The notes beneath the pieces are model-generated. The model saw nothing but the letters and a program-made list of their open reading frames with translations. It was not told the DNA's origin and did no database searches. DNA of 49,116 bases, from positions 1 through 49,116 of the forward strand of contig CAIRYW010000004.1 in NCBI GenBank assembly GCA_903882905.1, read 5' to 3'. This document shows, piece by piece, positions 1 to 49,116 of the stretch. The position numbers and the translations under genes were made by a program. Every line of letters starts with the position of its first letter. Within the stretch, counting starts at the first letter, position 1. Source of the stretch: an uncultured bacterium (lineage in GTDB: Bacteria; Patescibacteriota; Minisyncoccia; Phycocordibacterales; CAIRYW01).

Positions 1-433
1 TTAAAATTCTTTTTGAAAGAGAAAGACCACCTTTTTCGCATCCGTTACCTTTAATTTCTAAGATGTCATCAATCATTCCAATAAATGCACCTATTGCTAA
101 GGTTGCAAGCGGTATCCACGTTTGACTTCGACTTATAAAATCTAATCTTCCAGCACTAATTGGAAAAATTCTTGCAATACACCAAAAAATTATTGCAGTA
201 ATAATTGCACTAGCCCAAATAATAATTCCTCCAAGGCGTGGTGTTCCAACTTCTTTTTCTTTATGTAACTCATTAAAAATTGGTGTCTCTGATCCAAAAG
301 CATCAATCTTCCCCACTTTTTTTTTCCAGGCTTTATATTTATAAAGATAATGTGTAAGAATTGGTGAAAGACAAATTCCAATAAAAAAGGATACAGTAAT
401 CGGTAAAAAAACTTTTAAGGATTCTCCTATCAT
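1..433 (-). CDS. mraY: phospho-N-acetylmuramoyl-pentapeptide transferase, N-terminal part (runs off window)
   Basis: Integral membrane enzyme that transfers phospho-MurNAc-pentapeptide from UDP to undecaprenyl phosphate, giving lipid I in peptidoglycan synthesis. The frame is open from the ATG at 433 to base 1, so about 144 of the usual ~350 residues are visible. Seen: a first membrane segment near residues 7-29, the motif TPRLGGI (canonical TPTMGGI) near residue 63, and IGMIDDILEI near residue 120, which carries the paired Asp of the MraY active site. The start overlaps the scpB stop (ATGA), so the two are translationally coupled. The C-terminal catalytic residues lie outside the window. Family assignment is confident despite truncation. 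Confidence 0.88.
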   Translation of the reverse strand, partial: MIGESLKVFLPITVSFFIGICLSPILTHYLYKYKAWKKKVGKIDAFGSETPIFNELHKEKEVGTPRLGGIIIWASAIITAIIFWCIARIFPISAGRLDFISRSQTWIPLATLAIGAFIGMIDDILEIKGNGCEKGGLSLSKRIL

Positions 434-984
434 AATTGTGTTTCCTCATTCTCTTTTAATTCCTCGCCCGCAAAGACTTCGACTTTTTCTCGAAGTGCAT
501 CAAATTCAGGTAATTCTATTTCATTCTTTATTCCAAGATAAGAAAGTAATTCAAAAGTCGGTTTGTACAAATTCACTCTTTGATCTTTTGGATCATCAAT
601 TTTTTCTATAAGCCCTCTTGCTTCTAAATGCCTAATGATAAATTGAGAGTTTACTCCTCTAATGTAATCAACAGTACTCCTACGTACAGGAGATTTATAA
701 AGTACGATTGTGAGGGTTTCAAGTGCTGCCTTTGAAAGTTCTTTTGATAGTTCTTCTTTTTGAAGTTTCTCAATAATTTCTGATGATTCAGGAGAAGTTC
801 TGAGTGCTACTTTGTCGCCATTTCTCATTAAAATAATTCCTCCATCTAATTTTGATTCAATGTTTTTTAGGACAGATTCTGTAGTTTGAACATCAATTTT
901 TGCCATTGAAGCTAATTTTTCAACTGAAATTGGCTCATTTTTCCAAAACAAAATAGCCTCAATTATTTTTTCGTTGTTTTCCAT
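430..984 (-). CDS. scpB: segregation and condensation protein ScpB
   Basis: 184 residues, the normal ScpB length. It pairs with the kleisin ScpA and SMC to form the bacterial condensin-like complex that compacts and segregates the nucleoid. The sequence shows the two tandem winged helices of the family: EAILFWKNEPISVEKLA at the N-terminus and ETLTIVLYKSPVRRSTVDYI followed by RGVNSQFIIRHLEARGLIE in the middle, with the typical LYKPTFELLSYLGI close to the C-terminus and a short acidic tail. It lies downstream of scpA on the same strand after a 104-bp gap that holds a hairpin, and overlaps mraY by 4 bp. Confidence 0.93.
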   Translation of the reverse strand: MENNEKIIEAILFWKNEPISVEKLASMAKIDVQTTESVLKNIESKLDGGIILMRNGDKVALRTSPESSEIIEKLQKEELSKELSKAALETLTIVLYKSPVRRSTVDYIRGVNSQFIIRHLEARGLIEKIDDPKDQRVNLYKPTFELLSYLGIKNEIELPEFDALREKVEVFAGEELKENEETQL

Positions 985-1030
985 AAATATAACAACATTT
1001 TAACCTTTTTGGGCTAAATTTCAAAGTTTA

Positions 1031-1072
1031 ATTTGGAGGTAATTCCTCCTCCGGAGGTTTTTCCTCCAAATT
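1031..1072 (-). repeat. GGAGG/CCTCC-rich hairpin between scpA and scpB
   Basis: An inverted repeat, ATTTGGAGG (1031-1039) against CCTCCAAAT (1063-1071), encloses a second palindrome, CCTCCGGAGG (1048-1057). It lies between the scpA stop and the scpB start, has no T-tract on either side, and so is not a standard terminator. It may set the relative expression or stability of the scpA and scpB messages. Its GGAGG strings resemble Shine-Dalgarno sequences but are over 40 nt from the scpB start codon and would be paired. Confidence 0.5.
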
Positions 1073-1088
1073 TTGAAATGTGGGAGGC

Positions 1089-1826
1089 TCAGTTGTATTG
1101 AGGTATTCCTAATTCTGAAGTATGCATCTCTATATCGCCAAAAGTTGATTCCTGCTTTATTTCAATTACACCTTGCTTAAACATTTCCAGAATAGCTAAA
1201 AAACCTACAATAGTTTCTACTTTTTGTTCCCTACTCATTGCTTTACCACCTGAAATCTCTCTGAAGCTAAATTTCAGAGCTTTTTGAACTTTTTCGGTTA
1301 AACGCTCAATCATCTCTTCAATAGAAACAACTTTTTTAATCAGTACTTTTGGCTCTACATTTTTCACAGGAATTCTACCAACGACATCCTTCATGCTTAG
1401 GTATAGTGCGTTAACAGTTATTTTTTCATGAGGAGAAAATACTGTTGTTGTATCTTTATGAAAAGTTTTTTCAAATAAAATATTTTTGCCGTAACCTTCT
1501 TTAATGTAGACTCCAAGATCTTTGATTTTTTGATAAAGTTTTAGTCTTTCCTCGAGATCAGAAATATTTTGTTCCTCTTCATCAGACAATGAAAGATTTG
1601 GCAAAAGAGAGCGAGATTTAATAAGTAAAAGTGTGGAAGCGACAACAATAAATTCTGTTCTGTCCCCTATTGAGTGATCGCCAAGTGTTTGTATATGTCC
1701 CAAATAATCATCTGTAATTTTTGCAAGAGAAACCTCATTAATCAAAAGCTTTCTTTTTTCAATAAAGGAAAGTAATAAATCAAGTGGTCCCTCAAAGGTT
1801 TCAGTTTTTATTTTGAAATCTGTCAT
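1089..1826 (-). CDS. scpA: segregation and condensation protein ScpA
   Basis: 245-residue kleisin subunit that bridges SMC heads and binds ScpB. The N-terminal family signature FEGPLDLLLSFIEKRKLLINEVSLAKITDDYL (residues ~10-42) is the part that contacts the SMC neck; it is followed by the usual LLLIKSRSLLP. The C-terminal winged helix includes VVGFLAILEMFKQGVIEIKQ-type residues (~210-230), which bind the SMC cap. It starts 2 bases after the upstream GNAT gene stop and so belongs to the trpS-aspS-GNAT-scpA-scpB-mraY run. Length and motifs are ordinary; no defect seen. Confidence 0.95.
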   Translation of the reverse strand: MTDFKIKTETFEGPLDLLLSFIEKRKLLINEVSLAKITDDYLGHIQTLGDHSIGDRTEFIVVASTLLLIKSRSLLPNLSLSDEEEQNISDLEERLKLYQKIKDLGVYIKEGYGKNILFEKTFHKDTTTVFSPHEKITVNALYLSMKDVVGRIPVKNVEPKVLIKKVVSIEEMIERLTEKVQKALKFSFREISGGKAMSREQKVETIVGFLAILEMFKQGVIEIKQESTFGDIEMHTSELGIPQYN

Positions 1827-1828
1827 GG

Positions 1829-2374
1829 TTATACTTTTTTATACATATATATATGGTCAACTAATTTATTTCTCCATTTTATTCCCTTGGGTAGGAGGCC
1901 ACTTTTTAGGTATCCGAAAGATTCGTATAAATGAATTGCTCTAATATTATTTCCAAAAACTCCTAATCTAAATATTTTTATGTCTTTAATTTGTTTTCTC
2001 GCCAAGGAATGAATTTCTTTAATCAAAATTCTACCCAATCCTTTGTCTCTATATTCCTTCTTAACACCTATAGCTAAAGTACAAACGTGACTCTCAATTG
2101 AATTGTTGCTTCTTGTAAGGGATACATTTGCAACTAAAATATTTTTGTCAAAAGCAAAAATCTGAACCATATTTCCTTGATCTATTTTTCTTAATGATTT
2201 ATCAAGATAATCTTTCTCGTCTTTTAAATTGAATGTTATACCCTGGGAAACAACGAAGGTCTTTTCAGCGGAAAGATCATTAATGTATTTTAGAAGTGGT
2301 TTTAGATCTGACTTTTTTGGAGGTCTTAGTTCAAGAACTAGCCCAGTCTTTAGTTTAACTTTTTTATTGAACAT
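1829..2374 (-). CDS. GNAT-family N-acetyltransferase
   Basis: 181 residues with the GNAT fold. The N-terminal part (GLVLELRPPKKSDLKPLLKYINDLSAEKTFV) is the typical RimJ/RimL-like opening. The acetyl-CoA loop is IGVKKEYRDKGLGRILIKEIHSLA (~residues 103-127; motif A, R/Q-x-x-G-x-G/A as RDKGLG). FGNNIRAIHLYESFGYLKSGLLPKGIKW is the motif B region common in RimI-like enzymes. The substrate cannot be named: ribosomal protein, antibiotic and small-molecule acetylation are all possible. It is spaced 1 base from aspS and 2 bases from scpA, so it is co-transcribed with them. Confidence 0.85.
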   Translation of the reverse strand: MFNKKVKLKTGLVLELRPPKKSDLKPLLKYINDLSAEKTFVVSQGITFNLKDEKDYLDKSLRKIDQGNMVQIFAFDKNILVANVSLTRSNNSIESHVCTLAIGVKKEYRDKGLGRILIKEIHSLARKQIKDIKIFRLGVFGNNIRAIHLYESFGYLKSGLLPKGIKWRNKLVDHIYMYKKV

Positions 2375-2375
2375 T

Positions 2376-3773
2376 CTACTTATCTTGTTTTTTGATGTTG
2401 ATTCCTAATTCCAAAAGTTGTTCCGTAGATAGATCTGTGGGTGCTTCCATCACAGAAGTATTTCCTCTTGCTGTTTGTGGAAAGGCCTGAACCTCGCGTA
2501 ACCATTTTTCTCCAGTTAAAATCATAACCATTCTTTCAATACCGTGTGCAATTCCTCCATGAGGTGGAGCACCATATGTAAATGCCTCAAGAATATGACC
2601 AAAGTTTTTTTCTATTCGTTCCTCATCGTATCCCATAACTTTAAAAACTGCTTTCAAAATTTCCGGCTTATGGCTTCGAATACTTCCTCCTCCTGTTTCA
2701 AATCCATTACATACAAGGTCGTATTGTTCTGCCATAATTTCTCCAATATTCTCACCTTTTAACAACCAATCTAAATGCTCAGTTTTTGGCATAGAAAATG
2801 GATTGTGTGTAAAAGTCCAATGTCCGTCTTTGTCTTTTTCGAAGAAAGGAAAATCAATAACCCAAGCAAAAGCAAGAATCCCCTTTTCTTTATCCTCTTC
2901 TGTTCGCATATCAAATTTGTCAGCACCGTATTTTTCTATTGCCTCTTTATATGTAATTCTTGGAAATGGTTTCTCTTTGATTGTGTAACCCATTGATTCC
3001 GCAATAGTTGTCATCAACATTTCATCAATTTCCATAAGTTCATCACGAGTTACAAAACTCATTTCAATATCAATTTGAGTGTGCTCAAATCCACGGTCAG
3101 CACGCAAGTCCTCATCTCTAAAACATCTTGCAATTTGAAAATATTTTTCAAATCCCGCAACCATCAAAAGCTGTTTGTATTGTTGTGGACTTTGAGGAAG
3201 TGCAAAAAATTTTCCTGGGTACAATCTTGACGGTACAACAAAGTCTCGTGAACCTTCTGGTGTTGTACTTGTAAAATATGGAGTTTCTATTTCCTTAAAC
3301 CCTTTGCTAAATAAAAATTGTCTAACTTTATCTACAAATTCAGAACGGATTTTAATATTTTTTTGTAGACGTGGTCTGCGTAAATCCAAATATCTGTATT
3401 TAAGGCGAACCTCTTCATCGATATCATGTCCATCGGAATCAAGTGGAAATGGAGGTGTTTTTGCCTCCGCTAAGACATTAATATTTAAAATTTCTAATTC
3501 AATTGAACCATTTTGTTTATCGGATTGAATATTCTTCTCTGGTCTTTGATTAACTTTTCCAACCACCTCAACAACCCATTCCGGTCTTAAGGTTTTTGCA
3601 ATTTCGATAGCCTCACTTTTTGGTAGTACAACACCTTGTACATATCCAGACATATCTCGGAAATCAAAGAAAACCATTTTACCTTGGTCGCGCCTTACAT
3701 CAACCCAACCTTTTATTAAAACAGTTTGCCCAACATTATTCTCTAATTCATTTATGTATATTCGTTTTTGCAT
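2376..3773 (-). CDS. aspS: aspartyl-tRNA synthetase lacking the GAD insertion domain
   Basis: Charges tRNA with aspartate. 465 residues compared with about 590 in most bacteria. Seen in order: OB-fold anticodon domain (1-105, with VLIKGWVDVRRDQGKMVFFDFRD), class II motif 2 (FRDEDLRADRGFEHTQIDIE, ~218-237), and motif 3 (PPHGGIAHGIERMVM, ~403-417). The bacterial C-terminal end is present. The large GAD domain that normally separates YGADKFDMR from WVIDFPFFE is replaced by about ten residues (TEEDKEKGILAFA, ~292-304). Residue 30, a position linked to discrimination between Asp and Asn tRNAs in some bacteria, is Gln. Whether the enzyme is discriminating is unclear. Confidence 0.95.
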   Translation of the reverse strand: MQKRIYINELENNVGQTVLIKGWVDVRRDQGKMVFFDFRDMSGYVQGVVLPKSEAIEIAKTLRPEWVVEVVGKVNQRPEKNIQSDKQNGSIELEILNINVLAEAKTPPFPLDSDGHDIDEEVRLKYRYLDLRRPRLQKNIKIRSEFVDKVRQFLFSKGFKEIETPYFTSTTPEGSRDFVVPSRLYPGKFFALPQSPQQYKQLLMVAGFEKYFQIARCFRDEDLRADRGFEHTQIDIEMSFVTRDELMEIDEMLMTTIAESMGYTIKEKPFPRITYKEAIEKYGADKFDMRTEEDKEKGILAFAWVIDFPFFEKDKDGHWTFTHNPFSMPKTEHLDWLLKGENIGEIMAEQYDLVCNGFETGGGSIRSHKPEILKAVFKVMGYDEERIEKNFGHILEAFTYGAPPHGGIAHGIERMVMILTGEKWLREVQAFPQTARGNTSVMEAPTDLSTEQLLELGINIKKQDK

Positions 3774-3787
3774 TTTTGCGATTTTAA

Positions 3788-3822
3788 AGCTATTAGCTAT
3801 TAGCTTACAGCTGTCAGCTTTT
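3788..3822 (-). repeat. degenerate heptanucleotide repeat (AGCTNNN x5)
   Basis: On the minus strand five consecutive 7-mers read AGCTGAC, AGCTGTA, AGCTAAT, AGCTAAT, AGCTTTA. The array begins at the trpS stop codon and ends 14 bases before the aspS start. The period of 7 with a fixed AGCT core and variable last three bases recurs at several other junctions in the window (16632, 45223, and AGTT versions at 38855 and 42650). Confidence 0.6.
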
Positions 3823-4765
3823 AAATTACTCCAATTTTTGTTTTTACATCATCCATTTTTGCTTTTGCAATTCTAGATGCAGTCTTTGCTCCGTTTTTTA
3901 AAACTTTTTTAATCAGTCTTTCATTATTTGCAAATTTTTCTCTTCTTTCCTTCATTGGAGTAAAATAATTAATTATGTCTTCTGCTAGTTTTTCTTTGAT
4001 ATCTTTGTACTTCCCTTTTAGATTTTCATAGATCGGTTTTAATTCTGATTCATTTCTAAAAAGTTTGTGGATGTTGTAAACATTTTGAGGAAGTTCTCCA
4101 GAAGAATCAGTAACAATAGACATTACCTTTTTCTTGATCTCTTCATCTGTATCAAAAATTCCAATTGTATTGTTATAGCTCTTGCTCATTTTTCTACCAT
4201 CAATTCCTTGAACTGTAGCAACACTTTCTATTATTTTTTCGGTCGGTAGTTTAAAAGTTTCTTCAAAGACATTGTTGAATTTCTGGGCAATGTCTCTTGT
4301 GTATTCAATATGTTGTTTTTGATCTGACCCTACAGGTACAACGTCGGTATCATAAAGCAAAATATCAGCAGCCATAAGAACTGGGTAGTTAAAAACACCA
4401 ACGCTTATTTCTTTTCCCTTTGCTTCAGCATCTTTAAATGCATGGGCTCTCTGTAAAAAAGGGACAGTAACTAAATTATCAAAAATCCAAGTAAGTTCAG
4501 TGTGCTCAGTAATATCTGATTGTTTAAAAAGCGTGATTTTTTTTGGATCAAGCCCAACAGCTAAATAATCAATGACAATTTCTTTAGTTAATTTTTGCAT
4601 TTCATCTGCATTTTGGATTGTATTGAGTGCGTGATAGTCAGCTACCATAGCAAAAACTTCATAATCTCCTTGCATATCTACAAGTTGTTTCATCATGCCA
4701 AAATAGTTTCCTATATGAGGACTGCCAGTTGGTTTTATACCAGATAATAAGCGTTTTTTCTGCAT
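3821..4765 (-). CDS. trpS: tryptophanyl-tRNA synthetase
   Basis: 314-residue class Ic synthetase that charges tRNA-Trp. The HIGH-type motif is PTGSPHIGNYFG (residues ~12-23) and the KMSKS loop is GRKMSKSYNN (~190-199); ADYHAL and the MAADILLYDTDVVPVGSDQKQH region form the Trp pocket and the dimer face. Length is normal for bacterial TrpRS. It is the first gene of the minus-strand run to mraY. Its promoter has a -10 TATTAT six bases before the ATG, which would make the mRNA leaderless. No frameshift or missing motif. Confidence 0.96.
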   Translation of the reverse strand: MQKKRLLSGIKPTGSPHIGNYFGMMKQLVDMQGDYEVFAMVADYHALNTIQNADEMQKLTKEIVIDYLAVGLDPKKITLFKQSDITEHTELTWIFDNLVTVPFLQRAHAFKDAEAKGKEISVGVFNYPVLMAADILLYDTDVVPVGSDQKQHIEYTRDIAQKFNNVFEETFKLPTEKIIESVATVQGIDGRKMSKSYNNTIGIFDTDEEIKKKVMSIVTDSSGELPQNVYNIHKLFRNESELKPIYENLKGKYKDIKEKLAEDIINYFTPMKERREKFANNERLIKKVLKNGAKTASRIAKAKMDDVKTKIGVI

Positions 4766-4771
4766 CTAGAA

Positions 4772-4777
4772 ATAATA
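4772..4777 (-). promoter_or_regulatory. -10 box of a predicted leaderless promoter for trpS
   Basis: TGG-TATTAT (extended -10) on the minus strand, followed by exactly six bases and then the trpS ATG at 4765. Initiation about 7 nt after the box would fall on the A of the start codon. The -35 is poor (TTAACC or T-rich). Confidence 0.5.
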
Positions 4778-4807
4778 CCAAAATTTAAGGTTAAAAAACA
4801 GTCTTAT

Positions 4808-4840
4808 TTAGAACTTGGGAGCTTCGCTCTAAAGTTCTAA
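4808..4840. repeat. short intergenic palindrome
   Basis: TTAGAACTT (4808-4816) pairs with AAGTTCTAA (4832-4840). The centre GGGAGC-TTC-GCTCT extends the stem. It has no T-tract and lies between the stop of the multi-pass protein gene at 4849 and trpS. It belongs to a group of perfect short palindromes with 2-4 nt loops in this window. Confidence 0.5.
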
Positions 4841-4848
4841 GTTATAAA

Positions 4849-5544
4849 TTAAACCGTTGCTAAATTCCCCACAGGTTGTTTAGGATGCTCTGGAATCAAA
4901 AATATAATGCAACTTGAAATTACGGCCACAAAAAGCATGACTAATCCTATAATAGTCATATTCATATCATCCTGAAACAAAAATAAACTAGCAAGACCAA
5001 GTAACAACCCGTTAGCTGAAATCATATACATACGTCGCTTAAGAAAAACATCTCTAAGGATAATAGCAATTTTCCCAAAAACAATTGCCCAGTATGTTCC
5101 GTAAACCAAAGTTGTTAGTATAATTAAAATAGATGTTATTGAGTTTAAGTTCCATGTTAAACCTAGCATTGAAATTTTTGGTGGATCTAAATAAATCAAC
5201 TGAAAACTTGTTGAGATTAATGCAACAAGAAAAAGAATAATATTTAGTAAGGAGACGTTGTTTTTAAAAAATCTGTCTGTAGAAATAAGTTGTACTCTGA
5301 AACACGCAAAAATGAGGCAATACAAAAATATATTTGAAATCACATTTCCGTATGCCGCAAAGTTAAGGTTGCCTGTTGCAAGTAATGGTACTGAGTCAAA
5401 AAAACAAACTAAAAAAATAAAAAGAAATATAACCGCATAGTTGAAAATATGCTGGTTTCTATTTTTTTTGTAAACATGTACAAAATAAATAAATAAATAA
5501 AAGAATGCGATGCTGACTATGAAATAAAGGTATATGGATACCAT
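4849..5544 (-). CDS. multi-pass membrane protein of unknown function
   Basis: 231 residues with about seven hydrophobic segments (e.g. ~3-22, 33-52, 65-80, 95-118, 130-155, 175-192, 196-218) and short charged loops. Topology and position downstream of the histidine kinase suggest that it resembles the N-terminal membrane region of that kinase without the catalytic half; this is an impression from segment count, not an alignment. It has its own strong predicted promoter (TATAAT six bases before ATG), so it can be expressed without the kinase. Function not recognised. Confidence 0.75.
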   Translation of the reverse strand: MVSIYLYFIVSIAFFYLFIYFVHVYKKNRNQHIFNYAVIFLFIFLVCFFDSVPLLATGNLNFAAYGNVISNIFLYCLIFACFRVQLISTDRFFKNNVSLLNIILFLVALISTSFQLIYLDPPKISMLGLTWNLNSITSILIILTTLVYGTYWAIVFGKIAIILRDVFLKRRMYMISANGLLLGLASLFLFQDDMNMTIIGLVMLFVAVISSCIIFLIPEHPKQPVGNLATV

Positions 5545-5550
5545 GTGTAA

Positions 5551-5556
5551 ATTATA
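5551..5556 (-). promoter_or_regulatory. -10 box of a predicted leaderless promoter (gene at 4849-5544)
   Basis: Perfect TATAAT on the minus strand; the six bases TTACAC separate it from the ATG at 5544, so transcription would begin at the start codon. No clear -35. Confidence 0.55.
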
Positions 5557-5577
5557 ACAGAAACTAATAACTAATTG

Positions 5578-7296
5578 CTATAGTCCTTCGGGGAATTTTT
5601 TTACAATCTCGGGTATATGATCATCTTTATTAAGCAGTTTTAATTCAACAGTAAAGGTTGATCCTTTCCCTTCACCCTCTGATTCTGCCCAGATACGCCC
5701 TTTGTGCTGTTCAATAATGCTTTTTGCTACATAAAGTCCAAGGCCTGTGCCCATAATATTTGTTTTTGAAGCATCTTCGGCTCTTGAGAATTTTTCAAAA
5801 AGTTTTGGCATCACTTCTTTTGGAATTCCTATTCCATTGTCACTAACAGATATACGACATTTTTCCGCTCCAACTTTTTCAAGTTTTATACTGATACCTC
5901 CTTTTTTTGTATATTTTGTTGCATTATCAATTAGGTTTGAAATCACCTCTTTGATTTTTCCTTTGTCTGCATTTACCAAGCATGTTTCTTTACTATTTTC
6001 AAAATTTAGAGTTAGTCCTGCATAGGAAACGTTTGGACTGAGCTCTTTAACTGTATCATCTACTAGAGCTCGCAAATCAAATTCAGCAATATCGTATTTC
6101 ATCCTTCCTTGCTCCATTCTCGAAACGTTTAAATAGTCTCCCACAATCAAAAGAAGTGATTGTGTTGATTCATAAATAACTTTTACTGCACCTTTAACTT
6201 GGTCTGTCATTTCACCATAATCCCCTTCTATTAAAAGTGATGCGTATCCTTTGACAGCTGTGAGAGGACCTCTGAGTTGATGTGTAGCAAAAGAAATAAA
6301 TTCTGTTTTTTGGACATCGAGTTCTTTGAGGTGTGCATTTGCCGCTTCCAAATCCTTTTCAACTTTTTCAATTCTTTCTCGTTGTTCTATCTCTTTTTTA
6401 ACACTTCGCATCAAGTTGATGCCTATAACTCCAGTTACGACAAGAGTTACAGAAGTAACAATAATTGAAGGAATGTTCGTTGCATAAAAAAATTGGGATC
6501 CGATTAGTGCGATAAGAGCAAAAATTAGCACCTGTGCACCGAAGGTTTTAGTACTAAAGGCTTTGAAACGAACCATAAGGATGGAGATATAAATAATAAA
6601 CACAACGATGCCGAACATTCCATACATTTCAAGCTGAGAATCTGGCAGAGCACCTATTTCTGAAAGATAATATGTTAAGTTTGTCCATATAAAAAACAAA
6701 AAAAGAAATGCTTCAATTCCTGTTCCCATGAGGGATATTTGTTTTTTAAGGTCAGGTATTGAGGTGCGATATTTACGAATAAGTAAGACAAAAATCCAAA
6801 TCATAGCTAATACGCCAAGCGAAGCGCAGTAGAGTACAAGTGGGGTCCATTCAAATTCAAATGCGTCACATGTTGTTATGTTAAAACCACTTAGATTAAG
6901 ACTGGTTGGAGAAATTATAAGCACGGGGGCAAGTAATACAAGAAAAAAAACTTTAAGACGAACTGAAATATCTTTCTTATTCAAGAATACATAGAAAAAA
7001 TATATAAAAAATATAGCCAACAAACCCAAAATCAAGTTGTAAAAAGACCAAAGAAATAGTATTAAATCGCTGTGAATATTGGTCCACTCTATAAGTGTAG
7101 ATGTCGTCCAAATTGATAAAAGCGTAGTGATTGTGAGGAAGAGACGGTTTAGTAAAGAATGCTCCCCATTACGGAAGACGTATACTCCTACAAAAAAAGT
7201 AAGTATGGTAGTAGGAATATATGCATAATATAGCAATGTGGGTACACCAGAAGTAAACAAAAAATATATAGGTTCTGAAAATAAGTTACAAATCAT
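5578..7296 (-). CDS. membrane sensor histidine kinase with multi-pass N-terminal sensor
   Basis: 572 residues. The first ~295 hold about eight or nine hydrophobic segments, resembling the N-terminal 7TM-type sensor region of some histidine kinases. A short coiled linker (~300-328) leads to the HisKA H-box FISFATHQLRGPLTAVKGY with the phospho-accepting His at 339. The ATP-binding half shows N-box VISNLIDNATKYT (~451-462), G1 VSDNGIGIP (~484-492), F-box LFEKFSRAE and G2 MGTGLGLYVAKSI (~515-527). All catalytic motifs are intact. No response regulator is adjacent, so it is an orphan. It overlaps the Cys-rich gene upstream by 4 bp, implying coupled translation and possibly a shared sensing role. 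Confidence 0.93.
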   Translation of the reverse strand: MICNLFSEPIYFLFTSGVPTLLYYAYIPTTILTFFVGVYVFRNGEHSLLNRLFLTITTLLSIWTTSTLIEWTNIHSDLILFLWSFYNLILGLLAIFFIYFFYVFLNKKDISVRLKVFFLVLLAPVLIISPTSLNLSGFNITTCDAFEFEWTPLVLYCASLGVLAMIWIFVLLIRKYRTSIPDLKKQISLMGTGIEAFLFLFFIWTNLTYYLSEIGALPDSQLEMYGMFGIVVFIIYISILMVRFKAFSTKTFGAQVLIFALIALIGSQFFYATNIPSIIVTSVTLVVTGVIGINLMRSVKKEIEQRERIEKVEKDLEAANAHLKELDVQKTEFISFATHQLRGPLTAVKGYASLLIEGDYGEMTDQVKGAVKVIYESTQSLLLIVGDYLNVSRMEQGRMKYDIAEFDLRALVDDTVKELSPNVSYAGLTLNFENSKETCLVNADKGKIKEVISNLIDNATKYTKKGGISIKLEKVGAEKCRISVSDNGIGIPKEVMPKLFEKFSRAEDASKTNIMGTGLGLYVAKSIIEQHKGRIWAESEGEGKGSTFTVELKLLNKDDHIPEIVKKFPEGL

Positions 7297-7688
7297 TTTT
7301 TTGTAGTCGTTGCATTATTATCAGTAACGCCAAGTGTACTACAGTTATCTCCTTCAGTATTCTTATCGCAATATGTTACGGAACAATTGTGATCAGCTGA
7401 AAAACATTCACTAGCAGCCTTACAGTCTGTTATGTCAGCGCCACATTCCCTATATAGGTCAGGCTCGTATTTTTGCATTTTGGAATAATTATCTATTTTC
7501 GAACATGTATCGTCTTCACAATTTATAAAACATTTCTCCGTGACTGGATCGCATTCGCCGTTGTAGCTAACCACATAATCATGTTTGATCATAAAGCGAT
7601 AGTAAGAAATGATGACTAACAAAATAACTAGTAATGAAAGAGTGTAAGAAAAAAAGTTATTGCGAAGTTTCAAGTATTTATTTTCCAT
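7293..7688 (-). CDS. small one-pass membrane protein with a Cys-rich exported domain
   Basis: 131 residues: a short basic N-terminus, one hydrophobic segment (~12-30), then an exported domain with ten cysteines (46, 53, 57, 62, 82, 89, 95, 102, 107, 116) and many acidic residues, ending in a low-complexity Asn/Thr tail. An even number of Cys outside the membrane suggests disulfides. The stop overlaps the histidine kinase start by 4 bp, so the pair is likely co-translated; a sensory accessory role is inferred from context only. A TATAAT lies at 7708-7713, about 19 bases before the start. No family recognised. Confidence 0.75.
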   Translation of the reverse strand: MENKYLKLRNNFFSYTLSLLVILLVIISYYRFMIKHDYVVSYNGECDPVTEKCFINCEDDTCSKIDNYSKMQKYEPDLYRECGADITDCKAASECFSADHNCSVTYCDKNTEGDNCSTLGVTDNNATTTKK

Positions 7689-7721
7689 AATTTTTCAACA
7701 TGTATAGATTATAACAAAGAT

Positions 7722-8636
7722 TTAGTTATTGTATGAAACTTTGTATTTTCTTAAGAAGCTAATTGGATGATAACTCATTTTTGATTTTCTTAGATTTTCT
7801 ATACCAACGTCTTGTTCCCAATTATAATATTTTACCCCTTGCTTTTTTAGAATCTTCGCTTCCTCCCAATTTAGAACAGCATAAATTGACTTATGATATT
7901 TTATATTTGCTTTTGAAAAACCAGAGTTTGCGTAATTATTGGATATAATTTCATGAGTATTAAATCCAACTAAATTATTATCAATGTATAATGATGTTAT
8001 TTTAATATTGTCATCACTTTGGAGAGATTTTTTAAATGCTTTATATTCATTCAATTCAAAATGGTCTTTAATATTTTTATTCTTTGCCCATATTTCAAAC
8101 ATTTCAAGATACTCATTTTTTTGTATTTCTTGCGCTGTATTTTGCTTGATAACGTAATTGGGATATTTTTTAATAAATTGCTTAATTCCTTTACTTAAAC
8201 TGCTTCTAGACCAAGTATCAATATTTGCTAAGTCCAGAACAGAATAGACGTAGTCATAGGAATCTCTGTCTGGTACTACTTTAAACTCAGATTTTGACAA
8301 AACTTCCGCTATCTCTTCAGGAATCAGTTTCAATGAGTCAACTTTATAGTGTTCTCTTGAATATGTAATCAATCGTAACGCGGTGTCAGAAATTTTATTT
8401 TTACCAATAAATGACAAAAAATATTCACCAGAAACATAGTCATTAAAAAGCACAACTAAATTCTTGTTTAATTGAGATATCATCATCTTGTGATTTGTGT
8501 TCCAAGACCACGACCACATAGCGGTAAAATTGAAGTCTGAGTATGGTAGAAATTCAGATGTGAAGGCTTTAATATGAACTTTGTCAGAAAGTTCAATGTC
8601 TTTTAAATTTGGAAATTCTGGTATAATGTTTATCAT
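7722..8636 (-). CDS. DUF2156 / LPG-synthase C-terminal-like GNAT-fold protein
   Basis: 304 residues resembling the soluble C-terminal domain of phosphatidylglycerol lysyltransferases (DUF2156), which transfers an aminoacyl or peptidyl group. The most characteristic stretches are ITSLYIDNNLVGFNTHEII (~214-232), NSGFSKANIKYHKSIYAVLNWEEAKIL (~238-265) and YNWEQDVGIENLRKSKMSYHP (~271-291), the second GNAT repeat. There is no membrane flippase domain, so it is a stand-alone cytosolic form. It is transcribed away from the SpeD-like gene. Substrate unknown; the fold call is by motif memory and is moderately secure. Confidence 0.7.
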   Translation of the reverse strand: MINIIPEFPNLKDIELSDKVHIKAFTSEFLPYSDFNFTAMWSWSWNTNHKMMISQLNKNLVVLFNDYVSGEYFLSFIGKNKISDTALRLITYSREHYKVDSLKLIPEEIAEVLSKSEFKVVPDRDSYDYVYSVLDLANIDTWSRSSLSKGIKQFIKKYPNYVIKQNTAQEIQKNEYLEMFEIWAKNKNIKDHFELNEYKAFKKSLQSDDNIKITSLYIDNNLVGFNTHEIISNNYANSGFSKANIKYHKSIYAVLNWEEAKILKKQGVKYYNWEQDVGIENLRKSKMSYHPISFLRKYKVSYNN

Positions 8637-8672
8637 GATAATTGTTTACCATGCAGGATAACGACTTGGCAC

Positions 8673-8678
8673 TATAAT
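8673..8678 (+). promoter_or_regulatory. -10 box upstream of the SpeD-like/SET pair
   Basis: TATAAT 24 bases before the ATG at 8703 in the divergent intergenic region; a -35 is not clear. It would give a leader of about 18 nt with no Shine-Dalgarno motif. Confidence 0.4.
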
Positions 8679-8702
8679 ATCATTTATTGTTAATATAAGA
8701 AA

Positions 8703-9092
8703 ATGTATATGGAAAACGGAGGACAAAAGCTTGGATATAGAGGTAATTACGGTCTTGAATTAGTCATAGATCTAAAAAATTGTGATCTTTCGGATTTATC
8801 AAATGAAAAATTAAGAAAATTTTTTGTTGAATTATGTAATCGTGTTGACATGGTAAGACACGGTGACCCTATGTTTTGGGAAGATCATTCCGACATACCA
8901 CACTTAAATGGGATTTCCGCAATTCAATTTATCGAAACAAGTAATGTTGTATGCCACGCATTACCACTTCTCAAAGCTGTTTATTTAAACCTTTTCTCTT
9001 GTAAGGAATTTAATCCCGATGATACTTTGAAATTTTGTATGGAATTTTGGAAGGCCTCTTCAGAAAATCATTCTGTTGTAGTTAGAGTGTAA
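8703..9092 (+). CDS. S-adenosylmethionine decarboxylase-like (SpeD fold) pyruvoyl enzyme
   Basis: 129 residues, the size of prokaryotic class 1 AdoMetDC proenzymes. Known SpeD enzymes self-cleave to turn a Ser into a pyruvoyl group. Relative to the bacterial numbering Ser55/Ser63/His68/Cys83, this protein keeps the same residues at the same spacing: Ser72, Ser80, His85, Cys100 (GISAIQFIETSNVVCHALP, then NLFSC). The residues flanking the cleavage Ser differ: Thr79-Ser80-Asn81 in place of Glu-Ser-His. The N-terminus (NYGLELVIDLKNCDL) and the HLNG turn also match the fold. The changed site suggests a different substrate, possibly an amino acid as in other altered SpeD homologues; this is inference. 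It is followed 9 bases later by the SET gene. Confidence 0.72.
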   Translation: MYMENGGQKLGYRGNYGLELVIDLKNCDLSDLSNEKLRKFFVELCNRVDMVRHGDPMFWEDHSDIPHLNGISAIQFIETSNVVCHALPLLKAVYLNLFSCKEFNPDDTLKFCMEFWKASSENHSVVVRV

Positions 9093-9101
9093 TAGAAAAT
9101 A

Positions 9102-9626
9102 ATGAAAAAAAACAAAATATCCTCTGCAATGCTGCCAGAGACAGAAATACTTATAGTTAAGAAGAGTGATTGTCTCAGAGACCAACTTGGTGTTTTTACA
9201 AAAGAAGCTTTTAAAAAAAATCAGATACTCTTTTTAGTAAAAGGGCCAATTAAATCAAAACCTTCCATATATTCTTTCTCAATCAATTTGAACAAACATA
9301 TTGAACCGAAAATAGAAAGTGGCGATTTTGATTTCGGACACTATATGAACCATTCATGTAATCCAAACGCCAAAGTTAAAATCATCGACAAAGCTGACAA
9401 AATCCCTTATATAGAAGTATTAGCCAGAAGAAATATTAAAAAAAATGAGGAGTTAACATTTGATTATGCATCACTTGAATATGCCACGGTCGCTAATTCT
9501 ATATGTAAGTGCAATGCAAAAAACTGTCGCAGAACTATTCATGGTTTCAAAGATTTGCCAAAAAGTATTGTAAAAAAATATCAAAAAGAGGATATGATCT
9601 CAAAATATCTTTTAAGTATAAAGTAA
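9102..9626 (+). CDS. SET-domain protein (putative protein-lysine methyltransferase)
   Basis: 174 residues. SET motifs are clear: HYMNHSCNPNA (~88-98, the NHSC pseudoknot motif that binds AdoMet), ARRNIKKNEELTFDYA (~122-137, the second pseudoknot strand with catalytic Tyr), and a post-SET-like CKCNAKNCRRTIHGF (~150-164) whose Cys residues could complete a zinc site. The N-terminal part (LGVFTKEAFKKNQILF) is the typical SET opening. Known SET enzymes methylate lysines in proteins; a ribosomal or nucleoid protein is a plausible target. It is placed 9 bases after the SpeD-like gene, so both act on AdoMet or related metabolism and are co-expressed. Confidence 0.87.
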   Translation: MKKNKISSAMLPETEILIVKKSDCLRDQLGVFTKEAFKKNQILFLVKGPIKSKPSIYSFSINLNKHIEPKIESGDFDFGHYMNHSCNPNAKVKIIDKADKIPYIEVLARRNIKKNEELTFDYASLEYATVANSICKCNAKNCRRTIHGFKDLPKSIVKKYQKEDMISKYLLSIK

Positions 9627-9643
9627 TCCCTCCTGATCTATAT

Positions 9644-10561
9644 TTATTTCATAAAGAGTAAATACGTACCAATCCCCGTCACGAAAATAGCAATAATCTT
9701 TGGCCACAGGTGTTTTGCTCGTATTTTTTCAGTCATTATTTTTGGAAAGAATATGGTAAATATTATGCCAATAATCAAAACGAAAATTGGTTGGAAGGAT
9801 TGTGTCAGTAGGACAAGCGCTACTGGAGCAAGAAGAAATGCGAAGGAGAAAGCAAAATTCCCTGTCATGTATAAAATCTCAGTCATTATATTTAGGGCCA
9901 TAATCGATTTGGAATTATTTTTTAGTGCCTGGATAAAATGTTTGCGATAAGAACTTATGAAAACAAATATAAATATTCCTATTATTGTGATTGCAACATG
10001 TTCCCAAAAAAATGATCTTAAAAAATCTTCTTTAAGGGCAACTGCCTTGAATATTACTCCCTCTGTTGCCCAAAATAGTGATGCTCCAAGCATTGGGAGA
10101 ATCGTATTTTTTTTAAGCTTGAATTTATTGTCCTCATCTATCTCAAAAGAGATAATCGCTGTCCCAAATATAACTAATGCCATGGCAATGAGTTGTATTT
10201 TTGTCAGTACTTCTCCAAGAATAAAATATCCGAGTATATAACCAAATACAGGCATCAATTGATAGAAAACAACAACAACTGATGCTTCGTCGTTATTAAG
10301 AGCAATAAAATAGCAAACTAAAACTAACACATCCAATATTCCAACTATCCCAAGAATAAGAATCGTTGGTGCGCTGGCACTAATGACTGTAGGATCTGCC
10401 CAAAATATAAAAGGTAAGGCAACTATTGATAAAAGAGATGAAAAAAGCAGAAGTGTACCCACCCCACCTTGCTTAAAGTATTTTTCCAGAACAATTTTAT
10501 CTATGTGATTCGTTATCGCATATAGAAACGGACCAATCAAAGCTATGAAAAACCAGTTCAT
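9644..10561 (-). CDS. EamA/DMT-superfamily transporter
   Basis: 305 residues with ten predicted membrane helices in two five-helix repeats, the usual EamA layout. Typical features are the FALNNDEASVVVVFYQLMPVFGYILGYFILGE stretch in repeat 1 (~85-116) and AFLLAPVALVLLTQSFQPIFVLIIGIIF in repeat 2 (~240-267). Substrate cannot be deduced; members export amino acids, metabolites or nucleotide sugars. It is transcribed convergently with the SET gene, 17 bases apart, and has its own promoter (TGC-TAAAAT, 9 bases before ATG). Confidence 0.85.
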   Translation of the reverse strand: MNWFFIALIGPFLYAITNHIDKIVLEKYFKQGGVGTLLLFSSLLSIVALPFIFWADPTVISASAPTILILGIVGILDVLVLVCYFIALNNDEASVVVVFYQLMPVFGYILGYFILGEVLTKIQLIAMALVIFGTAIISFEIDEDNKFKLKKNTILPMLGASLFWATEGVIFKAVALKEDFLRSFFWEHVAITIIGIFIFVFISSYRKHFIQALKNNSKSIMALNIMTEILYMTGNFAFSFAFLLAPVALVLLTQSFQPIFVLIIGIIFTIFFPKIMTEKIRAKHLWPKIIAIFVTGIGTYLLFMK

Positions 10562-10570
10562 TGTGAGTTT

Positions 10571-10579
10571 ATTTTAGCA
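10571..10579 (-). promoter_or_regulatory. extended -10 box for the EamA transporter gene
   Basis: TGC-TAAAAT on the minus strand, nine bases before the ATG at 10561. The same string TGC-TAAAAT with the same spacing precedes the Nudix gene at 11074. Confidence 0.45.
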
Positions 10580-10597
10580 TTATTTATTATAAAAAAA

Positions 10598-11074
10598 TTA
10601 TTTTTCGTCAATATAAGCGAAGGTTTTGTTTTTAATTGCTTGCATACACTTAGGTATAGAGTTTTGTAGGCCTGGTGACAACATTGGAATAGCTTCGTTT
10701 GGAGATTTGAAAGTATACTCGTCTAACTCTTCTATTTGTAACTTTATCTGTGAAATTTGTTCTGCGATTAATATTCCGCCAAAAAAAATAAATTTAAGTG
10801 AGTCAAAATAAAATCCTTTTTTAGGTGAATGATACACTCCAACTAACTGCATTTCAGAAATATCCAGTCCGATTTCTTCTTTTGTCTCTCTGATAGCGCA
10901 TTCTAATGGAGATTCTCCTTCGTCTGTAGATCCACCTGGAACAAGCCATCCCTCTTTATAATTAGGCTTCAAGATAAGTAGTTCTCCCACAGTATTAAAA
11001 AATAAAACTGCAGAACCAACTTGTTTTTTTGGAAGCATTTTATGGTATTCCTCGTCAGTAAATTTTTTAGGCAT
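10598..11074 (-). CDS. Nudix hydrolase
   Basis: 158 residues. The Nudix box GGSTDEGESPLECAIRETKEEIGLDI (~47-72) fits G-x5-E-x7-R-E-x-x-E-E-x-G with all metal-binding Glu residues, preceded by the strand GSAVLFFNTVGELLILKP and WLVPGG. Members hydrolyse nucleoside diphosphates linked to another group; the substrate here is unknown. It is one of three free Nudix genes in the window, apart from the Nudix domain inside leuS. The promoter is shared back to back with the next Nudix gene at 11130. Confidence 0.9.
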   Translation of the reverse strand: MPKKFTDEEYHKMLPKKQVGSAVLFFNTVGELLILKPNYKEGWLVPGGSTDEGESPLECAIRETKEEIGLDISEMQLVGVYHSPKKGFYFDSLKFIFFGGILIAEQISQIKLQIEELDEYTFKSPNEAIPMLSPGLQNSIPKCMQAIKNKTFAYIDEK

Positions 11075-11083
11075 TGTTTTACT

Positions 11084-11092
11084 ATTTTAGCA
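11084..11092 (-). promoter_or_regulatory. extended -10 box for the Nudix gene at 10598-11074
   Basis: TGC-TAAAAT on the minus strand, nine bases before the ATG at 11074. Confidence 0.45.
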
Positions 11093-11122
11093 TTAAAATT
11101 AGGCATATTTTTGATATATAAT
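11093..11122 (+). promoter_or_regulatory. promoter for the Nudix gene at 11130, predicted leaderless
   Basis: TTAAAA (11093-11098), 18-bp spacer, TATAAT (11117-11122), then seven bases to the GTG start. It is arranged back to back with the minus-strand promoter at 11084. Confidence 0.5.
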
Positions 11123-11129
11123 ACAAGGT

Positions 11130-11579
11130 GTGGATAATAAAGAACAACAGAAGAAATTTTCAGTTAGATGCAGAGCTATCATCTTACATAATGATAAATT
11201 ATTTGTTGTAAGTCATACACCAGAAAAAACTTTTTATGCCTTACCTGGTGGACATTTGGAATGGGGAGAGAATATTAAAGAATGTTTGAAAAGAGAAATT
11301 GTTGAAGAACTTGGTGTTGATCCAAAACTTGGAAGGCTTTTGTATATTCATAATTGTTTAGACGGATTAGGTAAACAGTCAATTGAATTCTTTTTCGAAA
11401 TTACCAACGGAGATGACTACGTTGATTTGACAAAACTTAGTGGTACGCACACGTATGAGTTGTCGGACCTTCGTTGGGTAAGCAAGGGAGATAATATTCA
11501 ATTCAAACCAAAACAAGTTTTTGAGGATTTCAAAAACGGAGAAATTCTTTCTGATAAAGTGAGGTTTATAGAGAAATAA
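11130..11579 (+). CDS. Nudix hydrolase (GTG start)
   Basis: 149 residues starting at GTG. The Nudix box GGHLEWGENIKECLKREIVEELGVDP (~40-65) is complete, after the strand CRAIILHNDKLFVVSHTPEKTFYALPGG. The C-terminal half (SIEFFFEI ... DLRWVSKGD) matches MutT-like enzymes that clear modified or excess nucleotides or act on nucleotide sugars. No ATG fits better: the -10 box sits directly before this GTG, so the start is supported by a leaderless promoter. Substrate unknown. Confidence 0.88.
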   Translation: MDNKEQQKKFSVRCRAIILHNDKLFVVSHTPEKTFYALPGGHLEWGENIKECLKREIVEELGVDPKLGRLLYIHNCLDGLGKQSIEFFFEITNGDDYVDLTKLSGTHTYELSDLRWVSKGDNIQFKPKQVFEDFKNGEILSDKVRFIEK

Positions 11580-11593
11580 TTAGCTTCTGAAAA

Positions 11594-12025
11594 TTATGGC
11601 AAGAGGAACCACCATTTTAGGGTTTCTTCTGTTTTTTGTATAAAAATATTTGGTTCGAGATTGTATTTTTTCGCAATGTGTTTTAGTTTTTCGGCTTTTC
11701 TTGGATTTCTGACTTCCCTAATTTTACAATTTGATCCAGATTTTTTAGCGACATATTTAAAAAACAACCAACGTAAAGAATATTTTGGAATCATATAAAT
11801 AAGTCCATAAAAATACATTGGCATGGAAAATTGAAATTTTATATTTTTGTAGCCACCCCAATTTGCTCGAGTGCATGTATATACAACATCAGAAAGTTCA
11901 CTCCATTTTTCGATTAGACCTTTTGCTTGATAAAACTCAAGAGTCTCATCTTTTATGTCATTGATGTGCCAATCCTCATCTTTCTTTGGCATATCAAGCA
12001 GTGTGTGCCATATGCGTATTAGCAT
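11594..12025 (-). CDS. conserved-looking protein of unknown function
   Basis: 143 residues, basic and rich in Trp and Lys, without a full membrane helix although FSMPMYFYGLIYMIP (~66-80) is hydrophobic. It contains three Trp-rich spots (RIWHTLL, WHIND, KWWFLLP at the C-terminus). It lies 6 bases after the purF stop on the same strand and is probably co-transcribed with it. No domain recognised; coding is supported by length, gapless packing and codon pattern like its neighbours. Confidence 0.65.
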   Translation of the reverse strand: MLIRIWHTLLDMPKKDEDWHINDIKDETLEFYQAKGLIEKWSELSDVVYTCTRANWGGYKNIKFQFSMPMYFYGLIYMIPKYSLRWLFFKYVAKKSGSNCKIREVRNPRKAEKLKHIAKKYNLEPNIFIQKTEETLKWWFLLP

Positions 12026-12031
12026 GTTTAT

Positions 12032-13498
12032 TTATTTTCGCTCAGCGCTTCTTGCGGCTTTTACCTGCTCCATATGGTTTTCGTCTACGTCACCTGTGAC
12101 ATACCAGCCATCTAAATAAGGCATTGAGAGTCTGTCGATTCCATGATCCCCTCTTCGTAAAACGGCTTCTGTTAGATCTTCAATAGTTTGATAAAGAAGA
12201 ATATCTACCCCAATAAATTTCCTAATTTCTTCTTCAGACATTTTTGATGCAATAAGTTCATCTTTGGTTGGAATATCGATACCGTAAAAATCAGGATATT
12301 TTATTGGAGGACAAGCAGAAACAAAATATACTTTTTTAGCACCAGCATCAAGCAACATTTGCACAACTTCACGACTAGTAGTTCCTCGTACAATTGAATC
12401 ATCTACAAGTAAAATGTCTTTTCCTTCGATTTCAATTGTTTGAGGCGAAAGTTTGCGATTTACAGATTTTGCTCGCTCTTTTGAACCAGGCATTAAGAAA
12501 GTTCGCCCAACGAATGCGTTACGATAAAGAGCTTCGGAATAGCGTACTCCGATTTCATGTGCAAATGCGAGCGCAATTGGATTTGAGGTAAAAGGCACAG
12601 GAACTACGAGGTCAGGAGTGATGTTTGGATAAAGTTCTTTCCATCTATTTCCAAGGTTTTGTCCCATTCTTAGTCTAGAGCGATAAACACTAACCTGATT
12701 AAGAATTGCATCAGGACGGGCAAAATAAATGTATTCAAAAACATCAGGTGCAAAAGTTTCATTTGTAATTTTTTTGCGTTTTAATATTCCATTGCAATCT
12801 ACGAAAACAAGTTCTCCTGGTCCTACATCACCAACATATGTAAAATCTAGTGATGCAAACGGAGTATTTTCTGATGCAAAAATATAATCAAATCCCTCTT
12901 CGTTTTCTCGTGCGCGCTTTCCAATTACTAAAGGTCTAATGCCATGCGGGTCACGAAAGGCGTACATACCTTTTTCTGCAATGACTCCAACAACAGAATA
13001 TCCACCACGAACACGATTTAATACTTTTGCTGTTGCGGAGCAGAGCATATCAAAAAAATCAGCAGATTCTGGAGTATTGAAAAGTTCAGTAGCAAAAACA
13101 CCGAGAAGTGCCTCGGTGTCTGAATCTGAATTACAGTGAAAGTTTGAGTTTTCGCGGAGTTCTTGTCTGAGTTGTTTGTAATTGGTTAGATTTCCGTTGT
13201 GGACTAATGAAATTCCGTATGGAGAGTTGGTGAGAAAGGGTTGTGCATTTTGAATATCACTTGATGAGCCGGCTGTAGAGTAACGTGTTTGCGCAACACC
13301 TAAATTTCCAATTAATTCTTTAAGTGATTCTTGTGTATATGCTTCTCTTACATAACCTTTACCTCTAACAACGTGAAAGCGACCGTTGTAGGTCGCAATT
13401 CCAGTAGAGTCTTGTCCTCGGTGTTGTAGATTCATCAAGCTTTCATAGAGCTCGGTTGCAACCGGTTTATTTGAGGTGATTCCAATTATTCCACACAT
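12032..13498 (-). CDS. purF: amidophosphoribosyltransferase (glutamine PRPP amidotransferase)
   Basis: 488 residues. It makes 5-phosphoribosylamine from PRPP and glutamine, the first step of de novo purine synthesis. The N-terminal Ntn glutaminase begins MCGIIGI, with Cys2 as nucleophile after Met removal and no propeptide; NLQHRGQDSTGIA and VAQTRYSTAG follow. The type I PRTase PRPP loop is DILLVDDSIVRGTTSREVV (~362-380), with RSRLRMG and VPVPFTSNPIALAFA before it. Domains and length are standard. No other pur gene is in the window, which is notable because many Patescibacteria lack the complete pathway. Confidence 0.96.
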   Translation of the reverse strand: MCGIIGITSNKPVATELYESLMNLQHRGQDSTGIATYNGRFHVVRGKGYVREAYTQESLKELIGNLGVAQTRYSTAGSSSDIQNAQPFLTNSPYGISLVHNGNLTNYKQLRQELRENSNFHCNSDSDTEALLGVFATELFNTPESADFFDMLCSATAKVLNRVRGGYSVVGVIAEKGMYAFRDPHGIRPLVIGKRARENEEGFDYIFASENTPFASLDFTYVGDVGPGELVFVDCNGILKRKKITNETFAPDVFEYIYFARPDAILNQVSVYRSRLRMGQNLGNRWKELYPNITPDLVVPVPFTSNPIALAFAHEIGVRYSEALYRNAFVGRTFLMPGSKERAKSVNRKLSPQTIEIEGKDILLVDDSIVRGTTSREVVQMLLDAGAKKVYFVSACPPIKYPDFYGIDIPTKDELIASKMSEEEIRKFIGVDILLYQTIEDLTEAVLRRGDHGIDRLSMPYLDGWYVTGDVDENHMEQVKAARSAERK

Positions 13499-13547
13499 AA
13501 TGTTAATTGAATTCTAACTCGTTTATTTTTTTTTAACAAGTGTGGAT

Positions 13548-14621
13548 TTATAGTCCTTCACTTCTCAATTCTTCAATAGTTTTTTTGGCTTCTTTTGAAA
13601 GTCTTTTTGGAATGTTAATTTTTATTTTGAGAAATAAATCTCCTCTGTGGCTTGCTCCAACCGGAACGCCTTTTCCTTTTAATCTAAGCATTTCTCCAAA
13701 ACCAACTCCCTCAGGAATTTTTACTTTTAAATTTCCATCCAAAATTTCGACGTCGTATTCTGCACCAAGTAATGCGTCCGAAAGTTTTACATCAAGATTC
13801 ATAATTAAATTATGACCTTCTTTTACAATTTTTGGATGTTTTCGTACATGAATTTTTACGTAAAGATCTCCTGGAATTCCTCCTGTCTCAGCTTCTCCGT
13901 ATCCAGAAAGCTTTAACATTTCTCCGTTCTCAATTCCTGATGGAATTTGAACTTTGATTTCCTGTTGACCAAATGTAATTCCTTCGCCGTTACATTTTTT
14001 ACATTTTTCTTTCGGTACTTTACCTTTTCCTCTGCAAGTACTACAGGTTTTTGTGGTACTAAATGCTCCCATAAATGATCGTCTTGTTTCTCTAACTACT
14101 CCGTTTCCATTACAGGTTGAGCAAGTAGTAAAATTAGTTCCAACTTCCCCGCCAGAACCCTTGCAATGATCGCAGACTGAAGTTTTATTTAGAATAATCT
14201 TTTTTTCTGCTCCAAAAATTGATTCCTTAAAATCCAATTCAATATCAACTGAAATATCGCGACCCTTTTTTTGTCTCTGTCTTCCACCGCCAAAAAAATC
14301 CCCAAAAATATCTCCCAAATCAAAAGACATTCCTTCGCCAAAGTCTCCGCCAAAATTACTAAAATCAAATCCCTCAAAACCTTGTCCTGCGTTTCCTCCA
14401 AATCCTCCTCCATCAGAAACTCTTCCATAGGTGTCGTATTCAGAGCGCTTTTTGTCATCAGAAAGAACAGAGTAAGCCTCACTTGCTTCTTTAAATTTAG
14501 CTTCATTACCGCCACCTTTGTCTGGGTGGTATTTGTGTGCAAGCTTCCTGAAAGCTTTTTTGATTTCGTCTTTTGAAGCAGTTTTATTAACTTCTAGAGT
14601 TTCGTAGTAATTTTTTTTCAT
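13548..14621 (-). CDS. dnaJ: chaperone protein DnaJ
   Basis: 357-residue type I J-protein that stimulates DnaK ATPase and hands over unfolded clients. Seen: J domain with HPD at 32-34 (KLAHKYHPDKGGG), a Gly/Phe-rich linker (~70-115, GGGFGGNAGQGFEGFDFSNF), four zinc-finger repeats (CDHCKGSG, CSTCNGNG, CSTCRGKG, CKKCNGEG, ~150-210) and the C-terminal client domains with DLYVKIHVRKHPKI. It lies downstream of dnaK on the same strand; a GC-rich hairpin separates them. Confidence 0.97.
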   Translation of the reverse strand: MKKNYYETLEVNKTASKDEIKKAFRKLAHKYHPDKGGGNEAKFKEASEAYSVLSDDKKRSEYDTYGRVSDGGGFGGNAGQGFEGFDFSNFGGDFGEGMSFDLGDIFGDFFGGGRQRQKKGRDISVDIELDFKESIFGAEKKIILNKTSVCDHCKGSGGEVGTNFTTCSTCNGNGVVRETRRSFMGAFSTTKTCSTCRGKGKVPKEKCKKCNGEGITFGQQEIKVQIPSGIENGEMLKLSGYGEAETGGIPGDLYVKIHVRKHPKIVKEGHNLIMNLDVKLSDALLGAEYDVEILDGNLKVKIPEGVGFGEMLRLKGKGVPVGASHRGDLFLKIKINIPKRLSKEAKKTIEELRSEGL

Positions 14622-14638
14622 TATTCTAGGAAGAGTGT

Positions 14639-14662
14639 GGCCGTCCGCTTAGGCGGACGGCC
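14639..14662. repeat. perfect GC-rich hairpin between dnaK and dnaJ
   Basis: GGCCGTCCGC (14639-14648) and GCGGACGGCC (14653-14662) with loop TTAG. In the direction of transcription (minus) no T-tract follows, so it is not a classic terminator; it could reduce read-through or mark an RNA-processing site, lowering DnaJ relative to DnaK. Confidence 0.6.
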
Positions 14663-14677
14663 ATTCCTCTTTTTAAT

Positions 14678-16582
14678 TTAGGCTTTTGGTTCTTCTCTAG
14701 GCTGTTCCTTAAATTCTGCATCTTTTGCTCCCGTAGTTTCATCTTTTGGTGCCTCTGGATTTGCAGTTGCTTCTGGTTTTGCTTGTTTATTTATTTCTTC
14801 ACCAATTTTTGAAATCTCAGCTGAAAGTGCTGAAGCTGCAGTTTTAATTGCTTCAAGATCTTCACCCTCCTTTGCTTTTGTAAGTGCTGTTTTCTTTTCT
14901 TCAACACTTGCCTTTAATTCAGGAGTAATTTTGTCTCCAAAATCTTTTATGCTTTTATCAGCTGTGTAGACAAGTTGATCTGCAAGATTTTTTTCTTCGA
15001 CTAAAGCTTTATTTTTTTCGTCTGTGGCAGCATTTGCTTCTGCATCTTTTTTCATTTTTTCAATTTCTTCTTTTGAAAGTCCTGATGATGCTTCGATTCT
15101 GATCGATTGTTCCTTTGATGTTGCTTTATCTTTCGCTTTAACACTTAAAATTCCGTTTGCGTCAATGTCAAAGGAAACTTCAATTTGTGGGATCCCTCGT
15201 GGAGCTGGTGCAACTCCATCAAGAATAAATCGTCCAAGAGATTTATTGTCTCTCGATAAGGCTCTTTCTCCTTGAACAATGTGAATATCTACTGAAGTCT
15301 GATTATCAGATGCTGTAGAAAATGTTTGGGACTTTGATGTTGGAATTGTTGTATTTTTGTCAATCAGTTTTGTTGCAACTCCCCCAAGTGTTTCGATTCC
15401 AAGTGAAAGCGGAATAACATCGAGAAGCAAAATATCTTTTACATCTCCTCCCAAAATTCCTCCTTGAATCGCAGCTCCAGCTGCAACTACTTCGTCAGGG
15501 TTCACTGTCATGTTTGGGTCCTTTCCAAAATATTCTTTTACTGCTTTCTGAATGGCTGGCATCCTTGTTTGTCCTCCAACAAGAATCACTTCGTTTAGAT
15601 CTCCAACTTTGAAAGGTGAAGCTTCCATTGCACGTTTTGTGATTTCCATTGCTCTTTGAACAAATTCAGCTGAAAGTTCCTCAAGTTTTGCTCTGTTGAT
15701 TTTGATAAGTAAGTGTCTTGGGCCGGAAGAGTCGGATGTTAGAAATGGAATGTTAACTTCAGTCTCAGCAGCTGTAGAAAGCTCAATTTTGGCCTTCTCT
15801 GCGGCTTCATCTAGTCTCTGGAGAGCCAAGGCGTCTCCTCGTACATCGATGCCAGATTCCTTTTTAAACTCATCGGCTAGGAAATTGATAATTTTTTGAT
15901 CAATGTCTTTTCCTCCAAGGTGGGCGTCTCCGTCAGTTGATTTTACTTCAATCACGTCGTCTCCAACTTCAAGAATTGAAATATCAAATGTTCCACCTCC
16001 AAAGTCAAAAACAGCAATTTTTTCATCTTTCTTTTTGTTGAGACCATAAGCTAGAGCGGCTGCTGTTGGTTCGTTGATAATTCTTTTTACATCTAGACCA
16101 GCAATTTTTCCAGCGTCCTTTGTAGCCTGTCTCTGTGCGTCGTTAAAATATGCAGGCACTGTAATTACAGCTTCAGTAATTTTTTCACCAAGTTTTGCTT
16201 CAGCGTCAGTCTTCAATTTCTGAAGAATCATTGCCGATATTTCTTCCGGTCTGTACCATTTGCCTCCCATATTTACTTCGATTCCTCCGTTTGCAGATTT
16301 TTGAATTTCAAAAGGCACAGAAGTTTTGTCTTTTTGAACAGCAGCTTCATCGTATGTGTGCCCAATAAAACGTTTGATTTGATAAATTGTGTTTTTTGGA
16401 TTTGTAACTCCTTGTCTCCTAGCTAAAAGTCCAACAATTTTTTCTCCTGTTTTTGATTCAGCTACAATAGATGGAGTTGTTCTTGCGCCTTCCGCATTTT
16501 CAAGAATTTTTGGCGCTCCTCCTTCCATCACTGAGACGGCTGAGTTTGTTGTTCCTAAGTCGATTCCAATTATTTTACTCAT
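14678..16582 (-). CDS. dnaK: chaperone protein DnaK (Hsp70)
   Basis: 634-residue ATP-dependent chaperone. The ATPase domain shows [18 protein letters not shown] at the N-terminus, [50 protein letters not shown] and [14 protein letters not shown]. The interdomain linker [19 protein letters not shown] leads to the substrate domain (~385-500) and a lid. The C-terminus is a Lys/Glu/Ala-rich tail ([19 protein letters not shown]) without the EEVD motif, as in bacteria. No CIRCE operator was seen upstream of it or of grpE. The order grpE, unknown gene, dnaK, dnaJ is a variant of the usual grpE-dnaK-dnaJ operon. Confidence 0.98.
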
Positions 16583-16631
16583 GTTTTTTATTTAAGTTAA
16601 AAATTTATAAAGCAAAAAATAATAGCAAAAA

Positions 16632-16690
16632 AGCTTTTAGTTTTTAGAATATTAATAAGCTAAAAGCTAATAGCTAGCAGCTAAAAGCTT
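16632..16690. repeat. AGCTNNN heptanucleotide repeat with flanking inverted repeat
   Basis: Between the 102-residue gene and dnaK, successive 7-mers AGCTAAA, AGCTAAT, AGCTAGC, AGCTAAA end with AGCTT; the outer arms AAGCTTTTAG (16631-16640) and CTAAAAGCTT (16681-16690) are exact inverse repeats. The right end overlaps the stop codon of the neighbouring gene (AGC TTT TAG). Confidence 0.6.
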
Positions 16691-16989
16691 CCCGCCGGTG
16701 CACGAGGAATTGTGCAATTAAAATACAAAATTGAGTTATATGGTGAAGGAATTATTTTTTCACTAACTTCCCGAATTACAAAATCGATTACTTTTTTAAA
16801 TTGAGTCGAAGTTGGTAGTGCAAGAATCGTCTCTGTTTTTACAGAAGATTCATTTACAGGGACAGCAGAAATTATCCTAGCTTTTAGTCTGCCTACTTCC
16901 TCGTAAATCAAAAAAAGTACTTTAAAATCAACACCTTCTGGAGATGTTATGATTTTTTCAACAAATTTTGTGCGTGGTGCGACTAACAT
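16681..16989 (-). CDS. small protein of unknown function between grpE and dnaK
   Basis: 102 residues from the ATG at 16989. An upstream start at 17022 would add 11 residues, but it lies upstream of the -10 box, and a TATAAT ends six bases before 16989. The protein (MLVAPRTKFVEKIITSPEG start) looks globular with alternating strands, EGVDFKVLFLIYEEVGRLKARIISAVPV and ILYFNCTIP, and ends in Pro-Arg-Ala-Pro-Ala-Gly. No family recognised. Position in the chaperone cluster is the only hint of role; hrcA, often in this place, is not what this is. Confidence 0.65.
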   Translation of the reverse strand: MLVAPRTKFVEKIITSPEGVDFKVLFLIYEEVGRLKARIISAVPVNESSVKTETILALPTSTQFKKVIDFVIREVSEKIIPSPYNSILYFNCTIPRAPAGSF

Positions 16990-16995
16990 ATTTGT

Positions 16996-17022
16996 ATTAT
17001 AGCAAATTTTCACTATTGTCAA
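16996..17022 (-). promoter_or_regulatory. near-consensus promoter, predicted leaderless
   Basis: On the minus strand TTGACA (17022-17017), a short 15-bp spacer, TGC-TATAAT (16996-17001 as the -10), then ACAAAT and the ATG at 16989. It drives the 102-residue gene and probably dnaK. Confidence 0.65.
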
Positions 17023-17045
17023 AAGTTATTTATAATGTTCCTGTT

Positions 17046-17076
17046 TTCTACTTAGCGGCAAGGCCGCTAAGTAGAA
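17046..17076. repeat. perfect 14-bp palindrome downstream of grpE
   Basis: TTCTACTTAGCGGC (17046-17059), loop AAG, GCCGCTAAGTAGAA (17063-17076). It sits 4 bases after the grpE stop, without a T-tract on the grpE side. It is one of the window's small palindromes. Confidence 0.6.
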
Positions 17077-17079
17077 CTA

Positions 17080-17658
17080 TTATTCCTTATCTTGTTTGTA
17101 CTCTCCAACCTTAACTTTTGGTGCTCGGATTTCTTTTCCATTTAGAGTGTATCCTTTTTGCATAACTTCGATAATAGTATGTTCGAGTTTTTCTTCTTCT
17201 ACAGGAACATATTCAATTGCCTCATCACGCATTGGATCAAATTTTTCTCCAATTGGATTTATTTCTTTAAGACCATCTTGTTCGAGAGTTTGCTTGAAAT
17301 GATTGTAAATATACTCAACTCCAATTCTCCAATTTTTATCCACTTTTTCCCAAGTCTCTTTGTTTGCCATTGCCATGTCAAAACTTTCAAGCACTGGAAT
17401 TAACCCATCAATAAGACGCTCTGTAGCATACTTTCTGATTTCTTTTTTTTCTTCTTCATCTCGCTTACGAGCATTAATGAAGTCAGCTTTATCTCTCTGC
17501 CAGCCGTTTAAATATTCTTGTTTTTCTTCCTCAAGCTGTTTGATTTTTTCTTTGAGTTTTTTAACAACTTCTTTTGGATCTTTACCTCCAGATTCCTCGT
17601 TGTTTTCAGGCTCAATAGTTACATCATCTGCTTGTGTGTCGTCATTTGTGTCTTTCAT
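17080..17658 (-). CDS. grpE: nucleotide exchange factor GrpE
   Basis: 192 residues. It releases ADP from DnaK. The N-terminal half is an acidic, disordered lead followed by a long coiled coil (~25-95, VVKKLKEKIKQLEEEKQEYLNGWQRDKADFINARKRDEEEK), and the C-terminal beta-wing domain contains GLKEINPIGEKFDPMRDEAIEYVP and VMQKGYTLNGKEIRAPKVKVG, the family signature. Length is normal. The promoter at 17668-17695 places the start of transcription about 3 nt before the ATG. The short unknown gene and dnaK follow. Confidence 0.95.
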   Translation of the reverse strand: MKDTNDDTQADDVTIEPENNEESGGKDPKEVVKKLKEKIKQLEEEKQEYLNGWQRDKADFINARKRDEEEKKEIRKYATERLIDGLIPVLESFDMAMANKETWEKVDKNWRIGVEYIYNHFKQTLEQDGLKEINPIGEKFDPMRDEAIEYVPVEEEKLEHTIIEVMQKGYTLNGKEIRAPKVKVGEYKQDKE

Positions 17659-17667
17659 AATAGTTGT

Positions 17668-17695
17668 ATTCTAAGAGATTTTTTATTTTTTGCAA
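17668..17695 (-). promoter_or_regulatory. promoter for grpE
   Basis: TTGCAA (17690-17695), 16-bp spacer, TAGAAT (17668-17673) on the minus strand; nine bases then lead to the ATG. No CIRCE inverted repeat is present. Confidence 0.55.
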
Positions 17696-17717
17696 TAAAT
17701 TATTGTGCACCTTAACA

Positions 17718-17743
17718 AAATTCCTCGCCGAGGCGAGGAATTT
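17718..17743 (-). terminator. hairpin after rpsI, probable weak terminator
   Basis: AAATTCCTCGCC (17718-17729) and GGCGAGGAATTT (17732-17743), 12 bp with a two-base loop, four bases past the rpsI stop. On the minus strand it is followed by a weak U-tract (TTTTGTT), so it may end the ribosomal-protein operon. Confidence 0.55.
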
Positions 17744-17747
17744 AGGT

Positions 17748-18146
17748 TTAACGTTTTGACCACTGAGGAGCTTTTCTCGCCTTCTTCAAACCGAACTTTC
17801 TTCTTTCTTTTGAACGAGAGTCTCGTCTTAACATTCCTTCCTTCTTTAGAGTTCCTCTTACTTGTGCATCATTTAGAACAAGAGCACGAGAAATACCAAG
17901 TCTTACTGATTCTGCTTGTGATGAAATACCTCCACCTGAAACTTTTGCGGAAACATAAATTTTAGGAACTTCAAGTTTTTTTATTGGGCTTTCTACAACA
18001 TGCTGTAATTCCTTTACTGGAAAATATTCTGCGAGTGATAGGTTATTTATTGAAAAGCCAGATTTATCAAAAGAAATTCTAACTCTTGCAACAGAAGTCT
18101 TTCTTCGTCCCACAGCCTCAATGTATTTGTTTTCTTTTGTAGCCAT
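17748..18146 (-). CDS. rpsI: 30S ribosomal protein S9 (uS9)
   Basis: 132 residues. Typical motifs: EAVGRRKTSVARVRI at the N-terminus, VSGGGISSQAESVRLGISRAL in the middle and the basic tail RRDSRSKERRKFGLKKARKAPQWSKR, whose last residues reach the P-site tRNA. Last gene of the operon, 11 bases after rplM, the usual L13-S9 pair. Terminates at a hairpin. Confidence 0.97.
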   Translation of the reverse strand: MATKENKYIEAVGRRKTSVARVRISFDKSGFSINNLSLAEYFPVKELQHVVESPIKKLEVPKIYVSAKVSGGGISSQAESVRLGISRALVLNDAQVRGTLKKEGMLRRDSRSKERRKFGLKKARKAPQWSKR

Positions 18147-18157
18147 CTTCTATTTTA

Positions 18158-18502
18158 TTACTCTGTTATTTTTAAATTCTTAATCATGATTGATCTAAGT
18201 TTGTTTTTTGGAAGCATTCCATAAACAGCAACCTTAACGATCTCAGACATACCCTTTTTTGCCTTTACAGCTAAAAGAGTTTCTTGTTTAAGTCCTCCTG
18301 GGTATCCTGAGTAAGTGTGGTGAGTTGTTTCCTTTAGTTTCTTATCTGTAACTGCAATTTTAGAAGCGTTTTCGATTGTGACTTTTACATCAGAAACTTT
18401 GTTTCTTGCAAAAGCAGGATCAAATTTGCCCATAAGATAACTTGCAGCTTCTGTTGCAATTCTACCGATTTTTTTTCCTGTTGCGTCGATTGTGTATTTC
18501 AT
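18158..18502 (-). CDS. rplM: 50S ribosomal protein L13 (uL13)
   Basis: 114 residues from the ATG at 18502. A longer frame to 18541 adds 13 residues that overlap rplQ and do not look like L13; MKYTIDATGKKIGRIATEAASYLMGK is the true N-terminus. HHTYSGYPGGLKQETL and VYGMLPKNKLRSIMIKNLKI are the family motifs. It is somewhat shorter than the ~142 residues usual in bacteria, lacking the usual C-terminal extension. One base separates it from the rplQ stop. Confidence 0.95.
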   Translation of the reverse strand: MKYTIDATGKKIGRIATEAASYLMGKFDPAFARNKVSDVKVTIENASKIAVTDKKLKETTHHTYSGYPGGLKQETLLAVKAKKGMSEIVKVAVYGMLPKNKLRSIMIKNLKITE

Positions 18503-18503
18503 A

Positions 18504-18857
18504 TTAGTCGATGAATTCAATTCTTGCCATTGATGCGGCATCTTTTAATCTTTTTGGAAGTTTGATGATTCTTGTGTATCCTCCATTTCTTCCTTCAAAT
18601 TTCTTTCCAAATTCTGTGACAATCTTTTCTGCAAGTTTTTTGCTACCAAGTTCTGCCTCGATAACTCTTTTTGCAGCAACGTTGTTTTTCTTAGCATGGG
18701 TAACAATTTTTTCCATCATTGGTCTAAGTGCTTTTGCTTTTGCTTCTGTGGTTTTGATTGATTTTTTATCAACAAGAGCAACAACAAGACTCTTCATAAG
18801 ACCTGCCCTTACTTTTCTTGATCGATTAAATTTTTTTATTTTACTTGAATGCCTCAT
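18504..18857 (-). CDS. rplQ: 50S ribosomal protein L17 (bL17)
   Basis: 117 residues. MRHSSKIKKFNRSRKVRAGLMKSLVVALVDKKSIKTTEAKAKALRPMMEKIVTHAKK is the typical L17 N-terminal domain (usually MRHRKxGRKLNRxxxHRxAxxRNL), and the end GGYTRIIKLPKRLKDAASMARIEFID matches the family C-terminus. It is 6 bases after rpoA, the standard order. Confidence 0.96.
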   Translation of the reverse strand: MRHSSKIKKFNRSRKVRAGLMKSLVVALVDKKSIKTTEAKAKALRPMMEKIVTHAKKNNVAAKRVIEAELGSKKLAEKIVTEFGKKFEGRNGGYTRIIKLPKRLKDAASMARIEFID

Positions 18858-18863
18858 TTTGGT

Positions 18864-19817
18864 TTATTTAAGTTCCATCCCTAGTCCTTTTAGAAGTGTT
18901 TTGATTTCCTTAACTCCTTTTGTTCCAAGGCCATCAATTTCTGAAAGGTCTTTTTCCTTTTTTCTAGCAAGACCACCAACTGTTCTGATGTTTGCTCCGA
19001 TTAATGCGTTGATTGTTCTTGCAGACATTTCTACTGACTCAATTCTTGTCTTCATGATTTCATCAACTTCTTCTTTGTTAACTGATGATTTTTCTTCTGG
19101 TTTTTTAACTTCCTCTTCCTCCTCTTCAATAAAACCAACGATTGCTTTGAGTTGTTCAATACTGATTCTGATTGATTTTTCTAGAGCTTCACGAGGAGTA
19201 ATACTTCCATCCGTTTCGATAAAGATTTTTAGTTTGTTGAAGTCGGTGCGATTACCTACGCGCATGTTTTCTACATCGTATCCAACTCTTCTGATTGGGC
19301 TGAAGATAGCATCGAGCGCAATCGTTCCAATTTCAACTCTTTCTTTTTGAATGACCTCTTTTGGCAAATATCCAAGTCCCTTTTCGATATAAATTTCCAT
19401 ATCTAGTTCAGTTCCCTTTTCTGTAATTTCTGCAATAAAGTGATCTGGGTTCATCATTTCAACCTGTCCTGGCAGAGTGATGTCGCCCGCTGTAACCTTC
19501 TTTTCTCCCTTAACATGAAGTCTAAGAAGTTGAGGTTCATCAGTTAGCATGTTGAATCTTACCTTTTTAAGGTTAAGAATAATTGCAACAACGTCCTCCT
19601 TGACGCCTTTGATTGAAGAAAATTCATGACTGACACCCTTTATTTTGATTGAAGTAATAGCGGCACCTTCAATTGATGACAAAACAATTCGTCTTAGTGA
19701 ATTTCCTAGGGTGTGTCCGTATCCTGGATATAGTCCATCGATTTCGTAGGTACCAGAAATAGCATCTTCTTTGATTACTTTTGGTTTTGACGGCACTAAA
19801 ATTTTTGTGTTTGACAT
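18864..19817 (-). CDS. rpoA: DNA-directed RNA polymerase alpha subunit
   Basis: 317 residues. The N-terminal assembly domain shows YPGYGHTLGNSLRRIVLSSIEGAAITSIKIKGVSHEFSSIKGVKEDV and IFSPIRRVGYDVENMRVG. An acidic linker (EEEEEEVKKPEEKSS) leads to the alpha-CTD (~250-317) with tandem helix-hairpin-helix RTINALIGANIRTVGGLARKKEKDLSEIDGLGTKGVKEI, which contacts UP elements and activators. Standard length and operon place between rpsD and rplQ. Confidence 0.98.
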   Translation of the reverse strand: MSNTKILVPSKPKVIKEDAISGTYEIDGLYPGYGHTLGNSLRRIVLSSIEGAAITSIKIKGVSHEFSSIKGVKEDVVAIILNLKKVRFNMLTDEPQLLRLHVKGEKKVTAGDITLPGQVEMMNPDHFIAEITEKGTELDMEIYIEKGLGYLPKEVIQKERVEIGTIALDAIFSPIRRVGYDVENMRVGNRTDFNKLKIFIETDGSITPREALEKSIRISIEQLKAIVGFIEEEEEEVKKPEEKSSVNKEEVDEIMKTRIESVEMSARTINALIGANIRTVGGLARKKEKDLSEIDGLGTKGVKEIKTLLKGLGMELK

Positions 19818-19891
19818 AAATTTGTTTTTATTTGTTATTTAATATGAAAACTAATAAAAAATTATAACTTAAAATTAATAATTTGGCAACC

Positions 19892-20491
19892 CTATCTTCT
19901 ATAAAATTCAAACACTTGAGATAAGTCAAATAATTCGGTTGTACTGTCGTAATGAGGTAAAGCATAAACAGTTGCATCTTTTGTTTTTGAGTCTACGGTG
20001 ATCCATGTAGATTTTGCAGCATTCTTGATTTTTTCATCAATATTTACAAAAACTGGTTTTGCCAAACTTTCCTTTCTGATTGAAATTATGTCACCTTTCT
20101 TAACATTAAATGAAGGAATGTTGGATTTTTTGTTGTTAACCCTTATGTGGCCGTGAGATACAAATTGTCTTGCTTGTCTTCTTGTATCAGCAAACCCTGA
20201 TCTGTAAACTACGTTATCAAGTCTTTGTTCTAATTTTTGGAATAAACCTTCGTTTTGAGCTGTTCCTTCTTTAAGTGAAGCTTTAACATAATTCTTAAAT
20301 TGCTTGTCAGTAATTCCATACAAAAATCTAGCCTTTTGCTTTTCAATTAATTGAGCACCAAAACCAGTCTTCTGTCTTGAAAACTTTGCCTTCTTTCTTT
20401 CTGCACGAGCTTGGTATTTGGCACCTTGAGTTTTCTCAAAGATTCCAGCTCCAAGTCTTCTTGCTATTTTGTATTTTGGTCCTATTTTCAT
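19892..20491 (-). CDS. rpsD: 30S ribosomal protein S4 (uS4)
   Basis: 199 residues. Primary rRNA-binding protein of the small subunit. The opening KIGPKYKIARRLGAGIFEK and the S4 RNA-binding domain RLDNVVYRSGFADTRRQARQFVSHGHIRVNNKKSNIPSFNVKKGDIISI (~90-137) identify it. The N-terminal CxxC zinc motif found in some S4 proteins is absent. It lies between rpsK and rpoA. It has an A-rich leader without Shine-Dalgarno. Confidence 0.97.
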   Translation of the reverse strand: MKIGPKYKIARRLGAGIFEKTQGAKYQARAERKKAKFSRQKTGFGAQLIEKQKARFLYGITDKQFKNYVKASLKEGTAQNEGLFQKLEQRLDNVVYRSGFADTRRQARQFVSHGHIRVNNKKSNIPSFNVKKGDIISIRKESLAKPVFVNIDEKIKNAAKSTWITVDSKTKDATVYALPHYDSTTELFDLSQVFEFYRR

Positions 20492-20533
20492 TTTTAAATT
20501 CTATTTTTAATTCCTGTATAAAATAAATTCCAC

Positions 20534-20965
20534 CTAGACTCTTCGTGGCTTAGGTGGTTTTGGTCCATTGTGTGGAACAGGTGTCATGTCCTTAATTGAG
20601 GTAATGTCAAATGATCCCTTAGAAATAAAACCTCTGATTGATGATTCTCTTCCTGATCCTACTCCTTTTACAACAATCGCTAGCTGTCTCATTCCCATAG
20701 CTACTGCCTTTTCACCAAGTACTTCTCCAACTTTTGCAGCTGCGAATGGGGTACCTTTCTTTGCTCCTCTAAAACCCATGTTTCCACTTGATCCCCATGC
20801 CAAGGTATTTCCTTTACTATCACAAAGGGTGAGAATTGTATTGTTATATGTTGATTTGATACTCAATGTACCACTGTCAAATCTTTTTTTAGAAATTGAA
20901 GTTCCAGCAGCCTTTCCGCCTTTTTCTGAACTACTATCGTTTTTTACAATTCGTTTTTTTCCCAT
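20534..20965 (-). CDS. rpsK: 30S ribosomal protein S11 (uS11)
   Basis: 143 residues with a Lys/Ser-rich extension of about 28 residues before the conserved body (GTLSIKSTYNNTILTLCDSKGNTLAWGSSGNMGFRGAKKGTPFAA). The C-terminus ITSIKDMTPVPHNGPKPPKPRRV is the universal S11 tail. Located between rpsM and rpsD as in most bacteria. Confidence 0.97.
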   Translation of the reverse strand: MGKKRIVKNDSSSEKGGKAAGTSISKKRFDSGTLSIKSTYNNTILTLCDSKGNTLAWGSSGNMGFRGAKKGTPFAAAKVGEVLGEKAVAMGMRQLAIVVKGVGSGRESSIRGFISKGSFDITSIKDMTPVPHNGPKPPKPRRV

Positions 20966-20976
20966 ATTAAATATTA

Positions 20977-21354
20977 TTATTTTTTATCAGCCTTTTTTCT
21001 TCCACTACCCATAGTTTTCTTTGCTCCCTTTAATGTTCGGGCGTTTGTCTTTGTTCTCTGCCCTCTTACTGGAAGACGCTTAGTGTGTCTTGTTCCTCTG
21101 TAACATTTGATTTCCTTTAGTCTTTTTATATTTGAAGAAACTTCTCTTTTTAAATCTCCTTCAAGTTTGAATGATTCAACAATCTTTCTGATTGTGTTTT
21201 CATCTTCTGTTGAAAGTTCATTAGCTCTTTTTTCACCACCAATTTTTGCCTTTTTAAGGATTGATTCAGCCCTTGATCTACCAATTCCAAAAATCGCTGT
21301 TAAAGCGATGTCTAATCTCTTGTTCTCCGGTATTGTGATTCCTAAGACTCTCAT
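20977..21354 (-). CDS. rpsM: 30S ribosomal protein S13 (uS13)
   Basis: 125 residues. [33 protein letters not shown] is the N-terminal helix-two-turn-helix region; CYRGTRHTKRLPVRGQRTKTNARTLKGAKKTMGSGRKKADKK is the basic tail that reaches the P site. The start codon overlaps the rpmJ stop (TAATG), implying coupled translation. Confidence 0.97.
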   Translation of the reverse strand: MRVLGITIPENKRLDIALTAIFGIGRSRAESILKKAKIGGEKRANELSTEDENTIRKIVESFKLEGDLKREVSSNIKRLKEIKCYRGTRHTKRLPVRGQRTKTNARTLKGAKKTMGSGRKKADKK

Positions 21355-21470
21355 TATCCTTGTTTTTGGTTATGTCTTTTATCAGCCTTGCAAACAACCC
21401 TAACAACACCGTCTCTTCTGACGACTATACATTTTGGGCACATTTTTTTGACTGATGCTTTTACTCTCAT
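21354..21470 (-). CDS. rpmJ: 50S ribosomal protein L36 (bL36)
   Basis: 38 residues, at the family's normal size. It reads [14 protein letters not shown], then [23 protein letters not shown]. The zinc ligands Cys11, Cys14, Cys27 and His33 are all present, so this is the C+ type. It lies between infA and rpsM, the classical order, and its stop overlaps the rpsM start. Confidence 0.95.
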
Positions 21471-21532
21471 AAAAATTAACTAATTTATATCAATTCTGCT
21501 CTCTAAAACAAAAAAATATAATAGGCACAAAT

Positions 21533-21563
21533 ATAACAGAAAAGCCTTTCAAAGTCAAAGGCT
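21533..21563 (-). terminator. hairpin with partial U-tract between infA and rpmJ
   Basis: On the minus strand, AGCCTTT and AAAGGCT (21557-21563 and 21543-21549) with a 7-nt loop are followed by TTTTCTG. It lies 10 bases after the infA stop, so it could be a partial terminator (attenuator) inside the operon. Confidence 0.5.
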
Positions 21564-21572
21564 ATTCATTTG

Positions 21573-21785
21573 TTAATATCTGCGTACTATTCTAGCTTTT
21601 CCTCCGTATGGGTCTTTTTCTAAAGCGACCTTATCTCCAATGAGAACTCGAATCCTGTTAAGTTTCATTTTTCCGGCTAGATAAGCAAGTATTACTTCTC
21701 CACCATCAAGTTCAACTCTGAATAAAGTATCAGGCAATGCCTCAACTACTACTCCAGGTGTTATTTCTTTCTCTTGTTTACTCAT
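21573..21785 (-). CDS. infA: translation initiation factor IF-1
   Basis: 70 residues from the ATG at 21785; an upstream frame to 21830 adds 15 hydrophobic residues unlike IF-1. The S1/OB-fold is clear: GVVVEALPDTLFRVELDGGEVILAYLAGKMKLNRIRVLIGDKVALEKDPY, with the C-terminal GKARIVRRY matching GRIVYR-type endings. First gene of the infA-rpmJ-rpsM-rpsK-rpsD-rpoA-rplQ-rplM-rpsI run. Confidence 0.95.
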   Translation of the reverse strand: MSKQEKEITPGVVVEALPDTLFRVELDGGEVILAYLAGKMKLNRIRVLIGDKVALEKDPYGGKARIVRRY

Positions 21786-21842
21786 TGAAACGGATAGGTA
21801 GCATTTTACATTATCTATATATAAAAGCAACCTTTTAGACTG

Positions 21843-23141
21843 TTATTTTATGTTGATTTCAACTTTTGATTCATTGTCTGGTACAGTCAATTTCCAAATT
21901 GGACTAAAAGTAACGTCAGCTGAATCAACACCAGGCAAACTATCAAGTGTTGCGAGTGCACTTCGTCTATTTAATCCAGAAACCGATTTTAATACTTGTG
22001 ACGGACTAATTACTGCTTCAAGAGTTAGATTTCCATTTAACTTTATAGTAAGTGAATCGTTAATTTGGCTAAATGAAACAGACTTTAAATTTGAATTCAA
22101 TATTTTGACATCGTTAGTACCAAGTGTATCTTTTTGACCACCATTTGATGCAACGTTATCTAAAATACTTTTTGCATCTAAAGCAAAAGCATTAATTGTT
22201 CCTGTTACTTTTACTGTTGCACCATCCTGATTTAGCACAGGTGAAGAAGTACCAAAAGTAATTGTATATGCCTGGTCCGGAATAATATATTTTTCTGGTA
22301 GTTGCTTCGAAACTTTACTAATTAATTCCTGTACAATTTTTTGATCTAAATTTTGAGTTGATGTGTCCATCAAAGATTTATCAACTATTGCGATTACCCC
22401 CTGCTCACCACCTCCGATTGAGGTCTTTGACCTAGCAAATATTTGATCAAACTTTGGACTACCTTGAAAAGCAATAATATTTAAGTCTACTAAACCAACA
22501 TTATATTTTTCGCCTGTATCACTTGCTGTAATATCTCCAGCAATGCTTCCGGGAGTTGTTGTACCTGCTTTGATTGATCTTGCTGGTACGGTTAATGTTT
22601 TATCTAATGTAAAAATTAAACCATCAGGTGTCGAAAGTCTTGTGCCACTAACTAATTTTTGTGCAGAAACAGTATTGTTGTAGATTACAATCTTCCCAGC
22701 GGCTTTCGTCGATACTTGTTTTTGGTCAGAACCCTTTACAAAAGTACTATCAGTTACTGATAATGTTAATTGCGAATAACCAACCTCATTGTTTCCTGGA
22801 TTTTTCTTTGCCGAAATATTTTGTGGTACATCAAAAGAAACTACTTTTGGATTTATAGTTATTGTTGCTTTTCCAAAAACAGAACTTATTACAAAGAAAA
22901 GTGAAAAAATTAAAAGTACAGCTACAACCCATATAGCTTTATTTCTTCTACTTGTTTTTTTCTCCTCTTTTGTAGGTTCATCAATTAGTCTTATTGGAAT
23001 TTCTATATTTACTTCCTTTTCCTTAATTTTTATTTCTTCTTTGTGATTTTTTTCTTCCTTTAATTGTTTTTCAGGTATTGGAATATTCCTAATAGATTTT
23101 AGCTGACTCTTGGGAACGATATCACGCATTTCTTTTTTCAT
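21843..23141 (-). CDS. membrane-anchored protein with baseplate-J-like extracellular repeats
   Basis: 432 residues. An N-terminal Lys/Glu-rich cytoplasmic part (1-65) precedes a single helix (AIWVVAVLLIFSLFFVISSVFG, ~69-90); the rest is a beta-rich exported domain. The segment with AAGKIVIYNNTVSAQKLVSGTRLSTPDGLIFTLDKTLTVPA is reminiscent of baseplate_J/gp47-type strands, a loose match from memory. The C-terminus (RRSALATLDSLPGVDSADVTFSPIWKLTVPD) is similar to domains seen in Patescibacteria surface proteins. It directly follows the PilM/FtsA-like gene (38 bases), which suggests a trans-envelope pair. Precise function unknown. Confidence 0.6.
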   Translation of the reverse strand: MKKEMRDIVPKSQLKSIRNIPIPEKQLKEEKNHKEEIKIKEKEVNIEIPIRLIDEPTKEEKKTSRRNKAIWVVAVLLIFSLFFVISSVFGKATITINPKVVSFDVPQNISAKKNPGNNEVGYSQLTLSVTDSTFVKGSDQKQVSTKAAGKIVIYNNTVSAQKLVSGTRLSTPDGLIFTLDKTLTVPARSIKAGTTTPGSIAGDITASDTGEKYNVGLVDLNIIAFQGSPKFDQIFARSKTSIGGGEQGVIAIVDKSLMDTSTQNLDQKIVQELISKVSKQLPEKYIIPDQAYTITFGTSSPVLNQDGATVKVTGTINAFALDAKSILDNVASNGGQKDTLGTNDVKILNSNLKSVSFSQINDSLTIKLNGNLTLEAVISPSQVLKSVSGLNRRSALATLDSLPGVDSADVTFSPIWKLTVPDNESKVEINIK

Positions 23142-23179
23142 TGTTTATATTTTATACCTAATTAGGCTTTTTCAAAAAT

Positions 23180-24283
23180 CTAAAAATACAAATTTTTGAT
23201 TCCTGAAACAGCTGAAGAAAATAATGAACTTTGTTCTAGATTCTTTGAAAGGAGTAATTTAACGAAATCAACTTTCGTGTTTTGTCCAATGTAATAATCA
23301 GTAAAAATATTTTTTAAAATTAAATTAATATCTTTTGATGAACTCAAAATTACAACTGACTCTAAGTGTCTATCCTTATCAAAATATTTAAATAAAGCCT
23401 TTCTCAAAACCTTTTGACATCTGCGACTAGCTTCTTTCATTATTTCTTCTAAAACTTCCTTTTTTTCCGGGCCTAGATGGCCTTCATTGTACATTTTTAA
23501 TATTGAATCAGCAGAATCAAAATCGCAAGCAAGTTCTATCTCCACAAGGATTCTTAAAAAATAATTTCTTCCAAATGGAACTGAAATACTTTCGGTTACT
23601 CGCTTTTCTTTGACAAAACATATTTCCGTTATTTCATCTTCAGAAAGTACAAGTAAATAATTATCATTATCTACTGTATCAGATATTTCCTCAGTAGAAA
23701 TAGAAGGAAGTGTGTGAACTTTAATCTTAGTTTCTGGAAAATATCTTGCAGTTTCAACCTCAATTTTTTTAAGAATTCTTTTTTCAGCAATATTCAGAAT
23801 AGCCTTGGCTGAAACATGTTTTGCTCGTTTCCCCTTCAAATCCTTTATTTCATAGCCATTTGCAATAATTGAAATTATTCTTGATTCAATTACAGCAAAA
23901 TTTGCATTATTCTCAAGACTCTTAGATTCCAATTCCTTTATTATTTCGTCTTTCTCAACAAAAAATGTTTTGTTTCTTTTTAAGTCAATATTTATTGCAG
24001 TTGAGATATACCAAGGGGCACCAAAAACAAAAAATATTTTACTTGGTTTTTCATTAGAACTTATTTGAAATAATTTGTGCAAAACTTTTTTAAGTGCTAA
24101 AAAAGTTTCATCCTCTAGTGTTTTAGGATCCATATTTTGAGCCAGTTTAAAATTCTCTTTAACAAAAAAAATGTCTTTTTTGTTTTTCAGGCCACTCGAA
24201 AAATATTCAGCTTCAATTTGTCCACTGCTTAAAAATATTATAATTCCAGAACTGTCTTTTTTTTGTGTCGAGAAAAACGTCAC
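23180..24283 (-). CDS. actin-fold (FtsA/PilM-like) protein
   Basis: 367 residues starting at GTG. It looks like the Asp-box/actin-fold FtsA/PilM group: N-terminal GIIIFLSSGQIEAEYFS strand-turn, FFVFGAPWYISTAINIDLKRNKTFFVEKDEIIKELE (the 1C-like region), NIAEKRILKKIEVETARYFP and late ESVVILSSSKDINLILKNIF (adenosine-like motif). The phosphate loops are weak, so ATP binding is not assured. It lies directly upstream of a membrane protein with a long cytoplasmic tail, as expected if it docks on that tail. The leaderless -10 (TATAAT, six bases before GTG) supports the start. Confidence 0.55.
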   Translation of the reverse strand: MTFFSTQKKDSSGIIIFLSSGQIEAEYFSSGLKNKKDIFFVKENFKLAQNMDPKTLEDETFLALKKVLHKLFQISSNEKPSKIFFVFGAPWYISTAINIDLKRNKTFFVEKDEIIKELESKSLENNANFAVIESRIISIIANGYEIKDLKGKRAKHVSAKAILNIAEKRILKKIEVETARYFPETKIKVHTLPSISTEEISDTVDNDNYLLVLSEDEITEICFVKEKRVTESISVPFGRNYFLRILVEIELACDFDSADSILKMYNEGHLGPEKKEVLEEIMKEASRRCQKVLRKALFKYFDKDRHLESVVILSSSKDINLILKNIFTDYYIGQNTKVDFVKLLLSKNLEQSSLFSSAVSGIKNLYF

Positions 24284-24289
24284 ACTAAA

Positions 24290-24295
24290 ATTATA
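24290..24295 (-). promoter_or_regulatory. -10 box of a predicted leaderless promoter (GTG start)
   Basis: TGA-TATAAT on the minus strand, six bases (TTTAGT) before the GTG start at 24283. Confidence 0.55.
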
Positions 24296-24307
24296 TCACC
24301 TCTTTAA

Positions 24308-26035
24308 TTATTTTTGATAGTGCAGATTGATCGCTCTTTTAGCTAAATCTTTAAATCTTTTGGAAATAGCTAGTAAATGTTCTGGAACTTCTGGTTTTGC
24401 AACAGAAACTCTATTCCCTTCAAATTTTTGAGTAAGCTCTTTGGAACTACCTCTCAACTTTTTATTTTCCTTCCACCTCCACAACGCCTCAGTTGGACTG
24501 TCTTGTTCATAGTAGACAATTTTTGAAGGACGAAGTTCTGGATTCTCCTTAAAATAAGCTTCCCAATATTCTTCAGATCTAACTGGATCCTTGGCTTGCT
24601 CAAAAGATAAACCCGCTAAGTAAAGCATGTCTTTAATTGATTTTTGAATATCTATATCTATTTCGGGAGTTTTCTTAAAACCTAACAAAGAATGATAACT
24701 AAAAAACATATTAATAATTTTTGGATTACTGGTTTCTAAAATTTCTTCAAGTTTAGATTTAAATTTTTGTAAAGTTTCCCATGTTTGTTTTTCATCAGAT
24801 AAAACATATTCTTCTTTTAAAGAAAGAATTCTTTTGACGTTTGTTGGCAAATTTCCTAGGTATGGAATCATTTCATTAATTAAAACCTGAAACTCTGGTT
24901 TTAAAACTTTTTCACTTAAATTATTAATTAATTCAGTGTTTTCTTTTGGATTCATTTCTGTGTCCAATTCATAACGCGAACCATTTTTAGGACTGACTGA
25001 AGCATTCTTTGGAATAAAAACAACACCGGCATCAATCGGCATTCCTTCTTCATCCTTACTCCAAATCCATTGATTATTATGGTAGTCACCTCCGGCCTGA
25101 TCAAGTTGTCCTGAATAGGCATAGTGAGAAGCTATAAGCGCTGATGGAAAAGCAAAAAATATTTCATTATATTTTTCTGCACCATAATGAGCATCAGCTA
25201 CTTCTTCTGTGGCCACATGAATAGATGTAAAATCCCACAAAGAACCATCATAATGAAGACTTTTAATATCAGAAAAATTTTCTAGATTAGCGAAAGCTTT
25301 TTCTTCACTATCACAACCATCTAAATTAATAAGACCGCGTTTTAAAAAATTTTCTAAAGCTTCATCTTTTGATAATTCACCAACAGATAGAGAAAGTTGG
25401 TTTTTTAATTTTCGACCATTACTCATTGTTGTTTTGAATCCATCCCAATATTTATTTAGACCAGCCCAATGGTTAACTGCACCCAAATGATCTCTGATTC
25501 CTTGTCTTGTCACATGGGTAACCATCTGTGATGGAAAACGATGCAAAAGTAATTCATATTCTTCGATTGATAAAGAAGCTAAATGTTCTGGATTAAAATA
25601 TTTTTTGACATCCTCGGCAGTATATCCAGATTTAGTCCATCTTTCAGTTTCACCATGATAGAAATCATTCAAACGTTTTTCTGTTTTTTGGCGAAAACCT
25701 GGAGATTCAAAAAGAGGTTGCTCTGGTGTAAATTCTAACTCGCCAATTTCTTTTTCCTTTATGCCGATTTCCTCTCTAATTTTTTTTAATTTAAAATAAT
25801 CAGCAAATTGTCTCCAGCCACTTTTGGAAATTTCTTCTAATGTATCTCGCAAACTAGCAAGCTCTTGTTTAGTTTGTTCCAAATGAGTTTCAGTTTGTTC
25901 TTTTTTTTCAAGATCAGAATCTCTTTTTTGAAAACCCTCTTGTCTTTCTTGTCTAATTTCTTGAGCCAAAAGATCACGCTCATCTCGATTGCTTTCTTTT
26001 GAAAAATCTCTTATAAGATCAGGGACTTCTTTCAT
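24308..26035 (-). CDS. large soluble protein of unknown function
   Basis: 575 residues, no signal peptide or membrane helix. The N-terminal ~105 residues are a charged coiled coil (RDERDLLAQEIRQERQEGFQKRDSDLEKKEQTETHLEQTKQEL). The middle holds a distinctive region with MVTHVTRQGIRDHLGAVNHWAGLNKYWDGFKTTM (~170-205) and HVATEEVADAHYGAEKYNEIFFAFPSALIASHYAYSG (~275-311), rich in His, Tyr and Asp, then GGDYHNNQWIWSKDEEGMPIDAGVVFIPKNASV. The conserved-looking His and Asp could bind metal. No family recognised. It lies between the PilM-like gene and alaS with 4 bases to alaS. Confidence 0.75.
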   Translation of the reverse strand: MKEVPDLIRDFSKESNRDERDLLAQEIRQERQEGFQKRDSDLEKKEQTETHLEQTKQELASLRDTLEEISKSGWRQFADYFKLKKIREEIGIKEKEIGELEFTPEQPLFESPGFRQKTEKRLNDFYHGETERWTKSGYTAEDVKKYFNPEHLASLSIEEYELLLHRFPSQMVTHVTRQGIRDHLGAVNHWAGLNKYWDGFKTTMSNGRKLKNQLSLSVGELSKDEALENFLKRGLINLDGCDSEEKAFANLENFSDIKSLHYDGSLWDFTSIHVATEEVADAHYGAEKYNEIFFAFPSALIASHYAYSGQLDQAGGDYHNNQWIWSKDEEGMPIDAGVVFIPKNASVSPKNGSRYELDTEMNPKENTELINNLSEKVLKPEFQVLINEMIPYLGNLPTNVKRILSLKEEYVLSDEKQTWETLQKFKSKLEEILETSNPKIINMFFSYHSLLGFKKTPEIDIDIQKSIKDMLYLAGLSFEQAKDPVRSEEYWEAYFKENPELRPSKIVYYEQDSPTEALWRWKENKKLRGSSKELTQKFEGNRVSVAKPEVPEHLLAISKRFKDLAKRAINLHYQK

Positions 26036-26039
26036 ATAT

Positions 26040-27806
26040 TTATTCTAAAGTCGCTTTTATTCTTCTTACTCCTTGGGAGACAGCTTCTTCTTTTGAGATT
26101 TTAAAATGACCTAGTTCTGAAGTGTTTTTTACATGAGGACCTCCGCAAAATTCCTTTGAAAACGCTTGATCAATTGTATCTCCAATATAATAAACAGTTA
26201 CTTCGTCAGGATATTTTTCTCCAAAAAAATGGAGCGCGCCAGTTTTTTCTGCTTCTTCTTTTTTAAGAGTTACGACATTTACATGAAGAGCTTGTCCAAT
26301 TTTTTCATTCACAATTTCTTCAACTTTTTTCTTTTCCTCGTCAGTCATTTTTTGTGAATGTATAAAGTCAAAACGTAGGCGTTCTGGTGTTATATTGCTT
26401 CCCTTTTGTGAGACGTGGCTGCCTAGTACAGTTCGCAAAGCTTGATGCAATAAATGTGTAGCTGTGTGGTATTGAATGGTTTTTTCATCAGTTCCTCCAA
26501 GACCTCCTTTAAATTTTTTCTCTGCTCCTACTCGAGAAAGGTCTTGGTGTTTTTTGAACTCTTCATCAAATTCTTTATCGTCAACTGAGATATTTTTTTC
26601 TAATGCTAATTCTTTTGTTATTTCAAATGGAAAACCATAAGTAGAAAAAAGTATAAAAGCATCTTTTCCAGAAATTCCATGGGAAGAGATTTTTTCAAAT
26701 TGCTTTATACCGTCTTTCAAAGTTTTTCTAAATTTCTGTTCCTCTTTTTCAATCTCAGTCTTGATAGTTTCTTTTTTTTGTTCTAATACTGGGTAAACAT
26801 TTTTGTATTTTTCAATTACGGTTTCTGCAATCCAAAACAGCGAGCTTGGTTTCATTCCAAGTTTATCAGCGTGCATTACAGCTCTTCGAAGCAGTCTGCG
26901 TAAAACATATCCCTGATCTGTGTTTGAAGGTGTTACATTATCTCCTATAAGAAATACCGAGGTCCTTACGTGATCTGCGACGATTCTTTTTGACCTTTCA
27001 TTATCATCAGTAGCAAATTCATTTATTTTTTCAATTGTATCTGTAAAAAGATCTGTATCAAAAATCGATTTCCATTTTTGGATAACTAAAGTTAATCTCT
27101 CAAGCCCCGCTCCTGTATCAACATTTTGATTATTAAGTTTTCCAATTATTTTTCCATCCTTCTTTTCATATTCCATAAACACATTGTTCCAAATTTCAAC
27201 AACTTTTTGTTCCTTGTCTGCTTGTTTAAACTCCTCGATACTTAAATCACCAAGACCTATTTCAGTTGTATCGTAAAACATTTCTGTATCAGAACCACAT
27301 GGGCCATTTTCACCAACGCTCCACCAGTTTGATTTTGCTCCCATAAAATAAATTCTATTTTTTGGAATACCAACTTTTTCCCATATATCAGCTGAGACAG
27401 TATCTTTTGGTGCATTTGAATCGCCTTCAAAACAAGTAATATAAAGTCTTTTTGGATCAAGTCCAAAACCTTCTTTTGATGTTAAAAGTTCAAAACTCCA
27501 TTTAATTGCGTCTTCTTTAAAATAATCGCCCAAGGACCAATTACCAAGCATTTCAAAAAAAGTGTCATGAGTAGCATCACCAACCTCATCAATATCTTGT
27601 GTGCGAACACATTTTTGAACATCCACAATTCTTTTTCCTTTTGGATGTGGAACTCCTAAAAGATACGGAACAAGAGGTTGCATGCCCGCAGTATTAAAAA
27701 GCACAGATGGGTCATTTTCAGGCACTAAAGGAGCAGATGGAATGACAGCATGTCCCCTTTTCTCAAAAAAATCTAAAAATTTCTGTCGTATTTCTTCTGA
27801 TTGCAT
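26040..27806 (-). CDS. alaS: alanyl-tRNA synthetase, minimal form
   Basis: 588 residues from the ATG at 27806. An open frame continues to 27929, but those codons overlap the preceding gene and its terminator. Class II catalytic core with FNTAGMQPLVPYLLGVPHP, VGDATHDTFFEMLGNWSLGDYF and GAGLERLTLVIQ. The editing site has HTATHLLH (His447/His451) and CGGPH (Cys554/His558). Two parts usual in AlaRS are missing: the beta-barrel between the tRNA-binding helices and the editing domain is reduced to a short linker, and the C-terminal DHHA1/C-Ala domain is absent (normal length ~870). It should still charge and edit. Confidence 0.95.
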   Translation of the reverse strand: MQSEEIRQKFLDFFEKRGHAVIPSAPLVPENDPSVLFNTAGMQPLVPYLLGVPHPKGKRIVDVQKCVRTQDIDEVGDATHDTFFEMLGNWSLGDYFKEDAIKWSFELLTSKEGFGLDPKRLYITCFEGDSNAPKDTVSADIWEKVGIPKNRIYFMGAKSNWWSVGENGPCGSDTEMFYDTTEIGLGDLSIEEFKQADKEQKVVEIWNNVFMEYEKKDGKIIGKLNNQNVDTGAGLERLTLVIQKWKSIFDTDLFTDTIEKINEFATDDNERSKRIVADHVRTSVFLIGDNVTPSNTDQGYVLRRLLRRAVMHADKLGMKPSSLFWIAETVIEKYKNVYPVLEQKKETIKTEIEKEEQKFRKTLKDGIKQFEKISSHGISGKDAFILFSTYGFPFEITKELALEKNISVDDKEFDEEFKKHQDLSRVGAEKKFKGGLGGTDEKTIQYHTATHLLHQALRTVLGSHVSQKGSNITPERLRFDFIHSQKMTDEEKKKVEEIVNEKIGQALHVNVVTLKKEEAEKTGALHFFGEKYPDEVTVYYIGDTIDQAFSKEFCGGPHVKNTSELGHFKISKEEAVSQGVRRIKATLE

Positions 27807-27832
27807 GTGAATAAATGTAGCATAAAAGCAAC

Positions 27833-27868
27833 ATAAAAAAAATTCCGGAACATTTTGACAATGTCCGG
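27833..27868 (-). terminator. intrinsic terminator abutting the 94-residue gene
   Basis: On the minus strand CCGGACATT and AATGTTCCGG (27860-27868 and 27845-27854) pair, followed by a run of eight T. The hairpin begins at the base after the stop codon of the gene upstream. Confidence 0.75.
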
Positions 27869-28153
27869 CTAGTGGTGGCAACAACTCACTTTCCCACTTA
27901 GATGCTCTTCGGGAATAGTAATTCCACATTTCCGAGCAAGCTCCAATGCTTCTTTCTCATCTTTCTCGGATAATGGTAAGGGGAAATAAGTTCCACCACC
28001 TGGTCCCTGCATTTGTTGTGGTGTGCTGACTTTCAAAAACTGCTGGGCATCTCTCGGTATATAGTTAAAATCTTCGGGAATAGCTTTTCTAAGTATTCCT
28101 CTGATTCTCACGAATCTTTGTCCTGCGGTTTCGGTAGTAGTATCTTGTGACAT
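27869..28153 (-). CDS. small protein with a CCHH C-terminus, unknown function
   Basis: 94 residues, Gln/Pro/Gly-rich in the middle (STPQQMQGPGGGTYFPLPLSEKDEKEALELARKCGI) and ending GKVSCCHH, a possible metal-binding tail. Base composition is visibly higher in GC than flanking genes. It has an intrinsic terminator immediately after the stop, so it is a stand-alone unit placed between the UDG gene and alaS. Upstream lies a small inverted repeat (GTTGTAT...ATAACAAC, 28154-28180) that may be an operator. No family recognised. Confidence 0.6.
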   Translation of the reverse strand: MSQDTTTETAGQRFVRIRGILRKAIPEDFNYIPRDAQQFLKVSTPQQMQGPGGGTYFPLPLSEKDEKEALELARKCGITIPEEHLSGKVSCCHH

Positions 28154-28201
28154 AAATAACAGTTGTTATATTAATCATACAACATCATCCTAAGGACCGA
28201 C

Positions 28202-28825
28202 CTATAGGTGTTTATCCACAGGTTTCAAAATTTCAAAATCTTTTTTCAGGGTGTCACGCATTCCTCCGTTATAAAGCGCAGCTGCAGGATGGTAAAAAGG
28301 GATAATTTGTATGTCACCATAAATTGCTTTTGCTACGTAACTTTTTCCATGAGCCTTCGAAATTGGTTCAATATCGAGAAATAATCTAAATTTTTCCATA
28401 ATGTATTGCATAGAAAATCTACCAAGGGTTGCAATAACTAAAGGCTGTATTATTTCAATCTGCCTATCAAGAAAAGATCCATAAGCTGAAATTTCATTTG
28501 GTAATGGATCTCTATTTTCCGGTGGCCTGTCTTTAACTATATTTGTTATATAAACATCCTCCCTTTTTAAGTCAACGTGATTTAAAAGTTCATCTAAAAA
28601 TTTTCCAGCAGCGCCGCAAAAAGGTCTGCCCTGCATAGCTTCATTTTTTCCTGGAGCTTCTCCAATAAAAACTATTTTTGCAAAATGACTTCCTTCACCT
28701 ATAACTGGGAAATATTTATTTTCAGTTCGGTATTTGTATAAAGGCGATGCAGAAAAATTTATCAAATCATTTTTGACTGCTAGCATTTTTTCTCGCCTCT
28801 CAATTATTTCTCCTTCAGAAAACAT
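28202..28825 (-). CDS. uracil-DNA glycosylase, family 4-like, without Fe-S cysteines
   Basis: 207 residues. Removes uracil from DNA by analogy. Motif 1 is IGEAPGKNEAMQGRPFCGAAGKFLD (~54-78), and motif 3 is FYHPAAALYNGG (~177-188); VYITNIVKDRPPENRDPLPNE (~92-112) matches family 4. Family 4 enzymes normally bind a [4Fe-4S] cluster with four Cys; here the positions read Asn/Phe-type, and the VKC of the family is VKD. Only one Cys (Cys70) is in the entire protein. Adjacent to the PD-(D/E)XK nuclease gene by one base, implying a repair operon. Confidence 0.85.
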   Translation of the reverse strand: MFSEGEIIERREKMLAVKNDLINFSASPLYKYRTENKYFPVIGEGSHFAKIVFIGEAPGKNEAMQGRPFCGAAGKFLDELLNHVDLKREDVYITNIVKDRPPENRDPLPNEISAYGSFLDRQIEIIQPLVIATLGRFSMQYIMEKFRLFLDIEPISKAHGKSYVAKAIYGDIQIIPFYHPAAALYNGGMRDTLKKDFEILKPVDKHL

Positions 28826-28826
28826 A

Positions 28827-29615
28827 CTAAAAAAGCTTTTCTTTTTTAGGTTTCATAAATTTACTTGCTTCCTGAGCAGAAAATTTTCTGTAGGCACAAT
28901 ATTCACAAGTCTCTGCGGGTTCAGGAATTTCATTTTGATCTAGGAGTTTTTTAATCTCCAAGATTTTTCCATGTACCCAAGAATCATCTCCTTTGTGTGC
29001 AATCAAGGTAACATCAAATTCCAATTTTCCATCAAAGGCTTCTCTATCTTTTCTACCGTTAACATAAACAAAATATCCTGTATCAGAAACTTTAAATCCT
29101 TTTCGTCTGAACAACCATTGGTAAATCTCCATTTGTCTTTTATATTGAGTCTGCCACTTGGTGTCATCAAGAGAATCCATGTTTCCGTCCTTTGATGTAG
29201 CCTTATAATCAACGATAATCAAGTTACCATTTTTATCTACCCAAACATCGTCAATTGCTCCGCTGATTGTCATACCAGTTTCTTTATCAACATGCTGAAT
29301 ACCAACAAAATTTTCTCGCCAGTCATTTAAACTTTCATGTGTAAGAGGGATTGCATCAACTCCGTATTTTTCCATTAGCGGATGGGATTCTTTTTTTGCT
29401 CTGTGGATATCGAATTCTTTTTTTAAAAGTGCGTCAACGGCAATATTTAAGGTGAAAGATGGACCTTTAGGTCTTCCAATACCTAATTTGTTGTCCATAT
29501 AAAAACATCTTGGACACTCCATAAAAAGATCAATTTTTGAGCGAGAAAGCTTCCATTTTTCGCCTCCATAGTTCCAATTTGAACTTCTGATTTTTGGTTT
29601 TGAGTCGTATGCCAT
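28827..29615 (-). CDS. PD-(D/E)XK nuclease (RecB/Cas4-like)
   Basis: 262 residues. The nuclease core is SGAIDDVWVDKNGNLIIVDYKATS (~118-141), with the Asp and the D-x-K motif of the RecB/Cas4 group, then QMEIYQWLFRRKGFKVSDTGYFVYVNG. Two Cys pairs, ECPRC (~34-38) near the N-terminus and CEYC (~237-240) near the C-terminus, are arranged like the [4Fe-4S] staple of Cas4/AddB. No cas gene or CRISPR array is nearby, so DNA repair with the downstream UDG is more likely than adaptation. It is 4 bases after the mnmA stop. Confidence 0.85.
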   Translation of the reverse strand: MAYDSKPKIRSSNWNYGGEKWKLSRSKIDLFMECPRCFYMDNKLGIGRPKGPSFTLNIAVDALLKKEFDIHRAKKESHPLMEKYGVDAIPLTHESLNDWRENFVGIQHVDKETGMTISGAIDDVWVDKNGNLIIVDYKATSKDGNMDSLDDTKWQTQYKRQMEIYQWLFRRKGFKVSDTGYFVYVNGRKDREAFDGKLEFDVTLIAHKGDDSWVHGKILEIKKLLDQNEIPEPAETCEYCAYRKFSAQEASKFMKPKKEKLF

Positions 29616-29619
29616 ACCT

Positions 29620-30828
29620 CTATTCTATCACGCCACCACCTATGCAAACATCTTTGTCATAAATAACAATTGATTGACCTGAGGCAGATGTTTGAGGCTC
29701 ATCAAATTCTACGATCCATGATTCTTCTGGTCGGCAAGGACCGTCCTTAATACCGCAATCTCCAAGGAAGGTCCTTGCCGATCTTGAAAGCCTAACTTTT
29801 TGGTATTTTTGGTGATATCTAATCTGGGCGGTGTATATCTTCCCTTCTTCTGGAATTTCATTTATCCAATTCGCATTTGTAATGGTTATTTTTTTTTCAA
29901 TCCTACCTGATTCATTTTCTAAATCATCTTTTGTACCAACTGTAATTGCATTTGTCTTTTGATCTTTTGAGATGACATAAAAAGGAACATCTTCTGTTGT
30001 TTTTTTTGTGATTATAAATCCATGCCTTTCTCCAATTGTAAAAAATACAGCGCCATCATGGGTTCCAATTTGTTCACCTGTTTTATTAAACACAATTCCA
30101 CTTTTTGATTTTATGTAATGCGAAAGAAAATCTTTCATATCAACATCACCTAAAAAACAAATACCTTGGCTGTCTTTTTTTTCTGCGTTAGGTAATTTTA
30201 TTTTTTTTGCAATTTTTCTAACCTCAGATTTTTTTAAATGTCCAATTGGAAATATAATTTTGGAAAGTTGATCCTGAGTTAATGTCCAGAGAAAGTAACT
30301 TTGTTCCTTTTCTGGATCAATTGCTTTGCACAAATTTCTCCTCAAGTTCGTACCTCTCTCCGCTGCGCTCCGTGAGGAACGACCTTTTCCCGAAATTTGT
30401 TTGACGTCAGTTAACTCCTTTTGCGAAATTTGTGCATAGTGTCCTGTTGCGACAAAATCTGTCCCCATTTCTACAGCCTTTTTTAAAAAAGCACCAAACT
30501 TTATTTCTTTGTTGCACATTACGTCGGGATTGGGAGTTCTTCCTTTTTTGTATTCGGAAATCATGTAGTCTGCAACATTTTCCTTGTATTCCTTTTCTAA
30601 ATCAATAGTCACAAATGGGATACCAAGATGCGCTGCGACTCTCATTGCATCTCGCCTTTCTTCTTTCCATGTGCATTCAAGCCATTCAGGTGTCCATGTT
30701 TTAATAAAAGCTCCGACAACCTTATAACCTATTTTTTTAAGTAAGTGTGCAGATACTGCAGAATCAACACCTCCAGAAAGGCCGACGAAAACTGTCTTAT
30801 TGACTTTGTTGTTTTTTGGTTCTAGCAT
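29620..30828 (-). CDS. mnmA: tRNA-specific 2-thiouridylase with two palindromic in-frame insertions
   Basis: 402 residues. Thiolates U34 of tRNA Glu, Gln and Lys. ATP pyrophosphatase P-loop GLSGGVDSAVSAHLL (~16-30), catalytic Cys105 in NPDVMCNKEIKFG and Cys224 in GICFLG, both present. Two stretches have no counterpart in normal MnmA: residues ~137-166, which contain DVKQISGKGRSSRSAAERG between TGHYAQ and CKAIDPEKEQSYFLW, and residues ~348-368, containing ARTFLGDCGIKDGPCRPEE. Each is encoded by a palindromic DNA segment (see separate entries). Outside these the sequence is ordinary, so the enzyme may be functional. Confidence 0.95.
   Translation of the reverse strand: MLEPKNNKVNKTVFVGLSGGVDSAVSAHLLKKIGYKVVGAFIKTWTPEWLECTWKEERRDAMRVAAHLGIPFVTIDLEKEYKENVADYMISEYKKGRTPNPDVMCNKEIKFGAFLKKAVEMGTDFVATGHYAQISQKELTDVKQISGKGRSSRSAAERGTNLRRNLCKAIDPEKEQSYFLWTLTQDQLSKIIFPIGHLKKSEVRKIAKKIKLPNAEKKDSQGICFLGDVDMKDFLSHYIKSKSGIVFNKTGEQIGTHDGAVFFTIGERHGFIITKKTTEDVPFYVISKDQKTNAITVGTKDDLENESGRIEKKITITNANWINEIPEEGKIYTAQIRYHQKYQKVRLSRSARTFLGDCGIKDGPCRPEESWIVEFDEPQTSASGQSIVIYDKDVCIGGGVIE
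29731..29781. repeat. palindromic element inside mnmA (3' side)
   Basis: TCGGCAAGGACC (29731-29742) and GGTCCTTGCCGA (29770-29781) are perfect 12-bp inverse repeats with nested TCCTT/AAGGA inner arms. The segment is in frame and has higher GC than the rest of the gene. It encodes the extra C-terminal residues. Confidence 0.7.
30328..30435. repeat. palindromic element inside mnmA (5' side)
   Basis: The outer arms GCACAAATTT (30328-30337) and AAATTTGTGC (30426-30435) are exact inverse repeats. Inside are a further inverse repeat (GAGG-ACGA arms around CGGAGCGCAGCGGA) and a direct repeat, ACAAATTTCG. It encodes the extra residues ~132-167 of MnmA. Confidence 0.65.
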
Positions 30829-30834
30829 GGCTTT

Positions 30835-31041
30835 ATGAATGTTTTTTTGTTTTATTCGTTTGTTCTTTGTTTCTGTGTTTTTGGCGCACTAGGTTTCTGG
30901 CTTGATGGAAGGTTTGGCAAAAATAACGGTTGGAGTTTGGTTTGGTTTGTACTCTACATTATTTTTGCTATCGGGGTCACGATTATAATAGCCGAGAAAC
31001 AGGCATCACCGCCAATTCACCAGATACTACCGGTAAAGTAA
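30835..31041 (+). CDS. small two-helix membrane protein
   Basis: 68 residues with two hydrophobic segments (~2-22, ~33-53), separated by WLDGRFGKNNGW, and a Pro-rich C-terminus. It is divergent from mnmA, separated by 6 bases. The stop codon lies inside the stem of a strong intrinsic terminator, so it is a single-gene unit. The start is close to the mnmA start and no Shine-Dalgarno motif is present. No family recognised. Confidence 0.6.
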   Translation: MNVFLFYSFVLCFCVFGALGFWLDGRFGKNNGWSLVWFVLYIIFAIGVTIIIAEKQASPPIHQILPVK

Positions 31042-31054
31042 CCGGTATTTTTTT
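31028..31054 (+). terminator. intrinsic terminator overlapping the stop codon of the 68-residue gene
   Basis: TACCGGT (31028-31034), loop AAAGTA, ACCGGTA (31041-31047), then a run of seven T. Confidence 0.8.
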
Positions 31055-31094
31055 ATTATATTGATATTATTTTTTTTTATGTTAATCTCTACTT

Positions 31095-31268
31095 ATGCTA
31101 CTGTTCTCTTCAATTGTTATTGCTGTTGGGTTAATTCTTAGTGTCTCTGGTAGCCCTTATGAAGGCTACAGGAATAAGTCTCGACCAGCACGTCCATTTA
31201 TGCTTTGGATGGGAGGGGTTCTTATCGGAGCTGGACTCCTTATGTTTTTTGTTTTTTTATCCCCCTGA
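31095..31268 (+). CDS. very small two-helix membrane protein
   Basis: 57 residues: MLLFSSIVIAVGLILSVSGS is a first hydrophobic segment, SPYEGYRNKSRPARP a basic loop and FMLWMGGVLIGAGLLMFFVF a second segment. It lies between the 68-residue gene's terminator and its own terminator, so it is a separate unit. Too short to place in a family. Coding is supported by hydrophobic pattern, an ATG start and a terminator 10 bases after the stop. Confidence 0.55.
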   Translation: MLLFSSIVIAVGLILSVSGSPYEGYRNKSRPARPFMLWMGGVLIGAGLLMFFVFLSP

Positions 31269-31277
31269 ATGCTCCTA

Positions 31278-31308
31278 GGATTCATCTGTGTATGAGTCCA
31301 TTTTTTTT
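31278..31308 (+). terminator. intrinsic terminator after the 57-residue gene
   Basis: GGATTCAT (31278-31285) and ATGAGTCC (31292-31299), with one G-U pair and a 6-nt loop, then eight T (31301-31308). The convergent mltG stop is 40 bases further on. Confidence 0.65.
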
Positions 31309-31347
31309 ATTTCACTTTCGACTTTATGAACTTTAAAAACCTTCAAC

Positions 31348-32352
31348 TTACTTAAGATATTTTGCAATATTTGCCTTATGTTCGGCAAATGTCTTTGCAT
31401 AATGCACTACGCCGTCTTTGTCTGTCAAGAAAAACATATAAGGGGTCTCCTGAGGATTTGTAATTGCATCATATGCCGAATTGATGGCGTCCATTCCTGG
31501 GTTTGATATTGGAGTTGGTGGAAGACCTTTATATAAATATGAATTGTAAGGAGAATCTTTTTTTAAGTCATTTGCAGTAACATCTTTTGAATCCTCTCCT
31601 AATACATAAGCAATAGTTGCATCAGATTGAAGTGGAATTCCAGCAAGTAATCTTTTTTCAAAAATTTCAGCTACAATTTTTTTATCATCTGGCTTTTGTG
31701 CCTCTTTTTCAACAATTGAACCAAGGATCACAATGTCTGACTGTGTCTGTTTGCCCAATAGAAAAAGTCTAGGATTTTTTTCTTTAAATGTACTTATCAG
31801 TTTATTTACAATGTCAGCCTCGGTCATTCCCGGCAAGAAAAAATAAGTATCAGGAAATAAATATCCTTCTTGTGGTAAAGCCTGCGTCAAAAAAGCATCT
31901 TTATTAAAATTTGGAATAAGTGAGTAGAGTTTATTAGACATATCATTAGCTGTGAATCCTTCTGGAAAAGTTGTTTTAATTTTTTGAATACCAAAATACC
32001 CATGAGTTAATCTAATTGATGCCCCAATAATATTTTCTCCAACTCCAAATTTATATGGACCAGCAATTATTTTGTTTCGGCCGTAAATGATTGTCTCTAA
32101 ATCAAAAAGAGTTGATGACCAAATAATCCCTGCATTGTAGAGTTTATCTCCTGTTGATTTAATTCCATCGCCGTTATTTATTAATATAGTTTTCTCTCCA
32201 CCAAAATTTGGTTTTGGAACTATAAAAGCCAAAATTAATAAAAAAAATAGTGCACCAAAAATTTTTAAAATTAAAAATATTAAATTTCTAACTGGAGATT
32301 TTTTGTCCTCAGCTTTCTCGTTAACTGTTTCTACAGGTAGTTCCACTGACAT
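31348..32352 (-). CDS. mltG: endolytic murein transglycosylase MltG (YceG-like)
   Basis: 334 residues. Inner-membrane enzyme that cleaves nascent glycan strands and sets their length. One membrane helix (~22-45, LIFLILKIFGALFFLLILAFIV) and then a LysM-like region and the YceG catalytic domain: FPEGFTANDMSNKL, LPQEGYLFPDTYFF, ILGSIVEKEAQ (~209-218, the conserved Glu of SIVEKE), LQSDATIAYVLG, SPYNSYLYKGLPPTPISNPG and LFFLTDKDGVVHYAKTFAEH-type end. Normal length. It precedes the membrane protein gene on the same strand, spaced 17 bases. Confidence 0.95.
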   Translation of the reverse strand: MSVELPVETVNEKAEDKKSPVRNLIFLILKIFGALFFLLILAFIVPKPNFGGEKTILINNGDGIKSTGDKLYNAGIIWSSTLFDLETIIYGRNKIIAGPYKFGVGENIIGASIRLTHGYFGIQKIKTTFPEGFTANDMSNKLYSLIPNFNKDAFLTQALPQEGYLFPDTYFFLPGMTEADIVNKLISTFKEKNPRLFLLGKQTQSDIVILGSIVEKEAQKPDDKKIVAEIFEKRLLAGIPLQSDATIAYVLGEDSKDVTANDLKKDSPYNSYLYKGLPPTPISNPGMDAINSAYDAITNPQETPYMFFLTDKDGVVHYAKTFAEHKANIAKYLK

Positions 32353-32369
32353 TTTAATGTTGATTCAAA

Positions 32370-33593
32370 TTAAATAGGAAGATTCTGAGGAGCTTCCGCC
32401 TTTTTAGCCTCAATTCTTCTGATTGAAGGAGTTTTTGCAGCTTCTCCTGGGAAGTGGTAAATGGTTGCTAAACTTTCTGTATTCATTACAAATAGATGTG
32501 CTTTATTTGGGGTATGGAATCCTGCTCGTAGTTGATACGCCTCAAGCATATGGTGTTTTGCATGCAAAAGTCTTTTGCCTGTAATATTTTGCCAAGGCCA
32601 TTTGAACTCTGTTTCGTGAGAGTTATCAAATTTATTTAGATGTCCAGAATTATATTGTTTAAAAGAACCATTTAGGCCTGCAGTATTAAAATCATTGAAC
32701 CTATCAAGTGGTGCTAGATAAATTCCTCGGATAATCGTATCAAAAGCAGTTTTAGAAATATTTTTTTGGATTGCATCTATTATTTCTTTATCACCACGAG
32801 AAAGAGCGGAACCTTCAATACTAATCCCACCTAAATCAGTTTTGCCTTTTTCTTTGAGTTTTTTTATCTCCTCATTTGCGGCGTGCGTCCAGTCTACTTT
32901 TTTAAACATTTTATCAGGATGTTTTTTTTCTGACTTGTGTGCTCGAATCAAAATCTGAAGCCAAACTTGTTCTCCATCTTTTAGAGAACCAAGATATTCT
33001 AGAAGTGGAGTCATTGGATCAATTTTCAATTCCTCGTCGGGATCCTTTTCAAGCCCATAATGAGTATATGAAAGTATTGGATAATGGTCAGGTTTTGTAA
33101 GTACGTAATTTGAGCCCCATAAATCAATTTTTGATTCATCAAAATGAGTTTCGGATGTATAGTCTTCGGTTTCAGTTACCTCAACGTCAGGAAATTGGGC
33201 ATAAAGCGATGAAGTAACAAATGACTTCCAGAATTTCCAGCATCTAATATAAAAATGTATTTCTCCTCCGAATGATGCAATTTCTAAAGAAAACCATGGT
33301 CTTACCTTTCCGTGAATGTATCTTGAAATCCATGTACTTTCGCCCTTTGTCTGATACAAAGACGTTAAGAAAAGCTCCATCGCTAGCGGAGATTTTGGTA
33401 ACATTTTTGATAGCTTTACTTCTAAAAGAACTGGTGTCTGCCCGAAAATAAATTTATTTCTTTTGTAAGTAACATAGGATACAAAAAATAGCCAAGCAAA
33501 AACAAATGGCCCGGCAATAATTGCAACAATCCATGTGTATCCAAGTGCTTGAACGAGAATATCTTGAAAGGGATTAATTGTGAAAGGTTCCAT
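32370..33593 (-). CDS. conserved membrane protein, possibly related to T4SS/DUF87-associated proteins
   Basis: 407 residues. One strong helix near the N-terminus (~16-42), then a soluble domain beginning with FGQTPVLLEVKLSKMLPKSPLAMELFLTSLYQTKGESTW and KVRPWFSLEIASFGGEIHFYIRCWKFWKSFVTSSLYAQFPDVEVTETEDYT. That layout resembles a protein family common in Patescibacteria found beside type IV secretion-like ATPases; this comes from memory and was not checked. There is no P-loop in this protein. It lies upstream of mltG. Function unknown. Confidence 0.55.
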   Translation of the reverse strand: MEPFTINPFQDILVQALGYTWIVAIIAGPFVFAWLFFVSYVTYKRNKFIFGQTPVLLEVKLSKMLPKSPLAMELFLTSLYQTKGESTWISRYIHGKVRPWFSLEIASFGGEIHFYIRCWKFWKSFVTSSLYAQFPDVEVTETEDYTSETHFDESKIDLWGSNYVLTKPDHYPILSYTHYGLEKDPDEELKIDPMTPLLEYLGSLKDGEQVWLQILIRAHKSEKKHPDKMFKKVDWTHAANEEIKKLKEKGKTDLGGISIEGSALSRGDKEIIDAIQKNISKTAFDTIIRGIYLAPLDRFNDFNTAGLNGSFKQYNSGHLNKFDNSHETEFKWPWQNITGKRLLHAKHHMLEAYQLRAGFHTPNKAHLFVMNTESLATIYHFPGEAAKTPSIRRIEAKKAEAPQNLPI

Positions 33594-33612
33594 GCAAATA
33601 TAATAACATTAT

Positions 33613-33645
33613 AGAAGCAGATAGTGGAAGGCGGAAAGTGGAAAG
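33613..33645. repeat. degenerate heptanucleotide repeat (AGTGGAA type)
   Basis: Consecutive 7-mers, read on the plus strand, AGTGGAA, GGCGGAA, AGTGGAA, AGTGAAT, between the sigma-4/HARE gene and the 407-residue gene. Confidence 0.5.
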
Positions 33646-33647
33646 TG

Positions 33648-33697
33648 AATGCAAATACAGAAAGTCGCGGCCGAAGGCCGCGACTCTACTTTGCATT
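33648..33697. repeat. large palindrome between 407-residue gene and sigma-4/HARE gene
   Basis: Inner arms AGTCGCGGCC (33663-33672) and GGCCGCGACT (33676-33685) with loop GAA; outer arms AATGCAAA (33648-33655) and TTTGCATT (33690-33697) separated by a 7/4-nt internal loop. No T-tract. It may be a processing or stability element, or a mobile palindrome. Confidence 0.6.
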
Positions 33698-33716
33698 TTC
33701 TACTCTCAACCTTCTA

Positions 33717-34751
33717 TTATTTCACCAAGCTATATTTTCCGTCCTTTTCTTTTTTAAAGTTTTTAGAATTTTGAAGATTAACTAAAATAGTATTTTCCTT
33801 AACGTATCTTTCCTTCATAACCTTGTCTACTATTTCTTTCTTATTCAACGGTCCGTTTTTATCAAGAATTTTTGTTATTACGTCTTTTACAATACCGTTT
33901 ATGTATCCCCACTCGGAAAGTGCATAAAGACCTCTTCCAACAAGTACGAATCTAGGATCCTTTATAAGTTCGTTGTGAGTTGTTGCCACGTGAGCTTTTT
34001 TTGAAAACATCTTTTCGATTGCTTTTGCAACTTCAGTAAAGTGAATTGGTGAACCGTGCTTTCTGATAGCGAGATATGCATAATCTCTAATACCTTTTAC
34101 AGAAACATTTTTTGAATCAGTTACACCCCATTCGCCCAAAGGATTTTTACCAATCTTTTTTGAAATTGATAACCACCTTTTTAGAATTTCTTCGTCTCTA
34201 TATTCTGAATTTACGTCTTCAAGGTGTTTCAAAAATCTTTCCATAATTTCAGACTCAGGTAAAAGTTCATCGTCAGAAAGAGATTTGTATAATTTCTTAA
34301 GAGCCTCCTCAACTTTTTTAGCGTGAGCGTCTCCAATGTGCCATCTGTGCTTAAAATCCTCATCTTCCTTTGATCTTTTGAAAGCATCTCCTACCACTAA
34401 AAGGAAAAAAATATTATTTTGTAATTCCTTATCCTTTGGAGCACTATGATTAAGAAAATCTTCTTCGGAAATAATTCCGCCAAGGTTTGCAATAGTTTTT
34501 TTAAGACTTTCAAAAACAGTGATACTTTCCTTGTAAACTTTAGATTTTCTTACGTTTGCTAGAGCAGCATTTTCAATTTGTCTTACTCTTTCTCTTGTTA
34601 TTCCATATTTTTTCCCGATAGCTTCAAGAGTCATTTTTTCAAATGTTTTTCCAAGTCCATATCTTGAGGTAAGAACCTCGCGGCCTCTTTGAGGAATATC
34701 AGCAAGAAGTTTTTTTACAATTATTTTTGGTTTGAAATCGAAGGACGACAT
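33717..34751 (-). CDS. sigma-70 region 4 / HARE-HTH fusion protein
   Basis: 344 residues. The N-terminal ~75 match sigma factor region 4 (RGREVLTSRYGLGKTFEKMTLEAIGKKYGITRERVRQIENAALANVRKS), which normally binds -35 DNA. There is no region 2. Residues ~215-280 (SPIHFTEVAKAIEKMFSKKAHVATTHNELIKDPRFVLVGRGLYALSEWGY) resemble the HARE-HTH domain found in the RNA polymerase delta subunit RpoE of Gram-positives. A third HTH-like end follows (NGPLNKKEIVDKVMKERYVKENTILVNLQN). It is likely a transcription factor acting on the polymerase or on DNA, not a complete sigma factor. Assignment of the two domains is moderately firm. Confidence 0.75.
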   Translation of the reverse strand: MSSFDFKPKIIVKKLLADIPQRGREVLTSRYGLGKTFEKMTLEAIGKKYGITRERVRQIENAALANVRKSKVYKESITVFESLKKTIANLGGIISEEDFLNHSAPKDKELQNNIFFLLVVGDAFKRSKEDEDFKHRWHIGDAHAKKVEEALKKLYKSLSDDELLPESEIMERFLKHLEDVNSEYRDEEILKRWLSISKKIGKNPLGEWGVTDSKNVSVKGIRDYAYLAIRKHGSPIHFTEVAKAIEKMFSKKAHVATTHNELIKDPRFVLVGRGLYALSEWGYINGIVKDVITKILDKNGPLNKKEIVDKVMKERYVKENTILVNLQNSKNFKKEKDGKYSLVK

Positions 34752-34836
34752 ATTTATATGTTTTTCTATTTTTATTGTTTAATTAGTAACCTATTTGTAT
34801 CATCCATACCAAATAAAGTCAAGCTTTCGGGATAAT

Positions 34837-37800
34837 TTACTCTTTGACTACAAAATTTACTATTCTGTTTTTGACGGCAATTGTTTTAATAATTTCTTTT
34901 CCCACTAATCTCTCTGAAATTGATCCAAAACTTTTTGCTTTTTCTATCATTTCATCCTCTGAAGTGTCTTTCGGAAGCATTATAACTTCCCTAGCCTTCC
35001 CGTTTATTTGAATTGCAATCGAAACATCTTCAATTAGGAACTTTTCATCAACTGTCGGCCATTTTGAAAGGAAAATTGATTTTTTATTACCAATATTATT
35101 CCATAATTCTTCTGTAATATGAGGAGCTAGTGGAGCGAGAATCTGCAAAAATTTCTCAAAAGATTTTTTTGTGATTTTTTTGTTTTCGTATATAGAATTT
35201 AAGCAAATCATCAAAGCTGAAACAACTGTATTAAATGCTGAGTTTTCAATATCCTCACTAACTTTTTTTACAGCTTTATTTATTGCTGTTGTTACTTCTC
35301 GTGGCTCGTCTTTGCTCAGAAAATCTGTGAGTGCGAAAACTCTTTCAATAAATCTTCTTGTGCCAATGATACCTTTATCATTCCATGCAATTTGGTTGCC
35401 GTGGGGCCCCAAAAAAGCCATATAAAGACGCATTGTATCCACCCCATATACTTTTACTATGTCATCTGGATTAATCACATTTCCTCTGCTCTTAGACATC
35501 TTTTCTCCATCTGGTCCTAAAATAATTCCGTGCGGAACTCTTTTGACGTAAGGTTCTTTAGTCGTAACTAAACCTCGGTCAAATAAAAATTGATTCCAGA
35601 AACGAGAATAAAGTAAATGAAGTGTTGTGTGCTCCATTCCTCCAAAATACAAATCGACTGGCGTCCAATATTTTAATTTTTTCTTGTCTGCAAATTCTTT
35701 TGTATTTTTTGGATCACAATACCTAAGCCAATACCAACTACTTCCTGCCCACTGAGGCATGGTATTTGTTTCTCTTTTTGCAATTCCAGGTTCAAAAATT
35801 TTGTGAATATCTGTGAACTTTTTCAGTATTTGATTTTCAGACAAAACCTCTTTGAGTTTTTCTTCGCCTTGATAGCCCCAAGAACAGCCAACCAACTTTC
35901 TTTTATCAAGTGTGTTTTCTAGTTCATAAACATCTGCTTGAGTGTCTGTAAAATAATAAACATTTTTAATATCGGTTTTCCATGCTTTACAGATAGTTTT
36001 AATTTTTTCTACTTTTGAATGATGATGATTTCCAGCAAGAAAATGCGTGTATTTAAGTTTTGATTTTTTTAATGGTCCTTTTGAATATAAGTCGTAGCCA
36101 GAGCTAACAACAGCAATTTTTGTATTTTTTATTTTATTTATCTCTTTAATAAAATCATCAAAAAGATTGTATTTAAGTTTTGTCATTGCCTCTGCATAAC
36201 CAATACCAAAATTGTGGTATTCTTTTTTACCTTTTTCATCCAATTCATTTGCGTGCCAAGGAGTTGCACTAAAATATTCGTGGAGATTTTTGTGGGATTC
36301 CTCCATATCTTTTGAATTTCCCATATCTACTCTAGCCTGAAGACTTTGTTTGTATGTGTCACCAAGTACTCCATCAAAATCAAAAATTAAATATTTAGTT
36401 TTATTTTTTTCTACTTCGCAATTCGGACATTTTGTGTTGACCCATTTTTCTATTCCAGCAAGCGGAGATTCACCTGTACCTGTCGGCTCATAATTTTTTA
36501 CTTTTGGAAGTACAACTGGCAAATCTTTATCAGGCACAGGAACAACTCCACATTTTTCGCAGTGAATTACAGGAATTGGTTCTCCCCAATATCTTTGACG
36601 AGAAAATACCCAATCGCGAAGTTTGTATTTTGTGACTAGTTTTCCTCCCACAAATTCTGTAATTTTTTTCTTTGCGTCTTCTGATGTGAGTCCTGAAAAT
36701 TTATCTGAATTAATCAAAATTCCTTCTTCACCAAAAAGTTCTTCTGTATTATTTTGAGCGCGCAAAATAAATTCATGTTCAGATTTGGTTCCACCTTTTT
36801 TTATTAGTTCAATTCCTTCATTGATTGGAAACCATTCGCTTGATTTTATGTGCCCATCACTAGCTTCAATTTTTTGATCTTCATCAACCTCTACAGCATA
36901 AGCTTTCACTCTTCTCGCTCGATTTATATCATCCTTTGGGTAAATTGATTCTGACGATCCAAGATACGTTTTAACTGTGCCGTTTTGGTATCCTGTTTCT
37001 TCCTCAACTTCTCGGATTACAGTGTCGTAGTCAGTCTCATTCTCTTCATATTTTCCTCCAGGTAGAGTGTAATAACCTTCGTTAACCAATAAAATTTTTC
37101 CATTTTTTATTATTACAGCTTTTACAACATCTCTTCTGTTTAAATCTGGAAGAGGTTTGCCGATTAGTCTTATTACTACTTCTTTTCGTTCTAAATTAAA
37201 TTTCTTTGCAAAGGCAAAATCACGCTCGTCGTGTGCGGGAACAGCCATAATTGCCCCTGTTCCATATGAACCCAAAACATAATCGGCTATCCAAATAGGA
37301 ATTTCTTCATTGTTAGCAGGATTGATAGCTTTTACGCCTTTTATTTCAATTCCTGTTTTTTCTTTCCCTTCAGCAGTTCTGTCTATGTCAGATTTATTTT
37401 TTGTATCTTCAATATATTTTTCTGTCTCTTTTTTATTGTCTATGTTCAATCGGGAAATTAGTGGATGCTCAGGTGCAAGAACCAAATAAGTTGCACCAAA
37501 AATTGTATCAGGTCTTGTAGTGAAGACTTTTATTTTTTTTTTCTCTAAACTCGCACCTCGCACCTCAAAACTTATCTCCGCTCCTTCAGATTTACCAATC
37601 CAATTTTCTTGTTGAAGCTTTATTGCTTCTGGCCACTCTGGAAGATATTTTAGACCGTCTAAAAGTTTTTCTGCATAGTCAGTGATCTTTAGATACCACT
37701 GTCTTAATTCTTTTTTCTCAACAATTGCTCCACATCTTTCACATTTACCATCTATTACCTCTTCGTTTGCTAATCCTGTCTTGTCCACTGGGCACCAATT

Positions 37801-38268
37801 AATCAATCCAGTCTTTTCATATGCAAGTCCAGCTTTTAAAAATTCTAAAAATATTTTTTGGGTCCATTTGTAATATTTTGGGTCTGTTGTATTTATTTCT
37901 CGTGACCAGTCAAAACCAATTCCCCAACCTTGAAGTTGTTTTTTTGCATTCGCTACATTTTTCTTAGTAGAAATTTCTGGGTGAACTTTGTTTTTGATAG
38001 CAAAGTTTTCTGCAGGTAATCCGAAAGCATCCCATCCAATAGGATAGACAACATTTTTTCCATTCATTTTGTGATACTTAGAAATAATGTCCCCAGCTGT
38101 ATATGGGCGAAGATGCCCCATATGGAGTCCTGTTCCTGATGGATATGGAAATTCAACCAAGACAAATTTTTTCTCTTCCTTTGCATTGTCCTTAGCAACA
38201 AAAACTTTTTTTGTTAACCAGTGTTTTTGCCACTTAGCTTCTATTTTTTTTGGATTATATTTACTCAT
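34837..38268 (-). CDS. leuS: leucyl-tRNA synthetase with inserted Nudix and HAD domains
   Basis: 1143 residues; a usual bacterial LeuRS has ~800-880. Catalytic core: HMGH (49-52) and KMSKS (923-927). CP1 editing domain ~225-545, with TTRPDTIFGATYLVLAPEHPL (250-270) and GTGAIMAVPAHDERD (336-350). A Nudix domain occupies ~378-505, after FAFAKKFNLERKEVVIRLIG and before the normal GILINSDKF. A HAD domain occupies ~621-826, inside the zinc-ribbon: NTKCPNC leads into HAD and AKRETNTMPQWAGSSWYW resumes LeuRS. The rest is intact: VINPDDIVKVYGVDTMRLYM and a normal C-terminus. It is one continuous frame without stop or shift. The start overlaps the stop of the upstream gene (TAATG). Confidence 0.96.
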   Translation of the reverse strand: MSKYNPKKIEAKWQKHWLTKKVFVAKDNAKEEKKFVLVEFPYPSGTGLHMGHLRPYTAGDIISKYHKMNGKNVVYPIGWDAFGLPAENFAIKNKVHPEISTKKNVANAKKQLQGWGIGFDWSREINTTDPKYYKWTQKIFLEFLKAGLAYEKTGLINWCPVDKTGLANEEVIDGKCERCGAIVEKKELRQWYLKITDYAEKLLDGLKYLPEWPEAIKLQQENWIGKSEGAEISFEVRGASLEKKKIKVFTTRPDTIFGATYLVLAPEHPLISRLNIDNKKETEKYIEDTKNKSDIDRTAEGKEKTGIEIKGVKAINPANNEEIPIWIADYVLGSYGTGAIMAVPAHDERDFAFAKKFNLERKEVVIRLIGKPLPDLNRRDVVKAVIIKNGKILLVNEGYYTLPGGKYEENETDYDTVIREVEEETGYQNGTVKTYLGSSESIYPKDDINRARRVKAYAVEVDEDQKIEASDGHIKSSEWFPINEGIELIKKGGTKSEHEFILRAQNNTEELFGEEGILINSDKFSGLTSEDAKKKITEFVGGKLVTKYKLRDWVFSRQRYWGEPIPVIHCEKCGVVPVPDKDLPVVLPKVKNYEPTGTGESPLAGIEKWVNTKCPNCEVEKNKTKYLIFDFDGVLGDTYKQSLQARVDMGNSKDMEESHKNLHEYFSATPWHANELDEKGKKEYHNFGIGYAEAMTKLKYNLFDDFIKEINKIKNTKIAVVSSGYDLYSKGPLKKSKLKYTHFLAGNHHHSKVEKIKTICKAWKTDIKNVYYFTDTQADVYELENTLDKRKLVGCSWGYQGEEKLKEVLSENQILKKFTDIHKIFEPGIAKRETNTMPQWAGSSWYWLRYCDPKNTKEFADKKKLKYWTPVDLYFGGMEHTTLHLLYSRFWNQFLFDRGLVTTKEPYVKRVPHGIILGPDGEKMSKSRGNVINPDDIVKVYGVDTMRLYMAFLGPHGNQIAWNDKGIIGTRRFIERVFALTDFLSKDEPREVTTAINKAVKKVSEDIENSAFNTVVSALMICLNSIYENKKITKKSFEKFLQILAPLAPHITEELWNNIGNKKSIFLSKWPTVDEKFLIEDVSIAIQINGKAREVIMLPKDTSEDEMIEKAKSFGSISERLVGKEIIKTIAVKNRIVNFVVKE
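35791..36408 (-). other. HAD-superfamily phosphatase domain inserted in leuS
   Basis: Residues ~621-826 of LeuRS. Motif I IFDFDGVLGDT (Asp630, Asp632), motif II VVSSGY (Ser722 or 723), motif III Lys752 in HHSKVEKI and motif IV FTDTQADV (Asp775, Asp779) are complete, with a helical cap between motifs I and II. It should be an active magnesium-dependent phosphohydrolase; substrate unknown. Confidence 0.85.
36754..37137 (-). other. Nudix domain inserted in the leuS editing domain
   Basis: Residues ~378-505 of LeuRS. The Nudix box starts at Gly405 (GKYEENE) and continues through REVEEETGY (419-427), fitting G-x5-E-x7-R-E-U-x-E-E-x-G-U with all acidic residues. It is preceded by KAVIIKNGKILLVNEGYYTLPGG. 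The domain should be catalytically competent. Confidence 0.88.
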
Positions 38269-38849
38269 TAACTCTGAATTTTGTTTCCGAATTTTTTAAC
38301 AGCTAGATAAATTAATACTGCCAGTGCAAGAGCTAAAATAAAAACTTTGATTAAATTATCAGCACTACCCCAATATCTAATTGATGCAATTACAAAATCT
38401 AAGACTGCACCGAGAGATAGGGCGACAGACAAAACTTCTGAACCTTTAAAAACTAGTGCTAGAGCAAAAGTAATAACACCCAGGGCTACAAGAGAAATAA
38501 AAACATTTTTGTCGTAGACTTTTTGTGCGTCAGTGTATTTTTTTTGACAAGTATAATTTGGATCACAGTAGCCAGTAGGTTCTTGAGATGGAGTTGTTAC
38601 ATCTGACGGTAAAGGTCTTGCTGGCTGAATCTTTGAATTTGGATATGTTGTCCATGAACCGCCATTTAGAACGCATTCTTGTTGTGTTTGAGGGGTAACG
38701 TTTACTTGTTGTGCGCTACAGAAATTATTGTATTCAGGAACAGAAAAAACTAAGGACAATGTGTAGTTATAAAAAAGATTCAATACAATAACTATTGCAA
38801 CGATAAGTGACCATTTTAAAACTTTAGAATTATTTTGCGATGGGTTCAT
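38268..38849 (-). CDS. four-helix membrane protein with a Cys-containing exported loop
   Basis: 193 residues. One helix (~13-36) leads to an exported stretch with four Cys (FCSAQ, ECVLN, YCDPN, TCQKK; ~44-101), then three helices (~113-133, ~138-158, ~166-184). The Cys-rich region contains PTGYCDPNYTCQKKYTDAQKVYDKNVF. The stop overlaps the leuS start (TAATG), so they are coupled. Unknown function. A heptad-repeat run lies directly upstream of the start. Confidence 0.7.
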   Translation of the reverse strand: MNPSQNNSKVLKWSLIVAIVIVLNLFYNYTLSLVFSVPEYNNFCSAQQVNVTPQTQQECVLNGGSWTTYPNSKIQPARPLPSDVTTPSQEPTGYCDPNYTCQKKYTDAQKVYDKNVFISLVALGVITFALALVFKGSEVLSVALSLGAVLDFVIASIRYWGSADNLIKVFILALALAVLIYLAVKKFGNKIQS

Positions 38850-38854
38850 ATAAA

Positions 38855-38882
38855 TAGTTGTTAGTTGATAGTGGAAAGTTTA
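38855..38882. repeat. degenerate heptanucleotide repeat (TAGTTGN)
   Basis: 7-mers on the plus strand: TAGTTGT, TAGTTGA, TAGTGGA, AAGTTTA, a few bases upstream of the start of the four-helix membrane protein gene. Confidence 0.5.
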
Positions 38883-38929
38883 TAAGAAGGATTAATTTAT
38901 AAGAATTACATTATATATAAAAAAAAGAC

Positions 38930-38961
38930 AAAAAAATACTCTGCTTAACTGCCAGCAGAGT
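38930..38961 (-). terminator. intrinsic terminator abutting the chorismate-mutase-like gene
   Basis: Minus strand: ACTCTGCT and AGCAGAGT (38954-38961 and 38938-38945) with an 8-nt loop, then ATTTTTT. The stem begins at the base after the stop codon. Confidence 0.8.
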
Positions 38962-39417
38962 TTAAAATAGAGGGTCCTTGCAAATGGGACAAACCCGATG
39001 ATTTGGTTCCTCAAGAATTACAATCCCGCAGGTATTTACGTTGCATCTATGACAATGCCTCGCAATGGGACTAAGATCTGGTTCAGATTGGATCTCAGAC
39101 CCCACAAACGCATCAATTAATGGTCGATATATCTGCAATACCATCACAGGAGGAAGTTCAGTTGTTTCCGCAAACTCTATCAGCTTTTTGAGCAGATCTC
39201 CTTCCCTGGCCCTGTCTCGAAAGGGCAAACCATTCTCCTTTTTGTGTGCGACGACGATTTTGTTGATAATTTCGTATCGTAAACTCAGGAGTTTGATAAT
39301 TTCCCTATCGATTCTGTCAATGCAACTTCTCGCAATGACTAAGGGGTTCTCTCCTTGATTAATCCTCCCCCACGCCCATGCAAGTAGGTCTTCAAACCGT
39401 ACGTTGAAAATGTTCAT
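38962..39417 (-). CDS. chorismate-mutase-II-like domain fused to a zinc ribbon
   Basis: 151 residues. Residues ~30-105 resemble the AroQ-type chorismate mutase: ARSCIDRIDREIIKLLSLRYEIINKIVVAHKKENGLPFRDRAREGDLLKKLIEFAETTELPPVMVLQIYRPLIDAFV. Compared with the PheA numbering, Arg30 (R11), Arg47 (R28), Lys59 (K39), Asp68 (D48), Arg71 (R51) and Glu72 (E52) are candidate active-site matches, though a one-residue gap is needed between Arg47 and Lys59. Residues 122-146 form a zinc ribbon (CHRC and CPIC). It is a stand-alone gene with its own terminator and higher GC. No shikimate gene is nearby, so the role is open; a helical DNA- or protein-binding role is possible. Confidence 0.65.
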   Translation of the reverse strand: MNIFNVRFEDLLAWAWGRINQGENPLVIARSCIDRIDREIIKLLSLRYEIINKIVVAHKKENGLPFRDRAREGDLLKKLIEFAETTELPPVMVLQIYRPLIDAFVGSEIQSEPDLSPIARHCHRCNVNTCGIVILEEPNHRVCPICKDPLF

Positions 39418-39423
39418 AACAGA

Positions 39424-39454
39424 AATACACTACTCCAGCAATATATAAAGTCAA
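39424..39454 (-). promoter_or_regulatory. promoter for the chorismate-mutase-like gene, possibly leaderless
   Basis: TTGACT (39449-39454), a 19-bp spacer and TGTATT (39424-39429) on the minus strand; six bases remain to the ATG at 39417. The long spacer weakens the call. Confidence 0.4.
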
Positions 39455-39889
39455 TTAAATTCTAGTGGTGTACGTATTTGTTAAAAAATCACGTAATTCG
39501 AAAAGTGGTTTTTTGTCTTCAGAGGTTATTTTTGCTTCGTAGGTAATTTCTTCTATTGTGAAAAATTTTCCGCCTTGACCTTCATGAGCTTTTATCAGTT
39601 TTTCAAAGTCATTATTGACCTTCGTAAAGAAAATAAATTTTTCATTTGACATTGAATCATAATAAATTCCAAGGAATTGAAACGGATCTGGTTTCCAATT
39701 TAGCTCTTCTTGAATCTCTCGAATTAATGTCTGTTCAGGTGTTTCGTTTCCTTCTATGCCACCTCCCCAAAAACTCCAATAATCTGGGTATTGTGTAGCA
39801 GTTTTTGATCTGTGAGATAGATAAAATTCAAAATGATTATTAAAGAAACGATAAGGAATAAAGTTTGCTTTTCGTTTAATAATTTGCAT
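39455..39889 (-). CDS. Nudix hydrolase
   Basis: 144 residues. The Nudix box GGGIEGNETPEQTLIREIQEELNW (~42-65) is complete, with the strand FIPYRFFNNHFEFYLSHRS before it and DYWSFWGGG leading in. It starts at the ATG that overlaps the ychF stop (TAATG), so it is translated with YchF. Substrate unknown; the N-terminal region resembles dinucleotide or nucleotide-sugar hydrolases only vaguely. Confidence 0.88.
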   Translation of the reverse strand: MQIIKRKANFIPYRFFNNHFEFYLSHRSKTATQYPDYWSFWGGGIEGNETPEQTLIREIQEELNWKPDPFQFLGIYYDSMSNEKFIFFTKVNNDFEKLIKAHEGQGGKFFTIEEITYEAKITSEDKKPLFELRDFLTNTYTTRI

Positions 39890-40986
39890 TAGATTCTAAA
39901 CTCGATTACATCTCCGTCCTGTACCACATATTCCTTTCCTTCAGTTCGGACAAATCCTTTTTCTCGAGCAGGTCCGTATCCGCCAGATTCTAAAAGTTTA
40001 TTCCATTCAATAACTTCTGCGCGAATAAATTTGTCTTTAAAATCAGTGTGAATGGCTGTACCTGCCATTGGAGCAGCCCAACCTTTTTCTATTGTCCACG
40101 CCCTGCTTTCGTCTTCTCCAGTTGTGAAATATGTAATAAGTCCAAGTAGTTCGTATGCTTTTTTTATCAAATCATTTATACCATCATCAGCTCCACCAAG
40201 TTCTTTGCGGAACATTTCCTTTTCCTCACCATCCATTTCCTTTAGCTCGTTTTCAAGACCGGCATCAACAATTACATAGTTTGACCCTGAATTTTTTATA
40301 AATTCTAGCAGTTTTGTCCAACGCTCATCTTTTAGCTCATCCAAATTTTTTGCTCCAGCTTTTTTATTTAAAACATACATTATTGGTTTGATAGTTAAAA
40401 GTGAAAAACCTTTTATGATTTCTTTTTCTTTTTCATCAAGCTCGGTAAATTGAGCAAGTTTTTCTTCAAGCAAAGTTTTTTCAATTTTCTGAAGAACTTC
40501 TTTTTCTTTTATTGCTAATTTGTCACCTTTTTTTACATCTTTTTCTACAGAACCAATTCTTTTTTGAACTGTCTGAAGGTCGCTCAAAATTAATTCAAGA
40601 TTTATGACACCAATATCATTTAGAGGATTAATATTTCCTGCAACATGTAAAACATCACTGTCCTCAAAAATTCTTACAACTTCTGCAATTGAATTTACTT
40701 CCTTAATATTTGAAAGAAATTTATTTCCTAGTCCTTCACCCTCGCTAGCTCCTTTTACTAAACCTGCGATATCAACAAATTCAATAACAGCAGGAATAGT
40801 TTTTTTTGATTTACTTAGTTCAGAAAGTTTCCAAAGACGTTCATCTGGTACTGGAACAATTCCAACCGATGGATCAATCGTACAAAACGGATAATTTTCT
40901 GCTGGAACAGATTTTTTCGTCAGTGCATTAAAAAGCGTCGATTTACCGACGTTTGGCAGTCCTACGATTCCAATAGATAGATTCAT
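39889..40986 (-). CDS. ychF: ribosome-associated ATPase YchF (OLA1)
   Basis: 365 residues. P-loop GLPNVGKST (9-17), DIAGLVKGASEGEGLGNKFLSNI (~70-92, the switch II region), and nucleotide base-recognition NKKA (~207). The C-terminal TGS-type domain is AGTAIHTDFKDKFIRAEVIEWNKLLESGGYGPAREKGFVRTEGKEYVVQDGDVIEFRI. YchF normally uses ATP instead of GTP and binds ribosomes. The start codon spans the junction with the inverted-repeat element at 40986-41117. The Nudix gene overlaps its stop. Confidence 0.96.
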   Translation of the reverse strand: MNLSIGIVGLPNVGKSTLFNALTKKSVPAENYPFCTIDPSVGIVPVPDERLWKLSELSKSKKTIPAVIEFVDIAGLVKGASEGEGLGNKFLSNIKEVNSIAEVVRIFEDSDVLHVAGNINPLNDIGVINLELILSDLQTVQKRIGSVEKDVKKGDKLAIKEKEVLQKIEKTLLEEKLAQFTELDEKEKEIIKGFSLLTIKPIMYVLNKKAGAKNLDELKDERWTKLLEFIKNSGSNYVIVDAGLENELKEMDGEEKEMFRKELGGADDGINDLIKKAYELLGLITYFTTGEDESRAWTIEKGWAAPMAGTAIHTDFKDKFIRAEVIEWNKLLESGGYGPAREKGFVRTEGKEYVVQDGDVIEFRI

Positions 40987-41117
40987 CCCGCACTAGAAAA
41001 TGACATCGCTTTTAAAAGCGTGTCCATTTTCAAAATTATTATTAAACTCGACTTGAAATATTATGTTTGTTGCCATCTGTATGTTTAAGCTTTTAATGTC
41101 ATTTTGCAGTGACGGGA
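40986..41117. mobile_element. MITE-like element with terminal inverted repeats and 4-bp target duplication
   Basis: 132 bp. The left end reads TCCCG-CACTAG-AAAATGACAT (40986-41006). The reverse complement of the right end (41096-41117) reads TCCCGTCACTGC-AAAATGACAT, matching apart from one inserted and two changed bases. TTCA flanks both ends (40982-40985 and 41118-41121). The interior is AT-rich, with a perfect CGCTTTTAAAAGCG palindrome (41007-41020) and no open reading frame. The insertion sits at the ychF start: its ATG straddles the target duplication and the element's first base. Confidence 0.65.
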
Positions 41118-41123
41118 TTCATA

Positions 41124-41354
41124 TTAATTATTACTAAAAGCTTTTTTTACTTCCTCTTCTCGGGATTTTATTACTTCAGTAATTGCATCCATTTGTGATT
41201 TCCCTTGCTTAGTTTTTTGCATTGCTTCCTCAGCAATTGTTTTTAGAAGGTCAGGATTTTTCTCCATTATTTCCATTATTTTATCTCGCTGTTCTTTTGG
41301 AACATCCTTTAGCTTTGACTCTAAAAGTTTTTTCATTAAAAAATTGTTGAACAT
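41124..41354 (-). CDS. small helical protein of unknown function
   Basis: 76 residues from the ATG at 41354; a frame continues to 41564 but it overlaps ahcY on the opposite strand and is unlikely. Highly charged and helical: KKLLESKLKDVPKEQRDKIMEIMEKNPDLLKTIAEEAMQKTKQGKSQMDAITEVIKSREEEVKKAF. No membrane helix. It is upstream of ychF with the MITE-like element between. It shares a bidirectional -10 region with ahcY. No family recognised. Confidence 0.65.
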   Translation of the reverse strand: MFNNFLMKKLLESKLKDVPKEQRDKIMEIMEKNPDLLKTIAEEAMQKTKQGKSQMDAITEVIKSREEEVKKAFSNN

Positions 41355-41365
41355 AGGCACATAAT

Positions 41366-42649
<1,284 letters not shown>

Positions 42650-42651
<2 letters not shown>

Positions 42652-42684
42652 TTGATAGTTTAGAGTTGAAAGTTGCGAGTCAAA
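42650..42684. repeat. degenerate heptanucleotide repeat (AGTTNNN x5)
   Basis: Starting in the ahcY stop codon: AGTTGAT, AGTTTAG, AGTTGAA, AGTTGCG, AGTCAAA, running to the start of the kinase gene. Confidence 0.6.
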
Positions 42685-43631
42685 TGCAAAAGAAAAAAAA
42701 TAATAAAAAAGCTCTTGTTGTAGGTTCAGTTGTTATTGATACCCTTTTTGATCTGTCTTCAAATATAAGAGACCATATAAATGTTAAAGATGGTGTTCTC
42801 GGTGTGCAAAATTTGATGTTCACTGCACAAAATAAGAAAGAATATTACGGCGGTACCGCCGCCAATATCTCCTACGGACTTGGACTTCTTAAGCAAAAGC
42901 CAATTTTAGTTTCCGTTGTTGGAAAAGATTTTGCATTAAATTTTGAAAAACATTTAGAAAAAATTGGTGTTGATTTGCGAGTGCGTGAAGATAAAAATGA
43001 ATTTACAGCAAATTTTTACGGCATGTCTGATACAAAAAAAGAGCAGATTGGAGTTTTTTTACCGAACGTATATGGAAAATACGTTGAAAGTATTCCCTTG
43101 TCAAAAATTCTTACTAAAAAAGATTTTTCTCAAATCGAGGTAGCGATATTTTCTGCGGGCACATCAAAAAGTATTACAAATCACATTGTTGAATTTAAAA
43201 AGAAAGCAAAAAAAGGTTCCATAGCTATTTTTGATCCAGGACAAATTTTGATGTCAACTTACAATAAGACAATGCTTAAAAAAAGTTTGGAGCACGCAGA
43301 TATTTTAATTGGAAACGAAGTTGAAATAGCTCAAATAAAAAATTATTTTGAATTTTCTTTCGAAGAAATATTTAAATTAGGAGTTTCTAATATTATTGAA
43401 ACTCAAGGTGAAAAAGGAAGTATTTTATATACGCCAAAAGAATCTAAAAAAATTCCCGCAATAAAGGTTAAAAAAGTTGTTGATCCAACTGGCGCCGGCG
43501 ATGCGTTCAGAGCTGGTTTTATTTACGGACTTTTAAACAATTTTAAAATTGAGGAAGCTATGAAAATGGGAGCTAAATTGGGCTCTAGGTGCATTCAATG
43601 TTCTGGAGGTCAAAACTACACAGTTTTTTAG
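42684..43631 (+). CDS. PfkB-family carbohydrate/adenosine kinase
   Basis: 315 residues from the ATG at 42684; a TTG start at 42666 would translate the heptad repeat and is rejected. Features: ALVVGSVVIDTLFDL N-terminus, GGTAANISYGLGLL (~55-68), and the C-terminal PfkB signature KKVVDPTGAGDAFRAGFIYGL (~268-288) with the catalytic Asp in GAGD. PfkB members next to ahcY are often adenosine kinase, which would convert the adenosine from AhcY to AMP. The assignment to adenosine is from context; sugar kinase remains possible. Confidence 0.85.
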   Translation: MQKKKNNKKALVVGSVVIDTLFDLSSNIRDHINVKDGVLGVQNLMFTAQNKKEYYGGTAANISYGLGLLKQKPILVSVVGKDFALNFEKHLEKIGVDLRVREDKNEFTANFYGMSDTKKEQIGVFLPNVYGKYVESIPLSKILTKKDFSQIEVAIFSAGTSKSITNHIVEFKKKAKKGSIAIFDPGQILMSTYNKTMLKKSLEHADILIGNEVEIAQIKNYFEFSFEEIFKLGVSNIIETQGEKGSILYTPKESKKIPAIKVKKVVDPTGAGDAFRAGFIYGLLNNFKIEEAMKMGAKLGSRCIQCSGGQNYTVF

Positions 43632-43680
43632 TAGTTACCAAAAAACCTATATTCCTAGGCTTATTGTAGACATTTAAAAT

Positions 43681-43709
43681 TTGACAGAGCATATCATCTG
43701 TGTTAATGT
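43681..43709 (+). promoter_or_regulatory. strong promoter giving a long leader for the 194-residue gene
   Basis: TTGACA (43681-43686), 17-bp spacer, TAATGT (43704-43709), 112 bases upstream of the ATG at 43822. A second set, TTGAAA (43726-43731) and TATAAC (43750-43755, 18-bp spacer), lies downstream. Confidence 0.5.
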
Positions 43710-43821
43710 TCTCGACTAGTGCTCCTTGAAAGTTGTTTTTATAGAAGGCTATAACTCAAAACCATTCAGAGAACACAAACAAACAAAAAAACCAAAACAC
43801 AGTAAACCAAAGTAAAAATAG

Positions 43822-44406
43822 ATGAAGAGAAAAACACCAGCAACAACCGAAAGGGTACGTGCCCTTTTACACATGATGTCGGGAATCGCCTTCCACTCAC
43901 GGGAGCATTCACAAACAGTGACCTTCACTGTCAAGCGAGGGGGCCAAACAATAAAGGCGGGTGAGGCCAGTTTCCTCGAAAGCGAAAAGGTTATGCGCTA
44001 CCCCGTAATCTACAAGGCAGTCACTTCCGGTGAGACAATGATGTCGAGTCTTCCCAACGTGGAAGGTGTGCAGCAACTGTGCGCAACCTTCCTTTTCAAC
44101 GTTCTCGGCAGGATTTGCCAAAATCTTGGATTTTCTCGAGGGAAAATTCAGGTCGAGATCCACGGGCTCCACCCACTTGTTGCCACAGCAATGGCTAAGG
44201 AATGTTGCTTGGTTCTCGAATCAGACAAGCACGCCGAGGCTGTTGAGGATATAAACCCGCATGGCTATATGGTGCGGATTGGGGCGTCCGGTGAGGTTGA
44301 GGTTTTAGTTGGTGAATTTACCAAACCCAAGCAGTCACAACCCGTTTCCTTTCCGAAGCACCAATTCAAACTGCTCAAGCCGGTTACTGAAGGAGTGCCT
44401 GCATAA
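43822..44406 (+). CDS. protein of unknown function, higher-GC stand-alone gene
   Basis: 194 residues. GC is clearly above the neighbouring genes. No signal peptide or membrane helix. Contains KVMRYPVIYKAVTSGETMMSS, VEGVQQLCATFLFNVLGRICQNLGFSRGKIQVEIHGLHPLVATAMAKECCLV and GYMVRIGASGEVEVLVGEF. No family recognised. It has an unusually long 5' leader (about 65-110 nt, depending on the promoter) and an intrinsic terminator 17 bases after the stop, so it is a monocistronic unit. It looks like an acquired or regulator-type gene, but function cannot be inferred. Confidence 0.7.
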   Translation: MKRKTPATTERVRALLHMMSGIAFHSREHSQTVTFTVKRGGQTIKAGEASFLESEKVMRYPVIYKAVTSGETMMSSLPNVEGVQQLCATFLFNVLGRICQNLGFSRGKIQVEIHGLHPLVATAMAKECCLVLESDKHAEAVEDINPHGYMVRIGASGEVEVLVGEFTKPKQSQPVSFPKHQFKLLKPVTEGVPA

Positions 44407-44422
44407 AAAAGCAACAAATACC

Positions 44423-44459
44423 ATCTCCGCACGGACAGCAAACGTGTGGGGATTTTTTT
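44423..44459 (+). terminator. intrinsic terminator after the 194-residue gene
   Basis: ATCTCCGCACG (44423-44433) pairs with CGTGTGGGGAT (44443-44453) with two G-U pairs; seven T follow. Confidence 0.8.
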
Positions 44460-44471
44460 ATAAAATTAGAC

Positions 44472-44499
44472 TAGACTTTTTAAATAAGTATGTTAGAAT
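44472..44499 (+). promoter_or_regulatory. promoter for the 73-residue gene
   Basis: TAGACT (44472-44477), 16-bp spacer, TAGAAT (44494-44499), giving a leader of about 28 nt to the ATG at 44534. Confidence 0.4.
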
Positions 44500-44533
44500 A
44501 CTTAATAGTCGCACATTTCAATACAAAAAAATA

Positions 44534-44755
44534 ATGTTGCGACGACGAAAACAAAAAATACCAACACTAATGTCATATCTAACACACCAGGCCAGAGGCT
44601 TTATCACATCCGCCGACATCACCCGAGTTACCAGCTCAGGAGGACAGCGGGCGGGAAATGAACGCTATCTCCCAAAGGATCAGCAACCCACGACGGTTGC
44701 GAGCCAGCGCACTGATCCCTGGAACACCAAACCTGTCCACTCAAGCCAAAGCTAA
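44534..44755 (+). CDS. small, Ser/Thr/Gln-rich basic protein, weakly supported
   Basis: 73 residues starting LRRRKQKIPTLMSYLTHQARGF. It is rich in Ser, Thr, Gln and Arg and looks disordered. The frame can be extended upstream to 44309, but that region is inside the 194-residue gene and its terminator. It is bounded by a promoter-like sequence upstream and a strong terminator downstream (44780). Base composition is like the 194-residue gene. Coding is not certain; it may be part of a small RNA transcript instead. Confidence 0.4.
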   Translation: MLRRRKQKIPTLMSYLTHQARGFITSADITRVTSSGGQRAGNERYLPKDQQPTTVASQRTDPWNTKPVHSSQS

Positions 44756-44779
44756 ACCTCGCAACATCATCTCAACCAT

Positions 44780-44814
44780 ACCCGGACCTCTCTTTTGAGG
44801 TTCGGGTGTTTTTT
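44780..44814 (+). terminator. intrinsic terminator (plus strand), overlapping the ribH stop region
   Basis: ACCCGGACCTC (44780-44790), loop TCTTTT, GAGGTTCGGGT (44797-44807), then six T to 44814. The convergent ribH stop codon begins at 44813, so the U-tract overlaps the ribH end. Confidence 0.85.
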
Positions 44815-45277
44815 ATTTAATAGATAATGTCTTTAATAAAGCAACAGCTGCTTCAATTCCCTTATTAGTTTCTCCATGTGAGCGAATTTTCGCTTGCTCA
44901 AGATTATTTACAGTTAAAATTGCATTTGCAATTGGAATATTTTCTTTAAGCATGACATCCATAATTCCTCGTGTAGATTCGTTCGCAATATAAACGTAAT
45001 GGTCTGTATCGCCTCTTATGACGCATCCCACTGCAATAATTCCATCAAACTTTTTAGTAATTTTTTTACAAATAAATGGAATTTCAAATGCACCAGGGGC
45101 AGGAAAAACTTTTATATTTTTTTTTTGAATGCCTTTGACTTTTAATTCCTCAATTGCTCCATCACGCATTGGAAATGTGATGTCATTGTTGTATTCAGAA
45201 ACAACGATAGCAATTTTGAGAGAGCTTTTAGCTGTATGCTTATAGCTGTCAGTTTTTTTATTTTGTTTTCTTTGCAT
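44813..45277 (-). CDS. ribH: 6,7-dimethyl-8-ribityllumazine synthase
   Basis: 154 residues. Condenses 5-amino-6-ribitylaminouracil with dihydroxybutanone phosphate. The core IAIVVSEYNNDITFPMRDGAIEELK, APGAFEIPFICKKIT, AVGCVIRGDTDHYVYIANEST (active-site His of GDTxH) and ILTVNNLEQAKIRSHGETNKGIEAA is intact. The N-terminal ~20 residues (KKTDSYKHTAKSS) are encoded by a heptanucleotide repeat and differ from the usual N-terminus. It overlaps ribE by 20 bases. ribA/B and ribD are not in this window. Confidence 0.95.
   Translation of the reverse strand: MQRKQNKKTDSYKHTAKSSLKIAIVVSEYNNDITFPMRDGAIEELKVKGIQKKNIKVFPAPGAFEIPFICKKITKKFDGIIAVGCVIRGDTDHYVYIANESTRGIMDVMLKENIPIANAILTVNNLEQAKIRSHGETNKGIEAAVALLKTLSIK
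45223..45257. repeat. heptanucleotide repeat inside the ribH 5' end
   Basis: Plus-strand 7-mers: AGCTTTT, AGCTGTA, TGCTTAT, AGCTGTC, AGTTTTT. The run is translated as part of the ribH N-terminus. Confidence 0.55.
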
Positions 45278-45839
45278 TTGCGTACTTTGCCAGTAAATCT
45301 GTTTCTATATTTACTAAATTACCTTTTATTAAATTTCCCAAAGTTGTGAGTTCAAGTGTATATGGAATTAATGAAACCTCAAAATAGTTCTTTCCAACTT
45401 TAGATGTCGTTAAAGAAACTCCATCTATTGAAATTGAACCTTTATACACAACGTATTTAAGAAATTTTGAAGGAATATTTATTCTTAAAATCCAACCTTT
45501 TTTCTTATCAATTACTACTACTTTTCCAACACAATCTATATGACCTGAGACAAAGTGTCCTGAAACTCTGTCATTCCATTTAAGTGCCTGCTCAAAATTT
45601 ACTTGACTACCAGTTTTTAAATTCCTAGCGTTTGTTATATCTAGTGTCTCTTTCATATAATGAATTTGAAAATCTGTTTTTGAATATTTTTCGACAGTAG
45701 AACAAATTCCATTCAAAGAAACACTCTCACCTTTTTCTAAAAAAATTCCTTTCGGTAATTCAAAAATTATTTCAAGAGAATCCTTAATTGTCTTTATCTC
45801 ATTCACTTTTATTTTTTTTGATACAATTCCGCTAAACAT
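45258..45839 (-). CDS. ribE: riboflavin synthase alpha chain
   Basis: 193 residues. Dismutates two ribityllumazines to riboflavin. Two lumazine-binding barrels: MFSGIVSKKIKVNEI and GESVSLNGICSTVEKYSKTDFQIHYMKETLDITNARNLKTGSQVNFEQAL (~38-87), then DRVSGHFVSGHIDCVGKV (~90-107), SISIDGVSLTTSKVGKNYFEVSLIPYTLELTTLG (~135-168). The start is the usual MF(S/T)GIV. It overlaps both ribH (20 bases) and ribF (8 bases), giving a compact ribF-ribE-ribH operon. Confidence 0.95.
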   Translation of the reverse strand: MFSGIVSKKIKVNEIKTIKDSLEIIFELPKGIFLEKGESVSLNGICSTVEKYSKTDFQIHYMKETLDITNARNLKTGSQVNFEQALKWNDRVSGHFVSGHIDCVGKVVVIDKKKGWILRINIPSKFLKYVVYKGSISIDGVSLTTSKVGKNYFEVSLIPYTLELTTLGNLIKGNLVNIETDLLAKYANAKKTK

Positions 45840-46167
45840 TTTTAATTTTACTTATATCCTCAGTAATTATTTTTTTTAATTCTTCATTCGAAAGTCCTTT
45901 TATATCTTCTCGGATTTTTTCTTGAATTTCTACCTCAATTTCTTTTCCGTATATATTTTCATCAGAAAAATCAATTAAATGGGTCTCGAGGATATTTGGC
46001 CTGTATTCACCTATATAAATAGCAGAAAGAAAGCTTTTGTTATCAAAAGTAGTTATACCTTTATATATACCAAAATCAATTTTTTGATTTATTGAGATAT
46101 TTGCAGTCGGGAAACCAATTTTTCTACCCTGCTGCTTACCTTCTATTACCATTCCATTAATTTTCAT
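45832..46167 (-). CDS. ribF: stand-alone riboflavin kinase domain
   Basis: 111 residues from the ATG at 46167. An upstream start (46224) adds 19 hydrophobic residues unlike RibF and is contradicted by the -10 box six bases before 46167. Makes FMN from riboflavin. It has KINGMVIEGKQQGRKIGFPTANI, FGIYKGITTF, FLSAIYIGEYRPN, ETHLIDFSDENIYGKEIEVE: the RFK domain only. The FAD-synthetase (nucleotidyltransferase) half found in most bacterial RibF is missing, so this gene yields FMN but not FAD. Confidence 0.85.
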   Translation of the reverse strand: MKINGMVIEGKQQGRKIGFPTANISINQKIDFGIYKGITTFDNKSFLSAIYIGEYRPNILETHLIDFSDENIYGKEIEVEIQEKIREDIKGLSNEELKKIITEDISKIKNV

Positions 46168-46173
46168 ATTTAT

Positions 46174-46201
46174 ATAGTACGTTGTCAGGATTAAAATACA
46201 A
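46174..46201 (-). promoter_or_regulatory. promoter for the ribF-ribE-ribH operon, predicted leaderless
   Basis: TTGTAT (46196-46201), 16-bp spacer, TACTAT (46174-46179) on the minus strand; six bases lead to the ATG at 46167. It is back to back with the atpZ promoter. Confidence 0.5.
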
Positions 46202-46230
46202 AATTCTGGAAATTCATAGTACACCTGTGC

Positions 46231-46236
46231 TACAAT
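46231..46236 (+). promoter_or_regulatory. extended -10 for the ATP synthase operon
   Basis: TGC-TACAAT, eleven bases before the ATG at 46248. A weak -35, TGGAAA, lies at 46207-46212 with an 18-bp spacer. Confidence 0.45.
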
Positions 46237-46247
46237 CTTTTCACTTA

Positions 46248-46496
46248 ATGGAACAGGAAAAAAATAAGCCGGAAAAGGTGAAAGACGATGGGTTTATGAC
46301 AAAAGGTCAATTAATATCTTTTGCATATGATGTAGGCTTTGCCATAATGATTCCATTAGTTATTTTGGCGGTTTTAGGTAGATTACTTGATCAAAAATTT
46401 GGCACTTCGCCACTATTTTTGATAGCAGGTTTATTACTTTCACTTATTACTACCGGATTTATGATTTATAAGAAGACTAAGAGTTTTATGAAATAA
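46248..46496 (+). CDS. atpZ: AtpZ/AtpI-like F0F1-ATPase accessory membrane protein
   Basis: 82 residues from the ATG at 46248. An upstream start at 46182 adds 22 residues and lies before the -10 box. Two hydrophobic segments (GQLISFAYDVGFAIMIPLVILAVLG and PLFLIAGLLLSLITTGFMIY) around RLLDQKFGTSP, the small AtpZ/AtpI family that precedes atpB. Known members assist c-ring assembly or cation balance. It is 4 bases upstream of atpB. Confidence 0.8.
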   Translation: MEQEKNKPEKVKDDGFMTKGQLISFAYDVGFAIMIPLVILAVLGRLLDQKFGTSPLFLIAGLLLSLITTGFMIYKKTKSFMK

Positions 46497-46500
46497 AAAT

Positions 46501-47238
46501 ATGAAGATCTCAATTGTAGCTGAAGAAATATTTAAAATTGGAAATTTTGCAGTAACTAATTCCCTACTGGCTTCATGGATAGCTTTTTTGATTTTGTTAA
46601 TATTTTCAACGATTTGCTACTTTCAGATAAAAAAGAATGGAAAGCTAACAGCTTTTTTACATATAGTTTTTGAAGGATTAATTGGATTTATGGAATCATT
46701 TGCTGGAAGCAGAGAAAGAGCAAAAAAGTATTTACCTTTTGTCGGTACAATTTTCCTTTATATTTTGGCCTCAAACTGGGTTGGTTCCTTACCAGGAGTT
46801 GAAACAATTGGACTCAATAGAGGTGGAGAATTTGTGCCTTTTTTAAGAACTGCAAATGCAGACATTAACATGACTTTGGCCTTAGCTATTATTCTTGTTG
46901 TATCAACACATGTTATTGGATTCACTAAACTTGGCGTAAAAAATCACCTTGGAAAATTTTTAGCTAATCCGTTTAAAAAACCGATGGGATTTTTCGTTGG
47001 TATGCTTGAAATCGTCGGAGAAGTTTCCAGAATTATTTCCTTAACTTTTCGATTATTCGGAAACATTTTTGCTGGAAGTGTTCTTATAATCATCATTTCA
47101 TCACTAGTACCCTATATTGTCCCGATTCCATTTTTAGGAATGGAGCTTTTCGTAGGATTTATTCAAGCTCTTATTTTTGCTGCTCTAGCAATGATATTTT
47201 TATCATCTGCAGAGACTTTGCACTCTGAGGAGCATTAG
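46501..47238 (+). CDS. atpB: ATP synthase F0 subunit a
   Basis: 245 residues. Proton half-channel next to the c-ring. Five hydrophobic segments; the essential Arg is Arg184 in ISLTFRLFGNIFAGSVL (~179-195). EGLIGFMESFAGSRERAKKYLPFVGTIFLYILASNWVGSLPGVE and VGFIQALIFAALAMIFLSSAE are the family regions. A 221-base gap follows before atpE, unusual for an atp operon, and holds two hairpins and a promoter. Confidence 0.96.
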   Translation: MKISIVAEEIFKIGNFAVTNSLLASWIAFLILLIFSTICYFQIKKNGKLTAFLHIVFEGLIGFMESFAGSRERAKKYLPFVGTIFLYILASNWVGSLPGVETIGLNRGGEFVPFLRTANADINMTLALAIILVVSTHVIGFTKLGVKNHLGKFLANPFKKPMGFFVGMLEIVGEVSRIISLTFRLFGNIFAGSVLIIIISSLVPYIVPIPFLGMELFVGFIQALIFAALAMIFLSSAETLHSEEH

Positions 47239-47264
47239 CAGATTTTTGCTACGCAAAAATCTGC
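47238..47264. repeat. perfect 12-bp palindrome after atpB
   Basis: GCAGATTTTTGC (47238-47249), loop TAC, GCAAAAATCTGC (47253-47264), starting in the atpB stop codon. No T-tract follows. Confidence 0.6.
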
Positions 47265-47312
47265 AGTGAATAGTTGTGGGTATATGGTGGAATATAAGAC
47301 GCTATATTACAA

Positions 47313-47364
47313 AATTCAAACTAAGAAAACACCTCCAAAAGGAGGTCTTTCCTTAGTTTGAATT
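47313..47364 (+). terminator. long hairpin between atpB and atpE
   Basis: Outer arms AATTCAAACTAAG (47313-47325) and CTTAGTTTGAATT (47352-47364), inner arms ACCTCC (47331-47336) and GGAGGT (47341-47346), loop AAAA. There is no clean T-tract after it, so it may be partial, acting as an attenuator or an RNA-stabilising element between the a and c genes. Confidence 0.5.
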
Positions 47365-47368
47365 AAAT

Positions 47369-47396
47369 TTGCAAAGCTTTAAAAAATATATATAAT
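47369..47396 (+). promoter_or_regulatory. internal promoter for atpE
   Basis: TTGCAA (47369-47374), 16-bp spacer, TATAAT (47391-47396). Transcription from about 47403 would begin just before the hairpin AGAGAC/GTCTCT (47409-47414 and 47420-47425). Confidence 0.6.
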
Positions 47397-47408
47397 TTGA
47401 AGCAACTT

Positions 47409-47425
47409 AGAGACAGTCAGTCTCT
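47409..47425 (+). other. 5' hairpin in the atpE leader
   Basis: AGAGAC (47409-47414), loop AGTCA, GTCTCT (47420-47425), near the 5' end of the transcript from the promoter at 47369. Such 5' stem-loops can protect mRNA from decay. The T-rich sequence that follows (GTTTTGTTT) also allows a weak attenuator. Confidence 0.45.
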
Positions 47426-47453
47426 GTTTTGTTTATTATTAGAAGTTAATTAA

Positions 47454-47678
<225 letters not shown>

Positions 47679-47682
47679 ATCA

Positions 47683-48192
47683 ATGGGTAATCTGGTTTCA
47701 ACTTTAGGAATTGAATGGAAAGAGCTTATTGCACAGGCAATAAATTTTGGTTTGCTTATTTTTATTTTGACCAAGCTCTTGTATAAACCAGTTATGAAGT
47801 CTATTGAGGATAAGCAAAAATCAATAGAGGCCGCAAAAAATATGTCTCTTGAGATGGAAAAGAAACTTCAGGATGGTGTAGAAGCTCAGAAGAAGGTTTT
47901 GGATAAAGCACGTGCTGAGTCTGAAAAAATTATTAAGAATGCTGAGACAAGCGCCTCAATTTTGAAGAAAAGTCTTCTGGAAGATGCTAAACATCAAGCA
48001 CAAAATGTTGTTGCTCAAGGCGAAGCGAAAATTCGTGAAGAAAATGAAAAACTCAGAAGGGATATTAAAAAAGAAGTTGGTACTCTTGTTTCTGATGCAA
48101 TAGAAAAAACTGTCGGAAAATATATTGATGAAAAGGCTAAGCACTCCCTAAAAGATGAGGCTACAAAAGAATTTTCAAAAATTAGCGTCTAA
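47683..48192 (+). CDS. atpF: ATP synthase F0 subunit b
   Basis: 169 residues. Peripheral stalk: one N-terminal helix (~14-32, ELIAQAINFGLLIFILTKLLYKPV) and a long charged coiled coil (~35-155) with Lys/Glu heptads. TLGIEWKELIAQAINFGLLIFIL is typical of bacterial b. It starts 4 bases after atpE and is 9 bases before atpH. Confidence 0.94.
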   Translation: MGNLVSTLGIEWKELIAQAINFGLLIFILTKLLYKPVMKSIEDKQKSIEAAKNMSLEMEKKLQDGVEAQKKVLDKARAESEKIIKNAETSASILKKSLLEDAKHQAQNVVAQGEAKIREENEKLRRDIKKEVGTLVSDAIEKTVGKYIDEKAKHSLKDEATKEFSKISV

Positions 48193-48201
48193 ATAAAATC
48201 C

Positions 48202-48582
48202 ATGAAAAGCTCTTCAAAAAAAATAGGGGTACTTTTAGCGAAGAAGACTTTACATGCAAAAACAAAAGAAGAAGCAAGTGAAATTGTAAAATCTTTTGCA
48301 AAAGTAATTGTTTCAAAGCGCTTAGCATCAAAATCCCCTGCCATTCTTCGATCTTTTAAAAAGGAATGGAATGAGGACAAAAAAATTATTGACGTTACTA
48401 TCAAGGCTTCATCAATTCACGACGTACCAAAAATAGAGCATGTTTTTGGAAAAAAAGCCGAAGTAATATTTATTGAAGATAAAACCCTTATTGGAGGCTC
48501 TGAAATCAAAATCGATGATTTGGTTATAGACACTACAATAAAATCAAAATTACAAAAAATGAGGTCAAAGCTTGTAAATTAA
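48202..48582 (+). CDS. atpH: ATP synthase F1 subunit delta (short)
   Basis: 126 residues compared with the usual ~175-180. The C-terminal conserved part is present: KAEVIFIEDKTLIGGSEIKIDDLVIDTTIKSKLQKMRSKL, the signature ending where subunit delta contacts b. The N-terminal helical bundle is reduced (KTLHAKTKEEASEIVKSFAKVIVSKRLASKSPAILRSFKKEWNEDKK). Position between atpF and atpA supports the identity. Confidence 0.82.
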   Translation: MKSSSKKIGVLLAKKTLHAKTKEEASEIVKSFAKVIVSKRLASKSPAILRSFKKEWNEDKKIIDVTIKASSIHDVPKIEHVFGKKAEVIFIEDKTLIGGSEIKIDDLVIDTTIKSKLQKMRSKLVN

Positions 48583-48606
48583 AAACATTATTAGAAAATT
48601 TTGCTT

Positions 48607-49116
48607 ATGAATAAAAATACAATAATAGAAGAATTAAAGAAAGAAATATCGGATATCACAAACGATCCAGCATTAGAATATGTTGGTGAGGTTGTAAAAA
48701 TTTCTGATGGTGTGGCGATTGTCTCTGGACTTTCGAAAGCAAAATATTCTGAGATGCTTGAATTTACTGACATGGATGGTCAGAAAATTTTTGGTCTAGC
48801 TTTGAACCTCGAAGAGGATAGTGTGGGAGCAATTATTTTAGGTAATGATCTTCGCCTAAGAGAAGGAAGCAAAGTTCGCTCAACAGGTAGAATTCTTTCT
48901 ATTCCAGTTTCTGAGGAATTGATTGGAAGAGTTGTAAACGGTTTGGGAGAAATCAAGGATGGAAAAGGTCCTATTGAGGAATCAAAATCAAAATTTTATC
49001 CACTAGAAAAAATTGCACCTGGAGTTATTACTAGACAAGGTGTGAGTGTTCCTCTTCACACAGGAATTAAGGCAATTGATGCCATGATTCCGATTGGACG
49101 TGGACAAAGAGAACTT
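48607..49116 (+). CDS. atpA: ATP synthase F1 subunit alpha, N-terminal part (runs off window)
   Basis: 170 codons visible from the ATG at 48607 to the last base in frame. N-terminal barrel: ALEYVGEVVKISDGVAIVSGLSKAKYSEMLEF, then GLALNLEEDSVGAIILGNDLRLREGSKVRSTGRILSIPVSEELIGRVVNGLGEIKDGKGPI, and IAPGVITRQGVSVPLHTGIKAIDAMIPIGRGQREL leading into the Walker A region. The normal catalytic-type regulatory alpha start is intact; the rest lies outside. Confidence 0.96.
   Translation, partial: MNKNTIIEELKKEISDITNDPALEYVGEVVKISDGVAIVSGLSKAKYSEMLEFTDMDGQKIFGLALNLEEDSVGAIILGNDLRLREGSKVRSTGRILSIPVSEELIGRVVNGLGEIKDGKGPIEESKSKFYPLEKIAPGVITRQGVSVPLHTGIKAIDAMIPIGRGQREL

Follow-up and report, generated by a model that had tools for sequence, protein, structure and literature searches.

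A probable mobile palindromic element translated in frame within mnmA of an uncultured patescibacterium

How did a palindromic segment come to be translated within the gene of a tRNA 2-thiouridine(34) synthase, and is it a product of the gene itself or of mobile DNA? The gene concerned, mnmA (trmU), is located at 29620-30828 on the minus strand of the window analysed, a stretch of 49,116 nucleotides that forms positions 1-49116 of contig C4 in the genome studied here (G000; 745,831 bases in 29 contigs, GC 0.341). Its reading frame of 402 aa is open throughout, as had been claimed, and the product scores above the curated cut-off of the TIGR00420 (trmU/MnmA) profile (E=1.6e-104). The PP-loop SGGVDS and the residues C105 and C224, which we take to be the catalytic cysteine pair, occupy invariant alignment columns, and MnmA has probably continued to function with the insert. 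Candidatus Yonathbacteria and Nomurabacteria MAGs are among the named relatives of the protein (52-55% identity), and the host is therefore probably a Paceibacteria/Parcubacteria lineage.

The original prediction delimited the insert as 30328-30435 (minus strand), corresponding to residues 132-167 of MnmA, and described it as having exact outer arms, nested inverse arms and a direct repeat, all of which are present. The exact outer arms, GCACAAATTT (30328-30337) and AAATTTGTGC (30426-30435), reach 15 nt if one mismatch is allowed (30324-30338/30425-30439). Nested within them are arms of 27 nt (30330-30356/30374-30400, 74%), and a 15-nt direct repeat is found at 30386-30400 and 30419-30433. The segment also stands apart from its host in base composition, with a GC content of 0.47 compared with 0.36 for mnmA and 0.34 for the genome. 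The best inverted-repeat score of the segment was 12, a value reached by none of 2000 shuffles (p=0.0005). As the same score is attained by 0.7% of all 121-nt windows of this AT-rich stretch, the palindrome by itself is not overwhelming evidence.

The decisive evidence for a mobile element in MnmA is its dispersed homology. When the 108-bp insert was used as a query against 297 genomes of the order, its positions 4-71 (68 bp) matched contig C4 of genome G227 with 91% identity (E=3e-22). Further copies were found in G227, G157, G030, G226, G113, G147, G199 and G049 at 72-91% identity, and the matches in G151 were restricted to insert positions 62-101. While the predicted 108-bp segment is a real palindromic segment, the unit that is repeated is 71 bp long (30330-30400). 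It consists of two 8-bp arms, ACAAATTT (30330-30337) and AAATTTGT (30393-30400), adjoining a conserved core of 55 bp (30338-30392; CTCCTCAAGTTCGTACCTC...GAGGAACGACCTTTTCCCG), the minus-strand reading of which in MnmA is GKGRSSRSAAERGTNLR. This core was compared in detail in 14 copies from 7 genomes, both genic and intergenic. The rest of the segment (30401-30435, minus strand) combines an incomplete second copy of the element end with native codons (A-Q-I), and includes the outer arm AAATTTGTGC and the repeat of 30386-30400; the outer arms, as first described, take in these native codons. The direct repeat and outer arm of this copy probably arose because one element end was partially duplicated.

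Several copies of the element are intergenic, for example the one directly 5' of murG in G157, and others are read in frame within unrelated genes. The 91% copy lies within rsmA/ksgA of G227, a genome from another family of the same order (TIGR00755 above cut-off), and leuS of G113 and leuS of G147 carry copies at different sites (TIGR00396 above cut-off). Another copy in G157 lies in frame in an ORF of 474 aa, which by eye is lamin-tail-domain (LTD)-like. The peptide GKG-x-SSR-x-x-x-ERG-x-x-LR is common to MnmA, the leuS product of G147 (L417) and this LTD-like ORF (L430); the core is read as LLKVAPLSASLREERPFP in ksgA and as APQGRTSSVASSSSRNDLFP in leuS of G113. Since the three types of reading differ, at least three reading frames of the core are in use, and the 55-bp core is open in most frames. 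Further members had been sought in other genes of the same genome. There the element is single-copy, with otherwise short chance-level matches, and the in-frame copies in unrelated genes are found elsewhere in the order. Recent local transposition is not evident, given this single copy, and the presence of one copy here compared with many in G227 suggests that the element arrived from another lineage. No exact match to a 27-nt stretch of the core was found in viral contigs.

Sites without the element were found in sister genomes. The MnmA proteins of G002 (63-70% identical) and G001 lack the 5' insert, in agreement with an insertion. Beside mnmA, empty sites could be read in ksgA only, where the sisters G157, G108 and G253 (66-78% protein identity) are without the element: FDF-KSLLKVAPLSASLREERPFPEI-FKIVANIPYY with the element corresponds to FDF-EEHGLKKSNY-KIVANIPYY in a sister. 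The ksgA element has thus taken the place of some residues and is not a pure addition.

On this evidence the 5' segment is best explained, with a probability of about 0.86, as a small mobile palindrome, non-autonomous and REP- or MITE-like, that was inserted in frame and acts like the palindromic elements of Rickettsia. The original prediction had proposed such a likeness, and the dispersed family, the in-frame copies in unrelated genes and the insert-free sisters all support it. An old hypervariable MnmA loop growing by slippage or local duplication, with palindromes formed by template switching and no mobile element, would account for the direct repeat within the segment and for the arms that equal native codons in two loops of the order (L021, L258). 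It is nevertheless an improbable origin for this insert, as local slippage could not produce the 68-bp copy in ksgA at 91% identity, nor the leuS and intergenic copies. That the outer arms should in every case repeat the native GHY-A-R/Q-I codons was also rejected as a general rule, the test being negative overall (permutation p=0.23 across the order).

The arms of the mobile element differ from copy to copy. Perfect inverted repeats directly flank the core, and those of the other copies include GCGCTTG/CAAGCGC, AAATCT/AGATTT, TTAATG/CATTAA, AAATTT/AAATTT, TAACG/CGTTA, TAATG/CATTA and AATCG/CGATT. Perfect arms of at least 5 bp were found in 8 of the 14 copies compared with 4 of 182 mismatched flank pairs (permutation p=5e-5), some of them, such as AAATTT, being self-palindromic, where direct and inverted repeats are indistinguishable. 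The element would have made its arms from the target or chosen them at the target. The latter, insertion into a pre-existing palindrome, is a variant that is itself compatible with mobility. Were the core removed, perfect palindromes of 10-16 bp would be left in 8 of the 14 copies, and there are insertion sequences known to target REPs (PMC8450116). In ksgA of G157 and G108, however, the site has no palindrome at this position, though these sisters have diverged, and target choice seems possible but somewhat doubtful.

It had also been claimed that residues ~132-167 have no counterpart in the family. They are indeed far more extended here, but the loop itself is always present. The stretch from GHY to KDQSY comprises 42 aa in the query, 15-62 aa among 89 sequences of the order, and 19-20 aa in most of 61 outgroup sequences, which include a few other Patescibacteria with long loops. 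Long loops are common, and the inserted sequences are largely different from genome to genome; the same insert in many unrelated MnmA proteins, which would have marked an ancestral loop, was not found. The 58 distinct loops of at least 27 aa form DNA hairpins with a mean z of -3.15, compared with -0.59 in control windows of the same genes (p=5e-15), and z falls below -3 in 52% of them compared with 5% of control windows, fractions that are not population rates since the loci were chosen by match score, the last 40 partly by length, and since related genomes in the set are not independent. The fold of the query's own loop is modest (z -2.3). By eye, other loops contained a 21-bp stem (L025), compensating nested palindromes (L245, L248) or CCCCCTCTTAA hairpins (L017, L041). 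REPs of the GTCATTCCCGCG type were also noticed by eye in L275, L239 and L247.

The 15-62 aa span, the largely unrelated sequences and the simple tandem repeats of some loops (L242, L236, L264) again favour slippage, which may apply in other genomes where the loop consists of AT-rich tandem repeats. For the insert studied here it is largely refuted, and other loops hold classic dispersed REPs, for example GTCATTCCCGCG (L275, L239), that also form intergenic hairpins in G000.

The position of the inserts within the protein was examined in an AlphaFold2 model built from 46 sequences (mean pLDDT 88, pTM 0.85). The 5' insert models as a disordered loop, with residues 140-158 at pLDDT below 50 in a hairpin tip flanked by strands 132-137 and 163-168. 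A second insert, near the 3' end of the gene, falls in the block around residues 351-370 (pLDDT 55-60), which lies between strands 343-349 and 371-379; both inserts are thus predicted to lengthen beta-hairpin tips. The gene may tolerate the 5' insert because this loop is exposed, disordered and away from the active site. That strong hairpins recur at this one position of mnmA could also be attributed to selection for a function, either in the mRNA (pausing, stability or regulation) or as a protein loop. Such a role is very unlikely to explain the insert, given that sequence, length and strength vary between genomes, that the 28 loops of the order shorter than 27 aa show no hairpin excess, that the modelled loop is disordered, and that the same elements are also found between genes and in other genes.

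With mobile insertion as the preferred reading, it may be asked whether MnmA is its only acceptor. Inserts were scarce in SerRS, Tgt and GatB, the proteins used as controls (best 30 each), and no strong hairpin was seen among them, with the exception of a 16-residue SerRS segment common to close relatives. Tgt and GatB loci picked for gapped matches, a sample that gives no rate, do carry hairpin inserts, and the process is thus not confined to MnmA. Between orthologues of G000 and G002, 40 indels of at least 9 residues were scored, four of which had z below -3, including the MnmA 3' insert and one in uvrC. The insertion process would seem to be general but rare, with MnmA as a favoured acceptor. 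One gatB gene (G051, L384) holds two strong hairpin inserts in frame (z -5.4 and -7.2). In another genome (G109, L366), a DUF559 endonuclease-like ORF (PF04480, E=1e-29) with CCTCCCC palindromes on its flanks lies in frame inside the tRNA-guanine transglycosylase gene. DUF559 was rejected as the driver of the present element, there being no PF04480 match in its own genome and only 18 of 98 genomes of the order having one.

The following course of events may be proposed. A 55-bp core, open in most frames, would have entered MnmA at the tip of a beta-hairpin on the protein surface, between short inverted arms derived from, or selected at, the target; one end would later have been partly duplicated, producing the direct repeat as well as the second outer arm. 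An enzyme acting in trans would carry the non-autonomous palindrome into many places, and selection would retain those copies that lie in frame at exposed hairpin tips. This enzyme is most likely a RAYT/IS200-like transposase, a best guess based on the Y1_Tnp genes of this genome, which lie among two of its other palindrome families. More tentatively, mobile palindromes of Paceibacteria may combine a constant core with flanking repeats that are specific to each copy and inverted, not direct, being either made from the target or gained by insertion at hairpin tips, and may repeatedly colonise the beta-hairpin tips of proteins, MnmA being a hot spot for many families; this wider proposal is more speculative than the insertion itself and could well be wrong. 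If true, the core with copy-specific inverted arms would be a signature of transposition that, to our knowledge, is not known from named elements.

In-frame palindromes are established in Rickettsia (RPE; Ogata 2000, 2002, as summarised in PMC10969869, PMC4316617, PMC3767692). The present element resembles RPEs as a short palindrome family that occupies unrelated core genes in frame, as well as intergenic positions, with the reading kept open. The 5' element occurs at multiple unrelated sites and in frame in unrelated ORFs, and is missing from orthologues of both mnmA and ksgA. It differs in its phylum, in its length (71 bp compared with about 100-150) and in the copy-specific outer arms round a constant core. 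The likeness is of kind and not of sequence, and no membership in RPE-1 to RPE-10 is claimed. In several bacteria, GTAG/CGTC REPs are found within DNA-repair genes and within those of tRNA synthetases and pseudouridine synthases, and two Xanthomonas species carry different REPs at about the same recB site, a precedent for a hot spot (PMC3733652). Unlike these, one MnmA loop here hosts many families, and the present lineage is not mentioned in the passages concerned. A search by title and abstract, in a library with few subscription papers and no bioRxiv preprints, found no description of in-frame palindromes in Patescibacteria, consistent with the suggestion that the process is new for this lineage. 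The kind of element is known, then, the lineage and families are new, and the copy-specific arms are unusual. This widens the range of protein-coding palindromes beyond Rickettsia and a number of REP-rich bacteria, to a large radiation of uncultured organisms whose genomes are very small. The MnmA loop offers one well-defined site at which hundreds of genomes can be compared for mobile DNA becoming protein, and it warns that variation in protein length among Patescibacteria can derive from mobile DNA and not from lineage-specific domains.

The 3' insert of MnmA (29733-29779, about residues 350-366), which is absent from the MnmA of G002, belongs to a different family. It was matched (E=5.1e-5 genome-wide) by a covariance model (R1) of AAGGACC palindromes, for which seven members were used, all outside genes with a G002 homologue and not including the MnmA copy. 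The same model finds an in-frame copy in uvrC (C4:92253-92293), which G002 likewise lacks, and 13-mers of the family number 19 where about 1 is expected. Inverted AAGGACC palindromes flank a Y1_Tnp transposase gene (C21:27306-28010), and the family therefore looks like the REP of a RAYT, as in REPtrons (PMC2817692). The 5' element, unlike those systems, is of another family than AAGGACC and has a low copy number in this genome. Two hairpins of a further family (R2; TTGGAGG..CCTCTCAAGAGGAGG..CCTCCAA) lie outside G002-homologous genes at 1030-1072 (E=4.6e-8) and 47317-47360 (E=1.1e-5). The R1 and R2 models, with filters off, gave no match to the 5' insert. An assignment of that insert to the AAGGACC family came from a pattern loosened after the insert had been seen, and was rejected, as covariance models made without the insert miss it. 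R1 and R2 matches at C8:935-1891, C17:21081-21842 and C4:119467-120117, where no indel relative to G002 was shown, were not counted as insertions.

Other palindromes were noted in the same genome. A second Y1_Tnp gene (L387; C27:67287-67990) contains, in frame within the gene itself, two near-identical CTTGGAGGCTACGCCTCCAAG-type palindromes, and more copies lie close by both upstream and downstream. Palindromes of AAGGACCG lie within or beside inverted TTATCCACA, the DnaA-box consensus, at C21:15543, C21:27090-28005, C27:37044 and C4:93354, including those round the RAYT-like gene. REP hairpins of GTCATTCCCGCG are located outside long ORFs at C17:40032, C19:75577 and C19:76005. Thirteen pairs of CCCAGCAC...GTGCTGGG form hairpins with constant ends (C19:9.7-16.2 kb, C27:8182 and elsewhere), the inner stems of which are copy-specific, mostly long and perfect; four of these hairpins lead straight into the starts of type IV pilins (AGFTLIE/AGFSLIE type).

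Follow-up and report, generated by a model that had tools for sequence, protein, structure and literature searches.

A leucyl-tRNA synthetase with inserted Nudix and HAD phosphatase domains in a patescibacterium, and recurrent enzyme inserts in the branched-chain synthetases of its relatives

A leucyl-tRNA synthetase gene with two inserted domains

The window analysed here is the whole 49,116-nucleotide stretch of contig CAIRYW010000004.1, from a tiny uncultured bacterium. It carries a gene that starts with ATG and runs as a single uninterrupted frame encoding a leucyl-tRNA synthetase (LeuRS; Table 1). The protein scores 985.4 bits against the bacterial LeuRS model TIGR00396 (cut-off 548.4) and has the signature of bacterial LeuRS, namely the HIGH and KMSKS motifs (HMGH at residues 49-52, KMSKS at 923-927) and the threonine-rich and aspartate motifs of editing (TTRPDTIFGAT at 250-260, AHDERD at 345-350), together with CPNC at 614-617. 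In an alignment of 35 LeuRS the signature columns are mostly invariant or nearly so. Catalytic, editing and zinc motifs and the fold are shared with bacterial LeuRS, as represented by TIGR00396 and the Thermus, Neisseria and E. coli structures; however, the full-length bacterial chains that head the structure list measure 822-880 aa, whereas the window protein measures 1143 aa and bears two inserted enzyme domains, which appear as breaks between chain residues 372 and 374 (Nudix) and between 487 and 489 (HAD) when it is aligned with Thermus LeuRS 1h3n. The same list includes a shorter chain, the 637-aa LeuRS of Mycoplasma mobile. No synthetic or editing motif of LeuRS is missing from the window protein, and both leucylation and editing activity are predicted for it.

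Table 1. Parts of the LeuRS gene in the window
Feature	Position	Strand	Evidence
LeuRS gene, whole	34837..38268	-	1143 aa, one open frame; TIGR00396 985 bits; AF2 model against LeuRS structures, Z 39-43
LeuRS N-terminal part, residues 1-376	37141..38268	-	HMGH; zinc motif WCP..CERC; editing TTRPDT and AHDERD
Nudix insert within the editing domain, residues 377-505	36754..37140	-	PF00293, E 1.5e-15; AF2 pLDDT 72-92
Nudix box GKYEENETDYDTVIREVEEETG, residues 405-426	36991..37056	-	Motif reading
LeuRS middle part, residues 506-618	36415..36753	-	Knuckles SRQRYWGEPIPVIHCEKC and CPNC
HAD phosphatase insert right after the zinc knuckle CPNC, residues 619-827	35788..36414	-	PF13419; motifs I-IV
LeuRS C-terminal part, residues 828-1143	34840..35787	-	AKRETNTMPQ; KMSKS; anticodon-binding domain

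The first insert matches PF00293 over residues 379-485 (57.8 bits, cut-off 21.1), and its box GKYEENETDYDTVIREVEEETG fits the Nudix superfamily pattern GX5EX7REUXEEXGU, including E423/E424. Over residues 381-500 of the AF2 model, strands and helices follow one another in the Nudix order. The best NCBIfam matches, with which it shares an intact box, are MutT / pyrimidine-dNTP diphosphatase and YtkD Nudix proteins, but it reaches at best 32.8 against 156 bits with these equivalogs and lies inside a LeuRS; all its NCBIfam matches fall below the cut-offs, and no Ap4A hydrolase model is among them. The first-pass annotation had counted three free Nudix genes as a possible source of the domain. Three is correct for the window, but the genome as a whole has 10 besides the insert, and their role as source is not supported: the nearest BLAST relatives of the domain are other LeuRS inserts (L108, L112 and L065, 1e-14), against 2e-7 for own1 on contig C19, which ranks first among the free genes of the same genome. 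A poorly supported, long-branched Nudix tree groups the domain, with weak support (94/88), with two free genes. Both BLAST and tree took in eight of the 10 free genes, two without a script-detected box being left out.

The second insert matches HAD_2 (PF13419) over residues 627-780 (E 5.3e-7; 30.4 bits, cut-off 23.8), and with E 2.3e-8 when searched in isolation. It possesses the HAD superfamily motifs I (DxD), II (S/T), III (K) and IV (DxxxD), with FDFDG from residue 629 (D630, D632) and TDTQAD at 774-779, and all four are retained in five out of five relatives. These motifs are common to the subfamily I hydrolases of HAD_2 (phosphoglycolate phosphatase-like proteins, beta-phosphoglucomutase and the Bacteroides HAD pyrophosphatase), but the window domain has no NCBIfam match, and the close relatives seen lie within or beside LeuRS, the sole close free-standing homologue being a gene adjoining LeuRS. 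The AF2 model of this insert, built from two sequences, is poor (pLDDT 58), so that neither a subfamily nor a substrate can be named from it; in a Foldseek search with this model the best-ranked matches were HAD hydrolases (best E 1.3e-3, none at 0.001 or better). Compared with an independent genome of the same family, G002, the insert shows dN 0.32 and dS of about 2.2, and hence evolves under strong constraint. Pfam, motif and alignment evidence upholds the first-pass annotation in placing two apparently complete domains with intact catalytic motifs inside one LeuRS.

Such an architecture might be suspected of being an artefact, arising from chimeric assembly or from a nested gene that has a start of its own, and nothing except its oddity speaks for this. 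The LeuRS of G002 has the same architecture, being 66% identical over residues 1-1142 with both inserts at the same sites; together with the strong constraint on the HAD domain, this all but refutes the mis-join that the first-pass annotation had named as a finding that would overturn its claim. Moreover, the same HAD family occurs in LeuRS of other lineages (L116/L294 and L295), and the frame is unbroken. Any methionine ahead of the domain is found in just nine out of 32 Nudix inserts (GTG and TTG starts left out of the count), which makes inserts with a start of their own generally unlikely. Given the E-values from curated models and the independent genome, the architecture is far beyond chance, and we consider the probability of an artefact negligible. 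Two kinds of mobile origin were rejected as well. For an intein or homing element, Pfam on the window LeuRS gave Nudix, HAD and synthetase families only, with no splicing or endonuclease domain; for phage, a search of viral contigs gave no relative of the HAD insert and three weak relatives of the Nudix domain.

Inserts in LeuRS, IleRS and ValRS of related genomes

Inserts of at least 100 aa are present in the LeuRS of 26 out of 59 related LeuRS-bearing genomes, at about six sites, and over half of the LeuRS have none. The kinds found are Nudix, HAD, Ham1-like and serine hydrolase domains, with a methyltransferase and a nucleotidyltransferase in more distant relatives; the rare non-hydrolase inserts comprise methyltransferase, GNAT and Aminoglyc_resit-type nucleotidyltransferase domains. 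One LeuRS (L295) holds five inserted enzyme domains, and the insert of another (L111) has no Pfam match, its label 'ASCH?' having been given by eye only. The Nudix box is canonical in 26 out of 32 LeuRS inserts, and the serine and histidine of the serine hydrolases are present in all 19 aligned rows (17 inserts and two free genes).

The first-pass annotation asked whether the inserts are fixed in a clade, and the answer is mixed. The HAD insert is shared with G002, but among the 197 genomes of the order that were searched only these two have it inside LeuRS, and it is absent from the LeuRS of G003 of the same family. On the LeuRS tree, from which six partial rows had been removed beforehand, the Nudix inserts underwent at least 18 gains, losses or replacements.

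One Nudix subfamily, A1, is almost confined to LeuRS, where 20 of its 21 matches in 60 genomes lie. Across 379 genomes of the phylum it has 63 matches, 51 of them in frames over 640 aa; the 22 that were read comprise 20 LeuRS, one IleRS and one free gene, the LeuRS and IleRS being the 21 long frames. Since the profile was made from 11 LeuRS inserts, which match by construction, the telling point is the scarcity of free-gene matches. The window Nudix lies outside A1, which has no match in its genome (G000) at E 1e-14 or better. The A1 profile bears on the proposal of the first-pass annotation that an insert synthesises or degrades a messenger nucleotide such as Ap4A in step with leucine charging. 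An Ap4A hydrolase is among its better PDB matches (6e-6), but decapping and effector Nudix proteins match as well or better, the window Nudix is not of this subfamily, and one would not expect HAD, Ham1-like and histidine phosphatase domains to act on a substrate of this kind as well. We regard signalling of this kind as very improbable.

A histidine phosphatase lies within IleRS in 37 out of 41 genomes, an unbiased count. As for the other four, IleRS lies at a contig end in G018, is uninterrupted in G023 and G030, and has no match in G039. The residues R, H, R, E and H are identical in 39 out of 39 inserts from an alignment of 40 genes picked mostly for being interrupted, and the enzyme looks active in its sequence. 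It also occurs in a few ValRS: the 18 histidine-phosphatase frames that were read include 13 IleRS, three ValRS and two that are neither. By contrast, no insert was found in MetRS, nor any use of inserts in ArgRS and GlyRS of the same gene clusters. A known example by name is the NCBIfam family NF040702 (ileS_w_GNAT), which resembles the window LeuRS in that an additional enzyme domain is joined to a class I synthetase for a branched-chain amino acid. It differs, however, in both synthetase and domain, and is curated as a single exception family, whereas here the inserts form an exchangeable set.

Free-standing homologues of the inserts are found repeatedly beside LeuRS or IleRS genes. In G002 a free Ham1-like gene adjoining LeuRS is 48-51% identical to LeuRS inserts, and a serine hydrolase gene adjoins IleRS or lies at most two genes away in six genomes (15 neighbourhoods, six of them pre-picked for this proximity).

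Possible roles of the inserts

The architecture, its recurrence and turnover, its restriction to Leu, Ile and Val synthetases among those examined, and the retention of catalytic residues are all observed. We suggest, with a probability of roughly 0.4, that the inserts may be active hydrolases tethered to the branched-chain synthetases, where they remove phosphate compounds that are activated, damaged or by-products, or esters. On this reading LeuRS, IleRS and ValRS of Patescibacteria would form a chassis on which small enzymes, hydrolases for the most part, can be exchanged. The window LeuRS would then carry two accessory hydrolases in cis, its Nudix domain splitting a nucleoside-diphosphate compound and its HAD domain acting on a phosphomonoester or pyrophosphate. 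Candidate substrates are adenylates, dinucleoside polyphosphates, pyrophosphate and non-canonical NTPs or, alternatively, an ester that an editing synthetase produces or encounters. The clearance of Ap4A or mischarged intermediates, which the first-pass annotation put forward, is just one of several possibilities compatible with these kinds of domain. If each insert clears a phosphate compound or ester at an editing synthetase, as we propose, different hydrolases could stand in for one another. A lead only is that the HAD domain might replace a pyrophosphatase: the soluble pyrophosphatase PF00719, the one family on which this is based, is absent from both genomes with HAD in LeuRS (G000 and G002) and present in G001 and G003, and is absent from 21 out of 41 genomes.

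Several points weigh against tethered hydrolases. Turnover is high, more than half of the LeuRS do without an insert, and the rare non-hydrolase inserts fit a permissive landing site equally well. It could be that neighbouring house-cleaning genes drop into tolerant loops, the enzymes being active and selected but serving the general nucleotide pool, with no relation to aminoacylation. The inserted kinds do resemble genes found in the neighbourhood of the synthetases (Nudix, Ham1-like, Maf-like, dut, HAD and serine hydrolase, several of these names having been assigned by eye from protein starts), and the genomes, besides being small, abound in Nudix genes (that of the window has 11 matches). 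As gene neighbours are also a source of insertions by recombination, adjacency favours housing and coupling alike. Nevertheless, housing alone does not readily explain why ArgRS, GlyRS and MetRS are unused, why A1 keeps so closely to LeuRS, or why IleRS has retained its phosphatase throughout the order. We give it tentative credence, somewhat below that of tethered hydrolases.

The diversity and fast turnover would also suit an arms race, in which the domains destroy or modify adenylate-mimic antibiotics or toxins, or attackers of charged tRNA, at the place where the poison binds, by analogy with the microcin C immunity enzymes. Adenylate-mimic poisons of LeuRS are known, for example agrocin 84 (from a structure title), and the inserted kinds include GNAT and Aminoglyc_resit-type nucleotidyltransferase domains. 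However, the phosphatase of IleRS is stable and does not change fast, and PADLOC, applied to three proteins, returned a single candidate-family match, which was to the window Nudix. Such protection seems improbable to us.

Returning to tethered hydrolases, we further speculate that Nudix, HAD, Ham1-like, histidine phosphatase and serine hydrolase domains form a kit of plug-in parts, interchangeable at a few recurrent docking loops, that might add a layer of quality control or detoxification beside aminoacylation and CP1 editing. This more specific idea is less likely than not.

Synthetases with appended domains are already known, and our literature search found no description of an insert-bearing set of this kind. 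Here, three related synthetases gain, lose and exchange internal small hydrolases time and again in very small genomes, which raises the question of what purpose a phosphatase or pyrophosphohydrolase serves in a synthetase that edits. G002 and G003 offer a natural pair with and without the insert, the proteins are directly testable, and the set suggests candidate functions for Nudix, HAD and Ham1-like genes beside LeuRS that have no assignment otherwise. Coupling, if true, would add further chemistry to translation quality control; without coupling, these synthetases would show plainly that active enzymes can be housed within essential ones.

A LeuRS frame with two inserted domains

The first-pass annotation had described a LeuRS that holds a complete Nudix and a complete HAD domain in one polypeptide, and this description stands, as a single open 1143-residue frame matches both the bacterial LeuRS family TIGR00396 (NCBIfam, 985 bits) and the Pfam families of the two inserts. 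When the protein is aligned with Thermus LeuRS (1h3n), the Nudix insert falls between Thermus residues 372 and 374, and the HAD insert between residues 487 and 489. In an AlphaFold model based on 35 sequences, the LeuRS body (Z 39–43 against known LeuRS structures) and the Nudix domain (pLDDT 72–92, residues 381–500) are confident, and the HAD part is poor.

The LeuRS gene of the window and the domains of its product
Feature	Position	Strand	Basis
LeuRS gene	34837-38268	minus	ATG-to-stop open frame, 1143 residues
LeuRS editing domain	residues 221-367		Pfam
Nudix domain	residues 379-485		Pfam, 1.5e-15
HAD_2	residues 627-780		Pfam, 5.3e-7
Anticodon-binding domain	residues 991-1106		Pfam

A mis-join or chimeric assembly is ruled out, because the LeuRS of a relative from the same family (G002) carries both inserts within one continuous match spanning residues 1–1142 at 66% identity. 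Between these two proteins, the HAD insert has a dN of 0.32 against a dS of about 2.2 (near saturation), which at the codon level indicates evolution under constraint. The Nudix inserts are only 33% identical, whereas their flanks are 69–82% identical, suggesting that this domain changes rapidly or has been replaced. A third member of the family, G003, has the Nudix without the HAD.

Inserts across LeuRS and their history

LeuRS was aligned from 59 of 60 genomes, the remaining one (G001) being without it. Inserts of at least 100 residues occur in 26 of the 59; in the numbering of the window protein they lie near residues 208, 240, 370, 541, 573 and 619. Pfam assigns ten inserts off the common Nudix site to Ser_hydrolase (4), Nudix (3), Ham1 (1) or no family (2), and one of the last two is 58% identical to the Ham1 insert. 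At named loci, Nudix at 370 is also found in Taylorbacteria, Uhrbacteria, Magasanikbacteria and Doudnabacteria, in the last of which serine hydrolases occur at 241. Site 370 holds a methyltransferase in L128 and a tandem Nudix and HAD in the Magasanikbacteria locus L116, whose HAD shares 43% identity with the window HAD. A 1795-residue LeuRS from deeper in the phylum (L295, G199:C23:3000-11000) contains five inserted enzyme domains, namely HAD_2, Ham1, Nudix, another Ham1-like domain that BLAST but not Pfam recognises, and a nucleotidyltransferase near the Aminoglyc_resit family. Outside Patescibacteria, Nudix occurs at LeuRS site 370 in two gut MAGs labelled as Bacillales and Tenericutes (L133, L138); these domains group with the Nudix of L058 (support 100/99), which suggests transfer.

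Other departures were seen among the LeuRS loci. In L045, L067 and L082 (G015, G037, G051), the editing domain has a deletion of about 171–185 residues, and L064 (G034:C10) is in two frames, the first ending with part of a Nudix. A Pfam-less domain of about 120–130 residues is present in L042 (near 240), L145 (near 420) and L315 (frame residues 250–365); by eye, those of L042 and L315 are alike, and that of L145 perhaps is too.

On a LeuRS tree of 93 rows, from which insert columns were left out, at least 18 changes are required for Nudix at 370, 10 for serine hydrolase and 3 for HAD. Simple fixation within a clade thus does not fit the Nudix. A single subfamily, A1, accounts for the majority of Nudix inserts, but profile matching did not place the window Nudix of G000 in it. 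In the 60 genomes, 20 of 21 A1 matches are LeuRS inserts, spread over four sites, and most of these genomes hold further Nudix candidates without an A1 match. Across 379 genomes of the phylum, 49 of 50 A1 matches of at least 70 bits fall in frames longer than 640 residues; the sole free gene among them (G464) lies 2.4 kb before a LeuRS which, by eye, directly follows another Nudix-like gene.

Sister synthetases

In most relatives, IleRS is interrupted for ~190 residues after the RYWGTPLPVW motif by a histidine phosphatase (Pfam His_Phos_1, 1.4e-28 for G000). Of 41 genomes, 37 have this insert in their IleRS. The five residues that we take to be catalytic (R, H, R, E, H) are identical in 39 of 39 aligned inserts. 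This is a stronger case than the window LeuRS, and probably an older one. In the IleRS of the window's own genome (L185, G000:C21), the insert occupies frame residues 498–681. ValRS is usually plain; a histidine phosphatase occurs in the ValRS of G013 and G036, at what looks like the place of the IleRS insert, and in three further ValRS of the phylum, one of which carries two. Two IleRS combine it with other domains, L296 with a serine hydrolase and a Nudix, and L303 with GNAT. A single related case is already on record, as one NCBIfam family is an IleRS that carries a GNAT domain. A search of titles and abstracts of mostly open-access literature, with few subscription papers or preprints, found no paper on a LeuRS, IleRS or ValRS that contains a Nudix, a HAD or a histidine phosphatase, and none is mentioned in the tRNA synthetase passages of PMC1949818.

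Among the 38 of 41 genomes having a MetRS match, no long MetRS frame was found (269–534 residues), and even lengths are seen for the ArgRS and GlyRS encoded in the IleRS clusters, both named by eye. No extra domain was found in the AlaRS and LysRS-type synthetases of the window. The AlaRS (26040-27929) is short, with 629 residues and catalytic and SAD domains, and apparently lacks the C-terminal domain that AlaRS usually has. Three consecutive minus-strand ORFs of 432, 367 and 575 aa (21843-26035) have no Pfam match.

Neighbouring genes and possible roles

The HAD insert has one close free homologue among 197 genomes, a gene in G103 (49% identity) 10 bases downstream of LeuRS. A free Ham1-like gene (Pfam Ham1) directly before the LeuRS of G002 shares 48–51% identity with the inserts in the LeuRS of G033 and G025. 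In six genomes a serine hydrolase gene adjoins IleRS or is at most two genes away, and in G270 one directly follows IleRS. Thus, the same kinds of domain are found as inserts in branched-chain synthetases and as genes adjoining them. As a separate point of gene content, soluble pyrophosphatase (PF00719) has no match in G000, as in 21 of the 41 genomes searched, G000 included.

Insertions would most naturally come from neighbouring genes, and a few of the inserted domains are something other than hydrolases; the synthetases may therefore house these enzymes without any coupling between them, a reading that ranks close behind the one we favour. The inserted domains look active, since the Nudix box is canonical in 26 of 32 LeuRS inserts, the Ser and His of the serine hydrolases are kept in 19 of 19 rows, and the HAD motifs in five of five. 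What the frequent kinds have in common is the hydrolysis of phosphate compounds or esters, beside an editing enzyme whose products include adenylates, PPi and aminoacyl esters. Ap4A, whose clearance had been proposed at first, is one candidate substrate, weakly suggested by profile matches. From the chemistry common to the frequent kinds we favour, with a probability of roughly 0.4, the reading that the tethered hydrolases would clear phosphate compounds or esters of this sort at the synthetase itself.
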